Origin: Catellatospora sp. TT07R-123
Lineage (GTDB): Bacteria; Actinomycetota; Actinomycetes; Mycobacteriales; Micromonosporaceae
Direction of reading: 5' to 3'
DNA length: 64,000 nt
Assembly (NCBI RefSeq): GCF_018327705.1
Contig: NZ_BNEM01000001.1
Location: forward strand, 1,426,001 to 1,490,000
Below the pieces are notes generated by a model. The model was not told the origin of the DNA. It was given only the letters and a program-made list of their open reading frames with translations, and searched no databases. Below are positions 1 to 64,000 of the stretch, in pieces (the first letter of the stretch is position 1; the number at the start of each line of letters is the position of its first letter). The position numbers and the translations under genes are program-made.

Positions 1-2
1 AG

Positions 3-518
3 GAGTGCGATCCGGAGCCGTTCAACGGCAGCACGGCGCACGTGGCCCGGCTCGACGCGACGGGCGAGGACGTCGAGGGCGTGATCGTGCTGGAGTCGAT
101 CGGGTTCCGCGACCCGCGGCCGCACTCGCAGACGTTCCCGGAGGTCGGGGACGAGCTCGGGGTGGACCTGTCGGCGTTCCACCGCGCGGACTTCATCGCC
201 GCGATCGGCGACGAGGACGCCGGCGACTGGCTGGCCGCGATCTTCGCCGGCGGCCGGGCGCAGCACCCGCCGCTGCCGGTGCTGCCGCTGCCGCTGCCCG
301 CCGACCACGCGGGCGACGGTGCGCGCAGCGACCACGTGCCGTACTGGGACAGCGGCCGCCTGGGCGTGATGGTGACCGATACGACGGAGTTCCGCAGCCC
401 GCACTACCACCGCCCGAGCGACACCGTCGACACGCTCGACCTGGACTTCGCCGCGCAGGTGACGGCCGCCGTCGCGTACGCGGTGCGCGCGCTCGCCAGC
501 CTGCCCGGCGGCGCATGA
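3..518 (+). CDS. M28-family metallopeptidase, C-terminal part (cut by window edge)
   Basis: The reading frame is open from the first bases and stops at TGA 516-518, so the start lies before the window. The visible 171 residues match the end of the zinc aminopeptidase fold of peptidase family M28: VLESIGF (family position of a metal-ligand or catalytic Glu), then SDHVPYWDSGRLGVMVTDT and SPHYHRPSDTVDTLD, where the SDH and the HxxxDT-type stretch are typical late metal-ligand and substrate-pocket segments. Expected role is release of N-terminal amino acids from peptides. Whether it is secreted cannot be judged without the N-terminus. A strong palindrome follows 13 bases after the stop, and the next gene is convergent. 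Confidence 0.75.
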   Translation, partial: ECDPEPFNGSTAHVARLDATGEDVEGVIVLESIGFRDPRPHSQTFPEVGDELGVDLSAFHRADFIAAIGDEDAGDWLAAIFAGGRAQHPPLPVLPLPLPADHAGDGARSDHVPYWDSGRLGVMVTDTTEFRSPHYHRPSDTVDTLDLDFAAQVTAAVAYAVRALASLPGGA

Positions 519-531
519 CCGGCGACCCGGC

Positions 532-579
532 GATCTTGTGCACTTTCCGTCGCCCTGACAGCAGAAAGTGCACAAGATC
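532..579. repeat. Palindrome IR-1, 16-bp perfect arms
   Basis: Arms 532-547 and 564-579 are exact inverse complements (GATCTTGTGCACTTTC), with a 16-base loop. It sits between two convergent genes and could act as a bidirectional terminator, but has no T-tract. The core GTGCACTTTC is shared with the arms of palindromes at 30685 and 58401. Confidence 0.85.
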
Positions 580-603
580 TAGACCGGCAGGCGGTGGACC
601 GAC

Positions 604-1641
604 CTAGCGGGTCCGGGTGTCCCGGCCGAACGCGGGCCCCAGGCTGAGCAGCACGACGAGGACGCCGAGGATCGCCCCGAACCAGCCGCCCCCCACCGCG
701 AGGACCGGCCCGGTGGAGTCGTCACCCGCGCTCCCCCGGCCGCCGCCCCAGACGATGGCGGCGACCCCTGCACCCGCCACGACCAGCCCGAGCCCGCACC
801 AGACCCGGCCGACGACGCGCCGGGTCCGCCCGAGCGGGCGGAACCACGGCGGCGACGGGCGACGCCTCGACCTGGCCGCCTCGGCGCGCATCAGCGCCGC
901 CCGCAGCCGCTCGTCGGCGTCGGGACGGATGCTGCGCCCGACCGCGCACGACCCCAGCGGCACCGCCGCGAGCACCAGCGACAGTGAGGCCGTCATGACG
1001 GGCCCGGCACCGGAGAGGGCAGCCGGCAACTGCGGCTCGATCCGGCCCCGCGGGTCGTAGACGACCTCCACCCGGTCGCCGACGCGCAGCTCACCGGGGC
1101 CGCGGACCAGCTCGCCCGCGATCGGACGCCCGTCGGCGGCGACCAGCCGGTAGCGCCACGACCTGTGGGTGCCGTACCGGGACGCCTTCAGCCATCGCGA
1201 GTCGCGCTCCTTCGACTGGACCACCGCCACCGTCGGCACACCGCGTTCGGTCAGCGCCGTCAGCGGTGCGGCATAGCCGGCGCCGACGGCACCGAGCCCG
1301 GCCACGACCGCCGTGGCCACCGCGAGGTTCCGGACACCCCACGCGCGGCCCAGGCGGTAGGCCACCCACCCGGCGCCGATGGGAGCGGCCGCCAGCACGC
1401 CGACGGCCCAGAAGTGCGGCAGGCCGATCACCTGGCTGATCGCAGCGGCGAGCAGCATCGCGGCCAGGGGTGCGAACAGCCGGCCGCTGCGCGCCAGGAA
1501 GGTCCGCCACCGGGGACCCGGCGGCCGCGGGTCGGCGGCAGGCTCGGCCGCAAGGCCGGGTGCCGGGGTGGGCGGGAGGAGCATGCGCGGCATGGTACTG
1601 ACGCCGAGCGCCCGCAACCGCCCTGATGTGACCGGCGCCAT
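604..1641 (-). CDS. Multi-pass membrane protein, DUF3592-like
   Basis: Predicted 345-residue membrane protein. Hydrophobic segments lie near residues 54-72, 78-95 and 105-125, then a soluble loop contains WRYRLVAADGRPIAGELV and GDRVEVVYDPRG, followed by more hydrophobic segments. The GDxVxVxYDP pattern after a beta-rich stretch resembles DUF3592-type proteins, whose function is unknown. The start is uncertain: ATG at 1641 gives the longest form, ATG at 1593 (MPRMLLPP) is equally possible, and neither has a clear ribosome-binding site. It lies 35 bases downstream of another small membrane protein on the same strand, so the two may be cotranscribed. Confidence 0.6.
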   Translation of the reverse strand: MAPVTSGRLRALGVSTMPRMLLPPTPAPGLAAEPAADPRPPGPRWRTFLARSGRLFAPLAAMLLAAAISQVIGLPHFWAVGVLAAAPIGAGWVAYRLGRAWGVRNLAVATAVVAGLGAVGAGYAAPLTALTERGVPTVAVVQSKERDSRWLKASRYGTHRSWRYRLVAADGRPIAGELVRGPGELRVGDRVEVVYDPRGRIEPQLPAALSGAGPVMTASLSLVLAAVPLGSCAVGRSIRPDADERLRAALMRAEAARSRRRPSPPWFRPLGRTRRVVGRVWCGLGLVVAGAGVAAIVWGGGRGSAGDDSTGPVLAVGGGWFGAILGVLVVLLSLGPAFGRDTRTR

Positions 1642-1675
1642 CAGCGATCGGCAGCAGATTTTCCCAGGTCAGGGG

Positions 1676-2188
1676 TCAGCCGAGGTGACCCCGGGCGGTG
1701 AGGAAGGCCCGGAGCTGGTCGATCTGCTCGTCGGTCAGCCCGGCTCGGGGCACGGACACCGTGTGCCACCGGCCGTAGTAGAGGAGCCAGCCCGCCGGGG
1801 TCTCGACCGCCCTGACGACGGCGCTCCAGGCGAGCTCGCTGCGCAGCTGGGGGAACTCCTGGATGATCCGGTCCTCGGTCAGGGTGAGCACGCCGTCCTC
1901 CCGGCAGACGGCGGGCAGGTCGTCGATGCCCGTGGTGAACCACCGCTCGGTGGCCCAGCGCAGGTACCAGCCGGACGCGGCGAGCATGAGCAGGAGGACC
2001 ACGTACACGCTCATCCGGTCGTACACGAGCAGGAGGACCGCGCCGCCGACGCCGACGAGCCCGGCGGCGATGCCGAACGACCTGTTCTTGTGCAGGCGGG
2101 GTGCGTGCACCAGCCGCAGGTTGGCCAGTACCCGGTCGCGGTCGAACGGCTGGGCCACCCGGAGGTCTAGCTGAGACGTGTGGGACAC
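1676..2188 (-). CDS. YcxB-like membrane protein
   Basis: 170-residue protein from a GTG start at 2188 (VSHTSQLDLRV). Two adjacent hydrophobic segments (about residues 42-60 and 63-82) are followed by a soluble C-terminal domain with LTLTEDRIIQEFPQLRSELAWSAV and a late SVPRAGLTDEQIDQLRAFL. This order (short N-terminal part, two helices, C-terminal PH-like sheet ending in a helix) matches the YcxB family, whose function is not established. A longer upstream open frame exists but overlaps the GntR gene out of frame, so the GTG was chosen. Confidence 0.6.
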   Translation of the reverse strand: MSHTSQLDLRVAQPFDRDRVLANLRLVHAPRLHKNRSFGIAAGLVGVGGAVLLLVYDRMSVYVVLLLMLAASGWYLRWATERWFTTGIDDLPAVCREDGVLTLTEDRIIQEFPQLRSELAWSAVVRAVETPAGWLLYYGRWHTVSVPRAGLTDEQIDQLRAFLTARGHLG

Positions 2189-2232
2189 GGGCGGGATCGT
2201 ATGCGGTCGGCGGCGGCGTCGCTGTCCCGTGG

Positions 2233-2979
2233 TCAGGCGCGGGCCGGGGCGCCCCACTGGACCGAGACCTGGTGCATCGTCCGCTGGGCCCGGATGGCCA
2301 GTTCGGCGGCGATGACCGCCCGGTCCACCACGCCGACCGTCCCCGCGACCGTCCGGGTCACCCGCTCGCTGACCAGCACCGGTGTCCCCTCCGGGCGGCC
2401 CAGCAGGGCGGCGCTGGCGGCGGGCAGGGCCTGGGCGGCGATCTGCTCGCCCGCCGAGGCGATCCGCATCCCGGCGTCGGCGAGCGCGGCGTACAGCGCG
2501 GTCTGGCTGAAGTCGCAGGTCCGCACGGTGTCGGCGTACGGCTGGTCGACCCAGGACACCTGGTGGATGGCCGGTGCCCCGTCGACCAGCCGCAGCCGCT
2601 CCAGCCGCAGCGCGCGGGCGGCGGTGTCGCGCTCGTCCCACAGCGCCGCGACCCAGGCGGGCATGGCCCGCAGCGAGCAGGACACCACCCGGGTGGCGAC
2701 CTGGTGGCCCTGGTCGCGCAGGTCGTCGACGAAGCTGCGCAGCGTGTCCAGCCGGTATGCCGGGCGGGTCGGCGCGACGAAGGTGCCCCGGCCGGCCTCG
2801 ACCACGATCAGCCCGTCGTCGACCAGGGCCTGCAACGCCTGCCGCACCGTCGCCAGCGCCACGTCGTAGCGGCTGCCCAGTTCGCGCTGGGCGGGCAGCG
2901 CGGTGCCCGGGGCGTACTCGCCGTGGCGGATGCGGTCGGCGAGGTCGGCGGCGATGGCCCGGTAGCGGGGACCTGGCAT
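2233..2979 (-). CDS. GntR/HutC-family regulator with UTRA domain
   Basis: 248 residues starting with ATG 2979. The N-terminal winged helix (YRAIAADLADRIRHGEYAPG, then LPAQRELGSRYDVALATVRQALQAL) is a textbook GntR DNA-binding domain. The rest (from about residue 85) is a UTRA effector-binding domain of the HutC subfamily, with the conserved ALRLERLRLVDGAPAIH strand. It should bind a small metabolite and repress nearby genes. Its target is not evident. It lies just downstream of trpA on the same strand (65-bp gap), so it might be read through from the trp genes. Confidence 0.85.
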   Translation of the reverse strand: MPGPRYRAIAADLADRIRHGEYAPGTALPAQRELGSRYDVALATVRQALQALVDDGLIVVEAGRGTFVAPTRPAYRLDTLRSFVDDLRDQGHQVATRVVSCSLRAMPAWVAALWDERDTAARALRLERLRLVDGAPAIHQVSWVDQPYADTVRTCDFSQTALYAALADAGMRIASAGEQIAAQALPAASAALLGRPEGTPVLVSERVTRTVAGTVGVVDRAVIAAELAIRAQRTMHQVSVQWGAPARA

Positions 2980-3043
2980 GCGCGGGGACTCCTGTCGGCG
3001 GTGCGGCGGGGACGCGAGCAGTATCGCGTCCCCGCCGCACCGC

Positions 3044-3844
3044 TCAGGGATACGCCCGGTCCAGCGCGTCGCGCAGCGCCGCCACCCGCGCCCCGACCTG
3101 GGCCGGGGTGTCCCCGTCGAGGATGGCGCGCATCAGCGCCGAGCCGACCGCGACCCCGTCGGCGTCGCGCGCCCCCGCCACGGCGTGGTCGGGCGTGGCG
3201 ATGCCGAAGCCGAGCACCACGGGCAGGTCGGTCGACTGCTTGAGCCGGGCGGCGAGCTGCCCGGCGGTGTCGGCGAGTTCGGCGCGGACCCCGGTCGGGG
3301 CCATCACGCTGACCGCGTAGATGAAGCCGCGGCTGCGCTGGGCGATGTCGCGCAGCCGGGCCGGGGTGCTGCTGGGCGCGGCCACCAGCACGAGGTCCAC
3401 CTCGGCCGCCTCGGCGGCGTGCTCCAACGCGCCCAGTTCGTCCAGCGGCAGGTCGGGCACGATGAGCCCGCGCACGCCCGCCTCGGCGAGGTTGGCGCAG
3501 AACGGGCCGAGGCCGTCGCGCTGCACCAGGTGGTAGTAGGTCATGGCCGCCAGCGGCACGTCCAGGCGCACCCGCCGCAGCTCGGCCAGGATGTCGCGGA
3601 CGTTGGCGCCGCGGCGCAGCGCCTGGTGCGACGCCTCCTGCACGGTCGGCCCGTCGACGACGGGTTCGGAGAACGGCAGTCCGATCTCGATCGCGTCGGC
3701 CCCGTTGTCGGCGTAGGCCCGCAGGTAGTCGGTCCAGTTCTCGCAGACCCCGGCGGTCAGGTACGGCGCGAGCAGTTTGCGCCCGGCGTCGCGGCGCCGC
3801 CGCAGGTGCGGGCCGAGCGCGGTGCCGGCGATGGTCGCGGTCAC
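3044..3844 (-). CDS. trpA: Tryptophan synthase alpha subunit
   Basis: 266 residues. Alpha subunit of tryptophan synthase, which cleaves indole-3-glycerol phosphate to indole and glyceraldehyde-3-phosphate and channels indole to TrpB. The catalytic Glu is visible in DAIEIGLPFSEP and the catalytic Asp in VVDGPTVQEA. The phosphate-binding region GFGIATPDH and the C-terminal GVAVGSALM are also present. PFSEP replaces the usual PFSDP, a conservative change. The GTG start at 3844 overlaps the trpB stop (GTGA), indicating translational coupling. No trpE, trpD or trpC lies nearby, so this pair may be a second copy or one detached from the main trp operon. Confidence 0.93.
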   Translation of the reverse strand: MTATIAGTALGPHLRRRRDAGRKLLAPYLTAGVCENWTDYLRAYADNGADAIEIGLPFSEPVVDGPTVQEASHQALRRGANVRDILAELRRVRLDVPLAAMTYYHLVQRDGLGPFCANLAEAGVRGLIVPDLPLDELGALEHAAEAAEVDLVLVAAPSSTPARLRDIAQRSRGFIYAVSVMAPTGVRAELADTAGQLAARLKQSTDLPVVLGFGIATPDHAVAGARDADGVAVGSALMRAILDGDTPAQVGARVAALRDALDRAYP

Positions 3845-5052
3845 CGGGCCACCTCCAGCAGGGTCGCGGTGTCCTTGTCGCCGCGGCCGGACAGGGTGAG
3901 CAGCACGGTGGCGTGCTGCGGCAGCTCGCCGCCCTCGGCGGCGCGGATCACCCAGGCCACGGCGTGGGCGGACTCCAGCGCGGGCAGGATGCCCTCGCTG
4001 CGGGCCAGCCTGCGTACGGCGGCGAGCACCTCGTCGTCGGTGACGGTGACGTAGCGGGCGCGGCCGATGTCGTGCAGGTGGGCGTGCTCGGGGCCGACGC
4101 CGGGGTAGTCCAGCCCGGCGGCGATCGACTCGGCCTCCAGGATCTGGCCGTGCTCGTCCTGGACGGCGTACGAGCGGTGCCCGTGCATGACCGCGACCCG
4201 CCCGTCGGCGATCGCGGCGCCCCCGGCGGCCTCGACCCCGACGAGCTGCGCCTTCGTGTCGGCGAACCCGGCGAAGGTGCCCGCGGCGTTGGAGCCGCCG
4301 CCGACGCAGGCGACCACGTAGTCGGGGATGGCTGCGGGCAGCTCGGCCGCGCACTGGGCCCGCGCCTCGTCGCCGATGACCCGCTGGAACTCGCGCACCA
4401 TCCAGGGGTACGGGTGCGGCCCCATCACCGACCCGAGGCAGTAGTACGCCTCGTCGACGCAGGTCACCCAGTAGCGCATGGCCTCGCTGGTGGCGTCCTT
4501 GAGCGTGCGGCTGCCGCTGGTGACCGGCACGGCCTCGGCGCCGAGCACCCGCATGCGGTGCACGTTCAGCTCCTGGCGGGCCATGTCCTTCTCGCCCATG
4601 AACACGGTGGCGGACAGGCCCAGCAGCGCGGCGGCGGTGGCGGTGGCGACACCGTGCTGCCCGGCGCCGGTCTCGGCGATCAGGCGGGTGCGGCCCATCC
4701 GCTTGGCCAGCAGGGCCTGGCCGAGCACGTTATTGATCTTGTGGGAGCCGGTGTGCGCCAGATCCTCCCGCTTGAGCAGCAGCGTCACGCCGAGTTCGGC
4801 CGACAGCCGCCAGGCCGGGGTGAGGGCGGTGGGGCGGCCCGCGTACACCGACAGCAGGCGGTTCAGGTCGCGGCGGAAGCCCGCGTCGGCCCACGCCTGC
4901 CGGAACGCCTCCTCCACCTCGGCGCAGGCCGGGATCAGCGACTCGGGCACGAAGCGCCCGCCGTACTCGCCGAACCGGCCGGCGCTGCCAGGGTCGGGCA
5001 TCAGCCCGGCGGCGGGCAGCACGGCAAGGCTCTGAGCAGCGATGGTTCCCAC
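3841..5052 (-). CDS. trpB: Tryptophan synthase beta subunit
   Basis: About 403 residues. PLP enzyme that condenses indole with serine. The PLP lysine is in HTGSHKINN, the catalytic Glu in ETGAGQHGVATA, and the phosphate-binding glycine loop in GGGSNAAG. The family start GRFGEYGGRFVPE lies near residue 25. GTG 5052 is chosen because GGAGGA ends three bases upstream and it gives a normal N-terminal length. ATG 5085 is the alternative and adds 11 residues, but would place the repeat array at 5051-5079 inside the coding region. TrpA follows with a 4-base overlap. Confidence 0.9.
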   Translation of the reverse strand: MGTIAAQSLAVLPAAGLMPDPGSAGRFGEYGGRFVPESLIPACAEVEEAFRQAWADAGFRRDLNRLLSVYAGRPTALTPAWRLSAELGVTLLLKREDLAHTGSHKINNVLGQALLAKRMGRTRLIAETGAGQHGVATATAAALLGLSATVFMGEKDMARQELNVHRMRVLGAEAVPVTSGSRTLKDATSEAMRYWVTCVDEAYYCLGSVMGPHPYPWMVREFQRVIGDEARAQCAAELPAAIPDYVVACVGGGSNAAGTFAGFADTKAQLVGVEAAGGAAIADGRVAVMHGHRSYAVQDEHGQILEAESIAAGLDYPGVGPEHAHLHDIGRARYVTVTDDEVLAAVRRLARSEGILPALESAHAVAWVIRAAEGGELPQHATVLLTLSGRGDKDTATLLEVAR

Positions 5053-5079
5053 AGTTCCTCCAACTGTTCTAGAACTGTT
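5051..5079. promoter_or_regulatory. Candidate operator array at the trpB start
   Basis: AACTGTT occurs twice in direct orientation (5062-5068, 5073-5079) at an 11-bp step, one helical turn, around the palindrome GTTCTAGAAC (5066-5075). An inverted ACAGTT lies at 5051-5056. The phasing suggests a protein-binding site controlling trpBA. The binding protein is unknown. Confidence 0.4.
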
Positions 5080-5164
5080 GCCCATCGTGGCACACCACCC
5101 GCACGCCGCGCCACTCCGATGCGCCACGGCCGCCCCGGCAGGCGACGGCCGCGGCGGCACCCGG

Positions 5165-5926
5165 TCAGGCCCCGGGCGAGCCGAGCAGCGCGTACAGCGC
5201 TTCCGGCGCGGACGGCGCACCGGGCGGCGCCTCGACGTCGACCGGTGTCCCGAAGTCCCCGTACTGGAGCACGGCGTCGGCGGAGTCGCTGATCGGCAGC
5301 TCGAAGCGGATCAGGTAGCCGCGGTCGTCGAGCGTCGCGTCGAACAGCTGGTGGTGCGCCCGTTCCGGGAATCCGCCGTCAGGCGTCGGGATGCTGATGC
5401 CGATCCCGACCCCGATCTTGGCCAGGTCGATGGTCCCGCTGATCACCCGGCCCGACACCTGCGCCGACACGATCGCGTCGATCAGGCGGTCCGAGCCGCC
5501 GGGATCGTTGTGGCCGGGCGTGAAGTCGATCGCGAAGTTCCGCGGCACCCTGGCCGGGTCCAGCCGGTACCAGCCGTCCGCGACCCCGGGCACCGCCCCG
5601 CCGGGCTTGAGGAAGACCGCGTCGCCGACCCCGCGCAGCTCGATCACCCGGCCGGACGCCTTCAAGGTGGCCTCGAAGCGCCTCCGCGGGTTGTCGGTCC
5701 AGGCGACCGTGGTGACCAGGCCGCCGACGTCGAGGTCCGTCCGGAACCTCGTCTCGACGAAGTTGTTGCCCAGGCGCAGCAGGGCCAGCGCCTCACTCGT
5801 CGCCGTCGCGTCCTCCGTGGACACCGGCGCGGGTTCGGGCTGCGCGCCCCGGTTCCATGGGGCGGCGCAGCCCGCGAGCAGCACCGCCCCCGCGGCGGCA
5901 CTGGCCAGTAGCAATCGTGATCTCAT
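5165..5926 (-). CDS. Secreted lipoprotein, LppX/LprAFG-like
   Basis: 253 residues from ATG 5926. A clear lipoprotein signal (MRSRLLLASAAAGAVLLAGC) puts the lipid-modified Cys at position 20. The mature part has a threshold-type pattern found in LppX/LprAFG lipoproteins: FVETRFRTDLDVGG, SGRVIELRGVGDAVFLKPGG, then WYRLDPARVP and a C-terminal RGYLIRFELPI. In mycobacteria such proteins carry lipids to the outer envelope. Here the family assignment is a pattern-level judgement. It lies 38 bases downstream of the sulfatase on the same strand. Confidence 0.55.
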   Translation of the reverse strand: MRSRLLLASAAAGAVLLAGCAAPWNRGAQPEPAPVSTEDATATSEALALLRLGNNFVETRFRTDLDVGGLVTTVAWTDNPRRRFEATLKASGRVIELRGVGDAVFLKPGGAVPGVADGWYRLDPARVPRNFAIDFTPGHNDPGGSDRLIDAIVSAQVSGRVISGTIDLAKIGVGIGISIPTPDGGFPERAHHQLFDATLDDRGYLIRFELPISDSADAVLQYGDFGTPVDVEAPPGAPSAPEALYALLGSPGA

Positions 5927-5964
5927 GCCCGCAGACGCTAGCGCGCAGGGCGACGGCCCGCGGG

Positions 5965-8289
5965 TCAGTCCCGGGCCAGGGCCGCGAAGGCCTCCTTCTC
6001 CAGGTCGAGGTACTGGTCCTGGCCGACGTAGACCTCGACCTGGCGGATGGTGCCGCCCCGGAACGCCGACGGCTGCGGGTAGTCGGCGCTGACCGGGTCG
6101 CTGCTGTCGCGCCCCACGCACAGGCCGTCGCCGCACAGCGAGAACATCCCGATCTGGGTACGCATCGGACCCTCGGCCACCATCGTGTCGTTCACCCACA
6201 GCTTGGTGTGCCCCAGCGTCTCGTGGTGCTCGCCCTCGCCCTGCTTGGCGAACTCGACCCCGAACACGTACCGGCCGGGTGCCAGCGGCTCGGAGACGAA
6301 CCGCTGCTCCGGCGGCACCCCGAGGAAGTTGTACACGTAGTGGACCCGGCGGTCCTTGAGGAACAGCGCGTGCCCGCCGAACCGCGAGCCGTGCGCGAAG
6401 ATCACCCCGGACGCGTCCGGTTCGGCGACGTCGACACTGGCCAGCAGCCGGTACGACCGGCCGCGGATGTTGGCCGCGATCGCCTCCGGCACCTCGGCCG
6501 CGTCCGGGTAGTAGACGTAGGAGTCGGTCGGCGGGAACGGCTGCGGGCGCGGGTCGGCCAGGATGTCGCGCGGGAACCGGTCGTCCAGCGGCAGCACCTG
6601 GTATTTCTCCGCCTCCGACAACCACAGCGCCTTCAGCTCGTCGAGCTTGTCCGGATGCTTGGCGGCGACGTCCACGGCCTCGGCCCGGTCGTCGTCGGTG
6701 TAGTACAGCTCCCAGACGTCCTTGTCGAAGTTGCCCAGACCCGAGGTCGGACCGTGCACGGTGACGGCCTTCCAGCCGTCCTGCCAGATGCCCCGGGTGC
6801 CCAGCATCGCGTAGTACTGCTGCCGCTTGGTGGTGGCCGCCTCGGCGTCGTCGAAGCCGTACCTCATCGACACGCCCGGCAGCGGGACCTGCGCCACCCC
6901 GTTCACGGTGTCCGGGAACTCCACCCCGCAGCAGTCCAGGATCGTCGGCACGATGTCGGTGACGTGGTGGTACTGGTGCCGGATCTCGCCCCGCGCCTTG
7001 ATCCCCTTCGGCCAGGAGATCACCAGCGGGTCCGCGGTGCCGCCCGCGTACGAGTAGCGCTTGAACATCTTGAACGGGGTGCTGAACGCCGCCGTCCAGC
7101 CCGTCGGGTAGTGGTTGTACGTGTTCGGGCTGCCCAGATCGCCGAGGTGCCGCATGTTCTCGGCCATCTCGTCGGGCCAGCCGTTGAAGAACTTGTTCTC
7201 GTTGACCGACCCGTTCGGGCCGCCCTCCCCCGAGGCGCCGTTGTCGGCGCAGTACACGATCAGGGTGTTGTCGAGCTGGTCGGTCTGCTCCAGGAACTCG
7301 ACGATCCGCCCGATCTGGTGGTCGGTGTACTCGGAGAACCCGGCGTACACCTCCGCCATCCGCGCGAACAGCTTCTTCTCGTCGCCGGATAGGGAGTCCC
7401 AGGACCGTACCGTGTCGTTGGGGTCGAACGTGCCCTCAGGCATCGGGTTCAGGCCGGTCAGCCTCGTCCCCGCCGGCATGATCCCCAGCTCGGTCATCCG
7501 CTTGAGCGCCCAGTCGCGGTACGACTCGTACCCGTCGTCGAACTTGCCCTGGTACCGGTCGGCCCACTCGGTGGCGACGTGGTGCGGGGCGTGGTTGGCG
7601 CCCGGGTTGAACCACATCAGCCACGGCTTGCCCGGCGCGCAGGCGCGACTGTCGCGCAGCATCTGGATCGCCCGGTCGGCCAGGTCCTTGGACAGGTGGT
7701 AGCCGTCCTCCGGCGGGTACGGCTGGTCGATGTAGCGGTTGTCCTCGACCAGCGTCGGATACCACTGGTTGGTCTCGCCGCCGATGAACCCGTAGAACCG
7801 GTCCCAGCCCTTGCGCAGCGGCCAGCTGCGCTTGCTCGCGCCCGGGTTGGCCTCCTCGACGGGAACGCTGTGGTTCTTGCCCACCCAGTACGTGTTCCAG
7901 CCCCGGTCCCGCAGCACCTGCGCCATGGTCGCGCACTCGTCGGGGATGTGCCCGTTCGCACCGGGGAACCCGATCGAGCCCTCGGTGATGCAGGCCATGC
8001 CGTTCTGGTGGTGGTTGCGGCCGGTCAGCAGCACCGACCTGGTCGGCGAGCACAGCGCCGTGGTGTGCCACTGCGAGTAGCGCAAACCGTTGTCGGCCAG
8101 CCGCTTGAGCGTCGGCATCTCGATCCGGCCACCGAACGGCTCCCACGCGGCCAGGCCGGTGTCGTCGAACAGCACGATCAGCACGTTCGGGGCGCCGTCC
8201 GGCGCCTTCGGCGACTCGTACGGCGTCCAGTCCGCCACCGAGTCCCGCACGTCCAGCTTGATGACGCCCTTGAACTGCGCCTCACCCAT
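5965..8289 (-). CDS. Type I sulfatase (arylsulfatase), large form
   Basis: 774 residues. Sulfate-ester hydrolase of the alkaline-phosphatase superfamily. The signature CSPTRSVLLTGRN places the cysteine that becomes formylglycine at residue 80. NVLIVLFDDTG supplies the N-terminal metal-binding Asp pair (42-43), WVGKNH and YCADNG the later active-site segments. About 200 extra C-terminal residues (SRFGGHALFLKDRRVHYVYNF onward) form a beta-rich domain seen in large arylsulfatases. No signal peptide is visible, so it is probably cytoplasmic unless exported by another route. ATG 8289 is preceded by a GGGGGGTG stretch. It belongs to the same strand as the mannan genes but is separated by a terminator hairpin. 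Confidence 0.9.
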   Translation of the reverse strand: MGEAQFKGVIKLDVRDSVADWTPYESPKAPDGAPNVLIVLFDDTGLAAWEPFGGRIEMPTLKRLADNGLRYSQWHTTALCSPTRSVLLTGRNHHQNGMACITEGSIGFPGANGHIPDECATMAQVLRDRGWNTYWVGKNHSVPVEEANPGASKRSWPLRKGWDRFYGFIGGETNQWYPTLVEDNRYIDQPYPPEDGYHLSKDLADRAIQMLRDSRACAPGKPWLMWFNPGANHAPHHVATEWADRYQGKFDDGYESYRDWALKRMTELGIMPAGTRLTGLNPMPEGTFDPNDTVRSWDSLSGDEKKLFARMAEVYAGFSEYTDHQIGRIVEFLEQTDQLDNTLIVYCADNGASGEGGPNGSVNENKFFNGWPDEMAENMRHLGDLGSPNTYNHYPTGWTAAFSTPFKMFKRYSYAGGTADPLVISWPKGIKARGEIRHQYHHVTDIVPTILDCCGVEFPDTVNGVAQVPLPGVSMRYGFDDAEAATTKRQQYYAMLGTRGIWQDGWKAVTVHGPTSGLGNFDKDVWELYYTDDDRAEAVDVAAKHPDKLDELKALWLSEAEKYQVLPLDDRFPRDILADPRPQPFPPTDSYVYYPDAAEVPEAIAANIRGRSYRLLASVDVAEPDASGVIFAHGSRFGGHALFLKDRRVHYVYNFLGVPPEQRFVSEPLAPGRYVFGVEFAKQGEGEHHETLGHTKLWVNDTMVAEGPMRTQIGMFSLCGDGLCVGRDSSDPVSADYPQPSAFRGGTIRQVEVYVGQDQYLDLEKEAFAALARD

Positions 8290-8396
8290 GGCACACCCCC
8301 CAGTCCACCCTAGGTGCGCCACCGATGCCCCGAACCCGAAACGGGCAACGGACCGAACGATCCGGACAGCCGCGAACGGGCACGGGGAGCCCTTCC

Positions 8397-8431
8397 CGAT
8401 GCCGGGCCGGACGCCTCCCGGCCCGGCATCG
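8397..8431. terminator. GC-rich hairpin after GH26 gene
   Basis: 14-bp perfect stem (8397-8410 with 8418-8431) and a 7-base loop, 16 bases beyond the stop of the minus-strand mannanase. A typical actinomycete terminator without a strong T-tract. Confidence 0.7.
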
Positions 8432-8446
8432 TCTTGTCCCGGCCCG

Positions 8447-9892
8447 CTAGGCGGGCAGGGTCCACTGCTGGTTGGTCTGGGTGTTGCAGGTCCAGAGCTG
8501 GAGTTTGGTGCCGTCCGCGGTGCCCTGGCCGGTGGCGTCGAGGCACTTGCCGGTGGCCGGGTTGGTCAGGCGCCGGGTGGTGGCGTTGTAGGTCCACTGC
8601 TGGTTCAGGTTGGCGGCGGTGCAGTCCCAGATCTGGATCTTCGTGCCGTCGGCGCTGCCGCCGCCGGCGACGTCCAGGCATTTGCCCAGCGCCCGTACCG
8701 TGCCGTCGGTGCCGACCGTCCAGCTCTGCGCGGTGGTGCCGTTGCAGGTCCAGAGCTGCACCTGCAGGCCGTTGGTGGTGGCCGCGCCCGGAACGTCGAC
8801 GCAACGGCCGGAGCCGATGCCGACGATCGGCCCGGTGCCGCCCGATCCGCCACCGCCGCCGACCGGGATGGAGATCTCGCCCCGGTTGAGCACGCGCGCG
8901 TCGTAGTAGGTGGCCTTGACCCCGTCGTCGGTGTTGTACTCCGGCTTGGTCAGCCAGTCCATCCATACGCTGAAGTAGGTCCAGCGGGGCTGGGCGGCCA
9001 GCTGCGCCGGGGTGGGGGTGCGGCCGACCTCGGCCAGCGCGATCGGCTTGCCGTGGGAGATGTTCTGGATCGCCTGGTACCACTCGGTCGAGGGGAAGTA
9101 CTGCACCCACACGTCGAGGGTCACCAGGTCCACATAGTTGTCACCCGGGTAGTAGTCGGCGACCCGGGCGGCGCCCCCGCTGACGTCCTTGACGTTCCAG
9201 ACCCAGACGATGTTGTCGAAGCCCCGGCCGACCAGGTAGTCGTGGGTGATCTGGAACAGCTTGCGGCTGCCGGTGGCGCCGGGGCGCCCGCCCCACCAGG
9301 CCCAGCCCTCGTTCATCTCGTGCGAGGGCCGGAACAGCACCGGAATCCCGGCGTCCTTGAGCTGCTGGAAGTAGGGCGCGGTCTGGTCGAGGCGCCGCTT
9401 CCACGAGGTGTTCAGCGTGGTGCCGTCGGTGACCAGCTCGTTCCACTGGCTGTCGGACAGCCAGCTGCCCTTCACCGGCCAGGTGCCGCCCTCGAAGTTG
9501 CAGGTGGCGACCAGCGGCACGCACGCGTGCCAGGTGATCGCCGGGATGGTCCCGGCCGCCCAGGCCGCCTTGGCCTGGTCGAACACGCGCTGCCGGTTGT
9601 CGATGTCGCTCTGGCTGAACCCGAAGTCGCCGCCCCACACCCCCGGGAACAGGCCGGTGATGTCGCGGACCTTGTTGGTCCACTGGGTCGGGTTGCTGTT
9701 GGGCCCGTCCTGCTGCCCGGACAGCCAGTTGCGGCCGCTGATGCCCTGGAAATAGTTGATCACGTCGGTACGGGTGACGCCCGGCGCGCCGGGCGGTGCC
9801 GCCAGCGCCGGCTGGGCCGGTGCTGAGGTCAGGCCGAGGGCGGCGGCGAGGGTCGCCGCGGCCAGCAGCCGGGTGAGTCGGCGTGAAGCCAT
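8447..9892 (-). CDS. Secreted GH26 beta-mannanase with C-terminal ricin-type lectin domain
   Basis: 481 residues. A signal peptide ends near ALAAPPG. The GH26 catalytic domain (about residues 35-335) carries the acid/base Glu in RPSHEMNEGWAWWGG (about 190) and the nucleophile Glu in IALAEVG (about 288), so it should cut internal beta-1,4-mannosidic bonds. A GGGGGS linker leads to a three-repeat ricin/CBM13 domain (about 350-481) with GRCVDVPG, GKCLDVAG, GKCLDATG and QxW motifs. ATG 9892 (MASRRLTR) begins the signal peptide. A longer open frame runs upstream but is only a shadow of the esterase gene. It is the last gene of the minus-strand mannan cluster. Confidence 0.93.
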   Translation of the reverse strand: MASRRLTRLLAAATLAAALGLTSAPAQPALAAPPGAPGVTRTDVINYFQGISGRNWLSGQQDGPNSNPTQWTNKVRDITGLFPGVWGGDFGFSQSDIDNRQRVFDQAKAAWAAGTIPAITWHACVPLVATCNFEGGTWPVKGSWLSDSQWNELVTDGTTLNTSWKRRLDQTAPYFQQLKDAGIPVLFRPSHEMNEGWAWWGGRPGATGSRKLFQITHDYLVGRGFDNIVWVWNVKDVSGGAARVADYYPGDNYVDLVTLDVWVQYFPSTEWYQAIQNISHGKPIALAEVGRTPTPAQLAAQPRWTYFSVWMDWLTKPEYNTDDGVKATYYDARVLNRGEISIPVGGGGGSGGTGPIVGIGSGRCVDVPGAATTNGLQVQLWTCNGTTAQSWTVGTDGTVRALGKCLDVAGGGSADGTKIQIWDCTAANLNQQWTYNATTRRLTNPATGKCLDATGQGTADGTKLQLWTCNTQTNQQWTLPA

Positions 9893-9966
9893 GGTGGTGG
9901 TCGCCTTTCGGATGCGGAGGTGCGGATGTCCGGCCGACGGGACGCGGCCGGGGACTCCGCCTGCGG

Positions 9967-11745
9967 TCAGGCGGTCGGCAGGCGGAAGCGCTGGAAGAAC
10001 TGCCACATCAGGGTGTTGGCGCTGATCTCGCGGGTGGTGTTGCCGTTGCCGGGCGAGGCCTGGGCGGTGCCGGGCCAGGTGTGCCCGCCGTCGGAGATCA
10101 CGTACAGCTGCACGTCGGCTCCGTCGCGGCAGCCCTGGTAGGCGGTCCGCGACACGTGCGCCGACACCGCGGTGGCCACCGGCGAGCCCGCGCACGAGTC
10201 CACCGCCGCCCACCGCGCGAGCGCGACGGGGACGGAGTACTGCCACAGCTCGGACCCGCCGCCGGAGTACGGGTTGGTGGCGTCCTGCTGCCCGTGGAAC
10301 GCGATCACCGGCACCGCCCGCGCGGGCCGGCACGACGCCGGGTCCGGCCGGGAGGTGTCGGCCGGGTCGGGCCGCCCGGCCCGCAGCCCGGCGACCGGGG
10401 CGACCGCCGCGACCAGGTCCGGCCGGGCACACGCGAACGCCGAGGTCATCCGGCCGCCACCGGAGTAGCCGGTCAGGTAGACGCGGCTGCTGTCGGCGCA
10501 CAGCGCGGTGCCGGTCATGGTGGCGATCACCTGGGCCAGGAAGGCGACGTCGTCCCGGCCGGGCGGCGGGCTGCCGACCCCGGGCACGTTCCAGGCGTAG
10601 CCGCCGCCGTTGACGAACGCGCCGTTCGGTGCCGCGACCAGGAACCGGCCCGCGTCGGCGGCGCCGCGCATCTCGCTGTAGGCGAGCTGGTTGCCGCCGG
10701 TGCCGGAGGTGCCGTGCAGGTTGAGCACGAGCGGCAGCCGCGCGTCGGCGGCGGCACCGGCGGGGACGTACACGGTGACCTGGTAGGTGGTGCCGTTGAG
10801 GGTGACCGGCACGGTGCGCTCGCCGGAGCCGAACGCACGGGTGCACGGCAGCGGGCCGGACGTGCCGGCGGGCACGGTCCACTGCTGGTTGGCCTGGCCG
10901 TTGCAGGTCCAGAGCTGGAGCCTGGTGCCGTCGGTGGTGCCCTGGCCGGTGGCGTCGAGGCACTTGCCGGTCTCGGGATTCACCAGGGTCCTGCCCGCCG
11001 TGTCGTAGGTCCACTGCTGGTGGGTGTTGCCCACGGTGCAGTCCCAGAGCTGCACCTTGGTCCCGTCGGCGTTGATCCCGCCGTTGACGTCCAGGCACTT
11101 GCCGAGCACGCGCAGGGTGGCGCCGGAGCCGGGGGTGAACGCCTGCGCGGCGCCACCGGTGCAGGCCATCAGCTGGGCCTGGGTGCCGTTGGCGGTGGCG
11201 GGCAGGTCGACGCACCGGCCGGAGGCGGCGCCGGTGATCGGACCGGTCGTGGCCGTGGGGGCACCGGGCAGGGTCCAGCGCTGGTTAGCCTGGCCGTTGC
11301 AGGCCCAGATCTGGAGCCTGGTGCCGTCGGCGCCGGACTGCCCGGTGGCGTCGAGGCAGCGGCCGGTCTGCGGGTTGACCAGGGTCGCGGCGGTGCTGCT
11401 GTATGTCCACTGCTGGTGGGCGTTGCCCGCGACGCAGGCCCAGAGCTGGACCTTGGTCCCGTCGGTGCTGGTCCCGCCACTGACGTCGAGGCACCCGCCC
11501 AGCGCGCGGATCGTGCCGTCGGCTCCGATCGTCCAGGCCTGGGCCGTGCCGCCGTTGCACGTGTAGAGCTGGACCTGCGTGCCGTCGGCCGGATTGGCGC
11601 CGGCCACGTCGACGCACTTGCCGCCCAGGCCGATGATCGGCCCGACCGGGTCGGCGGCGGCGCCCGGGGCCGCACCCGCGACCAGCAGCGTGGCCAGCAA
11701 CGCGAGTGCGCCCAGCGAGGCCGCGCTGAACCTATATTTCAGCAT
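9967..11745 (-). CDS. Secreted CE1/PHB-depolymerase-like esterase with two N-terminal ricin lectin domains
   Basis: 592 residues. Signal peptide (cut near GAAA-DPVG), then two ricin/CBM13 domains in tandem (about 31-165 and 170-290), then an alpha/beta hydrolase of the LpqC/feruloyl-esterase type. The oxyanion stretch is LPLVLNLHGTSGTGG, the serine nucleophile sits in GYSGGG (about residue 428), and the late His is in SDGGHTWPG. Position between two mannanases suggests removal of acetyl or other ester groups from mannan, but the substrate is inferred. The start is firm: GAAGGAGA lies just before ATG 11745. The lectin domains are N-terminal here, C-terminal in the flanking mannanases. Confidence 0.88.
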   Translation of the reverse strand: MLKYRFSAASLGALALLATLLVAGAAPGAAADPVGPIIGLGGKCVDVAGANPADGTQVQLYTCNGGTAQAWTIGADGTIRALGGCLDVSGGTSTDGTKVQLWACVAGNAHQQWTYSSTAATLVNPQTGRCLDATGQSGADGTRLQIWACNGQANQRWTLPGAPTATTGPITGAASGRCVDLPATANGTQAQLMACTGGAAQAFTPGSGATLRVLGKCLDVNGGINADGTKVQLWDCTVGNTHQQWTYDTAGRTLVNPETGKCLDATGQGTTDGTRLQLWTCNGQANQQWTVPAGTSGPLPCTRAFGSGERTVPVTLNGTTYQVTVYVPAGAAADARLPLVLNLHGTSGTGGNQLAYSEMRGAADAGRFLVAAPNGAFVNGGGYAWNVPGVGSPPPGRDDVAFLAQVIATMTGTALCADSSRVYLTGYSGGGRMTSAFACARPDLVAAVAPVAGLRAGRPDPADTSRPDPASCRPARAVPVIAFHGQQDATNPYSGGGSELWQYSVPVALARWAAVDSCAGSPVATAVSAHVSRTAYQGCRDGADVQLYVISDGGHTWPGTAQASPGNGNTTREISANTLMWQFFQRFRLPTA

Positions 11746-11827
11746 AATTCTCCTTCATCGGGACAGGCGGTGCCCGGCCGCACGGGTACGCGGCCACTCG
11801 GGACTGGTCCTGTCGGTTGAGTGGGCC

Positions 11828-11861
11828 GGTCGGCGGGCGGCGGGGCAGCCGCCCGCCGACC
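11828..11861. terminator. GC-rich hairpin after second GH26 gene
   Basis: 13-bp perfect stem (11828-11840 with 11849-11861), 8-base loop, 17 bases after the stop of the minus-strand mannanase. It separates its transcript from the esterase gene, which has its own strong ribosome-binding site. Confidence 0.65.
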
Positions 11862-11878
11862 GGGTGCCTGTCAGGCCG

Positions 11879-13315
11879 CTAGGCGGGCAGGTTCCACTGC
11901 TGGTTGGTCTGGCCGTTGCAGCTCCAGAGCTGGAGCTTGGTGCCGTCGGCGGTGCCCTGGCCGGTGGCGTCGAGGCATCGGCCGGTCTCCGGGTTCACCA
12001 GCGTGCGGGCCGTGCTGTTGTAGGTCCACTGCTGGTGGGTGTTGCCCGCGAGGCAGTCCCAGATCTGCACCTTGGTCCCGTCGGCGTTGACGCCGCCGTT
12101 GACGTCCAGGCACTTGCCCAGCGCGCGCACGGTGCCGTCGGTGCCCACGGTCCACGACTGCGCACTGGTGCCGTTGCACGTGTAGAGCTGCACCTGGGTG
12201 CCGTTGACGGTGGTCGCGCCGGGGATGTCGACGCACCGGCCGCTGGCCGCGCCGGTGATCGCCCCGGTGCGGGAACCGCCGCCGCCACCGCCGCCGATGC
12301 TGAACTCACCCCGGTTGAACACCCGGGAGTGGAAGTACGACGCCTGCACGGCCGCGTTGTTGTTGTACGCCGGGTCGGTGAGCCACTCGGCCCACACCAT
12401 CCACCACGCCCACCGGGGCTGCGCGTTCATGACGGTCGGGCTCGGCACCCGGCCGACCTCGGCCAGCGCGATCGGCTTGCCCCCGGCGATGTTGAGCATC
12501 GCCTGGTAGTCCGACTGGCTCGGCTCCAGCTTGACCCAGATGTCCAGCGAGGCGACGTCGACATAGGACGCACCCGGCCAGTAGTCGGCGATCGAGCCCA
12601 TGTTGACGTCCTTGACGTTCCACACCCAGACCAGGTTGTTCAGGCCCTGGCCGGTGAAGTAGTCATAGGTGATCTGGTACAGCTTCCGGCTGCCGTTGGC
12701 GCCGGGGCGCCCGCCCCACCACGACCAGCCCTCGTTCATCTCGTGGATCGGCCGGAACAGCACCGGCACTCCGGCGGTCTGCAACTGCCGCAGGTACGGC
12801 AGCGCCTCGCCGAGCCGGCTCTTGAACGCGTTGTTGAGCCCGGTGCCGTTGGTGACCAGCTCGTTCCACTGGGCGTCGGACAGACGGCTCTTGATGTTGT
12901 TGTCCCAGTTGCAGGTCGAGCCCATCGTGGGTGGGCACATGTGCCAGGTCAGCGCGACGACCGAGCCGCCCTGCCACTGCCGGATCGCCTCGTTGACCAT
13001 CGTCTGGCGGGCGTTGACGTCGGCGGCGTCGAACAGGAAGTCACCGCCCCACAGGCCGGGCGTCTGCCCGGTGATCGACTGCGCGACCCGCGTGTACTTG
13101 GTCGGGTCGGCGTTGGGCTCGCGGTTGTGCTGCCCGGACAGCATGTTCTGCCCGGAGATGCCGTTCAGGAAGCTGATCAGCTGGGCCCGGGTCGAGGCGG
13201 GGAACGCCTGGGCCGGGGCGGTCGGGGCCAGCACCAGGGCCAGGGCCAGGGCCGCGAGCGCGGCCAGGGCCCGGCGCAGGGCCGGTGGTCCGGTTCGGTC
13301 GGTGCGGTTGCGCAT
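11879..13315 (-). CDS. Secreted GH26 beta-mannanase with C-terminal ricin-type lectin domain (second copy)
   Basis: 478 residues, a paralogue of the mannanase at 8447. Signal peptide ends near APAQA-FPAST. Acid/base Glu in RPIHEMNEGWSWWGG (about 191), nucleophile Glu in IALAEVG (about 287). A GGGGGGGS linker and a ricin/CBM13 domain (about 355-478, GRCVDIPG, GKCLDVNG, GRCLDATG) complete it. AGGAGG lies 7 bases before ATG 13315, making the start firm. The two mannanases share fold and order but differ along the catalytic domain, so they may prefer different chain lengths or substitution patterns. Confidence 0.93.
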   Translation of the reverse strand: MRNRTDRTGPPALRRALAALAALALALVLAPTAPAQAFPASTRAQLISFLNGISGQNMLSGQHNREPNADPTKYTRVAQSITGQTPGLWGGDFLFDAADVNARQTMVNEAIRQWQGGSVVALTWHMCPPTMGSTCNWDNNIKSRLSDAQWNELVTNGTGLNNAFKSRLGEALPYLRQLQTAGVPVLFRPIHEMNEGWSWWGGRPGANGSRKLYQITYDYFTGQGLNNLVWVWNVKDVNMGSIADYWPGASYVDVASLDIWVKLEPSQSDYQAMLNIAGGKPIALAEVGRVPSPTVMNAQPRWAWWMVWAEWLTDPAYNNNAAVQASYFHSRVFNRGEFSIGGGGGGGSRTGAITGAASGRCVDIPGATTVNGTQVQLYTCNGTSAQSWTVGTDGTVRALGKCLDVNGGVNADGTKVQIWDCLAGNTHQQWTYNSTARTLVNPETGRCLDATGQGTADGTKLQLWSCNGQTNQQWNLPA

Positions 13316-13406
13316 GGTGGAACCTCCTTGTGGGGGACGGGGAGGATCGGATTCCGGGTTCGGCGTGGAACGCCGTGCCCTCACCGCGGACGGCGAGGGA
13401 GTCGTG

Positions 13407-13439
13407 GCGCGCGGGCAGGAGCACCGGCTGCCCGCGCGC
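13407..13439. terminator. Hairpin between ROK kinase and mannanase
   Basis: 12-bp perfect stem (13407-13418 with 13428-13439) with a 9-base loop, 8 bases after the stop of the ROK gene. Likely ends or reduces the transcript from the mannosidase-kinase pair. Confidence 0.6.
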
Positions 13440-13446
13440 GGGGCGG

Positions 13447-14331
13447 CTAGACGGGAACGCCCGCGAGGGCGAAGGCGAGGGCGGCGGCGCCGTACAGGCC
13501 GGCGTCGCGGGCCAGCGTGGTCGGGGTGACGGTGACGTGCTGGAGGAAGCCGAGCCCGGCCTGCTCGGCCAGGGCCTGCCGCAGCGGCCCGAACAGGACC
13601 TCGCCCGCCGCGGCCACGCCGCCGCCGACCACGACCGTGTCGATGTCGACCAGGGCGGCCGTGGTGAGGATGGCCGTGGCCAGGGCCGCGGCCCCGCGGG
13701 CGAAGGCCAGCCGCGCGACCGGGTTCCCGGCGGAGGCGTCGGTGCTCAGTGCCCTGGCGTCGGGGCCGGTCCAGCCCCGCGACCGGGCGTACGCGGTCAT
13801 GCTCGGGCCGGACGCGACGGTCTCCACGCAGCCGGTGCCGCCGCACGGGCAGCGTGCCCCGGCCGGGTCGATGCTGATGTGGCCGATGTGCCCGGCGTTG
13901 CCAGAACGCCCGAAGTAGGGTTCCCCGTCCAGGACCAGGCCGCCACCGATGCCGGTGGACACGACCAGCCCGAGCATCGACGGCGCGGCGGCGCGGTGCC
14001 AGTACTCGCCCAGCGCCATGCACTGGGCGTCGCCGGCCAGCCCGACCGGCAGCCCGGTCAGGTCGGCGACGGCGGCGGCGATCGGGTAGCGGCGCCAGGC
14101 CGGGATGTTGACCGGGCTGACCGAGCCGGAGGCCGGGTCCAGCGGCCCGGCCGATCCGATGCCGACACCGATCAGCCCGTCCGGCGCGAACCCGCCGATC
14201 AGCGTGGCGAGGGTCGCGGTCGGGTCGGTGCCGATCGGCACCTCGACGCGCGCGATCATGCCGCGGTCGGCGCCGATCGCCGCGGCGGCGAAGGTGGTGC
14301 CGCCGATGTCGACGGCCAGCACGGCGCTCAC
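13447..14331 (-). CDS. ROK-family sugar kinase
   Basis: 294 residues. The ATP-binding loop AVDIGGTTFAAAAIG opens the protein. The ROK zinc motif CPCGGTGCVE lies near residue 160 after GHIGHISID, and STGIGGGLV is the second phosphate-binding loop. No N-terminal helix-turn-helix is present, so it is a kinase and not a ROK repressor. Probable role is phosphorylation of mannose (or glucose) released by the mannosidase. GTG 14331 overlaps the mannosidase stop by four bases (GTGA), indicating coupled translation. The exact sugar is inferred from the neighbourhood. Confidence 0.87.
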   Translation of the reverse strand: MSAVLAVDIGGTTFAAAAIGADRGMIARVEVPIGTDPTATLATLIGGFAPDGLIGVGIGSAGPLDPASGSVSPVNIPAWRRYPIAAAVADLTGLPVGLAGDAQCMALGEYWHRAAAPSMLGLVVSTGIGGGLVLDGEPYFGRSGNAGHIGHISIDPAGARCPCGGTGCVETVASGPSMTAYARSRGWTGPDARALSTDASAGNPVARLAFARGAAALATAILTTAALVDIDTVVVGGGVAAAGEVLFGPLRQALAEQAGLGFLQHVTVTPTTLARDAGLYGAAALAFALAGVPV

Positions 14332-16697
14332 GGTCTCGCCTCGTTCACGGTACGCAGCACCGGGTAGGCCAGCAGCCGGGCCGGGTCCAGCGGCCGGTCG
14401 CAGGTCACGTGGAAGGTGACGCTCTCCCCCGGCAGCAGCGTGACCAGCTGCTCGTCGACGGTCGCAGCCGGGTCGAGCCGGTCGGGGAACAGGGCCAGCT
14501 CGCGCAGCAGCGTCAGCGCGGTGAGGCGCACGTCGACGCCGTCGGCGGTCGGCTCGACAGTGGCGTCGAAGGCCGCGACCGGGTAGACCATGGCCGGGTC
14601 CTCGGCGAACATCCGCAGCGCGCGCAGGCCGTCGGCCTCGGCCAGCAGCAGCTCCCGGGCCGGATCGGCGGGCACGGCGACGGCGTCGGCCAGGCGGACC
14701 CGCGCGACGGACCGGGCGGCGACCTCGACCGGCGCGGCGTCCTTGGCCAAGGGCTGGCCGTCCACGTCCAGGCGGGTCAGGGCCAGGTCCGCCCGCCACG
14801 GCTCGTCGGTGTCGTTGACCAGGGCGACGTCGCCGTCCTGGAACGTGATCAGCCGGTCGGCGTAGGCGCGGCGCAGCTCGTACCACAGCGGTTTGCGGCG
14901 GGCGTCGCCGTCGACGGCCGCCCACGAGGTGACCGGCCAGCAGTCGTTGAGCTGCCACACGATCGTGCCCATGCAGTACGGCATCAGCGCCCGGAACCTG
15001 GTCACCCCGTACGCGATGGCTCGGGCCTGGTTCAGCTGGGTGTAGTAGTGCCAGTCGTCGAAGGACTCCGGCCGCGGCAGGTGCTCGCCGAGGCCGCGCA
15101 GCAGCTTGGCGTTGCCGTCGGTCGCCTTCTGGTGGTGCATGGTCCCGGGCGAGTCCGGCGCCAGCGGGTCGTCGGAGACGGCGGCGCGCAGTGTGGCATA
15201 CGCGGGCGGGCCCTGGAACCCGAACTCGGCGACGAACCGGGGCGTGTAGGTGCCGTAGAAGGTGTAGTCCTCCCTGCCCCACACGGTCCAGATGTGGATC
15301 GTGCCCGTCGACGGGTCGTGCACGTCGCGGTCCGGGGCGCCGGAGTACGGGCTGCCCGGCCAGTACGGCCGGGTCGGATCGAGCTCGGCGACCACCCGCG
15401 GCAGCAGGTCGAAGTAGAACCCGGCGCCCCAGTCGCGCCCGGCCAGCGGCTCGCGCCAGTCCCAGTGCTGGTGGCCCTCGATGTTCTCGTTGTTGCCGCA
15501 CCAGACGACCAGGCTGGGGTGGCTGGCCAGCCGGGCCACGTTCTCACGCGCCTCGGCCTCGACCTCGGCCCGCATCAGGTCGTCCTCCGGGTAGGCCGCG
15601 CAGGCGAACGGAAAGTCCTGCCAGACCAGCAGGCCCAGCTCGTCGGCGAGGTCGTAGAAGCCGTCGGACTCGTACAGGCCGCCGCCCCAGACCCGCAGCG
15701 TGTTGGCGCCCGCGCCGATGGCCTGGCCGAACCGCTCGGCCAGCCGCTCGGAGGTGACCCGGTGCGGGAAGCAGTCGTCCGGGATCCAGTTGAAGCCCTT
15801 CACGAACACCGGGCGCCCGTTGACGCTGATCCGGAACGCGTCCGGCTCCAGCTCCACGGTGCGGAAACCGATCCGGCGGGTCCAGGTGTCGTCCCCGGCG
15901 GTGACCGTCAGCGGGTACAGCGGCTGGTCGCCGTAGCCGAGCGGCCACCACAGCCGTACGTCCGCGACGTCGAGCCGCAGCACCGCCTCGCGCTGCCCGG
16001 CCGTCAGCGCCACCTCGGCGCGCACCCCGGCGACCTCGGCCGCCACGGTGACGGCCGCGTCGCCCTCGCGCTCCACCCGGACGTGGACGTCGACGCCGTC
16101 GGCGCGCACGTGCGGCCGGACCTCGGCGATGCGCGCGCCCGACCACGAGTGCAGCCGTACCGGCCGCCAGATCCCGGCGGTGACCAGGGTCGGACCCCAG
16201 TCCCACCCGAAGTTGCAGGCCATCTTGCGGATGAACTGGTACGGCTCGTCATACGGCCCCGGCAGCGGCCCGTAGGCGGCCTGCCGCTCGTCGGTGTATT
16301 CGTAGGGCGCCCGGAACGCGACCTCCAGCGTGTTGGCGCCCTCGACCAGCACCGGCCCGACGTCGACGCGGTGGCTGCGGTGCATGTTGGCGGTCTCGGC
16401 GACGCGCACGCCGTTGAGGTGGACGGTGGCGACCGTGTCCAGGCCGTCGAAGACCAGGTCGGTGCGGGCGGCGCCGTCGGGGCGCCAGTCGAAGGCGGTG
16501 CGGTAGCTCCAGCCCGTACGCCCGATCCAGGTCAGCCGCTTCTCGTTGTCGTCGCGGTAGGGGTCGTCGATGAGTCCCGCCGCGAGCAGGTCGGTGTGCA
16601 CGCAGCCGGGCACGGTCGCGGGGACGGAGGTGATGTCGCGGACGCCCGCGACGGCCGACAGGGTCCAGCCGTCGTGCAGGCTGCGGTGGTTGCTCAC
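14328..16697 (-). CDS. GH2 beta-mannosidase
   Basis: 789 residues. Exo-acting enzyme that removes mannose from the non-reducing end of manno-oligosaccharides. The GH2 sugar-binding domain comes first (SLHDGWTLSAV, VPGCVHTDLL, WIGRTGWSYRTAF), then an immunoglobulin-like domain, then the TIM barrel with the acid/base Glu in WCGNNENIEG (about 400) and the nucleophile in FVAEFGFQGPP (about 490). No signal peptide, so it acts in the cytoplasm on imported oligosaccharides. GTG 16697 is preceded by AAGGAG. The operator at 16752 lies in its promoter. Confidence 0.93.
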   Translation of the reverse strand: MSNHRSLHDGWTLSAVAGVRDITSVPATVPGCVHTDLLAAGLIDDPYRDDNEKRLTWIGRTGWSYRTAFDWRPDGAARTDLVFDGLDTVATVHLNGVRVAETANMHRSHRVDVGPVLVEGANTLEVAFRAPYEYTDERQAAYGPLPGPYDEPYQFIRKMACNFGWDWGPTLVTAGIWRPVRLHSWSGARIAEVRPHVRADGVDVHVRVEREGDAAVTVAAEVAGVRAEVALTAGQREAVLRLDVADVRLWWPLGYGDQPLYPLTVTAGDDTWTRRIGFRTVELEPDAFRISVNGRPVFVKGFNWIPDDCFPHRVTSERLAERFGQAIGAGANTLRVWGGGLYESDGFYDLADELGLLVWQDFPFACAAYPEDDLMRAEVEAEARENVARLASHPSLVVWCGNNENIEGHQHWDWREPLAGRDWGAGFYFDLLPRVVAELDPTRPYWPGSPYSGAPDRDVHDPSTGTIHIWTVWGREDYTFYGTYTPRFVAEFGFQGPPAYATLRAAVSDDPLAPDSPGTMHHQKATDGNAKLLRGLGEHLPRPESFDDWHYYTQLNQARAIAYGVTRFRALMPYCMGTIVWQLNDCWPVTSWAAVDGDARRKPLWYELRRAYADRLITFQDGDVALVNDTDEPWRADLALTRLDVDGQPLAKDAAPVEVAARSVARVRLADAVAVPADPARELLLAEADGLRALRMFAEDPAMVYPVAAFDATVEPTADGVDVRLTALTLLRELALFPDRLDPAATVDEQLVTLLPGESVTFHVTCDRPLDPARLLAYPVLRTVNEARP

Positions 16698-16751
16698 AGT
16701 GGTACTCCTTCGACGAACGCCCCCGGTCCGGGGAGGTTCCAGATAACCTTA

Positions 16752-16785
16752 TTTACAAAACCGTGTAAGTAAACCGACTGTAAAG
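16752..16785. promoter_or_regulatory. Candidate LacI operator upstream of beta-mannosidase
   Basis: TTTACAAAACCGTGTAAG (16752-16769) has inverted TTACA/TGTAA arms around AACCG, followed by a second half-like AAACCGACTGTAAAG. It resembles the CTTACTGAACCGAGTAAG site at 20313 and sits 55-88 bases before the mannosidase start. Confidence 0.55.
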
Positions 16786-16847
16786 CCGTCACCCAAAACG
16801 TGTCAATGATCGACATTCATCAATGTAAAGCGCCCACACCCCCCCGC

Positions 16848-16908
16848 CGAGTTGCCGGGCAATCGGGCGTATCTTGGGCACTCTTACGCCCGATTGCCCG
16901 GCAACTCG
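16848..16908. repeat. Palindrome IR-2, 24-bp perfect arms
   Basis: Arms 16848-16871 and 16885-16908 match exactly, with a 13-base loop. The first 19 bases of the arm (CGAGTTGCCGGGCAATCGG) are the same as in palindrome IR-3 at 27645. Lies after the importer genes and before the mannosidase promoter. Confidence 0.9.
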
Positions 16909-16948
16909 CGCAAGGACGCGGGTCGCCGCGCGCCGGGTAGGCGAGGGC

Positions 16949-16963
16949 TGAACCGAGAAAGTT
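16949..16963. promoter_or_regulatory. Operator-like TGAACCGAGAAAGTT copy
   Basis: TGAACCGAGAAAGTT is identical over 15 bases to the site just before the lacI gene (20526-20540) and nearly so to 20318-20331. Here it lies 10 bases after the 3' end of the permease gene, where a promoter is not expected. Confidence 0.4.
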
Positions 16964-16972
16964 TGCTGGCGC

Positions 16973-17854
16973 CTACTTGGCGGCTCCGGTGGTGAAGCCG
17001 TTGTAGATGAACCGTTGCAGCACCAGGAAGAGGACCAGGGTCGGCACGATGACCAGCACCGCGCCCGCCGAGATGGTCTCCCAGTGGGCGCCGAACGGCC
17101 CCTTGAACCGGAACAGCGAGGTGGAGATGGTGCCCAGCTCCGGCGACGGGTTGTACAGGAACGGGATGTAGAAGTCGTTGTAGACGGTGATGCCCTTGAT
17201 GATCACAACGGTGGCGACGGCCGGTTTGAGCAGCGGGAAGATCACCGTACGGTAGATCTTGAAGCTGCCGGCGCCGTCGATGCGGGCCGCCTCGTCCAGC
17301 GACACCGGGATGCCCCGGATGAACTGCTGGAAGATGTAGATCGCCACGATGTCGGTGCCCATGTACAGCAGGATCGGCGCCCACCTGGTGTCGAACAGCC
17401 CCAGCGCGTCGACCACCTTGAACGTCGCCACCTGCGTGGTCACCGCGGGCACCAGCGTGGCCACCAGGAACGCCGCCACGACGAGCTTCTTGAACCGGAA
17501 GGTGAACCGCTCGATGGCGTACGCGGCCATCGAGCCGATCACGACGGTTCCCGTGATCGAGAAGAGCAGGATGAACGCCGTGTTCCCGAACGCCGCGAGC
17601 ATCTCGCCCTTGGTGAACGCGGTGGCGTAGTTGCTGAGGTTGAACCAGTTCCGCGGTGGCGACAGCGTGTCGCCGGCCGCCATCTCCTGCTCGGTCTTCA
17701 GCGAGGTGAGGAAGATCGTCAGCAGCGGCAGCAGCACCACGATCGACGCGGCCACCAGGGACAGGTACTTGAGGGTCACCGCGACCGGGCGCAGGAGCGC
17801 GGCGCGGCGCTCCCGGCGGTCGAAGGCGGCCCTGGCCGTGGTCGGTGCGGTCAT
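16973..17854 (-). CDS. Sugar ABC importer permease, MalG type
   Basis: 293 residues. Inner-membrane permease of a carbohydrate ABC importer (CUT1 class). About six hydrophobic segments are visible, and the EAA loop that contacts the ATPase reads SLDEAARIDGAGSFKIYRTVIFPLLKP. ATG 17854 overlaps the stop of the preceding permease gene (ATGA), so the two are translationally coupled. No ATP-binding subunit lies nearby, as is usual for CUT1 systems that share an MsiK-type ATPase. The neighbours suggest manno-oligosaccharides as cargo. Confidence 0.9.
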   Translation of the reverse strand: MTAPTTARAAFDRRERRAALLRPVAVTLKYLSLVAASIVVLLPLLTIFLTSLKTEQEMAAGDTLSPPRNWFNLSNYATAFTKGEMLAAFGNTAFILLFSITGTVVIGSMAAYAIERFTFRFKKLVVAAFLVATLVPAVTTQVATFKVVDALGLFDTRWAPILLYMGTDIVAIYIFQQFIRGIPVSLDEAARIDGAGSFKIYRTVIFPLLKPAVATVVIIKGITVYNDFYIPFLYNPSPELGTISTSLFRFKGPFGAHWETISAGAVLVIVPTLVLFLVLQRFIYNGFTTGAAK

Positions 17855-18807
17855 CGGTCGGCCCTCTCGTCCGGCACCAGGCGCCGCTGCACCCAGGTGA
17901 TCAGCAGGATGATGGCGAGCAGCACCACGGCCATGGCCGAGGCCAGCCCCATCTTGTTGAAGTCGAAGGCGAGCTTGACGGTCTGGATGACGAACGTCTT
18001 GCTCTCGCCGAACCCGCGGGTCATGACGAACGGGATCTCGAAGACCGACAGCGAGCCCGAGATCGCCAGGATGACGCTCAGGCCGATGATCGGCCGGATG
18101 CTCGGCGCGATGATGCTGCGGAACACCTGCCACCGGGTGGCGCCGTCGAGTTCGGCCGCCTCGTGCAGCTCGGCGGGGATCGACTGCATCGCCCCGAGGA
18201 ACAACACGAAGTTCAGGCCCAGGAATCGCCACACCGAGACGCCGGACAGCGAGACGTTGACCAGGTCCGGGTCGCCGAGCCACAGCTGCCCCGGGTGCGC
18301 GCCGAGCAGGGCCAGCACCGAGTCCAGGGTGCCGCCCTCCTTGAAGAAGTAGAGGAAGACGAACGCCACCGCGACCCCGTTGATCAGGTACGGGAAGAAC
18401 AGCAGTCCCTTGAACAGGTTCCGGAACCTCGTCCTGAAGGTCAGGATCGTCGCGAAGTACAGCGCGACGACGATCTGCACGGCGGCCGCGGCCAGGTAGA
18501 ACAGGCTGACGAAGAAGACGTGGAACAGGTCTGGGCGGGTGAACAGCTCCACGTAGTTGTCGACGCCGACGAAGTCGCGGTCGGGGCTGACCCCGTCCCA
18601 GTCGGTGAAGCTGTAGGAGATCATGTTCGCGACCGGCACGTAGGTGAAGGCCACCAGCAGCACCAGCGCCGCGGCCAGGTATGCCCACGGCGTCAGCCGG
18701 TCGGCCCACGACACCCGGCGCGCGGGCGGCGCGGCGGCCGGGGTCCGCGCGGCCGCCGCCGGGACGGGCGCCGGTTCGGCGCGGGGGCCGCTCTTGAGGT
18801 CGGTCAT
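17851..18807 (-). CDS. Sugar ABC importer permease, MalF type
   Basis: 318 residues. Partner permease of the MalG-type protein. An Ala/Pro-rich cytoplasmic N-terminus (about 35 residues) precedes hydrophobic segments, and the EAA loop is ELHEAAELDGATRWQVFRSIIAPSIRP. ATG 18807 follows GGAAGGTGA by seven bases, making the start firm. A longer open frame upstream lacks a better signal. It is separated from the binding-protein gene by a hairpin that may lower its expression relative to the binding protein. Confidence 0.9.
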   Translation of the reverse strand: MTDLKSGPRAEPAPVPAAAARTPAAAPPARRVSWADRLTPWAYLAAALVLLVAFTYVPVANMISYSFTDWDGVSPDRDFVGVDNYVELFTRPDLFHVFFVSLFYLAAAAVQIVVALYFATILTFRTRFRNLFKGLLFFPYLINGVAVAFVFLYFFKEGGTLDSVLALLGAHPGQLWLGDPDLVNVSLSGVSVWRFLGLNFVLFLGAMQSIPAELHEAAELDGATRWQVFRSIIAPSIRPIIGLSVILAISGSLSVFEIPFVMTRGFGESKTFVIQTVKLAFDFNKMGLASAMAVVLLAIILLITWVQRRLVPDERADR

Positions 18808-18848
18808 GCGGCAGTCACCTTCCGAGATTGCCCGCGTATGTGCTGGGA

Positions 18849-18898
18849 GGTGCGGGGGCCGGTCGGCCCCGCTTCGGCCGGCTCCGGCGCCCCGCACC
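18849..18898. terminator. Hairpin between binding-protein gene and permease genes
   Basis: Stem of 9 bp (18849-18857 with 18890-18898) continued by GCCGG/CCGGC after a one-base bulge. Placed after the binding-protein gene inside the operon, it fits a partial terminator giving more binding protein than permease, a common pattern in sugar importers. Confidence 0.55.
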
Positions 18899-18913
18899 GC
18901 GGATGGGATCGGG

Positions 18914-20233
18914 TCAGCCGACGTTCTTGGCCGCTTCCGACCACCGCTTCGCCAGGTCGGCGAAGATCGCGTCGAGATCGCCCTTGGCGGCGCCGCGGGC
19001 GACGTCGATCAGGTGCTGGCGGTACTCGGGCTTGCCGATGCCCACCTCGGACTGGTTGTCGATCTCGCTGACCTTGGCCGCGTTGACCTGGGCCAGGTCG
19101 ATGAACTGCACCCCGGCGTCGGTGAACGGCTTCAGCGCGCTGGGCAGCGGGGCGCCCTTGATCGCCGAGACGGCCTGGTTGACCGCGGCCGTGTCGGACT
19201 TCTCCAGGATCCAGTCGATCCAGGCGCGCGCGGCGGCCTTGTTCGGCGAGTGGATGTTGACCGCCGACTGGTAGTCGGGCGCCACCACCGAGCAGAACTT
19301 GCCGCCGACCTGGGCCGGGAACGGGAGGTAGCCGATGCTGTCGGGGCTCTTGCCGGCCTTCTTCGCCGCGTCCTGCATCTGCACCAGCGACCAGGAGCCC
19401 AGCCACATCGTGGCGATCTTGCCGGTGGCGAGCAGTCCCTTGGAGTCTTCCCAGTTGGTCGTGGTCGGGTCGGACTCCGACAGCTTGTTCTTCACGATGT
19501 CGTACAGCAGGGTGTCGCCCGCGTTGAGGTCGCCGCCCGCCGCCCACGGGTTGGTCGTGGGCAGGTTGTCGCTGGCCTTGGCGTCGCAGGTGGCCGAGCC
19601 GAGCACCGACGACCAGGAACTCAGCGGCCAGCCGTCCTTGTAGTTGGTGTAGTACGGCGTCGCGCCGGTCCTGGTCTTGATCGCCTGGAGGGCCGCGACG
19701 AACTCGGCGCGCGTCTTCGGCCACTCGGTGACCCCGGCGGCGGTCCAGACGTCCTTGTTGTAGACGAACCCGTTGATGAACGAGAACCCGGCCAGGCCGT
19801 AGACCTTGTCGCCGACCCGGCCCTTGCCGGTGCCCGCCGCGGTGTACCTGCCGTCCATGTCGGCGACGGCGCCCAGTGAGGCGAAGAACTTCGGGTAGTC
19901 CGTGGTGACGACCGAGTTCGGGATGAGCAGGACGTCACCGTACTTGTCGGTGTTCATCCGGATCTTGACTTCGCCCTCGTAGTCGGTGACGCCCTCGAAC
20001 TTCACGTTGACGTTCGGGTAGTCCCGCTTGAACAGGTCGGCGTACTTCTGCATCGTCCCGTCGGTGACCAGGTCGGTGCGGTTGGTCAGCACGGTGATGT
20101 CACCGGAGACCTTCGCCGGGTCCGCCGGGGACAGCGCGCTGTCGTCACCCGTGGCGGCCCCGCCGCCGCTGGAGCAGCCGGCGGCCAGCAGCGCTGCGGA
20201 CAGCAGCACCGCGGCGAGCGCACGTCTTTTCAT
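18914..20233 (-). CDS. Sugar ABC importer substrate-binding lipoprotein
   Basis: 439 residues. The lipoprotein signal MKRRALAAVLLSAALLAAGC puts the lipid Cys at residue 20. The mature part is a CUT1 binding protein of the MalE/UgpB class: DITVLTNRTDLV at the first strand, LAGFSFINGFVYNKDVW in the hinge region, GKIATMWLGSWSL late. It captures oligosaccharides outside the membrane and delivers them to the two permeases. The operator CTTACTGAACCGAGTAAG lies upstream, so it is probably repressed by the adjacent LacI protein until substrate is present. Mannan-derived oligosaccharides are the inferred substrate. Confidence 0.9.
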   Translation of the reverse strand: MKRRALAAVLLSAALLAAGCSSGGGAATGDDSALSPADPAKVSGDITVLTNRTDLVTDGTMQKYADLFKRDYPNVNVKFEGVTDYEGEVKIRMNTDKYGDVLLIPNSVVTTDYPKFFASLGAVADMDGRYTAAGTGKGRVGDKVYGLAGFSFINGFVYNKDVWTAAGVTEWPKTRAEFVAALQAIKTRTGATPYYTNYKDGWPLSSWSSVLGSATCDAKASDNLPTTNPWAAGGDLNAGDTLLYDIVKNKLSESDPTTTNWEDSKGLLATGKIATMWLGSWSLVQMQDAAKKAGKSPDSIGYLPFPAQVGGKFCSVVAPDYQSAVNIHSPNKAAARAWIDWILEKSDTAAVNQAVSAIKGAPLPSALKPFTDAGVQFIDLAQVNAAKVSEIDNQSEVGIGKPEYRQHLIDVARGAAKGDLDAIFADLAKRWSEAAKNVG

Positions 20234-20312
20234 GTCCACAACTCCATCTCCAGGAGCACCCGCGCAGGCCCGAGATGCGGCCGGGGGCGCCCTGCTCGTC
20301 AATCGAACTTTC

Positions 20313-20330
20313 CTTACTGAACCGAGTAAG
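20313..20330. promoter_or_regulatory. LacI-type operator before the importer operon
   Basis: CTTACTGAACCGAGTAAG has perfect 6-bp inverted arms (CTTACT/AGTAAG) around GAACCG. It lies in the divergent region between the binding-protein gene and the lacI gene. It is the best-formed of four related sites in the locus. Confidence 0.65.
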
Positions 20331-20525
20331 TGCCCAGACTTTACGACCGGGTTTCAGGGCTGTCAACGCGGCGACGCGGCCCCGTCAGTCGGTGTCGCAG
20401 CCACGGCAGACCTGAACTGCCGCAACAGGTCGGCGCAGCCCGCTGCGGTCCGCCCGGCGCGAGCGGGTCGCCCGGGAATGCCGGTCCGCAGGTCTATGCG
20501 TACGCCGCTGCTGCGCTAGGATTGG

Positions 20526-20540
20526 TGAACCGAGAAAGTT
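20526..20540. promoter_or_regulatory. Operator-like site before lacI (autoregulation)
   Basis: TGAACCGAGAAAGTT lies 56 bases before the TTG start of the lacI gene and repeats the half of the 20313 operator with one change (A for T). It suggests that the regulator represses its own gene. Confidence 0.5.
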
Positions 20541-20595
20541 CCGCCTCGTGCGGCACTGCCCACCCGCGCGACGCGACCGGATACGAGGACCACCG

Positions 20596-21657
20596 TTGAA
20601 ACGACCCACCATCGCCGACGTGGCCAAGGCCGCGGGCGTGTCCAAGGGCGCGGTGTCCTACGCCCTCAACGGCCAGCCGGGCGTGTCGGAGACCACCCGC
20701 AGCCGCATCCTGGCCGTCGCCGACACGCTGGGCTTCCGCGCCAACAGCGCCGCCCGCGCGCTGGCCGGGGCACCGTCCAACGTGGTCGGCCTGACCCTGC
20801 ACCGCCCGGCGAAGACCCTCGGCGTGGAGCCGTTCTTCATGGAGCTGGTCAGCGGCCTGGAGGCAGAACTGTCGATCCACTCGTACGCGTTGCTGCTGCA
20901 GATGGTCTCGGGCAGCGACCAGGAGATCGCCGCATACCAGCGCTGGTGGAGCGACCGCAGCGTCGACGGCGTCCTGGTCTGCGACGTACGCGACGGCGAC
21001 CCCCGCGTCGAGGCCCTGACCCGGCTGGGCCTGCCCGCCGTCGTCATCGGACCTCCCGCCGCCAGCGGCGCCCTGGCCAGCATCTGGTCCGACGACGGGG
21101 TCTCGCTGGTCGAGGCGGTCGAATACCTGGCGGCCCTGGGGCACCGGCGCATCGCCCGCGTCGGCGGCCTGCCCGAGCTGTCGCACACCGCGATCCGCAG
21201 CCAGACCTTCGCCCGGCTCGCCGAGCAGCTGGGGCTGGAGAGCGCGGTGACCGTCTCCACCGACTACACCGGCGAGGACGGCGCGCGGGCCACCCGGCGG
21301 CTGCTCAGCTCCGCCAACCGTCCCACCGCGCTGATCTACGACAACGACATCATGGCCATCGCCGGGCTGGCCGTCGCGCACGAGATGGGCCTGGCGGTGC
21401 CCGCCGACCTGTCCATCATCGCCTGGGACGACTCGCCCATCTGCCGCCTGGTGCACCCGCCGCTGACCGCGCTGACCCGCGACATCTCCGCGTACGGCAC
21501 CCACGCCGCACGGCTGCTGCTGGCCGCGATCGACGGCAAGCCGGTCACCGACCTGCACGACGAGCCCGCACACCTGAGCCCGCGCGGCAGCACCGCTCCC
21601 CCACCGGCCAGGGCTGCCGCCCCGCACCGGCGGGCCGCGCGCACGACCGGCGGTTAG
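20596..21657 (+). CDS. LacI-family transcriptional regulator
   Basis: 353 residues. The N-terminal helix-turn-helix TIADVAKAAGVSKGAVSYAL and hinge helix SAARALAG are typical of LacI proteins, followed by a periplasmic-binding-like sensor domain (VVGLTLHRP, GVLVCDV, YDNDIMAIAGLAV). The TTG start at 20596 follows GAGGAC by seven bases, an upstream ATG adds residues before the DNA-binding domain without a better signal. Divergent from the importer operon, so it is the likely repressor of the mannan locus, responding to an imported oligosaccharide or mannose phosphate. Its stop codon overlaps that of the convergent second lacI gene. Confidence 0.92.
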   Translation: MKRPTIADVAKAAGVSKGAVSYALNGQPGVSETTRSRILAVADTLGFRANSAARALAGAPSNVVGLTLHRPAKTLGVEPFFMELVSGLEAELSIHSYALLLQMVSGSDQEIAAYQRWWSDRSVDGVLVCDVRDGDPRVEALTRLGLPAVVIGPPAASGALASIWSDDGVSLVEAVEYLAALGHRRIARVGGLPELSHTAIRSQTFARLAEQLGLESAVTVSTDYTGEDGARATRRLLSSANRPTALIYDNDIMAIAGLAVAHEMGLAVPADLSIIAWDDSPICRLVHPPLTALTRDISAYGTHAARLLLAAIDGKPVTDLHDEPAHLSPRGSTAPPPARAAAPHRRAARTTGG

Positions 21658-22673
21658 GCCGGGGCCGGGCTGGTGCTCTCGCGCACGGCCAGGGTGGCGA
21701 CGTGGTCCAGCACCGACCGGGCGGGCAGCCCCGCGATGAGGTCGAACAGCAGCCGGGCCGCGTGCGCGCCGTAGGCGACGATGTCGCGGCGCAGCACCGT
21801 CAGCGGCGGGTGCACGACCTGGCACAGCGGCGAGTCCTCGTACGCCACGATGGACAGGTCGGCCGGCACCGCCAGGCCCATCTCCGCCGCCACCGCCAGG
21901 CCCGCCACCGCCATCACGTCGTTGTCGTAGCAGATCGCGGTCGGCCGCTGCTCGCGCGCGCTCAGGATGCGCCGGGTCGCCTGCGCACCGGCCTCGCCCG
22001 TGTAGTCGGAGGCCAGCACCAGGCCGTGCGCCCCGGCCTGCGCGCACGCGGCCAGGAACGCCTCGTTGCGCTGCCTCGTGTGCAGCATCTCGGCCGGGCC
22101 GCCGACCCGGGTGATCCGGCGGTGGCCCAGCGCGGCAAGATACAGCACCGACTCGGTCACCGCGGCGGCGTCGTCGTTCCAGACGCTGCTCAGGCGCGGC
22201 CCGCTGACCGGACCGCCCACGACCACGGCGGGCAGGTCCAGCGCGGCCATCAGGTCGACCCGGGGATCGTCGGCGACCAGGTCGCACAGCAGCACCCCGC
22301 TGACCCGGCGGTCCGCGCCCCACCTGCGGTACACCTCAAGCTCGGCGTCGAGGCTGTCGACGAACTGAAGCGCCAGGCCGATGCCCCGGGTCATCAGTTC
22401 CGCCTGGACACCGCTGATCAGCTCGCGGCGGAAGACCTCGATGTGGAAGGCCGCCGACGGCCGCCGCATGGTCAGCCCGACCGCCCGCACCACCGTGCCG
22501 TGCAGGGCCTGGGCGGGGCCGTTGGCGCTGAAGCCGACCTCCCGCGCGATCCGCACGATGCGCTCGCGGACCTCGTCGGAGACGCCGGGACGCCCGTTGA
22601 GGGCGTAGGACACGGCCACCCGGGAGACACCGGCGCGGGCGGCGATGTCGGCCATCGTGGGCTGACGAGCCAT
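21654..22673 (-). CDS. LacI-family transcriptional regulator (paralogue, convergent)
   Basis: 339 residues. MADIAARAGVSRVAVSYALNG is the helix-turn-helix and GPAQALHG the hinge. The sensor domain is clearly paralogous to the preceding regulator (SDYTGEAGAQATRRILS and YDNDVMAVAGLAVAAEMGLA have close counterparts there). The genes converge and their stop codons overlap (TTAG at 21654-21657), so transcription of one could interfere with the other. GGGAGG precedes ATG 22673. Its DNA target is not evident, it could share the operators of the first regulator. Confidence 0.92.
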   Translation of the reverse strand: MARQPTMADIAARAGVSRVAVSYALNGRPGVSDEVRERIVRIAREVGFSANGPAQALHGTVVRAVGLTMRRPSAAFHIEVFRRELISGVQAELMTRGIGLALQFVDSLDAELEVYRRWGADRRVSGVLLCDLVADDPRVDLMAALDLPAVVVGGPVSGPRLSSVWNDDAAAVTESVLYLAALGHRRITRVGGPAEMLHTRQRNEAFLAACAQAGAHGLVLASDYTGEAGAQATRRILSAREQRPTAICYDNDVMAVAGLAVAAEMGLAVPADLSIVAYEDSPLCQVVHPPLTVLRRDIVAYGAHAARLLFDLIAGLPARSVLDHVATLAVRESTSPAPA

Positions 22674-22738
22674 CGAGCCTCCCCCACCGCGCGGACCACG
22701 AGGGAGCATACCGGGCGGGCAGGCGTGCCCGCGGCGGC

Positions 22739-23614
22739 TCAGGACACCGGCGGCGTGTCCGCGTAGACGGTGGTCGTCTGGTACGCGTTGCGGTCCATCG
22801 CCCGGGCCTGGGCGTTCACCGTCGCCAGTGCCCTGGCGTCCAGCGTGTCGACGCTCGCCAGTTCCAGCGTCTCCCCCTCGGGGTCGCCGGCCGCGGTCAC
22901 CTTGATGTTGCCGATGTTCGGAGAGTAGTACTTTCGCTGGTGGCCGCTGGCGACGTCGAGCGGGCTCCACTCGTCGACGATCATCACGTGGTCGTGGCAG
23001 CCGGTCTTGAGGCACAGCCTCTGGTCGGTCTGAAGCGTCCGTGCACAGTCGAGGAAGTCGATGTCGGGCGCGTCGCCCTGCTGGTACGCCGTCTGCCCCA
23101 GCTCCGGGCCGGCGGGCATGGCCACCCCGGCCTTCGCGCCGTCGACGCCCGCGATCCAGGTGTCCGGCGCCCCGACGAACTTGCCCTTCTCGAAGTCCTC
23201 CGGATACTCCCCGAGCCCCCACACGTTGCCGTCGCTGTCCTGGGCGAAGAACGCCAGCTCCTGCTCGTCCAGCTCACCGGCCTGGACGTCCTGCTCCAGC
23301 AGCACCGCGGTAGGCACCCCGGCGACGGTCTTGGTCAGGCTGGTCACCGTCGACACGATGGTGTGCGACTGCGGATGCCCGCTGTCGTCGCGGGCGGTGC
23401 CCTGGTAGACGCGCCGCACCCCGGGCGTCAGCGGCAGCCAGGTGTTGGTCACCGCCGTGCCGGGGAACCGGGCCGGATCGAACGCCGCCGGGAACGGCGC
23501 GCATCGGGGACTCGGCGGTGGTGGCGGTGCGCCGTCCGGCCGCGCCCGGGCCACACCCGGTGCGGCACTCCAGGCGAGCACGACCACGGCAGCCAGCACG
23601 GCATATCGGCGCAC
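22739..23614 (-). CDS. Secreted protein of unknown function
   Basis: 291 residues from GTG 23614 (VRRYAVLAAVVVLAWSAAPG), a signal peptide followed by a Pro-rich stretch. The mature part has a beta-rich pattern with conserved-looking FPGTAVTNTWLPLTPGVRRVYQG, GNVWGLGEYPEDFEKGKFVG and a Cys pair region (CLKTGCHDH). Similar proteins are common in actinobacteria and have no assigned role. The ribosome-binding site is poor, GGGGA touches the start, so the start may be off by a few codons. Confidence 0.6.
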   Translation of the reverse strand: MRRYAVLAAVVVLAWSAAPGVARARPDGAPPPPPSPRCAPFPAAFDPARFPGTAVTNTWLPLTPGVRRVYQGTARDDSGHPQSHTIVSTVTSLTKTVAGVPTAVLLEQDVQAGELDEQELAFFAQDSDGNVWGLGEYPEDFEKGKFVGAPDTWIAGVDGAKAGVAMPAGPELGQTAYQQGDAPDIDFLDCARTLQTDQRLCLKTGCHDHVMIVDEWSPLDVASGHQRKYYSPNIGNIKVTAAGDPEGETLELASVDTLDARALATVNAQARAMDRNAYQTTTVYADTPPVS

Positions 23615-23675
23615 TCCCCGATTATCCGCCGGTGGCGGCCGCCCGGCCGTGGAACGCGACAGTCCGCCGTGGAGG

Positions 23676-24662
23676 TCAGCGCCCCCGCGGGTCGATGACC
23701 TCCTCGGGCAGGCGCCGGACGGTCCGCGGCGGCGGCTCGCCCTGCGGCGGGTAGCCGATGCGCACCGCGACCTGCGGGTGGCCCAGGCCCGGCAGCAGCT
23801 CCCGCAGCTGGTCACGGGTCGCGGCGAGCTCGGTGACGTCGCTGACGGGCGCGGTGGCCAGCCCGACCGACACCGCCGCCAGCAGCACCGCCGACAGCGC
23901 CTCCCCGGCCCGGATCCAGTCCAGCGGGGTATCGGTGTCGGTATGGATCAGCAGGTAGCGGGCACCCCGGTCGTCCTCGCGCCCCGGCAGCAGGCCCGCG
24001 CCGCCGAAGGGCGCGAAGTCGCGTACCGGGACCCGCCGCGGCACCGCGCGGACCGCCCCCGACGCGTCCACACCGTCGCCGCTCCACGGCGGCCGGTGGG
24101 TCCAGTCGGCCAGTTCGGCCCGGTAGTCGGGGTCGGACAGCTGCGTCGCGCTCGCCCGGACCGCGGCCAGCGCGAACACGGCGATGTGGTCGCGCCCCAC
24201 CGCCACCGCGTGGGCGCCTTCACGCGCGGCGGCCAGCATCAGGCCGCGGCACACCGCCTCCGGCACCGGCCGGGTGCTGAACGGGCGGCGGTCGGTGCGC
24301 CGCCGCCGGATCGCGCCCGCGGCCAGCAGGTGGTCGAGGTCCGCCTCGCCGCGGCCGTCCACGGTCAGCTCCGCGAGCAGGTCCGGGTCGGCCGGGTCCG
24401 GCAGCCGGACCGTGTCGACGATCATCCCGCCGGCGGCCAGGACGGTCCGGGCGTGGTGCAGCGCCGCGCCGCAGCTGACCGTGAGCAGCCGCCCGGATGG
24501 GTCGGCCACCAGCAGCTGTCGGCTGCGGTCGGCGTACAGGCGGGCGCGGGGCGGGTCGAGCCGCCACTGCCAGGGCTGCGTGTTGAAGATCGACGGCGCG
24601 GCGAGCGCGGTGCGGACCGCGCCGCGCAGCGCGTCCTCGGCGGTGGCGTACGTGAGCGACAT
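23676..24662 (-). CDS. Acg-family nitroreductase-like flavoprotein
   Basis: 328 residues. Matches the Acg group (Rv2032-type) of nitroreductase-fold proteins: [24 protein letters not shown] near the start, RRTDRRPF in the middle, and [13 protein letters not shown] and [11 protein letters not shown] late. In mycobacteria, Acg proteins belong to the DosR regulon and are thought to sequester FMN and have lost reductase activity. Here it lies 4 bases after a CBS-domain gene and beside a DosR-like regulator and sensor, the same regulon set, which supports the call. ATG 24662. Confidence 0.85.
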
Positions 24663-24666
24663 GGCG

Positions 24667-25086
24667 TCACCGCTCTCCCAGCAGCCCGATCAGGTCACCG
24701 CCGGTGACGATGCCGATCGGCACGCCGCGGCTGTCCACGACCGCCACCGCGTCGACGGCGAGGTCGCCCATGAGCCTGGCCGCGTCGACCACGGTGGCGC
24801 GGTCGCCCAGGATCGCGGCCGGGGCCGGCAGCACGGCCGCCACCCGCAGGTGGTCCAGGGCGCCGGGGTCGGCGGCCCAGGCGGCCACGATGCTGCGGTC
24901 GTCGAGGACCCCGGCGCAGCGCCCGGCCTCGTCGAGGACGATGAGGTGGCGCAGCCGGTTGCGGCCCATCATGGCCAGGGCCTGGGCCAGCGGCGCGGTG
25001 GCGTGCACGCATACCGGTGCGGTGCTCATGGCCACGCGGATGCCGCGCGTGCCGGGCCGCGCACCGGTGCGACTGGTGGTGATCAT
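24667..25086 (-). CDS. CBS-domain protein, Hrp1-like
   Basis: 139 residues made almost entirely of two CBS domains (about 18-75 and 80-136, with [20 protein letters not shown] and [20 protein letters not shown]). CBS pairs bind adenine nucleotides and often sense energy state. A stand-alone CBS pair next to Acg and DosR-like genes corresponds to hypoxic response protein 1 of mycobacteria. A GGGGGAAG stretch precedes ATG 25086. A DosR box lies in its promoter region. Cotranscribed with the Acg-like gene. Confidence 0.82.
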
Positions 25087-25211
25087 GTCTTCCCCCTGGT
25101 GTGGCACGGGCCGCTCGACCCCACGCGAGCTCCTGACCTCACTGTCGACCCGGTGAGACCCTGGTCGGCAGAGGCGCGGGCCCTGAGTGCGGCGCCGCAG
25201 GTCCTGCCAGG

Positions 25212-25231
25212 GCGGGACTTTGGTCCCTGCC
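25212..25231. promoter_or_regulatory. DosR/DevR box
   Basis: GGGACTTTGGTCCC at 25214-25227 fits the DosR palindrome (GGGACTTNNGTCCC) exactly. It is in the divergent region between the CBS gene and the response-regulator gene, about 35 bases before the latter start, so it may serve both directions, including autoregulation. Confidence 0.8.
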
Positions 25232-25263
25232 CGGCGTGGCTGCTGGGGGCGCAGAATGCAGGA

Positions 25264-27623
<2,360 letters not shown>

Positions 27624-27644
27624 TCAGGCCGCCGCCCCTTCGGC

Positions 27645-27705
27645 CGAGTTGCCGGGCAATCGGGGGAATGCGGGCCTCCGATTCCCCCGATTGCCCGGCA
27701 ACTCG
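27645..27705. repeat. Palindrome IR-3, 25-bp perfect arms
   Basis: Arms 27645-27669 and 27681-27705 match exactly, 11-base loop. The arm starts with the same 19 bases (CGAGTTGCCGGGCAATCGG) as IR-2 at 16848 and then differs. Located between the 3' end of the oxidoreductase gene and the start of the sensor-kinase gene. Confidence 0.9.
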
Positions 27706-27721
27706 CCTGGAGCGAGGACCG

Positions 27722-28402
27722 TCAGCGGACGACCTTGATGTTGAAGTCGGCGGTGCCCAGGGCCCCGTAGAGGCGCAGCCACAGCGGCAGCAGCATCTCG
27801 GCGCCGCGCGCGGTGGCGAGGCCGCCCAGGTCGATCACGTCCCGGTGGCCCAGCTGCTCCAGCAGGCCGGTCACCAGCTTCTTCGCCGCGTCGTCGTCAC
27901 CGGACACGAAGACGGTGTGCTCGCCGTCGGCGAGCGCACGCGGGTCGGCCATGACCGAGGCGGTCATGGTGTTGAGCGCCTTGACGACCCGGGCCTGCGG
28001 GAACGCGCGCTGGAGCTGCTCGGCCAGCGAGTCGGTGTTCTGCACCGACAGCGTGGGCGGGAAGCCCTGCGCGAAGTCCAGCGGGTTGGCGACGTCCAGG
28101 ACGACCTTGCCGGCCAGGTTGCCGGCACCGGCGGCCCGCAGCGCGGGCAGCGACGCCTCACCCGAGGTCGCGTTGACGACCAGCTCGGCTCCCGCCGCGG
28201 CCTCGGCGAACCCGGCCAGCCCCACCGCGGGGTTCGCCTGTGCCCACGTCCGGTACGGCGCGTTGCCCATGCCGTCGGGCTCGGTGCGGGCCACGGTGGC
28301 GGCGACGTCGCGCGTGCCGACGACGGTCTCGTGCCCGAGCCGGGCGAACGCGGACGCCAGCGTCCGGCCCACCGATCCGGTTCCCAGTACTGCGATCTTC
28401 AT
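27722..28402 (-). CDS. NADP-binding oxidoreductase, F420H2:NADP-reductase-like
   Basis: 226 residues. The N-terminal Rossmann loop MKIAVLGTGSVGRTLASAFARLGH and GTRD indicate NADP binding. NATSGEASLPALRAAGAGNL and KALNTMTASVM match the NADPH-dependent F420 reductase/NAD-binding domain 2 family, which shuttles hydride between F420 and NADP or acts on small substrates. GGGAGGGG precedes ATG 28402. It is divergent from a TetR gene and two palindromic operators lie between them, so it is probably the regulator's target. Confidence 0.82.
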   Translation of the reverse strand: MKIAVLGTGSVGRTLASAFARLGHETVVGTRDVAATVARTEPDGMGNAPYRTWAQANPAVGLAGFAEAAAGAELVVNATSGEASLPALRAAGAGNLAGKVVLDVANPLDFAQGFPPTLSVQNTDSLAEQLQRAFPQARVVKALNTMTASVMADPRALADGEHTVFVSGDDDAAKKLVTGLLEQLGHRDVIDLGGLATARGAEMLLPLWLRLYGALGTADFNIKVVR

Positions 28403-28440
28403 CGACTGCCCCTCCCACATCGGACTCGGCGCCGAGACTA

Positions 28441-28454
28441 ACAGACAGGTCTGT
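28441..28454. promoter_or_regulatory. TetR operator 1
   Basis: ACAGACAGGTCTGT, 6-bp inverted arms with a 2-base centre, 39 bases before the oxidoreductase start. Shares the ACAGAC/GTCTGT arms with the second site at 28506. Confidence 0.6.
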
Positions 28455-28505
28455 CTACTGCCATACCGCTGGCAAGCATGCCTTCCTCATCAAACCAGAC
28501 GATGC

Positions 28506-28529
28506 CGTACAGACGGACTTGTCTGTACG
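28506..28529. promoter_or_regulatory. TetR operator 2
   Basis: CGTACAGAC (28506-28514) and GTCTGTACG (28521-28529) are perfect 9-bp inverted arms separated by six bases, 30 bases before the TetR start. The shared arm with site 1 indicates that one dimeric repressor binds both promoters. Confidence 0.65.
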
Positions 28530-28558
28530 ATGACCTGTGCCGACACGGAGGTGGACCC

Positions 28559-29161
28559 ATGGACCGCACCGCCCAGCAGACCGCCGCTCAGCCCGCCCGG
28601 GACCGCATCCTGGACACGGCGTTCCGCCTCTTCTACGCCCACGGGCCGCGCGGCGTGGGCGTGGACACCGTCATCGCCGAGTCCGGCGTGGCCAAGGCGA
28701 CGCTGTACAAGCACTTCCCGCGCAAGGACGATCTGGTGCTGGCCTACCTGGAGCGGGTGGACCAGGCGTGGTTCGGCGGGCTGCGGGCGGCCGCCCGAGC
28801 GGCCGGCGACGACCCCGGCGACCAGCTCGTCGGCATGTTCGACGCGCTGGCCGGCGCCTGCCGGCGCGAGGGCTACCACGGGTGCGCGTTCATCAACACC
28901 GCGGCGGAGTCGGTGGCGGGCAGCGACGTGCACGCCCGTACCGTCGAGCACAAGCGGGTCGTACGCGCCTGGATCACCGACCTCGCCCGGCGGGCCGGGG
29001 CGGCCGACCCCGACCTGCTCGCCCGCCAGCTCACCCTGCTGCTCGACGGCGGCCTGTCCGCCGGGGTCCTCGACGCCGACCCGGCCGCGGCCGAGGCCGC
29101 CAAGGCCGCCGCCCGCGCGCTCGTCACCGCCGCCACCAGCCGGAACGGTGACGTCCACTAG
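28559..29161 (+). CDS. TetR-family transcriptional regulator
   Basis: 200 residues. N-terminal DNA-binding domain ILDTAFRLFYAHGPRGVGVD followed by ESGVAKATLYKHFPRKDDLV, a standard TetR helix-turn-helix. The C-terminal ligand domain (CAFINTAAE motif) resembles the AcrR/YxaF-like group. GGAGGTGG precedes ATG 28559. Divergent from the NADP oxidoreductase with operators between them, so it most likely represses that gene and itself. The ligand is unknown, an electrophile or xenobiotic is plausible given the target. Confidence 0.9.
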   Translation: MDRTAQQTAAQPARDRILDTAFRLFYAHGPRGVGVDTVIAESGVAKATLYKHFPRKDDLVLAYLERVDQAWFGGLRAAARAAGDDPGDQLVGMFDALAGACRREGYHGCAFINTAAESVAGSDVHARTVEHKRVVRAWITDLARRAGAADPDLLARQLTLLLDGGLSAGVLDADPAAAEAAKAAARALVTAATSRNGDVH

Positions 29162-29192
29162 GGACGGAGTGGGCCGCCCGGCACGGCGCGGC

Positions 29193-29208
29193 AAGGCCTT
29201 TGGTCCTG
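29193..29208. promoter_or_regulatory. Weak DosR-like site before a membrane-protein gene
   Basis: AAGGCCTTTGGTCCTG keeps the CTTTGGTCC core of the box at 25214 but has lost part of the left arm. It lies 85 bases before GTG 29293. It is suggestive only. Confidence 0.35.
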
Positions 29209-29292
29209 ACGGGACGGGTCCAGCAACTCTGCCGGGACGCCGGCGGGCGGCGAATGCTGGGTGCAGACCCCCAGCGTCCCAAGGAGACGACA

Positions 29293-29937
29293 GTGAAGCG
29301 CCGGACCCTCGACATCATGTTCAGCCTCGGCGGCGTACTCATCGCGGTGCTGCTGGCCGTGGCCGGTTTCGTGCTCAAGGCCAACGCCGACTTCGCCGAC
29401 GGCTACGTCGCCGCGCAGCTGCGCGAGCAGCACATCACCTTCAAGACCCTCGACACCCTCACCGAGGAGGAGCGCAGGCAGCCCGGCCTGGTCGAGTACG
29501 CCGGGCAGCAGCTCAGCACCGGCAAGCAGGCCGAGGTCTACGCCAACGAGTTCATCGGCCTGCACCTCAAGGGCATCGCGGGCGGCAGGACCTACGCCGA
29601 CCTCGGCACCCCGCAGGCCGAGCTGCGCGACAAGGTGGCCGCGGCGGCCAAGGCGAACGACCCGGACCTCGCCGCACTCCAGCAGCAGCTGGCCGACGTC
29701 AACGCGCAACGGGAGACGGTGTTCAAGGGCGAGACCCTGCGCGGGCTGCTGCTGACCACGTACGGCTTCAGCGAGTTCGGCACCAAGGCAGGCCAGGCCG
29801 CCCTGGTCGCGTACCTGGCCGCCCTGGTCATGGCGCTGCTGGCGATCGCCGGGTTCGTGCACGCCCGGACCACGCCGCGTAGCGCCGCCTTCGCCCCGGT
29901 CGAGCCCGGCCCGGCCCGGGAGCGGATCGACGCCTGA
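29293..29937 (+). CDS. Membrane protein with two helices and a central extracytoplasmic domain
   Basis: 214 residues from GTG 29293, preceded by AAGGAGAC. One hydrophobic segment near residues 10-30 (MFSLGGVLIAVLLAVAGFVL) and another near 173-193 (VAYLAALVMALLAIAGFVHA) bracket a helical, Gln/Ala-rich domain (HITFKTLDTLTEEER, AGGRTYADLGTPQAELRDKV). I do not recognise the family. The weak DosR-like site and its nearness to the DevR module hint at a redox-responsive gene, which is unproven. A strong terminator with a T-tract follows. Confidence 0.6.
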   Translation: MKRRTLDIMFSLGGVLIAVLLAVAGFVLKANADFADGYVAAQLREQHITFKTLDTLTEEERRQPGLVEYAGQQLSTGKQAEVYANEFIGLHLKGIAGGRTYADLGTPQAELRDKVAAAAKANDPDLAALQQQLADVNAQRETVFKGETLRGLLLTTYGFSEFGTKAGQAALVAYLAALVMALLAIAGFVHARTTPRSAAFAPVEPGPARERIDA

Positions 29938-29951
29938 GCGTCCACCAGCCG

Positions 29952-29996
29952 ACGGGGCGGTCGGGCACCGGCGCACGGTGCCCGCCGCCCCGTTTT
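29952..29996 (+). terminator. Rho-independent terminator
   Basis: 18-bp GC-rich stem with a single bulge (29952-29970 with 29976-29993), 5-base loop, followed by TTTT (29993-29996), 15 bases after the stop codon at 29937. One of the few hairpins here with a T-tract. Confidence 0.8.
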
Positions 29997-30001
29997 GCAT
30001 T

Positions 30002-30060
30002 GACGCTGGCCTATCTAGAGGGCGGATCTCGGAAAATCCTCCTCTAGATAGGCCAGCGTC
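30002..30060. repeat. Palindrome IR-4, 20-bp perfect arms
   Basis: Arms 30002-30021 and 30041-30060 match exactly (arm begins GACGCTGGCCTATCTAGAGG). The loop contains a further GGAT/ATCC pairing. It comes directly after a complete terminator, so termination alone does not explain it. Confidence 0.85.
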
Positions 30061-30149
30061 GATTACAAACGGGGCGGGCGGCGGAGCCGTCGGAGTGGGG
30101 CCGGTCGCGGCCTCGGCCGGCGTACCGTCAGGACTGCGGGAGGTGAGTC

Positions 30150-30683
30150 ATGCCGTTCTTCGCTGCCATCTGGTTCACCATCGTCGTCGGCTGGCTGATC
30201 CACGTGGCCCTCGACAAGCATCCGGGGCGCCGTACCAGGCATCGCGTCGTCGAGCTGGCCCTACTGTGGATCATGGTGGGCGGCGGTGCCTGGGGCGTGC
30301 TGGCCGGGCTGGGCCACATCGGGCCGCAGTCGGGTCAGCTCGCCGACCAGATCGGCTACACGCGGTCGATGTTCCAGTGGGAGGTGGGCTGGAACGACAT
30401 CGCCGTCAGCGTGCTCGGCATCGGCTGCGCCTGGCGGCGGCTGCGCGGCACCTGGCTGACCGCCGCCGTCACCGCACTGGCGATCTCGTTCTGGGGCGAC
30501 GCCTGGGGGCACTTCAACCAGCTCGTCCTCCACGGCAACCACGCCCCGTCCAACGTGTGGGCGCTGCCGTCGGACATCCTGATGCCGCTGTTCGCGATCA
30601 TCCTGCTGGTCGTGTACCGCCGCGGCCAGACCCCCGCCGAAGCTCTCACACAGGCCCCGCGCGCCGCCGCGACCCGGCCCTGA
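30150..30683 (+). CDS. Integral membrane protein of unknown function
   Basis: 177 residues. Four to five hydrophobic segments (about 4-20, 34-54, 82-95, 100-115 and 139-155). Recognisable features are HRVVELALLWIMVGGGAWGVL, FQWEVGWNDIAVSVLGIG and FWGDAWGHFNQLV. A DUF6790-type family is possible, but I am not certain. GGGAGGTGAGTC precedes ATG 30150. The palindrome IR-5 starts two bases after its stop codon. Confidence 0.6.
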   Translation: MPFFAAIWFTIVVGWLIHVALDKHPGRRTRHRVVELALLWIMVGGGAWGVLAGLGHIGPQSGQLADQIGYTRSMFQWEVGWNDIAVSVLGIGCAWRRLRGTWLTAAVTALAISFWGDAWGHFNQLVLHGNHAPSNVWALPSDILMPLFAIILLVVYRRGQTPAEALTQAPRAAATRP

Positions 30684-30684
30684 G

Positions 30685-30754
30685 TTCGTGCAGTTTCGGG
30701 GAAAGTGCAGGAATCATGGCCGGGTTTCGTGCACTTTCCCCGAAACTGCACGAA
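30685..30754. repeat. Palindrome IR-5, 25-bp perfect arms
   Basis: Arms 30685-30709 and 30730-30754 match exactly, 20-base loop. The arm contains GTGCAGTTTCGGGGAAAGTG, the same as palindrome IR-6 at 58401. Starts two bases after a stop codon and lies upstream of the HSP90 promoter. Confidence 0.9.
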
Positions 30755-30863
30755 ACAACGGGCGACGCGGGGGCGGGTGAGGCGGGTGGCGCGGGCGCGG
30801 CCCGTACCAGGCGGCATGATCATTCGGCCGAAAGCCCGGTCCCCGCACGTTGGGGGCCGCCGG

Positions 30864-30869
30864 TAGCCT
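30864..30869 (+). promoter_or_regulatory. -10 element for leaderless HSP90 transcript
   Basis: TAGCCT ends seven bases before GTG 30877 and no ribosome-binding site is present, the arrangement of a leaderless actinobacterial mRNA. The same TAGCCT-to-GTG spacing recurs at 55066. Confidence 0.5.
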
Positions 30870-30876
30870 CGGGCTC

Positions 30877-32652
30877 GTGAGCCAGTCCTTCCAGGTGGAT
30901 CTCCGCGGCATCGTCGACCTGCTGAGCCATCACCTCTACAGCAGCCCGCGCGTCTACGTGCGCGAACTCATGCAGAACGCCGTGGACGCCATCACCGCCC
31001 GCCGCGCCGACGTCCCTACCGCTCCCGCCTCGGTATGGCTGGAGACCCCGGCCACCACCGGCGACGGCACCCTGCGCGTCCACGACACCGGCCTGGGGCT
31101 GACCGAGCAGCAGGTGCACGAGCTGCTGGCCACCATCGGCCGCAGCGGCAAGCGTGACGAGCTCGGCTTCTCCCGGCACGAGTTCCTCGGCCAGTTCGGC
31201 ATCGGCCTGCTGTCGTGCTTCCTGGTCGCCGACGAGATCAGGGTGCAGACCCGCCACGAGGGCCATCCCACGGTGTACTGGACCGGCTACTCCGACGGCC
31301 GCTACCAGGTCGCGACCGGCCCGGACCGGCAGGAGACCGGCACCACGGTCACGCTGCTCCCCCGCCGTGACGCGGTCGCCTGGCTGGAGGCGGAGCGGGT
31401 GCGTGACCTGGCCCGGCTCTACGGCGAGATGCTGCCCTACCCCGTACGGGTCGACAGCGAGCTCGTCACCGCCGAGACCCTGCCCTGGCAGGCGGGCAGC
31501 CGCGCCGCGGTGACCGCCCTGGCCGAGCAGACGTTCGGGTTCACCCCGTTCGACGTGATCGAGCTGAACGTGCCCGAGGCCGGGCTGACCGGCGTCGCGC
31601 TGGTGCTGCCGACCGCCGTCAACCCCGCCGCCAAGTCCGGGCACCGGGTCTACCTCAAGCGGATGCTGCTGGCCGAGGGCGCCGAGGACGTGCTGCCGCC
31701 GTGGGCGTTCTTCGCCCGCTGCGTCGTCGACGCCAGTGAGCTGCGCCCCACCGCCAGCCGCGAGGCCCTGTACGAGGACAGCCTGCTGGAGTCGGTCCGC
31801 GAGCAGCTCGGCGACCAGCTGCGCGGCTGGCTGGTGAACCTGGCCCGGCAGGACCCCGACCGGATGCACCGGTTCCTGGCCGTGCACCACCTCGGGGTGA
31901 AGGCGCTGGCCATGCACGACGAGGAGATGCTGCGCCTGGTCGACCAGTGGTGGCCGATGGAGACCAACCTCGGCCGGATGACGCTCAGCGAGGTGCGCCG
32001 CCGCCACGACGTGGTCCGCTACAGCGCCAACATCGACGAGTTCCGGCAGCTCGCCGCGGTCGCCGCGGCGCAGGGCCTGCTCGTGGTCAACGCCGGCTAC
32101 ACCTACGACGCCGAGCTGATCGAGCGGCTGCCGCTGCTGGACCCGTCGATCCTGGTGGACCGGCTGGACCCCAGCGACCTGTCGACCCGGTTCGACACCC
32201 TCGACCCCGGCACCGAGCTGGACCTGCGGCCGTTCCTGGCCACCGCCCAGCGCACGCTGGACCCGCTGGGCTGCGAGGTGGTGCTGCGGTCGTTCGACCC
32301 GCCGAGCATGCCCGCGCTGTACCTGACCGACCGCGACGCCACGTTCCAGCGGCGGCTGCGCGAGACCGCGCAGAGCGCCGACGAGCTGTGGGCCGGGGTG
32401 CTGTCGGCGTTCGAGAAGGCGGAGGCGCAGGTGCGCCCGCAACTGGTGCTCAACCACCGCAACCCGCTGGTGCGCCGCGTCATCGGACTGCCGACGCCGG
32501 AGCTGGTCGGCCTGACCGTGCAGTCGCTGTACGGCCAGGCGCTGCTGTTCGGCCACCACCCGCTGCGCCCGGCCGACACCGCCCTGCTCAACCGTTCCTT
32601 CCTCGACCTCATCGACCTCGCCGTGCCGCACATCCCCCGGGAGGACTCATGA
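30877..32652 (+). CDS. HSP90-family ATPase/chaperone (short HtpG-like form)
   Basis: 591 residues. The GHKL ATP-binding domain is clear: ELMQNAVDAI (catalytic Glu and Asn), VHDTGLGLT (adenine-binding Asp) and GQFGIGLLSCFLV (lid glycines). The middle domain has the ASREALYEDS segment of HSP90 (ELRPTASREALYEDSLL). The C-terminal part is divergent and there is no charged linker. It may be a specialised chaperone for a few clients and not general HtpG. GTG 30877, probably leaderless. The next gene, a large TPR protein, starts within its stop codon (ATGA), so the products are likely made together. Confidence 0.87.
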   Translation: MSQSFQVDLRGIVDLLSHHLYSSPRVYVRELMQNAVDAITARRADVPTAPASVWLETPATTGDGTLRVHDTGLGLTEQQVHELLATIGRSGKRDELGFSRHEFLGQFGIGLLSCFLVADEIRVQTRHEGHPTVYWTGYSDGRYQVATGPDRQETGTTVTLLPRRDAVAWLEAERVRDLARLYGEMLPYPVRVDSELVTAETLPWQAGSRAAVTALAEQTFGFTPFDVIELNVPEAGLTGVALVLPTAVNPAAKSGHRVYLKRMLLAEGAEDVLPPWAFFARCVVDASELRPTASREALYEDSLLESVREQLGDQLRGWLVNLARQDPDRMHRFLAVHHLGVKALAMHDEEMLRLVDQWWPMETNLGRMTLSEVRRRHDVVRYSANIDEFRQLAAVAAAQGLLVVNAGYTYDAELIERLPLLDPSILVDRLDPSDLSTRFDTLDPGTELDLRPFLATAQRTLDPLGCEVVLRSFDPPSMPALYLTDRDATFQRRLRETAQSADELWAGVLSAFEKAEAQVRPQLVLNHRNPLVRRVIGLPTPELVGLTVQSLYGQALLFGHHPLRPADTALLNRSFLDLIDLAVPHIPREDS

Positions 32653-35507
32653 CGACCCACGACCAGCTGCACGAGCTGATCCACCGCGCCTGGGACACCA
32701 AGGACGGCCCGGCCCGCATCGTGCTGGCCGAGCAGGCGCTGGCCGGGGCCGAGACCCTCGGCGACGCCGACCTGGACTACGCGGCCAACGCGCTGGCGAC
32801 CACGGCCTACCACCAGGGCGGCGAGCCGATGAAGGCGATGGTGACGTTCGCCCGCTGCCTGTCGGTGTACGACGCCGACCCCGGCCGCCGCAGCCAGCGC
32901 GACGCGCACCTGCTGCTGTGGCACTTCAAGTTCGTCGTCTCGGCGCTGCCCCTGTTCCCGGAGATGCCGCTGGCCCGCGCGCAGGCGGTGCTCGACGACA
33001 TGCAGCGCCGCTACCAGACCGCCGGCCACAGCCTGCACGCCGTGTACGCCTACCGGCACACCGTCGCCTGGCACCTGGGCGACACCACCCTGGCCGACCA
33101 CTGGTTCCGGATGTGGGACGCGGCCCCGCGCGACCAGCTGTCCGACTGCGCGGGCTGCGACCCGTCGTCCAAGGCGTACTACCACGCCTGGCGCGGACGC
33201 GACGAGGACGCGATCGCGGTGGCGCAGCCGGCGCTGGACGGCCGGTCGACCTGCGCCGAGCAGCCGCACGGCATCCTCACCAGCCTGCTGCTGCCGTACG
33301 TGCGGACCGGGCGGCACGACCTGGCGCGCGACGCGCACCGGCGGGCATACCGGGCGCTGAGCCAGAACAAGGCCGACCTCGGCCGGATCGCCACGCACCT
33401 GGAGTTCTGCGGCCTGACCGGCAACCAGGTGCGCGGCCTGGAACTGGTCGAGCGACACCTGCCGTGGCTGGAGCAGGCGCCCACGCCCAAGACCGAGATG
33501 GAGTTCGCCGCCTCGGCCGCCCTGGTGCTGCGGCGGCTGGTCGAGGACGGGCAGGGCGGCCTGCCGGTGCGGCGGCCGGCCGGGCCGGTGACGGTCGCCG
33601 AGCTGCTGCCGCAGCTGCGGGAACGGGCCGAGGGGCTGGCGCGGCGCTTCGACGCCCGCAACGGCAACACGTTCCAGAGCGGCCGGGTCGCCGCGCTCAT
33701 GGACGCCGCGCCGCTGGTGGACTACCTGCCGCTGTCGGTCACCGCCGCGCACACCCCCGCCCCGGACCCCGCCCCGGCCGACGCGGTGGTCGACCTGTCG
33801 GCGGCCCCCGCCGACGCGCCGCTGGACGAGCAGCTCGACCTCGTCGACGAGTGGTCGCGGCAGGACCGGGACGCCCAGGCCAAGGCGCTGGGGCAGCGGA
33901 TCGTGGCCGCGTACGGCCCGGCCGGGCTGACCGAGTCGCAGCGCGGCCGCCTGGCCCGGCTGCGCGCCGCGCACCTGGGCGAGGACGACCTGCCCGGCGC
34001 GGCGGAGGCGCTGCAGGAGGCTGTGGACGCGTTCGTGCGCGCGGGCGACCTCGCCCGCGAGTGGTCGGCCCGCGCCCAGTGGTCGATCACCATGCTGCGG
34101 CTGACCGGCGACGAGACGCACATCCGCGCCGCGTACGAGGCGACCGAGCAGGTCCTGGCCGTGTCCGGCGATCCGGAGGTGCGCCACGGTGCGCTCGGGC
34201 GCGCCGCCTGGGTGGCGGCGATGACCGGCGACCACGACCGGGCGCAGGACCTGATCGCCCGCACCGAGGCCGAGCCCGGGCGGGTGTCGCTGGGCCGGCG
34301 GGTGCAGCTGATGCAGCTGCACGCCGCGGTGCTGCACCACCTGGGCGAGGGCGACCGGGCGCTGGCGCGCATCCGCGAGGTGGTCGGGCTGCTGCGCGGC
34401 ACCGAGCACCGCGACCAGCTCGCCAACGCGCTGATGGGCCTGGCGCGGGCGCTGGGCGAGCGGGGCGACAACCAGGCCACGATCGCGGCGTTCGAGGAGG
34501 CGGCGGCGGTGGCACAGGACCCGCGGCTGCGCCGCGAAGCCCGGACCGACGCCGCGTTCATGCTGGTCACCACCGACCGGGCCGGGGAGGTCATCGACGA
34601 CATCGTCGAGCACATCTGCCTGGCCGAGGCGGCTGGCCACGCGCGCCCGGCGGCCTACACCCGGCACCGGCTGGCGCTGGCCCTGGCGACGACGGGCCGG
34701 TTCGGCGAGGCGGCCGAGGTCGGCGAGGAGGCGGTCGCCTGGTTCGTCCGGCACCAGGACGAGGAGGGCACCGAGATCCTCGCCGAGCTGCGCGACCTGC
34801 TGTCGCGCGTCTACGCCGAGCTGGGCGAGCCGCACGTCGCGGTCGGGCAGATCGAGGCGCTGCTGCCGCTGGTCACCGGGGTGGAGCAGCTCGCCTACCG
34901 GGCGCACCTGCTGGCACGGGCCGGTGAGCTGCTGTGGCAGGTCGACCGCGACGGCGAGGCGGCCGAGCGGTTCGACGCCGCCGCGCAGGCGTACGGGCAG
35001 GCCGATCTGGCGCTGGCGACGGTGCACGCGCGCCGCCGCCAGGCGATGGCGCTGTTCCACGCCGGGCGCCCCGACGAGGCGCGGGCGGCCGCGGCGCGGT
35101 TGCAGGAGCTGATGGCCGTCACCGAGGTGCCGCAGGAGCAGGAGGCGGAGCTGACCTGGGAACGGGCCATGGCCGGTTACGAGGCGGCGCAGATCCTGAC
35201 CAACAACGAGGAACCGGACTATCTGGCCGCGGTCGCCCGGGTGACCACGGCGGCGGGGCTGTTCCGGTCGATCGAGGCCTACGGCGAGGCGCTGATGTGC
35301 GACCTGCGCCAGGGCCAGGTGCTGGTGGTGTCGGGGCAGTCCGCGGCCGCCGAGCCGGTGCTGCGCCGGGTGCTGGAGGCGCTGCCGCGCGACCACGGCG
35401 GCCGCCGCGATGCGGCGGGCTGGCTGTCCCGCGCGCTGGACGAGCAGGGCGAGGCCCGGCTGGCCCGCAAGCTGCGTAAGGAGTACGACCTGCCCGAACC
35501 CGAGTGA
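32649..35507 (+). CDS. Large TPR-repeat protein coupled to HSP90
   Basis: 952 residues, helical throughout, with many degenerate tetratricopeptide-like pairs (for example ALVLRRLVEDG, ALMGLARALGERGDNQATIAAFEEAAAV, HRLALALATTGRFGEAAEVGEEA). An acidic/Pro-rich break (about 367-400) separates an N-terminal and a C-terminal helical block. A SDCAGCDPSSKAYYHAW segment with two Cys is unusual for TPRs. No enzymatic domain was found. ATG 32649 overlaps the HSP90 stop. TPR proteins commonly dock on HSP90, so it is probably a co-chaperone or client adaptor. This is inference. Confidence 0.8.
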   Translation: MTTHDQLHELIHRAWDTKDGPARIVLAEQALAGAETLGDADLDYAANALATTAYHQGGEPMKAMVTFARCLSVYDADPGRRSQRDAHLLLWHFKFVVSALPLFPEMPLARAQAVLDDMQRRYQTAGHSLHAVYAYRHTVAWHLGDTTLADHWFRMWDAAPRDQLSDCAGCDPSSKAYYHAWRGRDEDAIAVAQPALDGRSTCAEQPHGILTSLLLPYVRTGRHDLARDAHRRAYRALSQNKADLGRIATHLEFCGLTGNQVRGLELVERHLPWLEQAPTPKTEMEFAASAALVLRRLVEDGQGGLPVRRPAGPVTVAELLPQLRERAEGLARRFDARNGNTFQSGRVAALMDAAPLVDYLPLSVTAAHTPAPDPAPADAVVDLSAAPADAPLDEQLDLVDEWSRQDRDAQAKALGQRIVAAYGPAGLTESQRGRLARLRAAHLGEDDLPGAAEALQEAVDAFVRAGDLAREWSARAQWSITMLRLTGDETHIRAAYEATEQVLAVSGDPEVRHGALGRAAWVAAMTGDHDRAQDLIARTEAEPGRVSLGRRVQLMQLHAAVLHHLGEGDRALARIREVVGLLRGTEHRDQLANALMGLARALGERGDNQATIAAFEEAAAVAQDPRLRREARTDAAFMLVTTDRAGEVIDDIVEHICLAEAAGHARPAAYTRHRLALALATTGRFGEAAEVGEEAVAWFVRHQDEEGTEILAELRDLLSRVYAELGEPHVAVGQIEALLPLVTGVEQLAYRAHLLARAGELLWQVDRDGEAAERFDAAAQAYGQADLALATVHARRRQAMALFHAGRPDEARAAAARLQELMAVTEVPQEQEAELTWERAMAGYEAAQILTNNEEPDYLAAVARVTTAAGLFRSIEAYGEALMCDLRQGQVLVVSGQSAAAEPVLRRVLEALPRDHGGRRDAAGWLSRALDEQGEARLARKLRKEYDLPEPE

Positions 35508-35511
35508 CCGG

Positions 35512-35546
35512 GTGCGGGTCACCGGCGCGGCGCCGGTGACCCGCAC
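35512..35546. terminator. Bidirectional terminator, 16-bp perfect stem
   Basis: Arms 35512-35527 and 35531-35546 are perfectly complementary with a 3-base loop. It fills the gap between the convergent TPR and glycosyltransferase genes. Confidence 0.85.
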
Positions 35547-35552
35547 TCCGGG

Positions 35553-37202
35553 TCAGTACGCGGTCGGGTCGAGCACGGAGACGCGGCAGATCTTCTCGCC
35601 GAGCAGCACCTCAGCATGGATCTCGCGGTATCCGGCACCGGGCTCGCCGGAGGTGATCCGGAACAGCGGCGTCCCGTCGCCGATGTCGACGAAGTTGTCC
35701 GGCATGTCCGCCTTGGCCAGCGAGTTCCACTGGTTCTCGTCGCGGAACGTCGGGTTGGTCTCACTGGTGTACTTCGCGTAGTTCTCGCTCAGCCACACCG
35801 CGGCGGCCCGGGTGCACGAGCCGTAGTAGAGGCTCTCGTAGTTGAGGTGGCCCCGGTCGTAGCTGCCGACCAGCGGGCTGAAGTACGAGTACTCGTACGG
35901 GTAGATGCGCGCCGACGACACGACGACCTCCGCCTGCCCGAGCACGGCCGCGCCGATCAGCGCCAAGGCCAGCACGGCCCGGCCGGAGTCGAACGACTGC
36001 CGGATCCAGCGCACCAGCACCGTGGCCGACAGCAGCAGCATGCCCGGCACCACGAACAGGAAGTGCCGCAGCCCGTTGTAGAGCGTGGCGTGCGCGACGA
36101 CCACCATCAGGATCGGCACCACGATGTACGCGCCGATCAGCAGCAGGCGCCCGTCGAGACGCTGCCGCCGGACCAGCGCCACCACCGCCGCCACCGCGGC
36201 CGCGACGGTCAGCGCGATCACCGGCAGCGGCGAGCCGACCACCAGCCACCGCGGCGCGAAGTCCCACGGCAGGTCGGTGGAGCGGACCATCTCACCGGCG
36301 AACATGATGTCGTGGTCCCAGTTGTACTTCGACATGGACTCGATCGACGACTTCAGGCCGTCGCCGGGGTTGGTCAGCAGGTACGGCCACATCAGCGACA
36401 TGACCAGGTATGCCGTCGGCGCGATGACGATGGCGGCGCTGAACTGGTTGCTCAGCTCGGTGCGCAGCGCCGCACCGCGCAGCCTGCGCCCGTGCCGCAC
36501 CCAGTAGCCCAGCGCGAGCAGGCCGAGCAGGCCGAACCACAGCAGCGAGGTGACCCGGATCGAGGCGGCGAACCCGATCGAGGCGCCGATGGCGGCCAGT
36601 TCCAGCACCTCGTGCTTGCGGTCGGGCTGCGACCAGCGGCGCATCAGCCGCAACACCAGCCACAGCACCAGCAGCATCGCCGCGGCCAGCGGGATGTCCT
36701 TGGAGTTGTTGGTCAGCTGGCCGGTGTATCGCGGGTACAGCGCGAGCCCGAGCGCGGCGGCGAAGCCACCCCACGGCCCGGCCATCTCCCGGCCCGCCAG
36801 CGCCATGATCAGGATGCCGAGCACGCCCATGACCCCGCCGACGACGGTGCGCGTCTGCCACACCTCACCCGTGAGGTGCTGGAAGAACGCGATGATCACC
36901 TCGGCGCCGGAGCCGTGCTGCGGCATGTAGATGTAGTCGGGGAAGTCGAGGAACGAGCGGTCCTCGCCCCAGGTGAGGTAGAACTTCAGCACCCGGGCGC
37001 CGTAGTCGTCCTGCATGTATTCGTCGTAGGTGCGGCCGTGGAAGCGCCCCTGCGCGAGCACGAACCACGACATCAGCAGCAGAAGCAGTCCGGTCAGCGC
37101 GTTCGGCAGCCGCACCTGCCACCAGGGCGGTGCCTGCTGGTCGGGGTGCCGCGGGGCGTCCTCCGACGGGGTCGGCACCGCTTCGACATCGACGTCGGAC
37201 AC
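35553..37202 (-). CDS. Integral membrane glycosyltransferase, PMT/ArnT (GT39/GT83)-like
   Basis: About 549 residues from GTG 37202 (VSDVDVEAVPT), a longer form from 37322 is possible. A cytoplasmic N-terminus is followed by some 10-11 hydrophobic segments. After the first segment, RTYDEYMQDDYGARVLKFY carries the acidic DE pair expected in the first external loop of GT-C fold enzymes using polyprenyl-phosphate sugars. A soluble C-terminal tail ends in EVLLGEKICRVSVLDPTAY. It may add a sugar to a protein or envelope glycan. The donor is unknown. GGAGCAG precedes the chosen GTG. The neighbouring methyltransferase is on the same strand. Confidence 0.75.
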   Translation of the reverse strand: MSDVDVEAVPTPSEDAPRHPDQQAPPWWQVRLPNALTGLLLLLMSWFVLAQGRFHGRTYDEYMQDDYGARVLKFYLTWGEDRSFLDFPDYIYMPQHGSGAEVIIAFFQHLTGEVWQTRTVVGGVMGVLGILIMALAGREMAGPWGGFAAALGLALYPRYTGQLTNNSKDIPLAAAMLLVLWLVLRLMRRWSQPDRKHEVLELAAIGASIGFAASIRVTSLLWFGLLGLLALGYWVRHGRRLRGAALRTELSNQFSAAIVIAPTAYLVMSLMWPYLLTNPGDGLKSSIESMSKYNWDHDIMFAGEMVRSTDLPWDFAPRWLVVGSPLPVIALTVAAAVAAVVALVRRQRLDGRLLLIGAYIVVPILMVVVAHATLYNGLRHFLFVVPGMLLLSATVLVRWIRQSFDSGRAVLALALIGAAVLGQAEVVVSSARIYPYEYSYFSPLVGSYDRGHLNYESLYYGSCTRAAAVWLSENYAKYTSETNPTFRDENQWNSLAKADMPDNFVDIGDGTPLFRITSGEPGAGYREIHAEVLLGEKICRVSVLDPTAY

Positions 37203-37407
37203 TACCTGCTCCGATTCTCCAGGGGTCCGCACGCCGCGGACGGGGTCAGCCGGGTCGCGGCGCTGCCCCGCCGCCGGGGCCGCGCCGGCCTCGGCGGCCG
37301 GGGCGCAGACCCACCGCAGCATTGTGACGCAGGCCGCCGACCGGCACCACCCCGGCCCGACCCGTCACCGTCGACCATCGTCGATGCCATCAGGCCGGGA
37401 CGAGCCG

Positions 37408-38118
37408 TTACGCGGGCTTGGTGGCCCGCATCATCAGCGACACGCCGGGCAGCGACTTGACCGGCAGCAGCCGCTCGATCTTGATGATCACGCTCAGCGC
37501 GAAGTTGACCAGCGGCGGCACCGCCACGATGTCGTGCTCGTTCTGCTCGTCGCTGGCGTTCTTGCGCCGCATCTTCACCACCGGGCGCAGCAGCACGTTC
37601 CAGCTCCACAGCGTCTCGACCACCATCCCCGCGCCCTCCAGCAGCTTGCGCAGGCTGTCGCGGTCGTAGCGGCGGAAATGCCCCGTGGCGACGTCGTGCT
37701 TCGACCACAGCGCCATGTCGCACGGCACCGCGATCAGCGCCGTCCCGCCGGGACGCAGGATCCGCCTGATCTCGGCCGCGGCCTGGTGGTCCTCCTCGAT
37801 GTGCTCCAGCACGTCGAAGGCGACCAGCAGGTCGAACGACTCGTCGTCCAGCGGCAGGTCGCGGGCGTCGGCCTGGATCGCGGTGAACCCGCGCTCCCGG
37901 GCGATCTCCACCCCCTCCTGGATGTACTCGGTGACCAGCACGTCCCAGCCCATGTCGCGCAGCGTCTGGCTGTTGCCGCCGCCGGAGGCTCCGATCTCGA
38001 TCGCCTTGCCCGGCGTGCCGATGCGGCGCAGCTCGCGGGCGATGATCGCGCGACGTTCGCGGTACCACCAGTGCGCGTTCTCCACTTCGGTGGCAGCGCG
38101 GATGTCGTCAGCGTCCAT
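37408..38118 (-). CDS. Class I SAM-dependent methyltransferase
   Basis: About 236 residues from ATG 38118 (MDADDIRAATE), in-frame ATGs at 38124 and 38130 are also possible. Motif I AIEIGASGGGNSQTL binds S-adenosylmethionine, then DVLVTEYIQEGVEIARERGF, ADARDLPLDDESFDLLVAFDVLEHIEED and LRPGGTALIAVP follow the usual order. RRYDRDSLRKLLEGAGM is typical of small-molecule and lipid-linked sugar methyltransferases. A hydrophobic stretch near the C-terminus may sit on the membrane. Lies 206 bases upstream of the glycosyltransferase on the same strand, so the two may act on one glycan. Confidence 0.8.
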   Translation of the reverse strand: MDADDIRAATEVENAHWWYRERRAIIARELRRIGTPGKAIEIGASGGGNSQTLRDMGWDVLVTEYIQEGVEIARERGFTAIQADARDLPLDDESFDLLVAFDVLEHIEEDHQAAAEIRRILRPGGTALIAVPCDMALWSKHDVATGHFRRYDRDSLRKLLEGAGMVVETLWSWNVLLRPVVKMRRKNASDEQNEHDIVAVPPLVNFALSVIIKIERLLPVKSLPGVSLMMRATKPA

Positions 38119-38509
38119 GGACATTCCCATCCCGAACCCAGGTGATCTCCATCGACCTTCGAGGAGTCTGCGGTAACCGCAGAGAGTAGGTGCGAGGGCG
38201 GAATGCCACAAGAGTCGATGTAAGCCGTGGGACACGCCGCAGGTCGCGGTATGCGCTTGCCGCCCGCGCCGCGATGAGCTACGTTGGCCTCAGCAGCCCA
38301 TGCCGGAGGTGTAGACCCCACGGGCATTGCCGATCAACCAGTCGCAGCGGCGAAACTTTCCGTTCCCGCACGGCTTTCCACCGCGCCACCGACGCGCACA
38401 GCAGTACCCGGAGTTCCCGACTCGGCGTACCCGCAGCAGCCCGCGTCGCGCGCTGTCACCGCCGCGGCACGACCGTGCCCGCAGCAGCCCATCCACCAGG
38501 AGCACCACC
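38119..38509. promoter_or_regulatory. Divergent region with palindrome and C-rich rho leader
   Basis: This 391-base gap holds a palindrome (TCTGCGGT-A-ACCGCAGA, 38167-38183) before the methyltransferase, and from about 38330 a C-rich, G-poor stretch leading to the rho start. C-rich unstructured RNA is what Rho loads on, so this leader may allow Rho to attenuate its own gene. No convincing gene is seen in it. Confidence 0.4.
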
Positions 38510-39718
38510 GTGACCGAACTGGCACAGAAGCCCCAACCAGCCGCGCGGTCCCGCCGCCGCGGCAGCACCTCCGCCCCGGCCGCACCCCGGCCCGACGACG
38601 CCGTCACGGCGTTCAGCGGCATCGTCGACACCCGCGACCAGCACGCCTTCGTACGCCTGCGCGGCTGGCTGCCCGACGCGCACGACCCGTACCTGCCGCC
38701 CGCGCTGGTCCGCCAGCACGGCCTGCGCCGCGGCGACGCCGTCACCGGCACCATGGCCGCCCCGGCCGGCACAGCCGACCGTGCCGCCCGCCGCCCCACC
38801 GCCACCGCCGTCGACACGATCAACGGGCTGGCGCCGGAGCAGGCCGCCGACCGGCCCGACTTCTACCGGCTCACCCCGCTGTTCCCGCAGGAGCGGCTGC
38901 GGCTGGAGACGGCGCCGAACGTGCTCACCACCCGCGTCATCGACCTGGTCAGCCCCATCGGCAAGGGACAGCGCGCCCTGGTCGTCTCCCCGCCGAAGGC
39001 CGGCAAGACCCAGATGCTCCAGGCGATCGCCCACGCCGTGTCCGTCAACCACCCCGACAGCCACCTGATGGCGATCCTCATCGACGAGCGCCCCGAGGAG
39101 GTCACCGACATGCGCCGCACCGTACGCGGCGAGGTCGTCTCCTCCACGTTCGACCGGCCGCCCGCCGAGCACACCGCCGTGGCGGAACTGGCCATCGAAC
39201 GCGCCAAGCGCCTGGTCGAGCACGGTCGCGACGTGGTGGTGCTGCTCGACTCGATCACCCGGCTGGGCCGGGCCTACAACCTGGCCGCGCCGCCCGGCGG
39301 GCGCATCATGAGCGGCGGCATCGAGGCCGGTGCCCTGTACGCGCCGAAGCGGTTCCTCGGCGCCGCCCGCAACATCGAGGGCGGCGGCTCGCTGACCATC
39401 ATCGCCACCGCCCTGGTCGAGACCGGCTCGCTGGGCGACACCGTCATCTTCGAGGAGTTCAAGAGCACCGGCAACGCCGAGCTGCGCCTGCTGCGCGCCC
39501 TGGCCGAGCGGCGCATCTTCCCGGCCGTCGACGTCGACGCCTCCGGCACCCGCCGGGAGGAGCTGCTGCTCGACCCGCACGAGCTCGAACTCGTCCGCCG
39601 CCTGCGCCGCGCCATGCGCGGACTCGACGGCCAGCAGGCGGGCGAGCAGCTGGTCGAGCGGCTGAGCAGGACCTCCAGCAACGCCGAGTTCCTGCTCCAG
39701 CTCGCCCAGGCCGGCTGA
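38510..39718 (+). CDS. rho: Transcription termination factor Rho, short paralogue
   Basis: 402 residues. Hexameric RNA helicase that ends transcription. Walker A is SPPKAGKTQ (about 162), Walker [17 protein letters not shown] (about 246), and the secondary RNA-binding loops lie in [20 protein letters not shown]. The RNA-binding OB fold is in the first 100 residues ([21 protein letters not shown]). It lacks the long Arg/Asp-rich insertion of the main actinobacterial Rho (usually well above 600 residues), so it is probably a second copy. AGGAG precedes GTG 38510 by seven bases. Its C-rich leader suggests self-regulation. Confidence 0.88.
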
Positions 39719-39720
39719 GG

Positions 39721-41256
39721 TCAGCGCGTCGGCTCAGGCTGCGCCGAACCCGGCCACCAGCGCTGCACCGCCACGGCCACGATGCTGCCGAACGCGGCCG
39801 CGGCCAGCGACCACTGCCACGGGGCGCCGTGACCGCGTACGGCCTGCGCCACCAGCGAGGTCGCCAGCCACCCGCCGGTCGCGCCGAACAGGACCACGAA
39901 GGCGACGTCGACGGCCACCCAGCGGCGCTCGCGGACCCGCACCCGGCGCAGCGCCCACGGCAGCAGCAGCGCGATCGCGGCCAGCAGGCACACCGACGGG
40001 GCCAGCAGCGCCCCCGGCAGCGGCACCTTGTACTCCACGCTCTGGATGCCGGCCAGCATCATCAGCAGCGCGCCGATGACGACGGTCTGCAACCAGACCA
40101 GGTTCTCCTGCCGCTCGCGCACCTTCTCGTCGACCACCCGGAACCGCTCCTCCAGGTTGCGGCCGAACGCCTGCCCCAGCTCGGTCACCTGCGCCAGCGA
40201 CGCCGACAGGTACGACTGCTCGACCTGGAGCTGGTGGTTGGCCCAGCGCACCGTCTGGCGGTCGTTCTCCAGCGGTCCGGCGGCCGAGCCGCGCCCGCCC
40301 GGTTCCAGCGCGGCGCGCATGTTGGCCTGCGCGATGCGCACCGTGCCCGCCATCGCGCGCACGTCGCCCAGCGCCGCGACGAGCCCGTCGCGGCCTACCC
40401 GCAGCTCGCGCAGCTTCCCGTCGGCCTCCCGCAGCCCGGCCAGGTCGAGCTCGTCGCGATGCACCAGTGACGCCAGCTCGTCGCAGCGCTCGGCGGCCTG
40501 CGCCATCAGCAGGTGCAGCCGGGCCAGCCGGGACTGGAGCACGCCCGACTCGTAGCGGACCTTCGCGACCTGGAGCAGGTAGCGGGTCAGCGGGGGCAGC
40601 CCGGCCGCGGTCGCGCCCCAGAAGAACTCGTCGGTCGCCGGCTCGTCGTCCACGGCGGCCACGGCCGCCAGGCGGCGGTCGGTCGGCACCGGTGCGTCGT
40701 CGCCGGGCGGCAGCTCCCACAGCATCAGCTCCCGGGTCGGCCGCCACCAGTGCGACGCCCAGCCGTCGCCGCCGGGCACGGCCGCGGCGAACTGCGCCGC
40801 CAGCGCGGCGGCATCCGCCGAGGGCATCGAGGCAGGCCCCAGCCCCGGCAGCAGCCCGAGGTACACCGTGGCCGTGCCCAGGACGCCGGAGCCGCCGTGC
40901 GGCCAGCCGTCGAACCAGGGCGTGTCCAGCCCGGACCAGTCGGTCCGGGCGTCGCCCTCGGACTGCACGACGGAGATCCCGATGACGTCGTGGGCGCGGT
41001 ACACGTACGCCTCGCGCAGCCCGTCGGGCAGCACCTGGCACACCGCCGCGAGCACGACCTCCCGCTCGGCGTAGCCGGGCGAGTCGGTGGACAGCTCGGT
41101 CGGCCAGCCGTGCACCGGCGCGGTCATGCCGCTGTCGCGGATGCGCTGCCAGGTCCGGGCCAGGGCCTGCCCGGCGGGTGAGGCGGGGTCGGCGGCCGCC
41201 TTCGCGGTGAGGAAACCGTGCGCGAGCACCGCAGGGCGGCGCACCGGGCCGGTCAC
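39721..41256 (-). CDS. CATRA-type conflict-system protein (membrane-anchored)
   Basis: 511 residues. The N-terminal half (VLAHGFLTAKAAA, HDVIGISVVQSEGD, WPHGGSGVLGTATVYLGLL, FFWGATAAGLPPLTRYLLQVAKVRYESGVLQ) matches what I know of the CATRA-N domain, defined as caspase- and TPR-repeat-associated. A long coiled-coil region follows (about 230-390), then three to four membrane helices (about 393-500). GTG 41256 overlaps the stop of the small upstream gene (GTGA). With the CHAT-protease gene it forms a three-gene conflict (defence or programmed death) system. The family call rests on context plus sequence pattern. Confidence 0.78.
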   Translation of the reverse strand: MTGPVRRPAVLAHGFLTAKAAADPASPAGQALARTWQRIRDSGMTAPVHGWPTELSTDSPGYAEREVVLAAVCQVLPDGLREAYVYRAHDVIGISVVQSEGDARTDWSGLDTPWFDGWPHGGSGVLGTATVYLGLLPGLGPASMPSADAAALAAQFAAAVPGGDGWASHWWRPTRELMLWELPPGDDAPVPTDRRLAAVAAVDDEPATDEFFWGATAAGLPPLTRYLLQVAKVRYESGVLQSRLARLHLLMAQAAERCDELASLVHRDELDLAGLREADGKLRELRVGRDGLVAALGDVRAMAGTVRIAQANMRAALEPGGRGSAAGPLENDRQTVRWANHQLQVEQSYLSASLAQVTELGQAFGRNLEERFRVVDEKVRERQENLVWLQTVVIGALLMMLAGIQSVEYKVPLPGALLAPSVCLLAAIALLLPWALRRVRVRERRWVAVDVAFVVLFGATGGWLATSLVAQAVRGHGAPWQWSLAAAAFGSIVAVAVQRWWPGSAQPEPTR

Positions 41257-41576
41257 GAACGCTCCTGGTCGGCGCGCGGCCGCGGCTGGTCGGCCCGCTC
41301 GGCGGGGCTGGACAGTCCGATCTGGTCGAGCACCCGGTTGACCAGGATCAGCGTGTGCCGGGCGGCCAGCTGCGGCTGCACGCCGCGGCTCAGGCGCCGC
41401 CCGCCCAGGCTGTCCTCCAGGTCCTCCACGGCGGCCTGCGCGGCGTCGTCGTCGCCCTCACGCAGCGCGTCGCTCAGCTCCTGGAGCGCGGTGTCCACCG
41501 CCTCCCAGACGTCGTCGGTCAGCTCCACCTGCTCCAGCCGGGCCAGCAGGTCGGGTATGTCGTCGAGTTCGGCCAC
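41253..41576 (-). CDS. CATRA-associated small protein
   Basis: 107 residues from GTG 41576 (VAELDDIPDLL), preceded by GAGGAG. Acidic and helical (LELTDD-like segment VELTDDVWEAVDTALQELSDAL, EDLEDSLGGRRLSRG). Small proteins of this kind sit between the CHAT and CATRA genes in these systems and may be the switch or inhibitor. It starts 17 bases after the CHAT stop and overlaps the CATRA start, so the three genes form one operon. An open frame extends upstream into the CHAT gene, but in another frame. Confidence 0.75.
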   Translation of the reverse strand: MAELDDIPDLLARLEQVELTDDVWEAVDTALQELSDALREGDDDAAQAAVEDLEDSLGGRRLSRGVQPQLAARHTLILVNRVLDQIGLSSPAERADQPRPRADQERS

Positions 41577-41592
41577 GTCGAGCTCCTCGCGG

Positions 41593-44332
41593 TCAGAGGT
41601 AAAGGCTGATCGGCATGCGCTCGACCCGCCGGGTGAAGGACTTGTTGTCGTCCACGACGGACTCGTAGTGCCGGTGCAGCTCGCCGACGACGTCGAAGAT
41701 CGGGTTGTCCGCGTCACTCAGGGCGCGCCGGCTGGCCGACAGCAGCGTACCGACCGTGTCGACCACCGCTCTATCCTGGACACTCCACAGTGGAACACCC
41801 ACCGCCCCGGCTCCGGTGGCGATCAGCGAACGCAGGAAGCCGACCACGTCCCCGCCCGCGGTCTGGGCGCCCTGCCCGGCCAGGCACGCGCCCAGCACGG
41901 TCAGCTTGTTGCGCGGCAGCCGCAGCCGCAGCGCCACGTCGTACTGCGTGAGGTGCCCGTCCTGGAGCATCAGGTACGGCCCCAGCTCGGCGAAGGCGGG
42001 GTGGAACTGGCCGTGCCCGGCGTACACGAAGAACTCCGGCTTGGCCTCGGTGATCGCGGTGACCCCGCCCAGATCGGCGACGTAGTGCCTGCTGACCCGG
42101 CCGACCCCGGCCGGCACGTTCGCCGACCACGATCAGGTGCTCGGCCGGCCAGCCGGCGCGGGCCAGCTCTCGGCCGCTGGCGGCACCGTCGCTGACCACG
42201 ATCGCGGCCAGGTCGTCCTGCGGGCTCACCGGCTGCCGGCGCAGCAGGTGGCGCCCGCGCCCGACGTACGCGGTGGCGCTGACCGACTGCGACAGCGGCA
42301 GCCGCGCCGCCAGCGGCACCTGCGTGCCCGGCTCGGTGGCCACGTGCAGCGGCACCGCGAACACGTCGTCGGTGGGCACGAGCACCAGGTGGTCAGGGGT
42401 GCCGCCGGAGTTCACCGCGTCCCAGACCGGGGCGATCAGCACGTCCCAGATCGCGCGGCACTCCGCGAGCCTGGGCCCGTGGTCGGTCGGCATCCGCCCG
42501 GCCAGCTCCCGCACCTGCGCGTACGACGCCACCGGCACGAACACCAGCCGGTTGCCGCGGAACACGAACGCGCCGACGTGCGCGGCCTGGCGCGGGCCGT
42601 AGGCGACGTACCGGACCACGCAGGTGCCCGGGTTGTTGGCCGTGTACATCCGCACCCGGTGCGCGATCTCCGGGTCGTGCGGCGCCGCCTCCAGCGGTCG
42701 CTGGAGGAACTGCTGCTCGAACTCGGTCTCGCGGGCGGCCAGCTCCCGGCGCAGCCGCTCGTCGTCGGGACCGCTGTCGGCGCTGCGGACCACCGCCCGC
42801 CGCCCGGCGTCCCCGGCCTCATCGTCGGCCTCGTCATCGTCCGCGTCGTCGGCCCCGTCGGCGGCCGCGGCTGCGACCGCCGCACCGCCGCGGGTGGCCG
42901 GGTGCTCGACCGCGACCGGCGCGGGGGCGGGGTCCGGCTCGCCCTCGGCGAGCGGCGCGGCCACCGACGGCGGCGTGTCCAGCTGCGGCAGCCCGGCCGA
43001 GGCCAGCATGTCCAGCAGCTCGCGGGCCGAGGACTCCTCGGCCAGGCCGAACGCCTCCTCCACCTGGCCCGGGGTCGGGGACGCGCCGCCGACCAGGTCG
43101 TGGATCCGGGCGAGGAACCGCGGGCGCACCGCCTTGGCGTACGCCCGCTTGTAGGCGGGCATCGCGACGGCGCGCCGCACCGAGCGCTCCATCTTCTCGT
43201 ACTGGCCGTCCAGGTCCTGGCTGAACTCACCGGCCCGCTGCGCCGGGATCTGCCCGGCGTCGCGGGTGAGGATCTTCTCGTAGACCTGCACCGTGTACGC
43301 GTGCAGCTCGATGTCGGTGCCCGCGCCGAACGCCGCCGCTTCGCCGGCGGCCAGCTCGGACAGCAGCAGCCGCAGGTCGTCGGCGCCGGGCTCGCCGCCG
43401 CGCCGGTCGGCCAGCTGCTGGCGCGCGATCATCCGCCCGCGCGGCCAGTCGCCCTGCCGGACCTGCTCGAACAGCTCCAGCGCGTCGTCGGCCCCGGCCA
43501 GGGCCTGCTGGTTGCGCGACTGCGCGATGCGGTAGCGGTCGCCCAGCCGCAGCGAGACCGCCAGCGACTCGCGCAGCGACTCCCGCGCCAGTTGCAGCGA
43601 CTGCTCGGACTGGCTGCGCTCGCGCAGCGCGTACGCCAGGTTGTACAGAACGCTGGAGTAGCCGCGGGCGAACTCGCGCTGCTCGTGGGGGTGGCGGGAG
43701 TCGGTCCTCGCCAGGTCCAGCCCGCGCGCGGCGGCCAGGGCCCGCACGCGTTCGATCTCGGCGTGCAGCCGGTCGATCAGCTCGTCGCGCAGCGCCCCGA
43801 CGCTGTCGGCGTCCTGGCGGGCGGCGGCCGCCTGCCGTTCCTCGTCGAACGAGGCGCGCAGCAGGTTGCTGCGCAGGTCGGGCAGGCACCACCACAGGTC
43901 GCCGCCCTCGGCGAGGGCGACCGCGGTCTCGAAGCCCATCCGGGCACGGGCGTAGCTGCCCAGCCGGTACCGGATCTTCCCGGCACCGTCGTGCCAGCGC
44001 GCCGCGGCGTAGCGGTCGAACCCGCGCCCCGGGTCGGCCGCAAGCCCCGCGACCAGCAGCTCGGCATCGGCGCTGGACGCGTCGACGAACCGCAGCCCCT
44101 CGATGAGGTCGTAGCCGATGTCGCAGCGGACGATCTCGCACCAGTGCGCCCCCACGCGGCAGGCGCGGGCGTGCCCGTCCGCGCCGGGCACCGGGTCGAA
44201 CGCACCGAGCATGCGCAGGATGCCCACGGCGTACCGCTGGCGCAGCGGGACGTCGAAGTCCGCGTCGTACCGGCGGATCAGCTCCTCGATCGTGAACTGC
44301 TCGGCGAACTGCTTGATGCGATCGCTGTACAC
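41593..44332 (-). pseudogene. TPR-CHAT caspase-like protease, interrupted by a frameshift
   Basis: From GTG 44332 the frame gives about 735 residues: helical TPR-like repeats, an Asp/Ala-rich low-complexity linker, then the start of a CHAT (caspase HetF-associated) domain (VLVPTDDVFAVPLHVA, PLSQSVSATAYVG, LIVVGE). The rest of the domain continues in another frame: FFVYAGHGQFHPAF holds the catalytic His and VLGACLAGQGAQ the catalytic Cys, ending at 41593. The switch falls near 42118-42125, where one added base would restore VVGENVPAGVG. Either a natural inactivating single-base deletion or a sequencing error. Intact, it would be the protease of the CATRA system. Confidence 0.82.
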
Positions 44333-44464
44333 GGCACCACCTCGACACGTACGCCGGACCGACCGACACGACACTATGGACGCGGCCCGCTAACGTCACC
44401 ACCCGAACGGGCTGCCCTGCCATCCTCGCGCAGCCGATCAGGACCACGACGAACGGAGTCCCCA

Positions 44465-45166
44465 TTGGACGACGAGGCGAGAGTCGCGCGCTACCGGAAA
44501 TTGCGTGAGGAGCGACCCGAGCTGTTCACCAACCCGCCCGGCGCCCCGTTCCCGATCCTCTCCGAGCCGGACGAGGTGGCCGCGGCCGAGGCGCAGTTCG
44601 GGCAGCAGCTGGAGGCGCACGGGATGCCCGCGGCGTGGGCGCTGCACGGGGTGGTCTACGAGGACCCGTTCCAGATCATCCTGCGCGATCCGGTGCGCAC
44701 CCCGTCGGGCCACCTCGGCACGTACGTACGGCGCGTCGCGCGCAACACCGACGGCGTCGTCGTCCTGCCCCGCCACGGCGACCACGTGATCCTGGTCCGG
44801 CACTTCCGGCACAGCACCCGGCAGTGGCACCTGGAGCTGCCGCGCGGGTTCGGCGAGAAGGACCAGACGCCGGAGCAGAACGCCGAGCGGGAGCTGCGCG
44901 AGGAACTCGGCGCGGCCGCCGTGCGCACGCACGCGCTGGGCGTGGTGCAGCCCGACACCGGCCTGACCTCGGACACGGTGCACCTGTTCTATGTCGAGAT
45001 CGACCTCTACGACGCCGCGGGCGAGGCGGCCGAGGGCATCACCGGCACCGTCCGGGTCACCCCGGCCGAGCTGGCCGAGCTGATCCGGTCGGGCGAGCTC
45101 AACGACGGCTTCACCATCGCGGCGTGGAGCCGCGCCGTGCTGTCCGGGCTGCTACCGGTCGGATGA
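44465..45166 (+). CDS. Nudix hydrolase, ADP-ribose-pyrophosphatase type
   Basis: 233 residues from TTG 44465, with GGAG seven bases before. The Nudix box reads GFGEKDQTPEQNAERELREELGA. The catalytic RELxEE core is intact, but the earlier Glu of the signature is Gln. GLTSDTVHLFYVEI after the box and a C-terminal NDGFTIAAWSRA resemble ADP-sugar hydrolases. It would hydrolyse a nucleoside diphosphate linked to another moiety. It diverges from the CATRA operon with a 132-base gap, which may contain promoters for both. A hairpin follows. Confidence 0.85.
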   Translation: MDDEARVARYRKLREERPELFTNPPGAPFPILSEPDEVAAAEAQFGQQLEAHGMPAAWALHGVVYEDPFQIILRDPVRTPSGHLGTYVRRVARNTDGVVVLPRHGDHVILVRHFRHSTRQWHLELPRGFGEKDQTPEQNAERELREELGAAAVRTHALGVVQPDTGLTSDTVHLFYVEIDLYDAAGEAAEGITGTVRVTPAELAELIRSGELNDGFTIAAWSRAVLSGLLPVG

Positions 45167-45170
45167 GCAG

Positions 45171-45203
45171 GAGCCGGGCGCGGCGGGGTGCCGCGCCCGG
45201 CTC
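45171..45203. terminator. Bidirectional terminator between Nudix and GH16 genes
   Basis: 13-bp perfect stem (45171-45183 with 45191-45203) and 7-base loop in a convergent gap. It starts four bases after the Nudix stop. Confidence 0.8.
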
Positions 45204-45242
45204 TCATGCTGCCGGAAGGTGCCGTACGGTCAGGCTCCGCCG

Positions 45243-46586
45243 TCAGACCGGAAGGGTCCAGTTCTGCGGGCTCTGGCCGTTGCAGTCCCAGATCTGCACC
45301 TGGGTGCCCGGGGTGGTGGACCCGGCGGGGTCGTCCAGGCACCGGTTGGACTGCGGGTTGTAGTAGGAGCCGTCGGCCCGGTGGATGAACACCTGGGCCC
45401 CGGTGTTGTTGCAGTCCCACAGCTGGATCTTCGTGCCGTTGGCGGTGCCGCCGCCGGAGATGTCGGCGCACTTGCCCAGGACGTGCAGCGTGGTGCCCGC
45501 CTCGACGTAGGTCCACTGCTGGGCGGTGGTGCCGTTGCAGGTGTAGATCTGGATCGGCGTGCCGTTGGCGGTGCCCGAGGAGCGGACGTCCAGGCACAGG
45601 CCGTTGGCGTTCTTGACGGCCTTGCCGCCGCCACCACCGCCACCGCCGCCACCGGCGGTGTACGCCGCGACGTAGTCCACGATCATCGGCACGCCCGACA
45701 CGGTCGAGCCGGTGGGGCCGCCGCCGAACGCGCCCGGGAACGAGCCGCCGATCGCCACGTTCAGGATCATGAAGAAGCCGTGGTGGGTGGCGTTGTTCCA
45801 GGTGGTCGCGTCGACCTGGTTGGCGTTGACGGTGAAGAAGTTGTTGCCGTCCAGGTACCACCGGATCTGCTCCGGCGAGGTGCTGCGGTCCAGCTCCATC
45901 GCGTACGTGTGGAAGCCGGTCTGGCAGCCGCCGCAGGCGCGCTCGCCGCTGCCCAGGCCGGTGTACTCGTTGCACGGGCCGCCGGGGGCCACACCGCAGT
46001 GCAGGGTGGCGAACTCGGAGCTGCGGCCGTTGATGTCCTCCATCAGGTCGATCTCGCCGATGCCGGGCCAGCCGCTGGCGCCGGTGCCGCGCGCGGCGGC
46101 GCCCAGCGTCCAGAACGCGGGCCAGTACCCGGCGGCGGCCGCGCCGCTGACGTTGGGCTGCTGGAGGCGGCCCTCCAGGCGCAGCTTGCCGCCCGCGGGG
46201 GCGGCGAAGTCGGTGCGCTGGGTCTCGACCCGGCCGCTGGTCCAGTTGCCGGCCCCGTCGCGGATCGGCTTGATGACCAGGTTGCCGCTGCCGTCGAGGT
46301 AGACGTTCTGGGTGCTGTTGGTCATGTTCTCGATCTCGCCGGTGCCCCAGTTGGCGGCGCCGCCGGGGTAGCCGTGGCCGAGGTCGTACAGCCAGTTGCC
46401 GGTGTTGAGGCCGGAGCCGGCGGCACCGTTGAAGTCCTCGCCGTACACCTGGGTCCAGCCGGCCGGGACGGCGGGCAGGCCCGCGTGGGCGTCCGGCGGC
46501 GCGGCGACGACGGCGCCGCCGACAGCGACCGCGAACGAGATCGCGGCCACGCGCAGCCGGCGCCAGCCGGTGCGGGAAACGGTCAT
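45243..46586 (-). CDS. Secreted GH16 endo-beta-glucanase with ricin-type lectin domain
   Basis: 447 residues. Signal peptide cut near DAHA-GLPAV. The GH16 sandwich fold (about 40-300) carries the catalytic motif GEIDLMEDING (nucleophile and acid/base Glu flank the Asp), with YWPAFWTLG and GFHTYAMELD before and after. It should cut beta-1,3 or mixed-linked glucans (laminarinase type). A poly-Gly linker (over ten Gly) leads to a ricin/CBM13 domain with GLCLDVRS, GKCADISG and NRCLDDPA repeats. ATG 46586. A GAGCGCTC operator lies about 80 bases upstream, so expression probably follows a CebR-like repressor. Confidence 0.92.
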   Translation of the reverse strand: MTVSRTGWRRLRVAAISFAVAVGGAVVAAPPDAHAGLPAVPAGWTQVYGEDFNGAAGSGLNTGNWLYDLGHGYPGGAANWGTGEIENMTNSTQNVYLDGSGNLVIKPIRDGAGNWTSGRVETQRTDFAAPAGGKLRLEGRLQQPNVSGAAAAGYWPAFWTLGAAARGTGASGWPGIGEIDLMEDINGRSSEFATLHCGVAPGGPCNEYTGLGSGERACGGCQTGFHTYAMELDRSTSPEQIRWYLDGNNFFTVNANQVDATTWNNATHHGFFMILNVAIGGSFPGAFGGGPTGSTVSGVPMIVDYVAAYTAGGGGGGGGGGKAVKNANGLCLDVRSSGTANGTPIQIYTCNGTTAQQWTYVEAGTTLHVLGKCADISGGGTANGTKIQLWDCNNTGAQVFIHRADGSYYNPQSNRCLDDPAGSTTPGTQVQIWDCNGQSPQNWTLPV

Positions 46587-46660
46587 GGGGTTGCCCTTCT
46601 AGTGGGGACGGAGCGGGCAGGCGGTCCGCCCCCGGCGGGCAGCCGGGAGACGACCGGAGA

Positions 46661-46673
46661 GGGAGCGCTCTCC
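46661..46673. promoter_or_regulatory. CebR-like operator, GH16 side
   Basis: GGGAGCGCTCTCC, with the palindromic core GAGCGCTC (46663-46670). It resembles the CebR operator TGGGAGCGCTCCCA of Streptomyces, which responds to cello-oligosaccharides. Confidence 0.6.
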
Positions 46674-46913
46674 GGTGGATGGTCCACTTCTGCAAACAAC
46701 CTTGTCAATATGGACAGCCCGAGTTTGGCAGCCGACCGCCAACTCCGAACTTTCCGGCGTATCACCCAGCCCACTCTGATATGTGCTGCTCATATGGGCC
46801 ACGCCAGTGCCCGATAAGGCCTTTCGGCGCGCGTCGACACCCCGCCGACTGGCCGATCCGGACTCCGTACCGCTGACCACGAGGTTTCCGCTCTGTTTCA
46901 CGGCCAGATGCAG

Positions 46914-46925
46914 GAGAGCGCTCTC
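46914..46925. promoter_or_regulatory. CebR-like operator, GH3 side
   Basis: GAGAGCGCTCTC is a perfect 12-bp palindrome, 171 bases before the GH3 start. Its core is the same as at 46663. Confidence 0.6.
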
Positions 46926-47095
46926 TGACCACCGGACCGCCCGCCGGATGCTTGACTGGCATCGGCGAAAATCGTTATTGTCCGATCGTCATAATCGATG
47001 ATGGTCGCTGGTCCGGCACGCGCGCCGGATCGCAGCTCGGCTCCGCTCGGTCGACTGGTCGGCGTCCTTCGAACTGCTTCTCGGAGGTGTCCCCC

Positions 47096-50000
47096 ATGTC
47101 AGGCAAAGCCGGCATGTTCCCGATCCCGCGCCGAAGGCATCTGGCCGCCGTGGCAGCGGCCGCCCTCGCCGCGTCCCTGCTGTCGGCCTCCCCCGGCCCC
47201 GCGTACGCCGCGGGCCTGCCGATCGTGGCCGACTACGAGGGCGACCTGCCCATCACCACGTCCAGCCCCGGCATCTTCCCGTTCGGCAACGACGCGGCCA
47301 GCACCCCGCAGCTGTCCCAGGCCGCCGCGGGCGACCGGCCCGGCGCCGGGATGGACAACCACGCGCTCAAGGTCGTCTACACCACCACCGCGTACGGCGG
47401 CCACTCGCACAACCTGCCCGCCTCGCAGGACTGGACCGCCTACGGCGGGTTCAGCTTCTGGGCCAAGGGCAGCGGCTCCGGCCGCCAGATCCAGGTCGAG
47501 GTCAAGGACGGCGGCCCCGACGGCGAGCACTCCGAGCTGTGGGAGTCGCACTTCGCCGACACCGCCGACTGGCAGCAGGTGAAGATCCCGTTCGGCAGCT
47601 TCACCAAGCGCACCGACTACCAGCCCGGCGGCGCCCCCACCGACGGCACGCTGACCCTGACGAACATGTGGGGCTACGCGGTCAACCTGGGCAGCAACGT
47701 CACCGGCGAACTGCTCATCGACGACATCTCGCTGTACGGCAGCGCCCAGCCCCGGGTCGGGCTGGCGCAGGACGCGTACACCACCGACGCGGGCGGCTCG
47801 GTCGACGTGTCCGTGACCGCCACCCAGCCCGGCGACGGGCCGCTGAGCAACGCGATCACCGTCCACTACGCCACCGGCGGCGGCACCGCCGTGGACGGCA
47901 CCGACTTCCACGCCGCCACCGGCACGCTGACCTTCCCAGCCGGGACCGCCTCCGGCACGGTGCAGCACATCAGCGTGGCGACCGTCGGCGGCACGCCCGC
48001 CTCGGTCGGCAAGACCATCCCGGTGAAGCTGACCGCCGAGGGCGCCACGCTCGGCGCCGACACCGCCACCGTGGTCGTCAACGCGCACGGACTGCCGTAC
48101 CTGGACGCGAGCCTGCCGGTCGCGCAGCGCGTGGCCGACCTGCTGTCGCGGATGAGCCTGGCCGAGAAGGTCGGGCAGATGACCCAGGCCGAGCGGGGCG
48201 CGGTGGGCAACGGCACCCCGATCATCACGTACCGGCTGGGGTCGCTGCTGTCGGGCGGCGGCTCGGTGCCGAACCCGAACACGCCCGCCGCCTGGGCCGA
48301 CATGATCGACAACTTCCAGCTGCACGCCCGCGCCACCCCGCTCCAGATCCCCCTGCTCTACGGCATCGACGCGGTGCACGGCGACAACAACCTCGACGGC
48401 GCCACCGTCTTCCCGCACAACATCGGCATGGGCGCCACCCGCGACCCCGACCTGGTCAAGCGCGACGGCGAGATCACCGCGCGGGAGACCCGGGCCACCG
48501 GCATCCCGTGGACGTTCTCGCCCTGCCTGTGCGTGACCCGCGACGAGCGCTGGGGCCGGTCGTACGAGTCGTTCGGCGAGGACCCGGCGCTGGTGCAGCT
48601 GCTGGAGACCATCATCGACGGCCTCCAGCACGACGGGAACCTCGCCGACCGCGGCGCCGTGCTGGCCACCGCCAAGCACTACCTGGGCGACGGCGGCACC
48701 CGCTACGGCTCCTCCACCAACGGGTCGTACACCACCGACCAGGGCGTCACCTACGGCACCCGCGACCAGATCGAGGCGATCCACCTCGCCCCGTTCAAGA
48801 CCGCGGTGCGCAAGGGCGTCGCCACGGTCATGCCGTCCTACTCCAGCCTGCAGATCCTCGGTGAGGACAGCGCGCCGGTGAAGATGCACGGCCGCGCCGA
48901 CCAGCTCACCGGGGTGCTCAAGCAGCAGCTCGGCTTCAAGGGCTTCGTGATCAGCGACTGGTCCGGCATCGACCAGCTCGGCCCGGACTACAAGAACGAC
49001 GTCAAGGTCAGCGTCAACGCCGGCATCGACATGGTGATGGTGCCGTTCAACGTGCAGGGCTTCACCACCGCGCTGACCGAGCTCGCCACCAGCGGCGACG
49101 TCACCGCGGCCCGCATCGACGACGCGGTGACCCGGATCCTGGCCCAGAAGTTCGCGCTCGGCCTGTTCGAGCACCCGTACGCCGACCGCACCGACCTGGC
49201 CGCGATCGGCAGCGCCGCCAACCGGCAGGTGGCCCGCCAGGCCGCGGCCAAGTCGCAGGTGCTGCTCAAGAACGACCACGTGCTGCCCCTGGCCAAGAAC
49301 GCCAAGGTCTACGTGGCCGGGTCCAACGCCGACGACCTGGGCAACCAGACCGGCGGCTGGACGCTGAGCTGGCAGGGCGGCTCCGGCGACCAGCGCACCG
49401 GCACCAGCATCCTCGACGGCATGCGGCAGGTCGCCCCGGGCGCGACCATCACGTACAGCAAGGACGCCTCGGCCTCCATGGCCGGGTCCAGCGTCGGCGT
49501 GGTCGTGGTCGGCGAGACCCCGTACGCCGAAGGCATCGGCGACGTCGGCAACGGGCACACCCTCCAGCTGTCCACGGCCGACCGGGCCGCGGTCGACAAG
49601 GTGTGCGGCGCGCTGCGCTGCGTCGTGCTGACCGTCTCCGGGCGGCCGCTCGACCTCACCGGCGTGGTGCCGCGCGCGAGCGGCGTGGTCGCGTCGTGGC
49701 TGCCCGGCAGCGAGGGCGCGGGCGTGGCCGACGTCCTCTTCGGCGACAAGCCGTTCACCGGGCGACTGCCGGTCAGCTGGTTCCTCAGCGAGAGCCAGCT
49801 CCCGCTGAACCTCGGCGACCGGTACTACGACCCGCTGTTCGCGTACGGCTGGGGTCTGCGTACCGACAGCGGCCGGGCGCGGCTCCAGTCGCTGCGTGCC
49901 GCGCTGGCCGCTCTCGGCGACGACCGCGACGCCGCGGCGGCGGTCCGCTCGCTGGACCGGGCACTGGTGCCCGGCAACTGGCGGGCCGACGGCAGCGCCC

Positions 50001-50257
50001 GCAACGGCGGGCAGGTGCTGAGCGCGTTGCAGGACGCGGCCCGCTCGCTCCAGCGGTCGGCGCGCGACGGGTTCGGCTACGACGAACCGCTGGTCTCGGT
50101 CGCCCGTGACATCGTGCAGGCCGCGGTGGTCGACGCGGGTCCGGCCGGGATGCCGCTGACCGCCTCGCTGACCGCCGACGCGGAACACCAGCTCCTGCTG
50201 GGCAACCCGTCGACGGCGGTGGGCCTGCTGACCCAGGCATACCACCGGGTCGACTGA
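47096..50257 (+). CDS. Secreted multidomain GH3 beta-glucosidase
   Basis: 1053 residues. Signal peptide ends near AYAAGLP. A beta-sandwich carbohydrate-binding domain (CBM11-like, about 40-220, YGGFSFWAKGSGSGRQIQV, LLIDDISLYG) is followed by a Calx-beta repeat (about 222-330, VDGTDFHAATGTLTFPAGT), then GH3 N- and C-terminal domains: KHYLGDGGT (about 526), nucleophile Asp in VISDWSGID (about 622), KSQVLLKNDHVLPL. A C-terminal helical extension of about 130 residues follows. It should release glucose from beta-glucans. GGAGG lies 8 bases before ATG 47096. Divergent from the GH16 gene, so the two probably form one induced glucan-degrading pair. Confidence 0.92.
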   Translation: MSGKAGMFPIPRRRHLAAVAAAALAASLLSASPGPAYAAGLPIVADYEGDLPITTSSPGIFPFGNDAASTPQLSQAAAGDRPGAGMDNHALKVVYTTTAYGGHSHNLPASQDWTAYGGFSFWAKGSGSGRQIQVEVKDGGPDGEHSELWESHFADTADWQQVKIPFGSFTKRTDYQPGGAPTDGTLTLTNMWGYAVNLGSNVTGELLIDDISLYGSAQPRVGLAQDAYTTDAGGSVDVSVTATQPGDGPLSNAITVHYATGGGTAVDGTDFHAATGTLTFPAGTASGTVQHISVATVGGTPASVGKTIPVKLTAEGATLGADTATVVVNAHGLPYLDASLPVAQRVADLLSRMSLAEKVGQMTQAERGAVGNGTPIITYRLGSLLSGGGSVPNPNTPAAWADMIDNFQLHARATPLQIPLLYGIDAVHGDNNLDGATVFPHNIGMGATRDPDLVKRDGEITARETRATGIPWTFSPCLCVTRDERWGRSYESFGEDPALVQLLETIIDGLQHDGNLADRGAVLATAKHYLGDGGTRYGSSTNGSYTTDQGVTYGTRDQIEAIHLAPFKTAVRKGVATVMPSYSSLQILGEDSAPVKMHGRADQLTGVLKQQLGFKGFVISDWSGIDQLGPDYKNDVKVSVNAGIDMVMVPFNVQGFTTALTELATSGDVTAARIDDAVTRILAQKFALGLFEHPYADRTDLAAIGSAANRQVARQAAAKSQVLLKNDHVLPLAKNAKVYVAGSNADDLGNQTGGWTLSWQGGSGDQRTGTSILDGMRQVAPGATITYSKDASASMAGSSVGVVVVGETPYAEGIGDVGNGHTLQLSTADRAAVDKVCGALRCVVLTVSGRPLDLTGVVPRASGVVASWLPGSEGAGVADVLFGDKPFTGRLPVSWFLSESQLPLNLGDRYYDPLFAYGWGLRTDSGRARLQSLRAALAALGDDRDAAAAVRSLDRALVPGNWRADGSARNGGQVLSALQDAARSLQRSARDGFGYDEPLVSVARDIVQAAVVDAGPAGMPLTASLTADAEHQLLLGNPSTAVGLLTQAYHRVD

Positions 50258-50274
50258 CCCAAAACCGCCCCCAC

Positions 50275-50308
50275 CGAACGCGCCCCGGCCCCGCCCGGGG
50301 CGCGTTCG
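50275..50308. terminator. Terminator after GH3 gene
   Basis: 14-bp perfect GC stem (50275-50288 with 50295-50308), 6-base loop, 17 bases after the stop. Confidence 0.8.
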
Positions 50309-50351
50309 CCCGTTCCACCGCCGAGACGCCGCTGCCGCAGGCAGGCGGCGG

Positions 50352-50422
50352 GCGAAGATCGCTGTTTCCGGTCGGCATGTAGCCCTGGAGTGCACGGATT
50401 GACCGCAGACGCCGATCTTCGC
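50352..50422. repeat. Decayed palindrome IR-8
   Basis: GCGAAGATCG (50352-50361) and CGATCTTCGC (50413-50422) match exactly. Inside them CGGTC/GACCG (50369-50373 and 50401-50405) pair too, at equal spacing. It looks like an older member of the palindrome set, between a GH3 terminator and a pseudogene. Confidence 0.5.
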
Positions 50423-50467
50423 GCAGAGATCAGCGCCTCCGGTCGATAGGCGCGGAGCTCCGGTCCG

Positions 50468-50867
50468 CTAGCGGAGCGGGTGGATGAACACGGCGTACTC
50501 GCGGTAGTACGCACCGGGCCGTCCGGGCTTGGAACCGACCCTCGGCCAGGACCACGGTGCGCTCGCCGCCGAGTTCATCGGTGAACCCCGGCTCGGGATC
50601 GGGGGTGAGACCGGCGAACCAGTCGCGGTCCTGTCGCAGGCTGTACCCGAAGACGAACCCGACCAGCTCGGCCTCCACTCGCGCCGTGACCAGCTCGTAG
50701 TTGCGCGCGCTCAGCGCGCTGGTCGCACGGTCGCGAAACGCGCTGCTCTTGACGGTCGTGTCTTCCTCAGACACCTCGCCGTACGCGTCGGCGTAGACCT
50801 CACACAACTGATCCATCACGCCAGCAGCAGCATCCGCGCCAAGGCGGGTGTACGTCACGTCGGTCAT
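50468..50867 (-). pseudogene. GNAT acetyltransferase remnant with internal deletion
   Basis: From ATG 50867 the frame gives the first half of a GNAT protein (MTDVTYTRLGADAAAG, VTARVEAELVGFVFGYSL, TVVLAE). Where the acetyl-CoA-binding segment should follow, the sequence jumps near 50540. In another frame it then continues as GSKPGRPGAYYREYAVFIHPLR, a typical GNAT C-terminus, ending at TAG 50468. About 60 residues including the Q/RxxGxG/A loop are missing, so no active enzyme is expected. Read as one frame, the end is unlike any GNAT. Confidence 0.75.
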
Positions 50868-51073
50868 GCCCACGAACCTATGCGCGTAGGGCGGCCGATC
50901 CCTCCCCGTACCGCTGGGAAATACGTTCGGCCGCGTCATACTCGACGTCGTGGCCTGATCATTCGGCGGGTATCCGTACCGACCGGGCCATCGGGTCGCG
51001 GGTTGCCGATCAGCTCAGGAACGTGACCGTCTCCGATAGCGGGGCACGGCGGCATTGGCGCGCTTCGCCGTCG

Positions 51074-52264
51074 TCAGTCGGGGAGCATCGGCATGGTCAG
51101 GCCGGGGTCTCGGCCAAGCAGGGTGCCGCGCTGGACGGCAGCCGTGCCGAAGCGTTCGCGGACCGCGTCGACGGCCGTGTCGAGGGCGTCGCGGTGCACC
51201 TGGGCGAGCGGCAGTTCCAGCTGGACGTGGCCGTCGCGGTCGAGGTTGCCGACCGATACGCCGATGAGGGTCAGTCCGCGCTCGGCGATCAGCGGCGTCG
51301 CGGTGGCCAGCAGGGCGCGCACCGCGCCGAGGACCGCCTCGGTCTGGTCGGTCGCCTTGGCCAGGGTGAACGAGCGGGTGGCGCGGGTGTAGTCGGCGAA
51401 GCGCAGCCGCAGCACGACCGTACGGCCGGGGCACTCCGCCCGGCGCATCCGGCGGGTGACCCGCTCGACCAGCCCGGCCAGGGTCGCGTCCAGGAACTCC
51501 GCGCCGTGCGGCCCGCGGCCCAGGGCCCGCTGGGCGCCCATCGAGCCCCGCCGGCGGCCCGTGACGACCGGGCGCGGGTCGTGGTTGTGGGCCAGGGCGT
51601 GCAGGTGGCGGCCGGACCCCTGCCCGAGCATGGACACCAGGGCCGCCTCGCCCAGCCGGGCGACCTGCCCGACCTTGCGGATGCCGCGCTGGTGCAGCTT
51701 CGCGGCGGTGACCTGCCCGACGCCCCACAGCACCTCGACCGGCAGCCGGTGCAGGAAGGCCAGTTCGTCGTCGGGCGCCACGACCAGCAGCCCGTCCGGT
51801 TTGGCGACCCGGCTGGCGACCTTGGCCAGGAACTTGGTCCGGGCGACGCCGACGGTGATCGGCAGGCCGACCCGTTCCAGCACCTCGCGGCGCAGCCTGG
51901 CGGCGATCTCGACCGGGCTGCCGCTGATGCGGTGCAGGCCGCCGACGTCGAGGAACGCCTCGTCGATGGAGAGCGGTTCGACGATCGGCGTGGTGTCGTC
52001 GAAGACCTCGAACACGTCCCGGCTGGCCTGGGTGTACGCCGCCATCCGCGGCTCGACCACGATCGCCCGCGGGCACAGGGCGAGCGCGGCGCGGCCGCCC
52101 ATCGCGGTGCGCACGCCGCAGGCCTTCGCCTCGTAGCTGGCGGCCAGCACCACGCCGCCGCCGACGATCACCGGCCGTCCGCGCAGCCGCGGATCGTCGC
52201 GCTGCTCCACGGACGCGTAGAACGAGTCGAGATCCGCGTGCAGGATCGACGCCACGCTCCGCAT
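51074..52264 (-). CDS. dinB: DNA polymerase IV (Y-family)
   Basis: 396 residues. Error-prone translesion polymerase. ILHADLDSFYASVEQRDDP holds the first metal-binding Asp, YEAKACGVRTAM the fingers, and PLSIDEAFLDV the catalytic Asp-Glu. VGVARTKFLAKVAS and WGVGQVTAAKL (helix-hairpin-helix) follow. The C-terminus (LPLA) is not a canonical clamp-binding motif. ATG 52264 is chosen because a LexA-like box covers 52276-52291 and would overlap the ATG at 52285. Expected to be induced by DNA damage. Confidence 0.92.
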   Translation of the reverse strand: MRSVASILHADLDSFYASVEQRDDPRLRGRPVIVGGGVVLAASYEAKACGVRTAMGGRAALALCPRAIVVEPRMAAYTQASRDVFEVFDDTTPIVEPLSIDEAFLDVGGLHRISGSPVEIAARLRREVLERVGLPITVGVARTKFLAKVASRVAKPDGLLVVAPDDELAFLHRLPVEVLWGVGQVTAAKLHQRGIRKVGQVARLGEAALVSMLGQGSGRHLHALAHNHDPRPVVTGRRRGSMGAQRALGRGPHGAEFLDATLAGLVERVTRRMRRAECPGRTVVLRLRFADYTRATRSFTLAKATDQTEAVLGAVRALLATATPLIAERGLTLIGVSVGNLDRDGHVQLELPLAQVHRDALDTAVDAVRERFGTAAVQRGTLLGRDPGLTMPMLPD

Positions 52265-52275
52265 ACGCTGCATAC

Positions 52276-52291
52276 TAGTACACATGTTCGA
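52276..52291 (-). promoter_or_regulatory. LexA (SOS) box candidate
   Basis: Read on the minus strand, TCGAACATGTGTACTA keeps the left half TCGAAC and most of the right half of the actinobacterial SOS box. It is 11 bases before the chosen dinB start. Confidence 0.55.
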
Positions 52292-52298
52292 AAGGCTG

Positions 52299-52706
52299 TC
52301 AACGGCTCGCAGCCCACGCCGTCCAGCGGTCCACGGCCACGGCGAGCACCGGGCCTGGCGGCGGTTCGTCGAGATACTGCGGATAGCGGGCGGTCAGCAG
52401 CCGCAGCGCGTGTGCGGCCTCCGGATCGGGCAGCGGCAGCACCCGGGCCGCCCCGTCGGCGCGCACCCACCACAGCCGCGACCAGTCCTCCTCGTAGTGG
52501 TCGGCCAGCACCGCGACCCGGGGCCGGGCGGCGACGTCGGCCAGCCGCCGCAGCGCGGTGGTGCGCTTGGGCTTGCGGTCCACGGCGCTGTAGATCGTGT
52601 CGCCGTCGAGCGCGAACACGATCGGGACCAGGCGCGGCGCGCCCGACTCGGCGACGGTGGCCAGCCGGGCCACGCGTACCGTCGCGAATCGCTGCGCGGG
52701 GGTCAC
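52299..52706 (-). CDS. PPOX-class F420-dependent oxidoreductase
   Basis: 135 residues. Split-barrel flavin/F420-binding protein resembling the Rv0121 group: ARLATVAESGAPRLVPIVFALDGD at the start, AVDRKPKRTTALRRLADV for cofactor phosphate, and WWVRADGAARVL later. These reduce small substrates with F420H2. The substrate here is unknown. GTG 52706 overlaps the stop of the luciferase-like gene (GTGA), so the two F420-type enzymes are made together. Confidence 0.85.
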   Translation of the reverse strand: MTPAQRFATVRVARLATVAESGAPRLVPIVFALDGDTIYSAVDRKPKRTTALRRLADVAARPRVAVLADHYEEDWSRLWWVRADGAARVLPLPDPEAAHALRLLTARYPQYLDEPPPGPVLAVAVDRWTAWAASR

Positions 52707-53533
52707 CCGACCGTGAACTCCCCGATCGCGCTCTCCCACTTGTCCAGCGCCCGCTCGACCGGGCCGCGCGGGCCCGACGGCAGCCAGGCCATCGCCCGGT
52801 GCACCCCGGCGCGGGCCAGTTTCTCCAGCACCGCCGGGTCGGGCGGCACCGACAGGAACTGCACCTGCACCGGCCGCTGCGCCCGCGCCCGCAGCTCGTC
52901 GACGCGCGCGAACACGCCCGGGTCCTCGCCGTAGTTGGGCAGCCAGCCGTCGCCGAAGGACAGCACCCGCTCCAGCACGGTCGGGCCGGTGCCGCCGACC
53001 AGGACCGGCGGGTGCGGCCACTGGGCCGGCTTCGGGTACGACCAGATCCGGTCGAACGACACGTGCTGTCCCTGGTAGCTGGCCTCGTGATCGGCCCAGA
53101 TCGCCTTCATCGCCTCGACCCGCTCGCGCAGCACCGCCATGCGCACCTTCGGGTCGGTGCCGTGGTTGCGCATCTCCTCGCGGTTCCACCCCGCGCCCAC
53201 GCCGAACTCGAAGCGCCCGCCGGACAGGTGGTCGACGCTGGCAACCGCCTTGGCGGTGTGGATCGGATCGCGCTGGATCACCAGGCAGATGCCGCTGCCC
53301 ACGCGCAGCCGCGAGGTGGCCTCGGCGGCGGCGGTCAGTGCCACGAACAGGTCGTAGCAGTGCCAGTACTTCGGCGGCATCTCGCCGAACGGGTACGGCG
53401 ACTCGCGGCTGGCCGGGATGTGGCTGTGCTCGGCGAAGAACAGGGCGTCCTGGCCGCGTTCCTCGACGAGCCGGGCCACCTCGCCCGGCCGCATCCCGTC
53501 GTGCGTGGGAAAGTAGCCGACCCCGAACTCCAT
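52703..53533 (-). CDS. LLM-class F420-dependent oxidoreductase (luciferase-like)
   Basis: 276 residues. TIM-barrel oxidoreductase of the luciferase-like monooxygenase superfamily: GVGYFPTHDGMRPGEVARL, FFAEHSHIPASRESPYPFG, GICLVIQRDPIHTAKAVASVD, and GRFEFGVGAGWNREEM, the last a hallmark of the actinobacterial F420 type. It probably transfers hydride between F420 and an unknown substrate. ATG 53533 is followed by a coupled PPOX-class gene. Confidence 0.88.
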   Translation of the reverse strand: MEFGVGYFPTHDGMRPGEVARLVEERGQDALFFAEHSHIPASRESPYPFGEMPPKYWHCYDLFVALTAAAEATSRLRVGSGICLVIQRDPIHTAKAVASVDHLSGGRFEFGVGAGWNREEMRNHGTDPKVRMAVLRERVEAMKAIWADHEASYQGQHVSFDRIWSYPKPAQWPHPPVLVGGTGPTVLERVLSFGDGWLPNYGEDPGVFARVDELRARAQRPVQVQFLSVPPDPAVLEKLARAGVHRAMAWLPSGPRGPVERALDKWESAIGEFTVG

Positions 53534-53590
53534 CGCCGCCTCCTCGGTGCCCAGCTTATGGGCGCTACACCCCGATACCGGCGCAAACGC

Positions 53591-54931
53591 CTAAGCCGGT
53601 GCGTCCGGCGGCCCGCACACCCGGTCGCGGCCGTCCCGCTTGGCCCGGTACAGCGCCTCGTCGGCGCGCTGGAGCAGCGCCGCGCTGGTCTGCCCGTGCA
53701 CCGGGCAGCTGACCACCCCGATGCTCACCGTGATCGACAGCTCCAGCTCCTCGTACCGGATCGGTGTACGCGCCACCGCCGCCCGCAGCCGCTCCGCGAC
53801 CTCGAACGCCCGCTCACTGCCGGTGTGCAGCAGCACCCCGAACTCCTCGCCGCCCAGCCGCGCCGCCACGTCGTCGGCGCGCAGCTGCTGCTGGATCGCC
53901 GCCGCCACCTGGCTCAGGGCCGCGTCCCCGGCCAGGTGCCCGTACCGGTCGTTGATGGACTTGAACTCGTCCAGGTCCAGCATCAGCACCGACAGCGCGC
54001 TGCCCAGCGCGCGGGCCTTGTCCAGCTCGGTCTCCAGCTGTGCGTGGAACGAGCGCCGGTTGCGCAGCCCGGTCAGCGGGTCGCTGGTGGCCAGGTCGGT
54101 CAGCATCGCCTTCTGCTCGCTGATCCGCTCGGCCATCGTGTTGAACGCCGCCGCCAGCCGTCCGAGCTCCCCACGCGAGCCCACCGCCACCCGTACGTCG
54201 TCGTGCCCCGCCGCCAGCAGGTCCGCGGCCCGGGTCAGCCGGCGCACGTCACGGACGATGCCGTACGCCAGCAGGTATCCCAGCACCAGCGCCGCCGTCA
54301 TGCCCAGCATGCTCGCCGCCGCCATCGCCCGGGTGATGTGGACCCCGGCACCGGTCAGCTCCCGATAGGTGGACGTGTACTCCAGCAGCACCGCCCCGAC
54401 GATCGCGTTCTTCGTGCCGCGGACCGGGACCGCGACCACCTCGATGCCGTGCGGGTAGTCGTCTCCCCGCTCGGTGAACGCCCGCGGCACGCCGTCGCGC
54501 ATCGTCGCGGCGACCTGCCCCAGCGGATCGTCGCGCAGCAGCTGTCCCTGGCGGCCGGGCACCGCGTCGGCGAGGATGCGCAGGTCGCGGTCGACCACCT
54601 CGACGTCGCGGCCCAGATCCTGGTGCAGGTCGCCGATGTACTGCTGCAACTCGTCGAGCCGCTGGTACATCCGGGGCTGGCCGGGGCCGAGCGGGCGGAC
54701 GATGTTGTGCGCGATGTGCCGCGCCACCCGCTCCCCCTCGGCCTGCGCGGCGCGCGCGCCGGCCGAGTGCTGCTCGCGTACGGCCACGAGCCCCACCAGC
54801 GGCAGCAGCAGCGACACGGCCAGGAACGCGAAGATGAGCCGCGGCCCGAGCCGGGCGAACCGGTCGAGCAGCGGCCCGCCGTCACGCCACCACGCCGCGA
54901 GTGCCGCCAGCCACCGCCGCACCGCGCTCAT
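53591..54931 (-). CDS. Membrane-bound GGDEF diguanylate cyclase with HAMP
   Basis: 446 residues. One membrane helix (about 32-50), an external sensor region of about 140 residues (EVVDRDLRILADAVPGRQG, a sensor-like fold with VVAVPVRGTKNAIVGAVLLEYTS), a second helix (about 200-220), a HAMP segment (DVRRLTRAADLLAAG), and a GGDEF domain: DPLTGLRNRRSF, DLDEFKSINDRYGHLAGD, and the active-site LGGEEFG. It should make c-di-GMP in response to an outside signal. There is no RxxD inhibitory site before GGEEF in the usual spacing (QLRADDVAARLGGEEF has RADD, which may serve). Confidence 0.9.
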   Translation of the reverse strand: MSAVRRWLAALAAWWRDGGPLLDRFARLGPRLIFAFLAVSLLLPLVGLVAVREQHSAGARAAQAEGERVARHIAHNIVRPLGPGQPRMYQRLDELQQYIGDLHQDLGRDVEVVDRDLRILADAVPGRQGQLLRDDPLGQVAATMRDGVPRAFTERGDDYPHGIEVVAVPVRGTKNAIVGAVLLEYTSTYRELTGAGVHITRAMAAASMLGMTAALVLGYLLAYGIVRDVRRLTRAADLLAAGHDDVRVAVGSRGELGRLAAAFNTMAERISEQKAMLTDLATSDPLTGLRNRRSFHAQLETELDKARALGSALSVLMLDLDEFKSINDRYGHLAGDAALSQVAAAIQQQLRADDVAARLGGEEFGVLLHTGSERAFEVAERLRAAVARTPIRYEELELSITVSIGVVSCPVHGQTSAALLQRADEALYRAKRDGRDRVCGPPDAPA

Positions 54932-55065
54932 GTACGGCCGCCGTCGGCGCGACCCGCGGCCGGTGCTGGCTGGTCAGCGCCCCACACCCGCCCATCGTAG
55001 CCACGCGGGCAGCGGCGAATCGGGGCCAACCGGATACCGATGCACGTACCGCACGATGATCGCGA

Positions 55066-55071
55066 TAGCCT
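55066..55071 (+). promoter_or_regulatory. -10 element for leaderless MBL-fold transcript
   Basis: TAGCCT ends six bases before GTG 55078, with no ribosome-binding site. Same motif and nearly the same spacing as before the HSP90 gene. Confidence 0.45.
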
Positions 55072-55077
55072 ACGCGG

Positions 55078-55641
55078 GTGACCGCGGAACTGTGGGTGCT
55101 CAACAACGGCTACGTCGGCGACCGGGTGGCCAGCTCGGTCGTGCTGCTGCGCGACGGCGGCACCCTGGCCGTGGTCGACCCGGGCATGGTCGCCGACCGG
55201 CAGCAGATCCTGGCGCCGATGCGGGCCCTGGGCATCGACCCCGGCGACGTCACCGACGTCGTGTTCAGCCACCACCACCCCGACCACACCATCAACGCGG
55301 CGCTGTTCCTCAACGCCCGCTACCACGACCACTGGGCCTACTACCTCGACGACCAGTGGGTCAGCCGCGACGCCGAGGGGTTCGCGCTCACCGACTCGAT
55401 CCGGCTGATCCGCACCCCGGGCCACACCGCCGAGGACATCACCACGCTGGTCGACACCGCCGACGGCCTGGTCGCGCTCACCCACGTGTGGTGGCACTCC
55501 GGCGGCCCGGTGCACGACCCGCGCGCCACCGACGCCGACGCGCTGACCGCGTCACGGGCGCGGGTGCTCGCGCTGCGGCCGTCGCTGATCGTGCCCGGCC
55601 ACGGGTCCCCGTTCGTGCCGGACGAGAACACGCCGCGCTGA
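55078..55641 (+). CDS. MBL-fold metallohydrolase, MBLAC1-like
   Basis: 187 residues. The metal-binding motif FSHHHPDHT is clear. DTPG-type RTPGHTAEDITTLV and a later TH (ALTHVWWHSGGP) and PGHGSPF provide the other metal ligands. The overall size and the NNGYVGDRVASSVVLLRDGG opening match the small MBLAC1-like branch of the metallo-beta-lactamase fold. The substrate is unknown. GTG 55078, apparently leaderless. Confidence 0.85.
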   Translation: MTAELWVLNNGYVGDRVASSVVLLRDGGTLAVVDPGMVADRQQILAPMRALGIDPGDVTDVVFSHHHPDHTINAALFLNARYHDHWAYYLDDQWVSRDAEGFALTDSIRLIRTPGHTAEDITTLVDTADGLVALTHVWWHSGGPVHDPRATDADALTASRARVLALRPSLIVPGHGSPFVPDENTPR

Positions 55642-55706
55642 CGTCACCCGTTGCGCGTACCGCGTTCAGCGTGCTTTCAGCCTGGCCTGCCTACCATCGC
55701 CCCATC

Positions 55707-56588
55707 ATGCGCAGACACGTTTTCGCCGCGCTGGCCGCGCTGCTGCTGGGCCTGACCGGCTGCGGCCCGGACGGCACACCGACGGGGCCGCCCGGCTGGG
55801 CCGCCGATCCGGTGCTGGTCGGCGCGGGCGACATCGCCACCTCGGGCAAGGGCGACAGCGCCACCGCGGCGCTGCTCGACGGCATCGGCGGGACCGTGTT
55901 CACCCTCGGTGACAACGCGTACGACAGCGGCACCGCCAAGCAGTTCGCGTCGCTGTACGGCCCGACCTGGGGCCGGCACAAGACCCGCACCCGGCCCACC
56001 CCGGGCAACCACGACTACCGCACCCCCGGCGCGAGCGCCTACTACGACTACTTCGGTGCCGCCGCCGGGCCGCCCGGACTCGGCTACTACTCCTACGACC
56101 TGGGCACCTGGCACATCGTGTCGCTGAACTCCAACATCGACATGGCAGCCGGGTCGGCGCAGGAGCGGTGGCTGCGCGCCGACCTGGCCGCCAGCGGTCG
56201 GCACTGCACGCTGGCGTACTGGCACCATCCGCTGTTCACCTCGGGCGCCAACCACGCCCCGGAGACCTCGACCCTGCCGCTGTTCCAGGCCCTCTACGAC
56301 AGCGGCGCCGAGGTCGTCCTCGCCGGACACAACCACCAGTACGAACGCTTCGCGCCGATGGACCCGGCCGGGCGGGCCGACCCTGCCCACGGCATCCGCA
56401 CCTTCGTGGTCGGGACGGGCGGGGGCGGGCTGTACCAGTTCGGGACCATCCAGCCCAACAGCGAGGTGCGCGACAACGCCACGTTCGGCGTCATCGCGTT
56501 CACGCTGCACACCGACGGCTACGAGTGGAGGTTCGTGCCGGAGGAGGGGAAGACCTTCACCGACACCGGCACCGCCGCCTGCCACTGA
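55707..56588 (+). CDS. Secreted metallophosphoesterase lipoprotein
   Basis: 293 residues. The lipoprotein signal MRRHVFAALAALLLGLTGC puts the lipid Cys at 19. The calcineurin-like motif set follows: GAGDIATSG (first metal Asp), TLGDNAYDSG (bridging Asp and Asn), PGNHDYRTPG, YWHHPLF, and GHNHQYERF. It is like purple-acid-phosphatase type enzymes and should hydrolyse phosphate esters outside the cell. TACCAT is a likely -10 (55692-55697) before ATG 55707. Confidence 0.88.
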   Translation: MRRHVFAALAALLLGLTGCGPDGTPTGPPGWAADPVLVGAGDIATSGKGDSATAALLDGIGGTVFTLGDNAYDSGTAKQFASLYGPTWGRHKTRTRPTPGNHDYRTPGASAYYDYFGAAAGPPGLGYYSYDLGTWHIVSLNSNIDMAAGSAQERWLRADLAASGRHCTLAYWHHPLFTSGANHAPETSTLPLFQALYDSGAEVVLAGHNHQYERFAPMDPAGRADPAHGIRTFVVGTGGGGLYQFGTIQPNSEVRDNATFGVIAFTLHTDGYEWRFVPEEGKTFTDTGTAACH

Positions 56589-56595
56589 CCGGTCC

Positions 56596-56626
56596 ACGCG
56601 ATCCGCTGATCAACGCGATCCGCTGA
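56596..56626. repeat. 17-bp tandem duplication at a gene end
   Basis: ACGCGATCCGCTGA occurs at 56596-56609 and again at 56613-56626, a 17-bp period. The second copy encodes the last codons of the minus-strand gene ending at 56610. A small slippage duplication. Confidence 0.7.
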
Positions 56627-56870
56627 ACGGGGCCGTCGGCAGGGGCGGCAGCGGGGGCCGTACGGCGTCGCGGTCGGCCTGCTCGATCTGCCAGCGGGTC
56701 ACCGGCTCGACCAGGTTGACGGCCAGCCGGTAGCCGCCGAACAGGCACACCACCATGACCAGGGCCGCGATCAGGTTGCGGACGAACCAGTTCGGCGCCG
56801 GGCGGTCGATGCGGGTCTGGGCCAGGGCCCATGCGGTGGCGCCCGCCCGGGACGTGCCATCGTTGATCAC
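56610..56870 (-). CDS. Small single-helix membrane protein
   Basis: 86 residues from GTG 56870. One hydrophobic segment (about 32-50, LIAALVMVVCLFGGYRLAV) follows RPAPNWFVRN, and a Pro-rich tail ends the protein (RPPLPPLPTAPFSG). The function is unknown. It overlaps the stop of the preceding gene (GTGA), so the two are probably made together. Confidence 0.6.
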   Translation of the reverse strand: MINDGTSRAGATAWALAQTRIDRPAPNWFVRNLIAALVMVVCLFGGYRLAVNLVEPVTRWQIEQADRDAVRPPLPPLPTAPFSGSR

Positions 56871-57451
56871 AGCTTTGCCTGCACTTCCCGCGCGGCCAGG
56901 ACCGCCGCCTCGACCCGCCGCTGCGGCGGGAGATCCAGATTGAGGTAGTCGACCACGATCACGTACGTGGCCAGCCGGGTCGCCACGTACACCGTGCCGT
57001 CGCGGCCGGTCCAGTAGCGCGACCCGGGGCCGAGTTCCGGCAACCGGAAGACCCGCGAGTTCAGGAAGCCCCGATCCGCCAGCGCCAGCTCGGACAGGGC
57101 CAGCGGACCGTCCCAGCCCTTCCGGCCGGTCGCGGACACGGTCACCCCCAGGGACACCGCCCCAGGGTCCGTCCCGGGTTCTCCTGCCGTGCGGACCAGA
57201 CACCAGGCACCGCGAAAGGGCCGGTCCGGATCGAGGTCGACCGTGCCCTCCTCGGCCGAGACCCGACCGGGCACCATCAGGTCGAGCAGCTCAGCCCGCA
57301 GCAGCGGGCAGACCGGCCCGGGTTCCGGCGGCGGCACCAGCGCCATGTCCACGGCGGGCACGGCGCCGAGCCCGCCCGCCAGCAGGCCCAGGGCCGCGAT
57401 CACCCATACCGCCCGGCGGTGGCGGCGCCACCAGGTCCCCCGTTGTGCCAC
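56867..57451 (-). CDS. Membrane-anchored secreted protein, unknown function
   Basis: 194 residues from GTG 57451. An Arg-rich start (WWRRHRRAVWVIAALGLLAGG) and one helix anchor it. The external part has two Cys (PVCPLLRAELL, GAWCLVRTAG) in the DUF3558-like position pattern and a conserved-looking GPGSRYWTGRDGTVYVATRLATYVIVVDY. I cannot name a function. Coupled with a small membrane protein downstream. Confidence 0.6.
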   Translation of the reverse strand: MAQRGTWWRRHRRAVWVIAALGLLAGGLGAVPAVDMALVPPPEPGPVCPLLRAELLDLMVPGRVSAEEGTVDLDPDRPFRGAWCLVRTAGEPGTDPGAVSLGVTVSATGRKGWDGPLALSELALADRGFLNSRVFRLPELGPGSRYWTGRDGTVYVATRLATYVIVVDYLNLDLPPQRRVEAAVLAAREVQAKL

Positions 57452-57499
57452 GGGCCAGATGCTAGGGCCCGTCCGCCAGTGCCCCTCGCCCTGAACTGA

Positions 57500-58351
57500 T
57501 CACCGCCGTGCGACCGGCCTGATCGGATCGGGGCCGAGATCTGCCAGCCGGTATCCGTCCGGATAGGTCCGCGACGGCCGGCCCGGCACGAAGAACGGCT
57601 CCGGCACCGGCCGCAGGCGGCGGACCAGGGCGCTGAGCTTGAGCAGCAGGTGCACCGCCGCCCGGATCGCGGGGTTCGGCCGGGGCACGCCGAGCGCCCG
57701 GCGCACCGGCTCGTCGAGCAGGGCGTCGCCCGCGGCGGCGGCGAAGCGGCGCAGGGGCTTGGGGAACCGGTTGGCGAGCACGTCGCGGGTCGCGTCGATC
57801 AGCCTGGTCGCGGCGTCGTCGTGGGCGAAGTTCGCGCGCTCGTACGCGTCGAACCAGGTCTCGAACTCCGCCCAGGTCGCGGGTAGGTCGCCGATGTTCA
57901 TCAGCCGCCCGACCGCGCGGTAGAAGTGCCAGGTCGCCGCCCGCTCCTCGGAACGCAGGCGGCGCGGGCCGTAGCGGTCGATCCACCGGGTCGGGATGAA
58001 GACGAACGTGCCCAGGACGTAGCGGTACTCGTCGGGGCTGATGTCGTAGACGCGGTGGATGCGGTTGAGCATCGCGATGACGTGGCGGGCGCGCGGGTGG
58101 TCGGGGCCGTGGGCGATCAGCTCGTACATCATCAGGCCGGTGTCGTCGGCCCGCTTGCGGGTGCGTTCGGTCAGCTCGCCGGTGTCCAGCAGCAGCCGCG
58201 CGATCGCGGGCACCGCGAACGTCCGGTAGAACGCCAGGTTGAGCCCCAGCCGCATGTCCGTACCGAACTCCCGCAGCGCGAGATGCCGGTAGACCGCGTA
58301 ATGGTCCGTCACCGACGGCTGCGAACGGCCGGTGCCGGCAGGGGTCTCCAC
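57500..58351 (-). CDS. MpaB-family (DUF2236) oxygenase-like protein
   Basis: 283 residues from GTG 58351, with GAGAGGATC upstream. Helical protein with family landmarks LLLDTGELTERTRKRADDTGLMMYELI, MLNRIHRVYDISPDEYRYVLGTFVFIPTRWIDRYG, and LPATWAEFETWFDAYE. The N..H..Y pattern around MLNRIH is where MpaB/latex-oxygenase-like proteins bind heme. Substrate unknown. The palindrome IR-6 lies upstream, between it and the disrupted esterase. Confidence 0.8.
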   Translation of the reverse strand: METPAGTGRSQPSVTDHYAVYRHLALREFGTDMRLGLNLAFYRTFAVPAIARLLLDTGELTERTRKRADDTGLMMYELIAHGPDHPRARHVIAMLNRIHRVYDISPDEYRYVLGTFVFIPTRWIDRYGPRRLRSEERAATWHFYRAVGRLMNIGDLPATWAEFETWFDAYERANFAHDDAATRLIDATRDVLANRFPKPLRRFAAAAGDALLDEPVRRALGVPRPNPAIRAAVHLLLKLSALVRRLRPVPEPFFVPGRPSRTYPDGYRLADLGPDPIRPVARR

Positions 58352-58400
58352 ACACGAGATCCTCTCCCACCGTCCGATCGCGCGCCGACCGGGCGATGAG

Positions 58401-58472
58401 GTTTGTGCAGTTTCGGGGAAAGTGCACGAATCCGAGCCAAGATTCCAGCACTTTCCCCGAAACTGCACGAAC
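58401..58472. repeat. Palindrome IR-6, 25-bp arms (one mismatch)
   Basis: Arms 58401-58425 and 58448-58472, 24 of 25 paired. Its arm matches that of IR-5 at 30685 at 20 consecutive bases (GTGCAGTTTCGGGGAAAGTG). The loop holds GAGCCAAGAT, also present in the arm of IR-7 at 60154. Confidence 0.9.
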
Positions 58473-58483
58473 GCCGCGGCGCC

Positions 58484-59344
58484 CTAGCGCGACGTGGGGC
58501 GGGGGTGGGCGGCGAAGAAGGTCCAGATGGCGGCGGTGGCGTCGAGGGCGGTCGACGGCGGGTCGAGGCCGAGGGCGCGTTCCAGGACGGGTTTGGGGAC
58601 CGAGCCGGGCCACTGGTGGCCGGCCCCGGCGACGACGATCAGCTCGACCGCGCGGCCGTCGGGGCAGGACGACAGCGCCGTGGTCACCCCGCCCGCCGTG
58701 GTGACGGCTGGGGCGGCGCAGCCGTCGACCGCGCGCCAGCCGTCGATCACCTCCGGCACGGGCGGCCCGTCGATGGTGGCGAAGCCGTCGCCGGGGCTGC
58801 CGTCGAGCGCGATGTTGTGGTCGGCGTCGCCGTGCACGTGGATCACCGACACGGGCGCGGGGTGGTCGCAGCCGCCCAGCCGGGTCGCCGCGACCGGCCC
58901 GATCGCGGCGAACAGCGTGGTGTCGCAGGCCAGCCGGTATGCCATCAGCCCGCCGTTGGAGATGCCGGTGGCGTACACCCGCGCCGGATCGACCCGCAGC
59001 GTCTCCCCCACCCGCGCCACCATCGCCGCGATGAACGCGACGTCGTCGACGCCCTGCTCACCGGGGCGGCCGCAGCAGCCGCCGCCGACCGCCCACGCCC
59101 GGACCAGGCCGTCCGGGTACGCCACCGCGAACCCGCCCTGGTCGGCCTGCTCGTCCCACCGGTACGAGCCGCGCGCCTGCGACCCGGTGCCGAACCCGCC
59201 GTGCAGCACCACGACCAGCGGCACCGCCGCGCCCTCCGGCAGGTTCGGCGGCACGTACAGCGTGTATGTGCGTGTCTCTAAAGGACCGCCCAAACTGGGC
59301 AGCTCACACGCATGGTCGAGGTAGTTGCGGGCCTCACCTGTCAA
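58484..59344 (-). pseudogene. LpqC-like esterase, C-terminal part (gene split by mobile element)
   Basis: From codon TAC at 59266 downstream the frame encodes about 260 residues of an alpha/beta hydrolase of the PHB-depolymerase/LpqC type: TLYVPPNLPEGAAVPLVVVLHGGFG, nucleophile in ATGISNGG, late Asp in HVHGDADH, and His in AGAGHQWPG. The codons from 59267 to 59344 belong to the inserted element. The missing signal peptide and first residues are at 61078-61215. The fragment might be translated from a start in the element, but it would lack the export signal. Confidence 0.9.
59267..59287 (+). repeat. Left terminal inverted repeat
   Basis: 21 bases beginning TGTGCGTGTCTCTAAAGG, exact inverse complement of 61055-61075. 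Similarity stops sharply after the 21st base. Confidence 0.9.
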
Positions 59345-59377
59345 CGGTTGATGTAAATGTAGCGATCAGATGACACC

Positions 59378-60001
59378 ATGCACGTCATGAGCCCAGACGC
59401 TGGCGCGAGCAGTAAGAGGAAGAGCGTGCACAGTGACGACACGGCCGATCAGGTATCTACGCTCGTGCGCAGCTTGCGGCATGTCCGCCAACACGTATCA
59501 GCAGCTCTCGCCACCATCGGGCTGATGGCGACAATAAAGAGCGCATTCGACGTAAGTTGGCATAGCTTTCTACTTAACATCGCGGGCTTCTGGGATGACA
59601 CAGTCCGCCCAGCGGAAAAGTGGATACTCGATCTCCTTATCGTATATCCGCTTGGTTGGATTGGTTTGCATATAAGCTTTCCTGAATTGCTTCGCGATTA
59701 TATGGCAATCGGGTTAATTTTCATGTCCTCCGGTCTGCGGGTAAACAAAGTCTATGTAACCGATAAATCGGCCCCGATGCCGATTAGGGCGTTGGGACTC
59801 TTGCTCGCTTGGCCATTGGTGTTAACGACGACAGTCCTTGCCTTATATTATGATTGGCGGGACTCGAGAGAGAATAGGCCCCGATATTCCAACAAAAACT
59901 ACAGGCAGATACTAAAACGGGATTTCTGGAATTTCTTCTTATTGATTTCCCCGCTTCTATACGTGAGTGCGCTAGCAGTTCTAAACATATTTCTCAGTTA
60001 A
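59378..60001 (+). CDS. Element cargo gene 1: integral membrane protein, unrecognised
   Basis: 207 residues (ATG 59378, or ATG 59387). A basic, Ser-rich N-terminus of about 40 residues is followed by about five hydrophobic segments (41-57, 83-101, 109-122, 138-158, 185-206), with a basic loop RDSRENRPRYSNKNYRQILKRD between the last two. I do not recognise the family. Codon use is AT-rich, with TTA, ATA and AAA codons rare elsewhere in the window, so it came from another background. No clear ribosome-binding site, so it may be leaderless. Possible roles (immunity, effector anchor) are guesses. Confidence 0.65.
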   Translation: MHVMSPDAGASSKRKSVHSDDTADQVSTLVRSLRHVRQHVSAALATIGLMATIKSAFDVSWHSFLLNIAGFWDDTVRPAEKWILDLLIVYPLGWIGLHISFPELLRDYMAIGLIFMSSGLRVNKVYVTDKSAPMPIRALGLLLAWPLVLTTTVLALYYDWRDSRENRPRYSNKNYRQILKRDFWNFFLLISPLLYVSALAVLNIFLS

Positions 60002-60153
60002 ACTGGCGTGATGGTCCAGAAGGTTGCCCAGCATTCGGCGCGGGTGCGCGACGATGCGAGCGCGGGCGGACGGGGCGCGGTCCGTGTGCCGGTGGCGGCG
60101 CGCGCGGGGGGTCGGGCGCATCGAATGCGTCCTTACGGCCCGCCGAGAGCCAA

Positions 60154-60221
60154 TCTGAGCCAAGATCTCACCTTCTCCAGTGTTTCTAAGGGGACCGGAG
60201 ATGGTGAGATCTTGGCTCAGA
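60154..60221. repeat. Palindrome IR-7 inside the element
   Basis: Arms 60154-60178 and 60197-60221, 24 of 25 paired. The loop (60179-60196) contains GTGTTTCTAAGGGGACC, a near copy of the element's terminal repeat. The right arm encodes the last codons of cargo gene 2. The bases just before it (60005-60150) are GC-rich, unlike the rest of the element. Confidence 0.85.
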
Positions 60222-60905
60222 ATCAAGCCACGATGATTCAGCATGTCCAATCAGGTAGTCTGGGTGGCCGGAAAGTACCAGGTCTCGGGCCGTTTCCCAA
60301 TCAAGAGATGCCGGTCGGTTGACGGAAGGCTCAGAATACAATCTGATATGCACAACGTAGGCAATCGTGCTGCGTAGGCGCATGGCGTCGCCAATCGTCA
60401 TATCTGGATTGGTAGCGTCGAGAAATATTCTGCAACGCCATCCTCCAACGTCGTCGACCTCTTTAACCTGAACGAGGCGCAGACCATTTCGCTCGGCTAT
60501 TGGCACGAGGATCGCATTCCAGATCTTGTCTGACGCGAACGATGGCGTTGGAACGCTCATAAACAACCAAAGGTCGCCGTTGCACATAATATGAAACCAG
60601 ACTTCATCGAATACGCGCATTTTCTTAGTGGGCAGCGCGTCCACGATAAAGCTTGCTAGCGCGTCGGCGTCGCCATCGATAATTGTCGCGGTGGTATCGA
60701 TCGCGGTTTTATGTACTTCGCGCATCGCCGCATGGAGATCGCCAATACGGAGATCGGCGACATCGCTCAGCACCGCTACAAAGTCGCCACCGCCAGAGTC
60801 CGATATGAAGTACTCGTCCTCGCCGTTGCGGATCTGGAACCCAAGTTCCTTGCCTGCCCATGCGATCGAATCGGCCACCTGAGCATTGTCTGCGCGATTG
60901 AGCAA
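60186..60905 (-). CDS. Element cargo gene 2: soluble protein, unrecognised
   Basis: 239 residues from TTG 60905 (start uncertain, weak AAAG only). Predicted soluble alpha/beta protein without signal or membrane segment. Two regions: residues 1-95 (DSIAWAGKELGFQIRNGEDE, DFVAVLSDVADLRIGDLH) and 100-200 (VWFHIMCNGDLWLFMSVPT, IFLDATNPDMTIGDAMRLRS). I do not recognise the family. The last dozen codons come from the palindrome IR-7, so the original C-terminus was probably replaced. AT-rich codon use. Convergent with cargo gene 1. Confidence 0.65.
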   Translation of the reverse strand: MLNRADNAQVADSIAWAGKELGFQIRNGEDEYFISDSGGGDFVAVLSDVADLRIGDLHAAMREVHKTAIDTTATIIDGDADALASFIVDALPTKKMRVFDEVWFHIMCNGDLWLFMSVPTPSFASDKIWNAILVPIAERNGLRLVQVKEVDDVGGWRCRIFLDATNPDMTIGDAMRLRSTIAYVVHIRLYSEPSVNRPASLDWETARDLVLSGHPDYLIGHAESSWLDSEPRSHHLRSP

Positions 60906-61054
60906 CTTTCAAAGCGTTTCGCGTTGGTCTAGGCTGCAACGACTCCCGAGCCCAGCACAGACCAGTAGATCGCGGTATGGCTCAATCAGCCAGCCACAGC
61001 CCGCGCCCCTCCTGAGCTGCGAAGACGCTGGAACCCCGAAGTATGAGCCGAGTA

Positions 61055-61075
61055 GGTCCTTTAGAGACACGCACA
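61055..61075 (-). repeat. Right terminal inverted repeat
   Basis: Exact inverse complement of 59267-59287, ending at TA 61076-61077. Confidence 0.9.
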
Positions 61076-61077
61076 TA

Positions 61078-61215
61078 CGTGCGCTCGCGCCCGTCGATGC
61101 TGATCCGGTGCTCCGACGCCCCGGCGGGCACGGGCGGTTGCGCCCCGCGCCGGGGCTGGCAGCCCGCCAGCAGGACGGCCGCCACGACGGCCAGTGCCAC
61201 GACTCGTGCCCGCAT
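61078..61215 (-). pseudogene. LpqC-like esterase, N-terminal part (signal peptide)
   Basis: From ATG 61215 come 46 codons: lipoprotein signal MRARVVALAVVAAVLLAGC (lipid Cys at 19) and a linker ending SIDGRERT, just before the element. The frame then runs into the element and stops at 60982 after an unrelated tail. Joined to 59266 it makes one 306-residue esterase lipoprotein. Confidence 0.85.
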
Positions 61216-61280
61216 GCCGGCCAGTCTCCGCCACGCAGGTTCGGACCGGGTAAACCCGCTGTCAGCGATGGGTGCGGCCG

Positions 61281-63974
61281 TCACTTCACCAGGCGCAGCA
61301 CCGCCGTGCCGACGTGCCGGTCCACCGGGTCGACCACCACCCGGTACGTGCCCGCCGACGGCAGCGTCACCGGCTTGGTGGCACCACTGCCGCCGAGCGT
61401 GCACGCGTACGCGAGCAGCACCCCGTCCGGCCCGTACAGGGCGACGTTGTTGCACTCGTCGGGCAGCGACACCTCGCTCAGCTCCAGCGTGACGGTGTCG
61501 CCCGCGCCGCCGGTGAACGTGAACTCGGCGGTCTTGCCCGGCTGGTCGATCCGCGCGACCACGCCGGGTCCGCCGACGGTGATGGTGCCGTGCTGGTCGG
61601 CGAGCTCGATGACGGTGACCGTGACGTCGCCGACGTCACCGGGCCGGTCGGCCGGGTCGACCAGGACCGTGTACGTGCCGTCGGCGGGCAGGTCCGTGGC
61701 GTCGAGGTAGCCGCGGCCGCCCGCGACGCAGCCGGTCCGCAGCACCTTGTCCTGCGGGTCGAGCAGCCGCAGCGGCGTGCACTGGTCCGGCAGCGTGGTG
61801 GTGACGTCGACGAAGACCCGCTGCCCGGCACGGGCCGGGAACTGGACCCGGGCGGTGTCGCCCGGTCTGGCCACGGTCGCGCCGATGCCGCCCGGTCCGC
61901 CGCCGACGCCCTGGCTGTGCACGGCGGCCGCGGCGTACTCGGGCTGGCCGGTGAGGGCCACGTCGAGCACGCAGGCGGCCAGCACCGGGGCGTCGGCGAC
62001 GCCGTACGCACGGCACAGGGTCTCGGCGGCGGCCCGGCCGGGCAGGTCCGCCGCGTCGACCGGCCGTTGGGGGACGGTGCGGTCGGTGTAGGACTGCGTG
62101 CCGAGGCCCGGGGCGTAGGTGAACAGCGAGGTGGCGGCGTCGACGCGCCAGGAGTCGGCCAGGCGCGGGTACAGGTCGGCGAAGGCGGGCGGGACGGCCA
62201 GCGGGTCGCCGCCGCGCGGGCGTACGTCGTCGGCGGGGTCGCCGTCGAAGTCGCCGAGCAGGCCCTCCAGCTTCCCGAACAGGGTGGAGGCAGGCTGGAC
62301 CTCGACGGTCAGCTGCTGCCCGCCGTAGGTGTCGACGGTGAGCACGGAGCCGTCGGGCCACACCACATGGCGCTTGGCGCCCAGGTCGACCACGAACCGG
62401 CCGCCGCCGGGCAGCGTGAACGTGCGCATCGGCTGGGCGGTGCCGTCGACCAGCAGCGTGACCGCGCGGCCGGGGTCGGCGCGCAACTCGACCACGTTCC
62501 CGCCGACGCGCATGGCCAGGGCCGTGTTGATGGTGACGATGCGCTGGCCGCCCCACGGCTCCTGGCGCACCTGGATCTCGTACGCCCCGGTGCCGTCGCG
62601 GGCCAGCACGAACTCGCCCGCGCCCTGGAAGTCGTAGCGGGTGCCGTCGAAGGTGAGCAGGTGCGGATCGCCGGAGGTCAGCGCGCACGCCTTCGCCAGG
62701 ACCGACGTGGCGGGCAGCCCGGCGACGAAGTCGGCGTTGTGGATCTCCTTGAGCCGTGCCGGGTCGGTGCAGCCGGGCTCGGGCGGCGGCAGGCACTCGC
62801 CCTTGGGCAGCGGTATGTCGCCGTAGTGGTCGCGCTCGGGGTCATTGTGAATCTTGCGGAACTTGTTCTCGGCCAGGGTGGCGCGCACCTCGGCGATCGA
62901 CAGCCCGGTGGCGCCCTCCTCCTTGGTGACGCACTGGTGGTAGCTGAAGGTGCGCTTGTGGTGCTCGTACGCGTGGAACAGCTCGTGGTAGAGCGAGCTG
63001 CACTTGTTGGCCTCGCCGCCCTTGCCGACGAACTTGTGGTGGTCGTTGGGGTCCCACATGAGCAGCACCCAGTTCGGGCTGATCGCGTCGGTGCGGGTGG
63101 GCAGCGGGTCGTTCGGGGCCGGACTGACCCGGCGCAGCTCGACCTTGAAGTCGGGCGCGAGGATCGTCGGCATGATGCCCATCGGGTCGTGGCCGGGTTG
63201 CTGGAAGTAGGTCCGGCACTCGGCCCAGTCGTTCTCCAAGCTCTTGTCGGGCACGACGAAAGCGTGCGCGCCGCTCGGCGGCCAGCTCACCACGACCGCG
63301 CCCGCCAGTAGCAGCAGCACGACGGCGGCCGCACCCGGCCGGCGCCGCCGACGCACCAGCAGCACGACGAGCAGTGCTGCCAGCAGCAGCGCGGCACCGG
63401 CGATCACCAGCAGCCGCGGGAAGCCCGCCTTCGGGTCGGCGGCGATCGCGGCAGCCCCCACCGGGGCGGTTGCGGCGACGCACAGCGGGGCGCCCGTGAC
63501 GGCCAGGTCCGGGGCGACGTAGACCGCGGCCAGCTGCGCGGCCGAGCCGTTCTTCAGCGGGTACAGGCGGCCGAAAGTTCCGCCCGCGCGGGTCCACAGC
63601 ACGGTCTCCACCGCGCGTCCGCCGTCCCAGTCCACGGTCGGCAGCGGCACGTCCACGCTCTCGCCCGGCCCCAACACCCGCAGCGTCTGGCGCAGGTAGT
63701 AGCCGAAGTCCTCGGTCGTGGCGGTCGGCCCGCCCAGCGGCGCGACCTGCTGCCCGTCCTGCATGACCGAGGTGAGCGAGACCGCGCCCAGCCCGCCCGC
63801 CGCCACCTGGCAGGGCGCCGACGCGCCGTTGGTCAACCGGGCCACCATTCCGGCAGGACCGTCGGCGACCGCCACGCCGAGGCCGCCGGTCTCGGCGTGG
63901 GCCGGGGCGGCGCCCCACCACAGTCCGATCACGAGCGTGCAGACGGCGGCGGCGCGGCGCAGCGGAGGCCTCAT
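61281..63974 (-). CDS. Large secreted protein with HExxH zinc-protease-like motif and VWD domain
   Basis: 897 residues from ATG 63974 (GTG 63983 possible). Signal peptide (to about 27), an external domain, one helix (about 188-208), RRRRR, then a second hydrophobic segment ending SGAHA-FVV, like an internal signal. After that come CSSLYHELFHAYEHH (HExxH metal motif, about residue 337) in an M91-like setting, a von Willebrand type D domain (CALTSGDPHLLTFDGTRYDF, LLGDFDGDPADDV), and two PPC-like beta domains (GQRVFVDVTTTLPDQCTPL, DTVTLELSEVSLPDECNNV). Probably a cell-surface or secreted hydrolase or adhesin. The function is not known. It may be two ancestral proteins fused. Confidence 0.75.
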   Translation of the reverse strand: MRPPLRRAAAVCTLVIGLWWGAAPAHAETGGLGVAVADGPAGMVARLTNGASAPCQVAAGGLGAVSLTSVMQDGQQVAPLGGPTATTEDFGYYLRQTLRVLGPGESVDVPLPTVDWDGGRAVETVLWTRAGGTFGRLYPLKNGSAAQLAAVYVAPDLAVTGAPLCVAATAPVGAAAIAADPKAGFPRLLVIAGAALLLAALLVVLLVRRRRRPGAAAVVLLLLAGAVVVSWPPSGAHAFVVPDKSLENDWAECRTYFQQPGHDPMGIMPTILAPDFKVELRRVSPAPNDPLPTRTDAISPNWVLLMWDPNDHHKFVGKGGEANKCSSLYHELFHAYEHHKRTFSYHQCVTKEEGATGLSIAEVRATLAENKFRKIHNDPERDHYGDIPLPKGECLPPPEPGCTDPARLKEIHNADFVAGLPATSVLAKACALTSGDPHLLTFDGTRYDFQGAGEFVLARDGTGAYEIQVRQEPWGGQRIVTINTALAMRVGGNVVELRADPGRAVTLLVDGTAQPMRTFTLPGGGRFVVDLGAKRHVVWPDGSVLTVDTYGGQQLTVEVQPASTLFGKLEGLLGDFDGDPADDVRPRGGDPLAVPPAFADLYPRLADSWRVDAATSLFTYAPGLGTQSYTDRTVPQRPVDAADLPGRAAAETLCRAYGVADAPVLAACVLDVALTGQPEYAAAAVHSQGVGGGPGGIGATVARPGDTARVQFPARAGQRVFVDVTTTLPDQCTPLRLLDPQDKVLRTGCVAGGRGYLDATDLPADGTYTVLVDPADRPGDVGDVTVTVIELADQHGTITVGGPGVVARIDQPGKTAEFTFTGGAGDTVTLELSEVSLPDECNNVALYGPDGVLLAYACTLGGSGATKPVTLPSAGTYRVVVDPVDRHVGTAVLRLVK

Positions 63975-64000
63975 GCGGCACACGGTAAGTCCGGCCGCCG

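Follow-up and report, generated by a model that had tools for sequence, protein, structure and literature searches.

A probable non-autonomous transposon derivative with 21-bp inverted ends in an esterase gene of Catellatospora sp. TT07R-123

An esterase gene of Catellatospora sp. TT07R-123 is interrupted by 1809 bp of DNA bounded by perfect 21-bp inverted repeats, with a TA outside each of them (59265-61077; Table 1). We consider that this element, present in a single copy, is probably a non-autonomous derivative of some TA-duplicating transposon, itself probably of the DDE type, and that it inserted into the esterase gene; it resembles the mobile insertion cassettes (MICs). Positions refer to the window, i.e. 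the 64,000 nucleotides that were analysed (contig NZ_BNEM01000001.1, 1,426,001 to 1,490,000). The element looks ordinary in kind, a crippled transposon whose parent was not found in the searches described below. It nevertheless shows cleanly how a non-autonomous element has disrupted a gene whose intact form can be seen in a sister species.

Table 1. Features of the element and of the interrupted gene in the window.
Feature	Position	Strand	Basis
Interrupted esterase (Esterase_PHB), C-terminal piece	58484..59266	-	Domain match; G133 alignment
TA, left copy of target duplication	59265..59266	.	Direct reading; one TA in matching codon of uninterrupted G133 orthologue
Left terminal inverted repeat, 21 bp	59267..59287	+	Reading and repeat search
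ORF1, 207 aa, predicted all-helical	59378..60001	+	ORF list; low-confidence model; homologues
GC-rich (74%) spacer, 152 bp, unlike rest of element	60002..60153	.	Composition
Hairpin-forming inverted repeat, 28-nt arms, 93% complementary	60154..60221	.	Near ORF2's departure from relatives
ORF2, 239 aa, apparently N-terminal part of larger protein	60186..60905	-	Alignment to three relatives
Right terminal inverted repeat, 21 bp	61055..61075	-	Reading and repeat search
TA, right copy of target duplication	61076..61077	.	Direct reading; G133 comparison
Interrupted esterase, N-terminal piece with signal peptide	61076..61215	-	Start codon from G133 alignment

Terminal repeats and the interrupted esterase

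The inverted repeats and their outer TAs, already given in a preliminary description of this DNA, were read directly at 59267-59287 and 61055-61075, and an inverted-repeat search returned the same repeats. Counted with the adjoining TA and a further base pair, the perfect match extends to 24 bp (59264-59287 and 61055-61078), which fits a target reading GTAC. Perfect inverted repeats within 3 kb reached at most 17 bp in 20 first-order Markov copies of the window, and the terminal repeats are therefore not explained by chance. The real window contains four perfect inverted repeats of 24-25 bp within 3 kb, one being the element ends and the other three being hairpins that span 61-70 bp. A 20-bp inverted repeat elsewhere in the window (20653/22613), considered as another possible element, corresponds to two oppositely oriented regulator-like genes, which on our reading may be of the LacI type. 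In one frame the left terminal repeat together with the target TA (59265-59287) reads YVRVSKG and resembles the start of serine resolvases, e.g. the one encoded on the metagenome contig L039; we take this as a coincidence, the Y being supplied by the esterase codon. Rfam gave nothing at 58300-61200. In a promoter/terminator scan, promoter-like sites numbered 4 against 1.3 expected (sd 1.1) and terminator-like sites 1 against 1.3; no weight was given to either.

Counting the duplicated TA, the insertion adds 1811 bp to the esterase gene. Joining the flanks with one TA gives a frame of 306 codons with 0 internal stops, and the joined protein carries the sequence LLAGC, which we take to be lipobox-like. 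The comparison set consisted of 11 genomes of the genus, the present one included. Some esterase match was obtained in all 11, and one of the 10 other genomes, G133, has a close orthologue (88% identity over 256 residues); the matches in the other nine have at most 41% identity. The G133 gene is uninterrupted, and the window flanks joined with one TA align to it in frame and without a gap at the junction. The exact in-frame scar proposed earlier is thus confirmed, as is the expectation that an uninterrupted esterase would be met in a related genome. The empty site is seen in one genome, which belongs to another species. The joined protein shares 251 of 302 aligned residues with that of G133 over its full length, and the differences at codon positions 1, 2 and 3 number 30, 32 and 89, a distribution that selection on the gene would be expected to leave. 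An MPAB/Lcp-type oxygenase gene (MPAB_Lcp_cat, 82% identical) flanks the esterase on the same side in the window and in G133, so that the two loci correspond in part; it adjoins the esterase in the window, while in G133 about 1.5 kb of other ORFs lie between them. An exported esterase was likely lost through the insertion, because the signal peptide and the catalytic part are now in separate frames. That the ends are perfect and the reading frame is still open would fit a recent insertion. Separately, two hairpins of the window (58401-58472 and 30685-30754), one of them next to the start of the oxygenase gene, share the arm GTGCAGTTTCGGGGAAAGTGC and are probably copies of one terminator-like or REP-like repeat of this genome.

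Other copies of the ends and candidate transposon families

The 21-bp ends have no further copy in the own genome and none in 299 other genomes of the family (up to 3 mismatches), and as a pair they are absent from 393 other genomes of the class (up to 2 mismatches). Exactly one end match each was found in seven of these 393 (up to 2 mismatches), and three of the seven (L048-L050) share one context. In the 3.0-kb loci of the seven, the only correctly oriented second match (up to 4 mismatches of 15) is 51 bases away, in L051; this search would not have detected a more diverged partner lying beyond 1.5 kb. In genome_contigs, scanned for an exact 17-mer, there was a single match; it lies in L039 and represents the beginning of a resolvase gene (PF00239), not an inverted-repeat element with these ends. 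The 5.3-kb contig (1-5314) has 57-nt inverted ends (93% complementary), this resolvase gene and an ORF of 1002 aa, and on our reading it appears to be a complete Tn3-type transposon. Two exact 17-base patterns were also run against IMG/VR. One gave 0 matches and the other, the same as used for genome_contigs, gave one (L065). A second, poorer match in L065 (3 mismatches of 15), inverted and 2.8 kb off, was set aside as chance: it has no TA at the expected position, it falls inside an ORF, and no transposase was seen among the ORFs of the contig. The proposal that the repeat would be met next to other cargo or a DDE transposase was therefore not borne out in the genomes searched. We infer mobility from one insertion, since no second copy, same-ended relative or autonomous partner was found.

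The TA duplication had been taken as pointing to the IS630/Tc1-mariner family, whose members target TA and produce 2-bp duplications. As a particular form of the transposon explanation, an IS630/Tc1-mariner derivative is quite possible, though this assignment is tentative. The duplication itself stands, and the family is not established by it: a 2-bp duplication by itself is weak evidence, and the IS630-type domain DDE_3 (PF13358), which was positive in 3 of 14 known genomes used as control, has 0 matches in the own genome. The IS427 group of IS5 likewise has 2-bp repeats, in 10 of the 11 IS5/IS427 rows of Table 2 of PMC3281130, a table in which the repeat letters are not given. Descent of the element from this group appears rather doubtful. 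It would agree with the presence of IS5-type (DUF4096) transposase pieces at two places in the own genome, both within about 2.2 kb of the other ORF1 gene (C2:759-762 kb). However, the ends of one DUF4096 element (AGGCCCCATCTCATTTGATG, 2 mismatches between arms) differ from those of the present element, and no ends were found for the second. For both families, the 2-bp duplication is what the element shares; no transposase was recognised in it, and no matching ends were found in the searches described above.

A broader proposal, that the ends belong to an undescribed family of TA-duplicating transposons which moves mobile-island genes in trans between actinobacteria, and of which this would be the first visible copy, is in our opinion quite unlikely. 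An unseen transposase could nevertheless be sought with the 21-bp ends as a concrete probe, and the element stays a curiosity if none is ever met.

The two internal reading frames

GC content is 49.5% in the left reading frame, ORF1, and 54.1% over 60222-60905, i.e. the 228 codons of the right one, ORF2, outside the hairpin. GC3 is 0.58 in ORF1 and 0.59 in ORF2 versus 0.98 in the C-terminal esterase piece. By its base composition the interior of the element looks foreign. The two genes were previously called AT-rich, which holds in comparison with the esterase; the term is only relative, and the spacer between ORF1 and the hairpin is GC-rich. The absence of a recognisable recombinase was upheld, as neither ORF has a match above the curated cut-off in Pfam or NCBIfam. 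A resemblance of ORF1 to the serine recombinase CcrB (NCBIfam, 15.7 bits, E 0.0044, against a cut-off of 900) was discounted. In PHROGs, the only match for the two ORFs was to a family without assigned function (E 0.074), and the whole element has no match at the DNA level on plasmids.

ORF1 probably encodes a multi-pass membrane protein, as suggested by its sequence; its single-sequence structure model is all-helical and of low confidence (mean pLDDT 60.3). A single-sequence search gave no match in the 393 other genomes of the class. One homologue is present in the own genome (C2:761770-762309, 34% identity), flanked on either side by IS5-type (DUF4096) and DDE_Tnp_4 transposase genes. When 250 genomes of the family, the own included, were searched with a profile, matches were obtained in at least two others, G133 and G017, with at most 10 first-look candidates scored per genome, so that relatives may be missed. 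The G133 homologue is split over two frames, and that of G017 adjoins an IS110-type piece scoring just below the Pfam cut-off. These three homologues are without exact flanking inverted repeats of more than 12 bp within 3 kb; on one side of the G133 homologue there is less than 1 kb of contig. No ORF1 relative was found on plasmids, phages or viral contigs, the last searched with ORF1 alone and as alignment A1. Around the other ORF1 gene of the own genome, the IS5-type and DDE_Tnp_4 transposase genes form a cluster at about 6950-11700 of locus L044 (G000:C2:752001-771000), which is likely an insertion hot spot.

ORF2 has matches in 1 of 393 other genomes of the class and in 2 of 249 other genomes of the family, all of them weak. 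The three relatives are 347-448 aa long and continue past the end point of ORF2. Their alignment reveals a common AlbA_2-like C-terminal region, in which Pfam SLFN_AlbA_2 is matched below cut-off in one relative (20.2 versus 25.3 bits, E 0.00088) and nothing is matched in the other two. ORF2 stops shortly past a shared ESxW motif, at the hairpin. Because the relatives are longer, ORF2 ends at the hairpin and nothing left of their C-terminal region was detected in the element, ORF2 is most likely the stump of a larger gene. The second of the two genes described earlier is thus present as an ORF that appears 3'-truncated, and the label "cargo-carrying", although there are two ORFs inside, is weakened accordingly. 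Modelled without an alignment, ORF2 gave a poor structure (mean pLDDT 47.5). A match to the plasmid collection at E 0.1 is irrelevant, and ORF2 was not found on phages, in genome_contigs or in viral contigs, the last searched with ORF2 alone and with alignment A2.

Another reading is that both genes are functional cargo under selection, for example a membrane protein and its partner in phage defence. In its favour, the G027 protein (L055), a full-length relative of ORF2, is matched in 8 plasmid records, in 2 of which the match covers at least 80% of the protein; one match has neighbours labelled Abi family and ABC-three component system, and another sits between hypothetical proteins. The ORF1 relatives near transposase genes in the own genome and in G017 would be compatible with such a role. 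Functional cargo is nevertheless very unlikely: ORF2 is without the C-terminal region of its relatives, relatives of ORF1 and ORF2 turn up in different genomes, the own genome apart, and PADLOC gave no match to ORF1, ORF2 or five relatives.

Proposed origin and relation to known elements

In the transposon explanation that we favour, a transposase acting in trans, by a presumed DDE chemistry, would bind both 21-bp ends, and the 1809-bp element would insert at the TA of GTAC in the esterase gene, leaving a TA on both sides. The element's own transposase may have been lost by deletion or replacement, and the element may have entered from another genome.

Mobile insertion cassettes, MIC231 of Bacillus cereus being one of them, carry passenger genes between insertion sequence ends. 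Many MITEs, with which the element had been compared, duplicate TA. Non-autonomy and inverted ends are indeed shared with MITEs, but these are short and multi-copy, whereas the element is 1809 bp long, has gene content and is present once in its genome. "Mobile insertion cassette" is therefore the better fit. PMC3129680 groups MICs with MITEs and solo IRs as IS-related objects, and indicates that some such objects without their own transposase can be activated by a cognate one. MICs are also named in PMC6542083. The present element is likewise an IS-related object in which no transposase is recognised, with inverted ends and a target duplication, and it too has passenger genes, but one is apparently truncated. 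It is single-copy, and no cognate IS was found in the searches of the family, the class, plasmids, IMG/VR and genome_contigs. We call it MIC-like and not a MIC because the matching autonomous IS was not found in these genomes and collections. Searches of the literature on Catellatospora insertion sequences and transposases and on Micromonosporaceae MITEs returned nothing on this element.

Tn3-type miniature elements (TIME) have a 5-bp duplication and ends of about 38 bp, and were rejected as an identity for the element, which has only a TA duplication and 21-bp ends. Attachment sites of serine recombinases are unusual when directionless. Integration by such an enzyme at a TA crossover, with the repeats being attachment-site arms and the element not a transposon, is highly improbable: inverted arms on either side of a 2-bp core would have the same appearance as the ends seen here, and a TA core with no recombinase inside is allowed if the enzyme acts in trans, but none is recognised in the element, and perfect 21-bp arms with a self-complementary core would give no direction.
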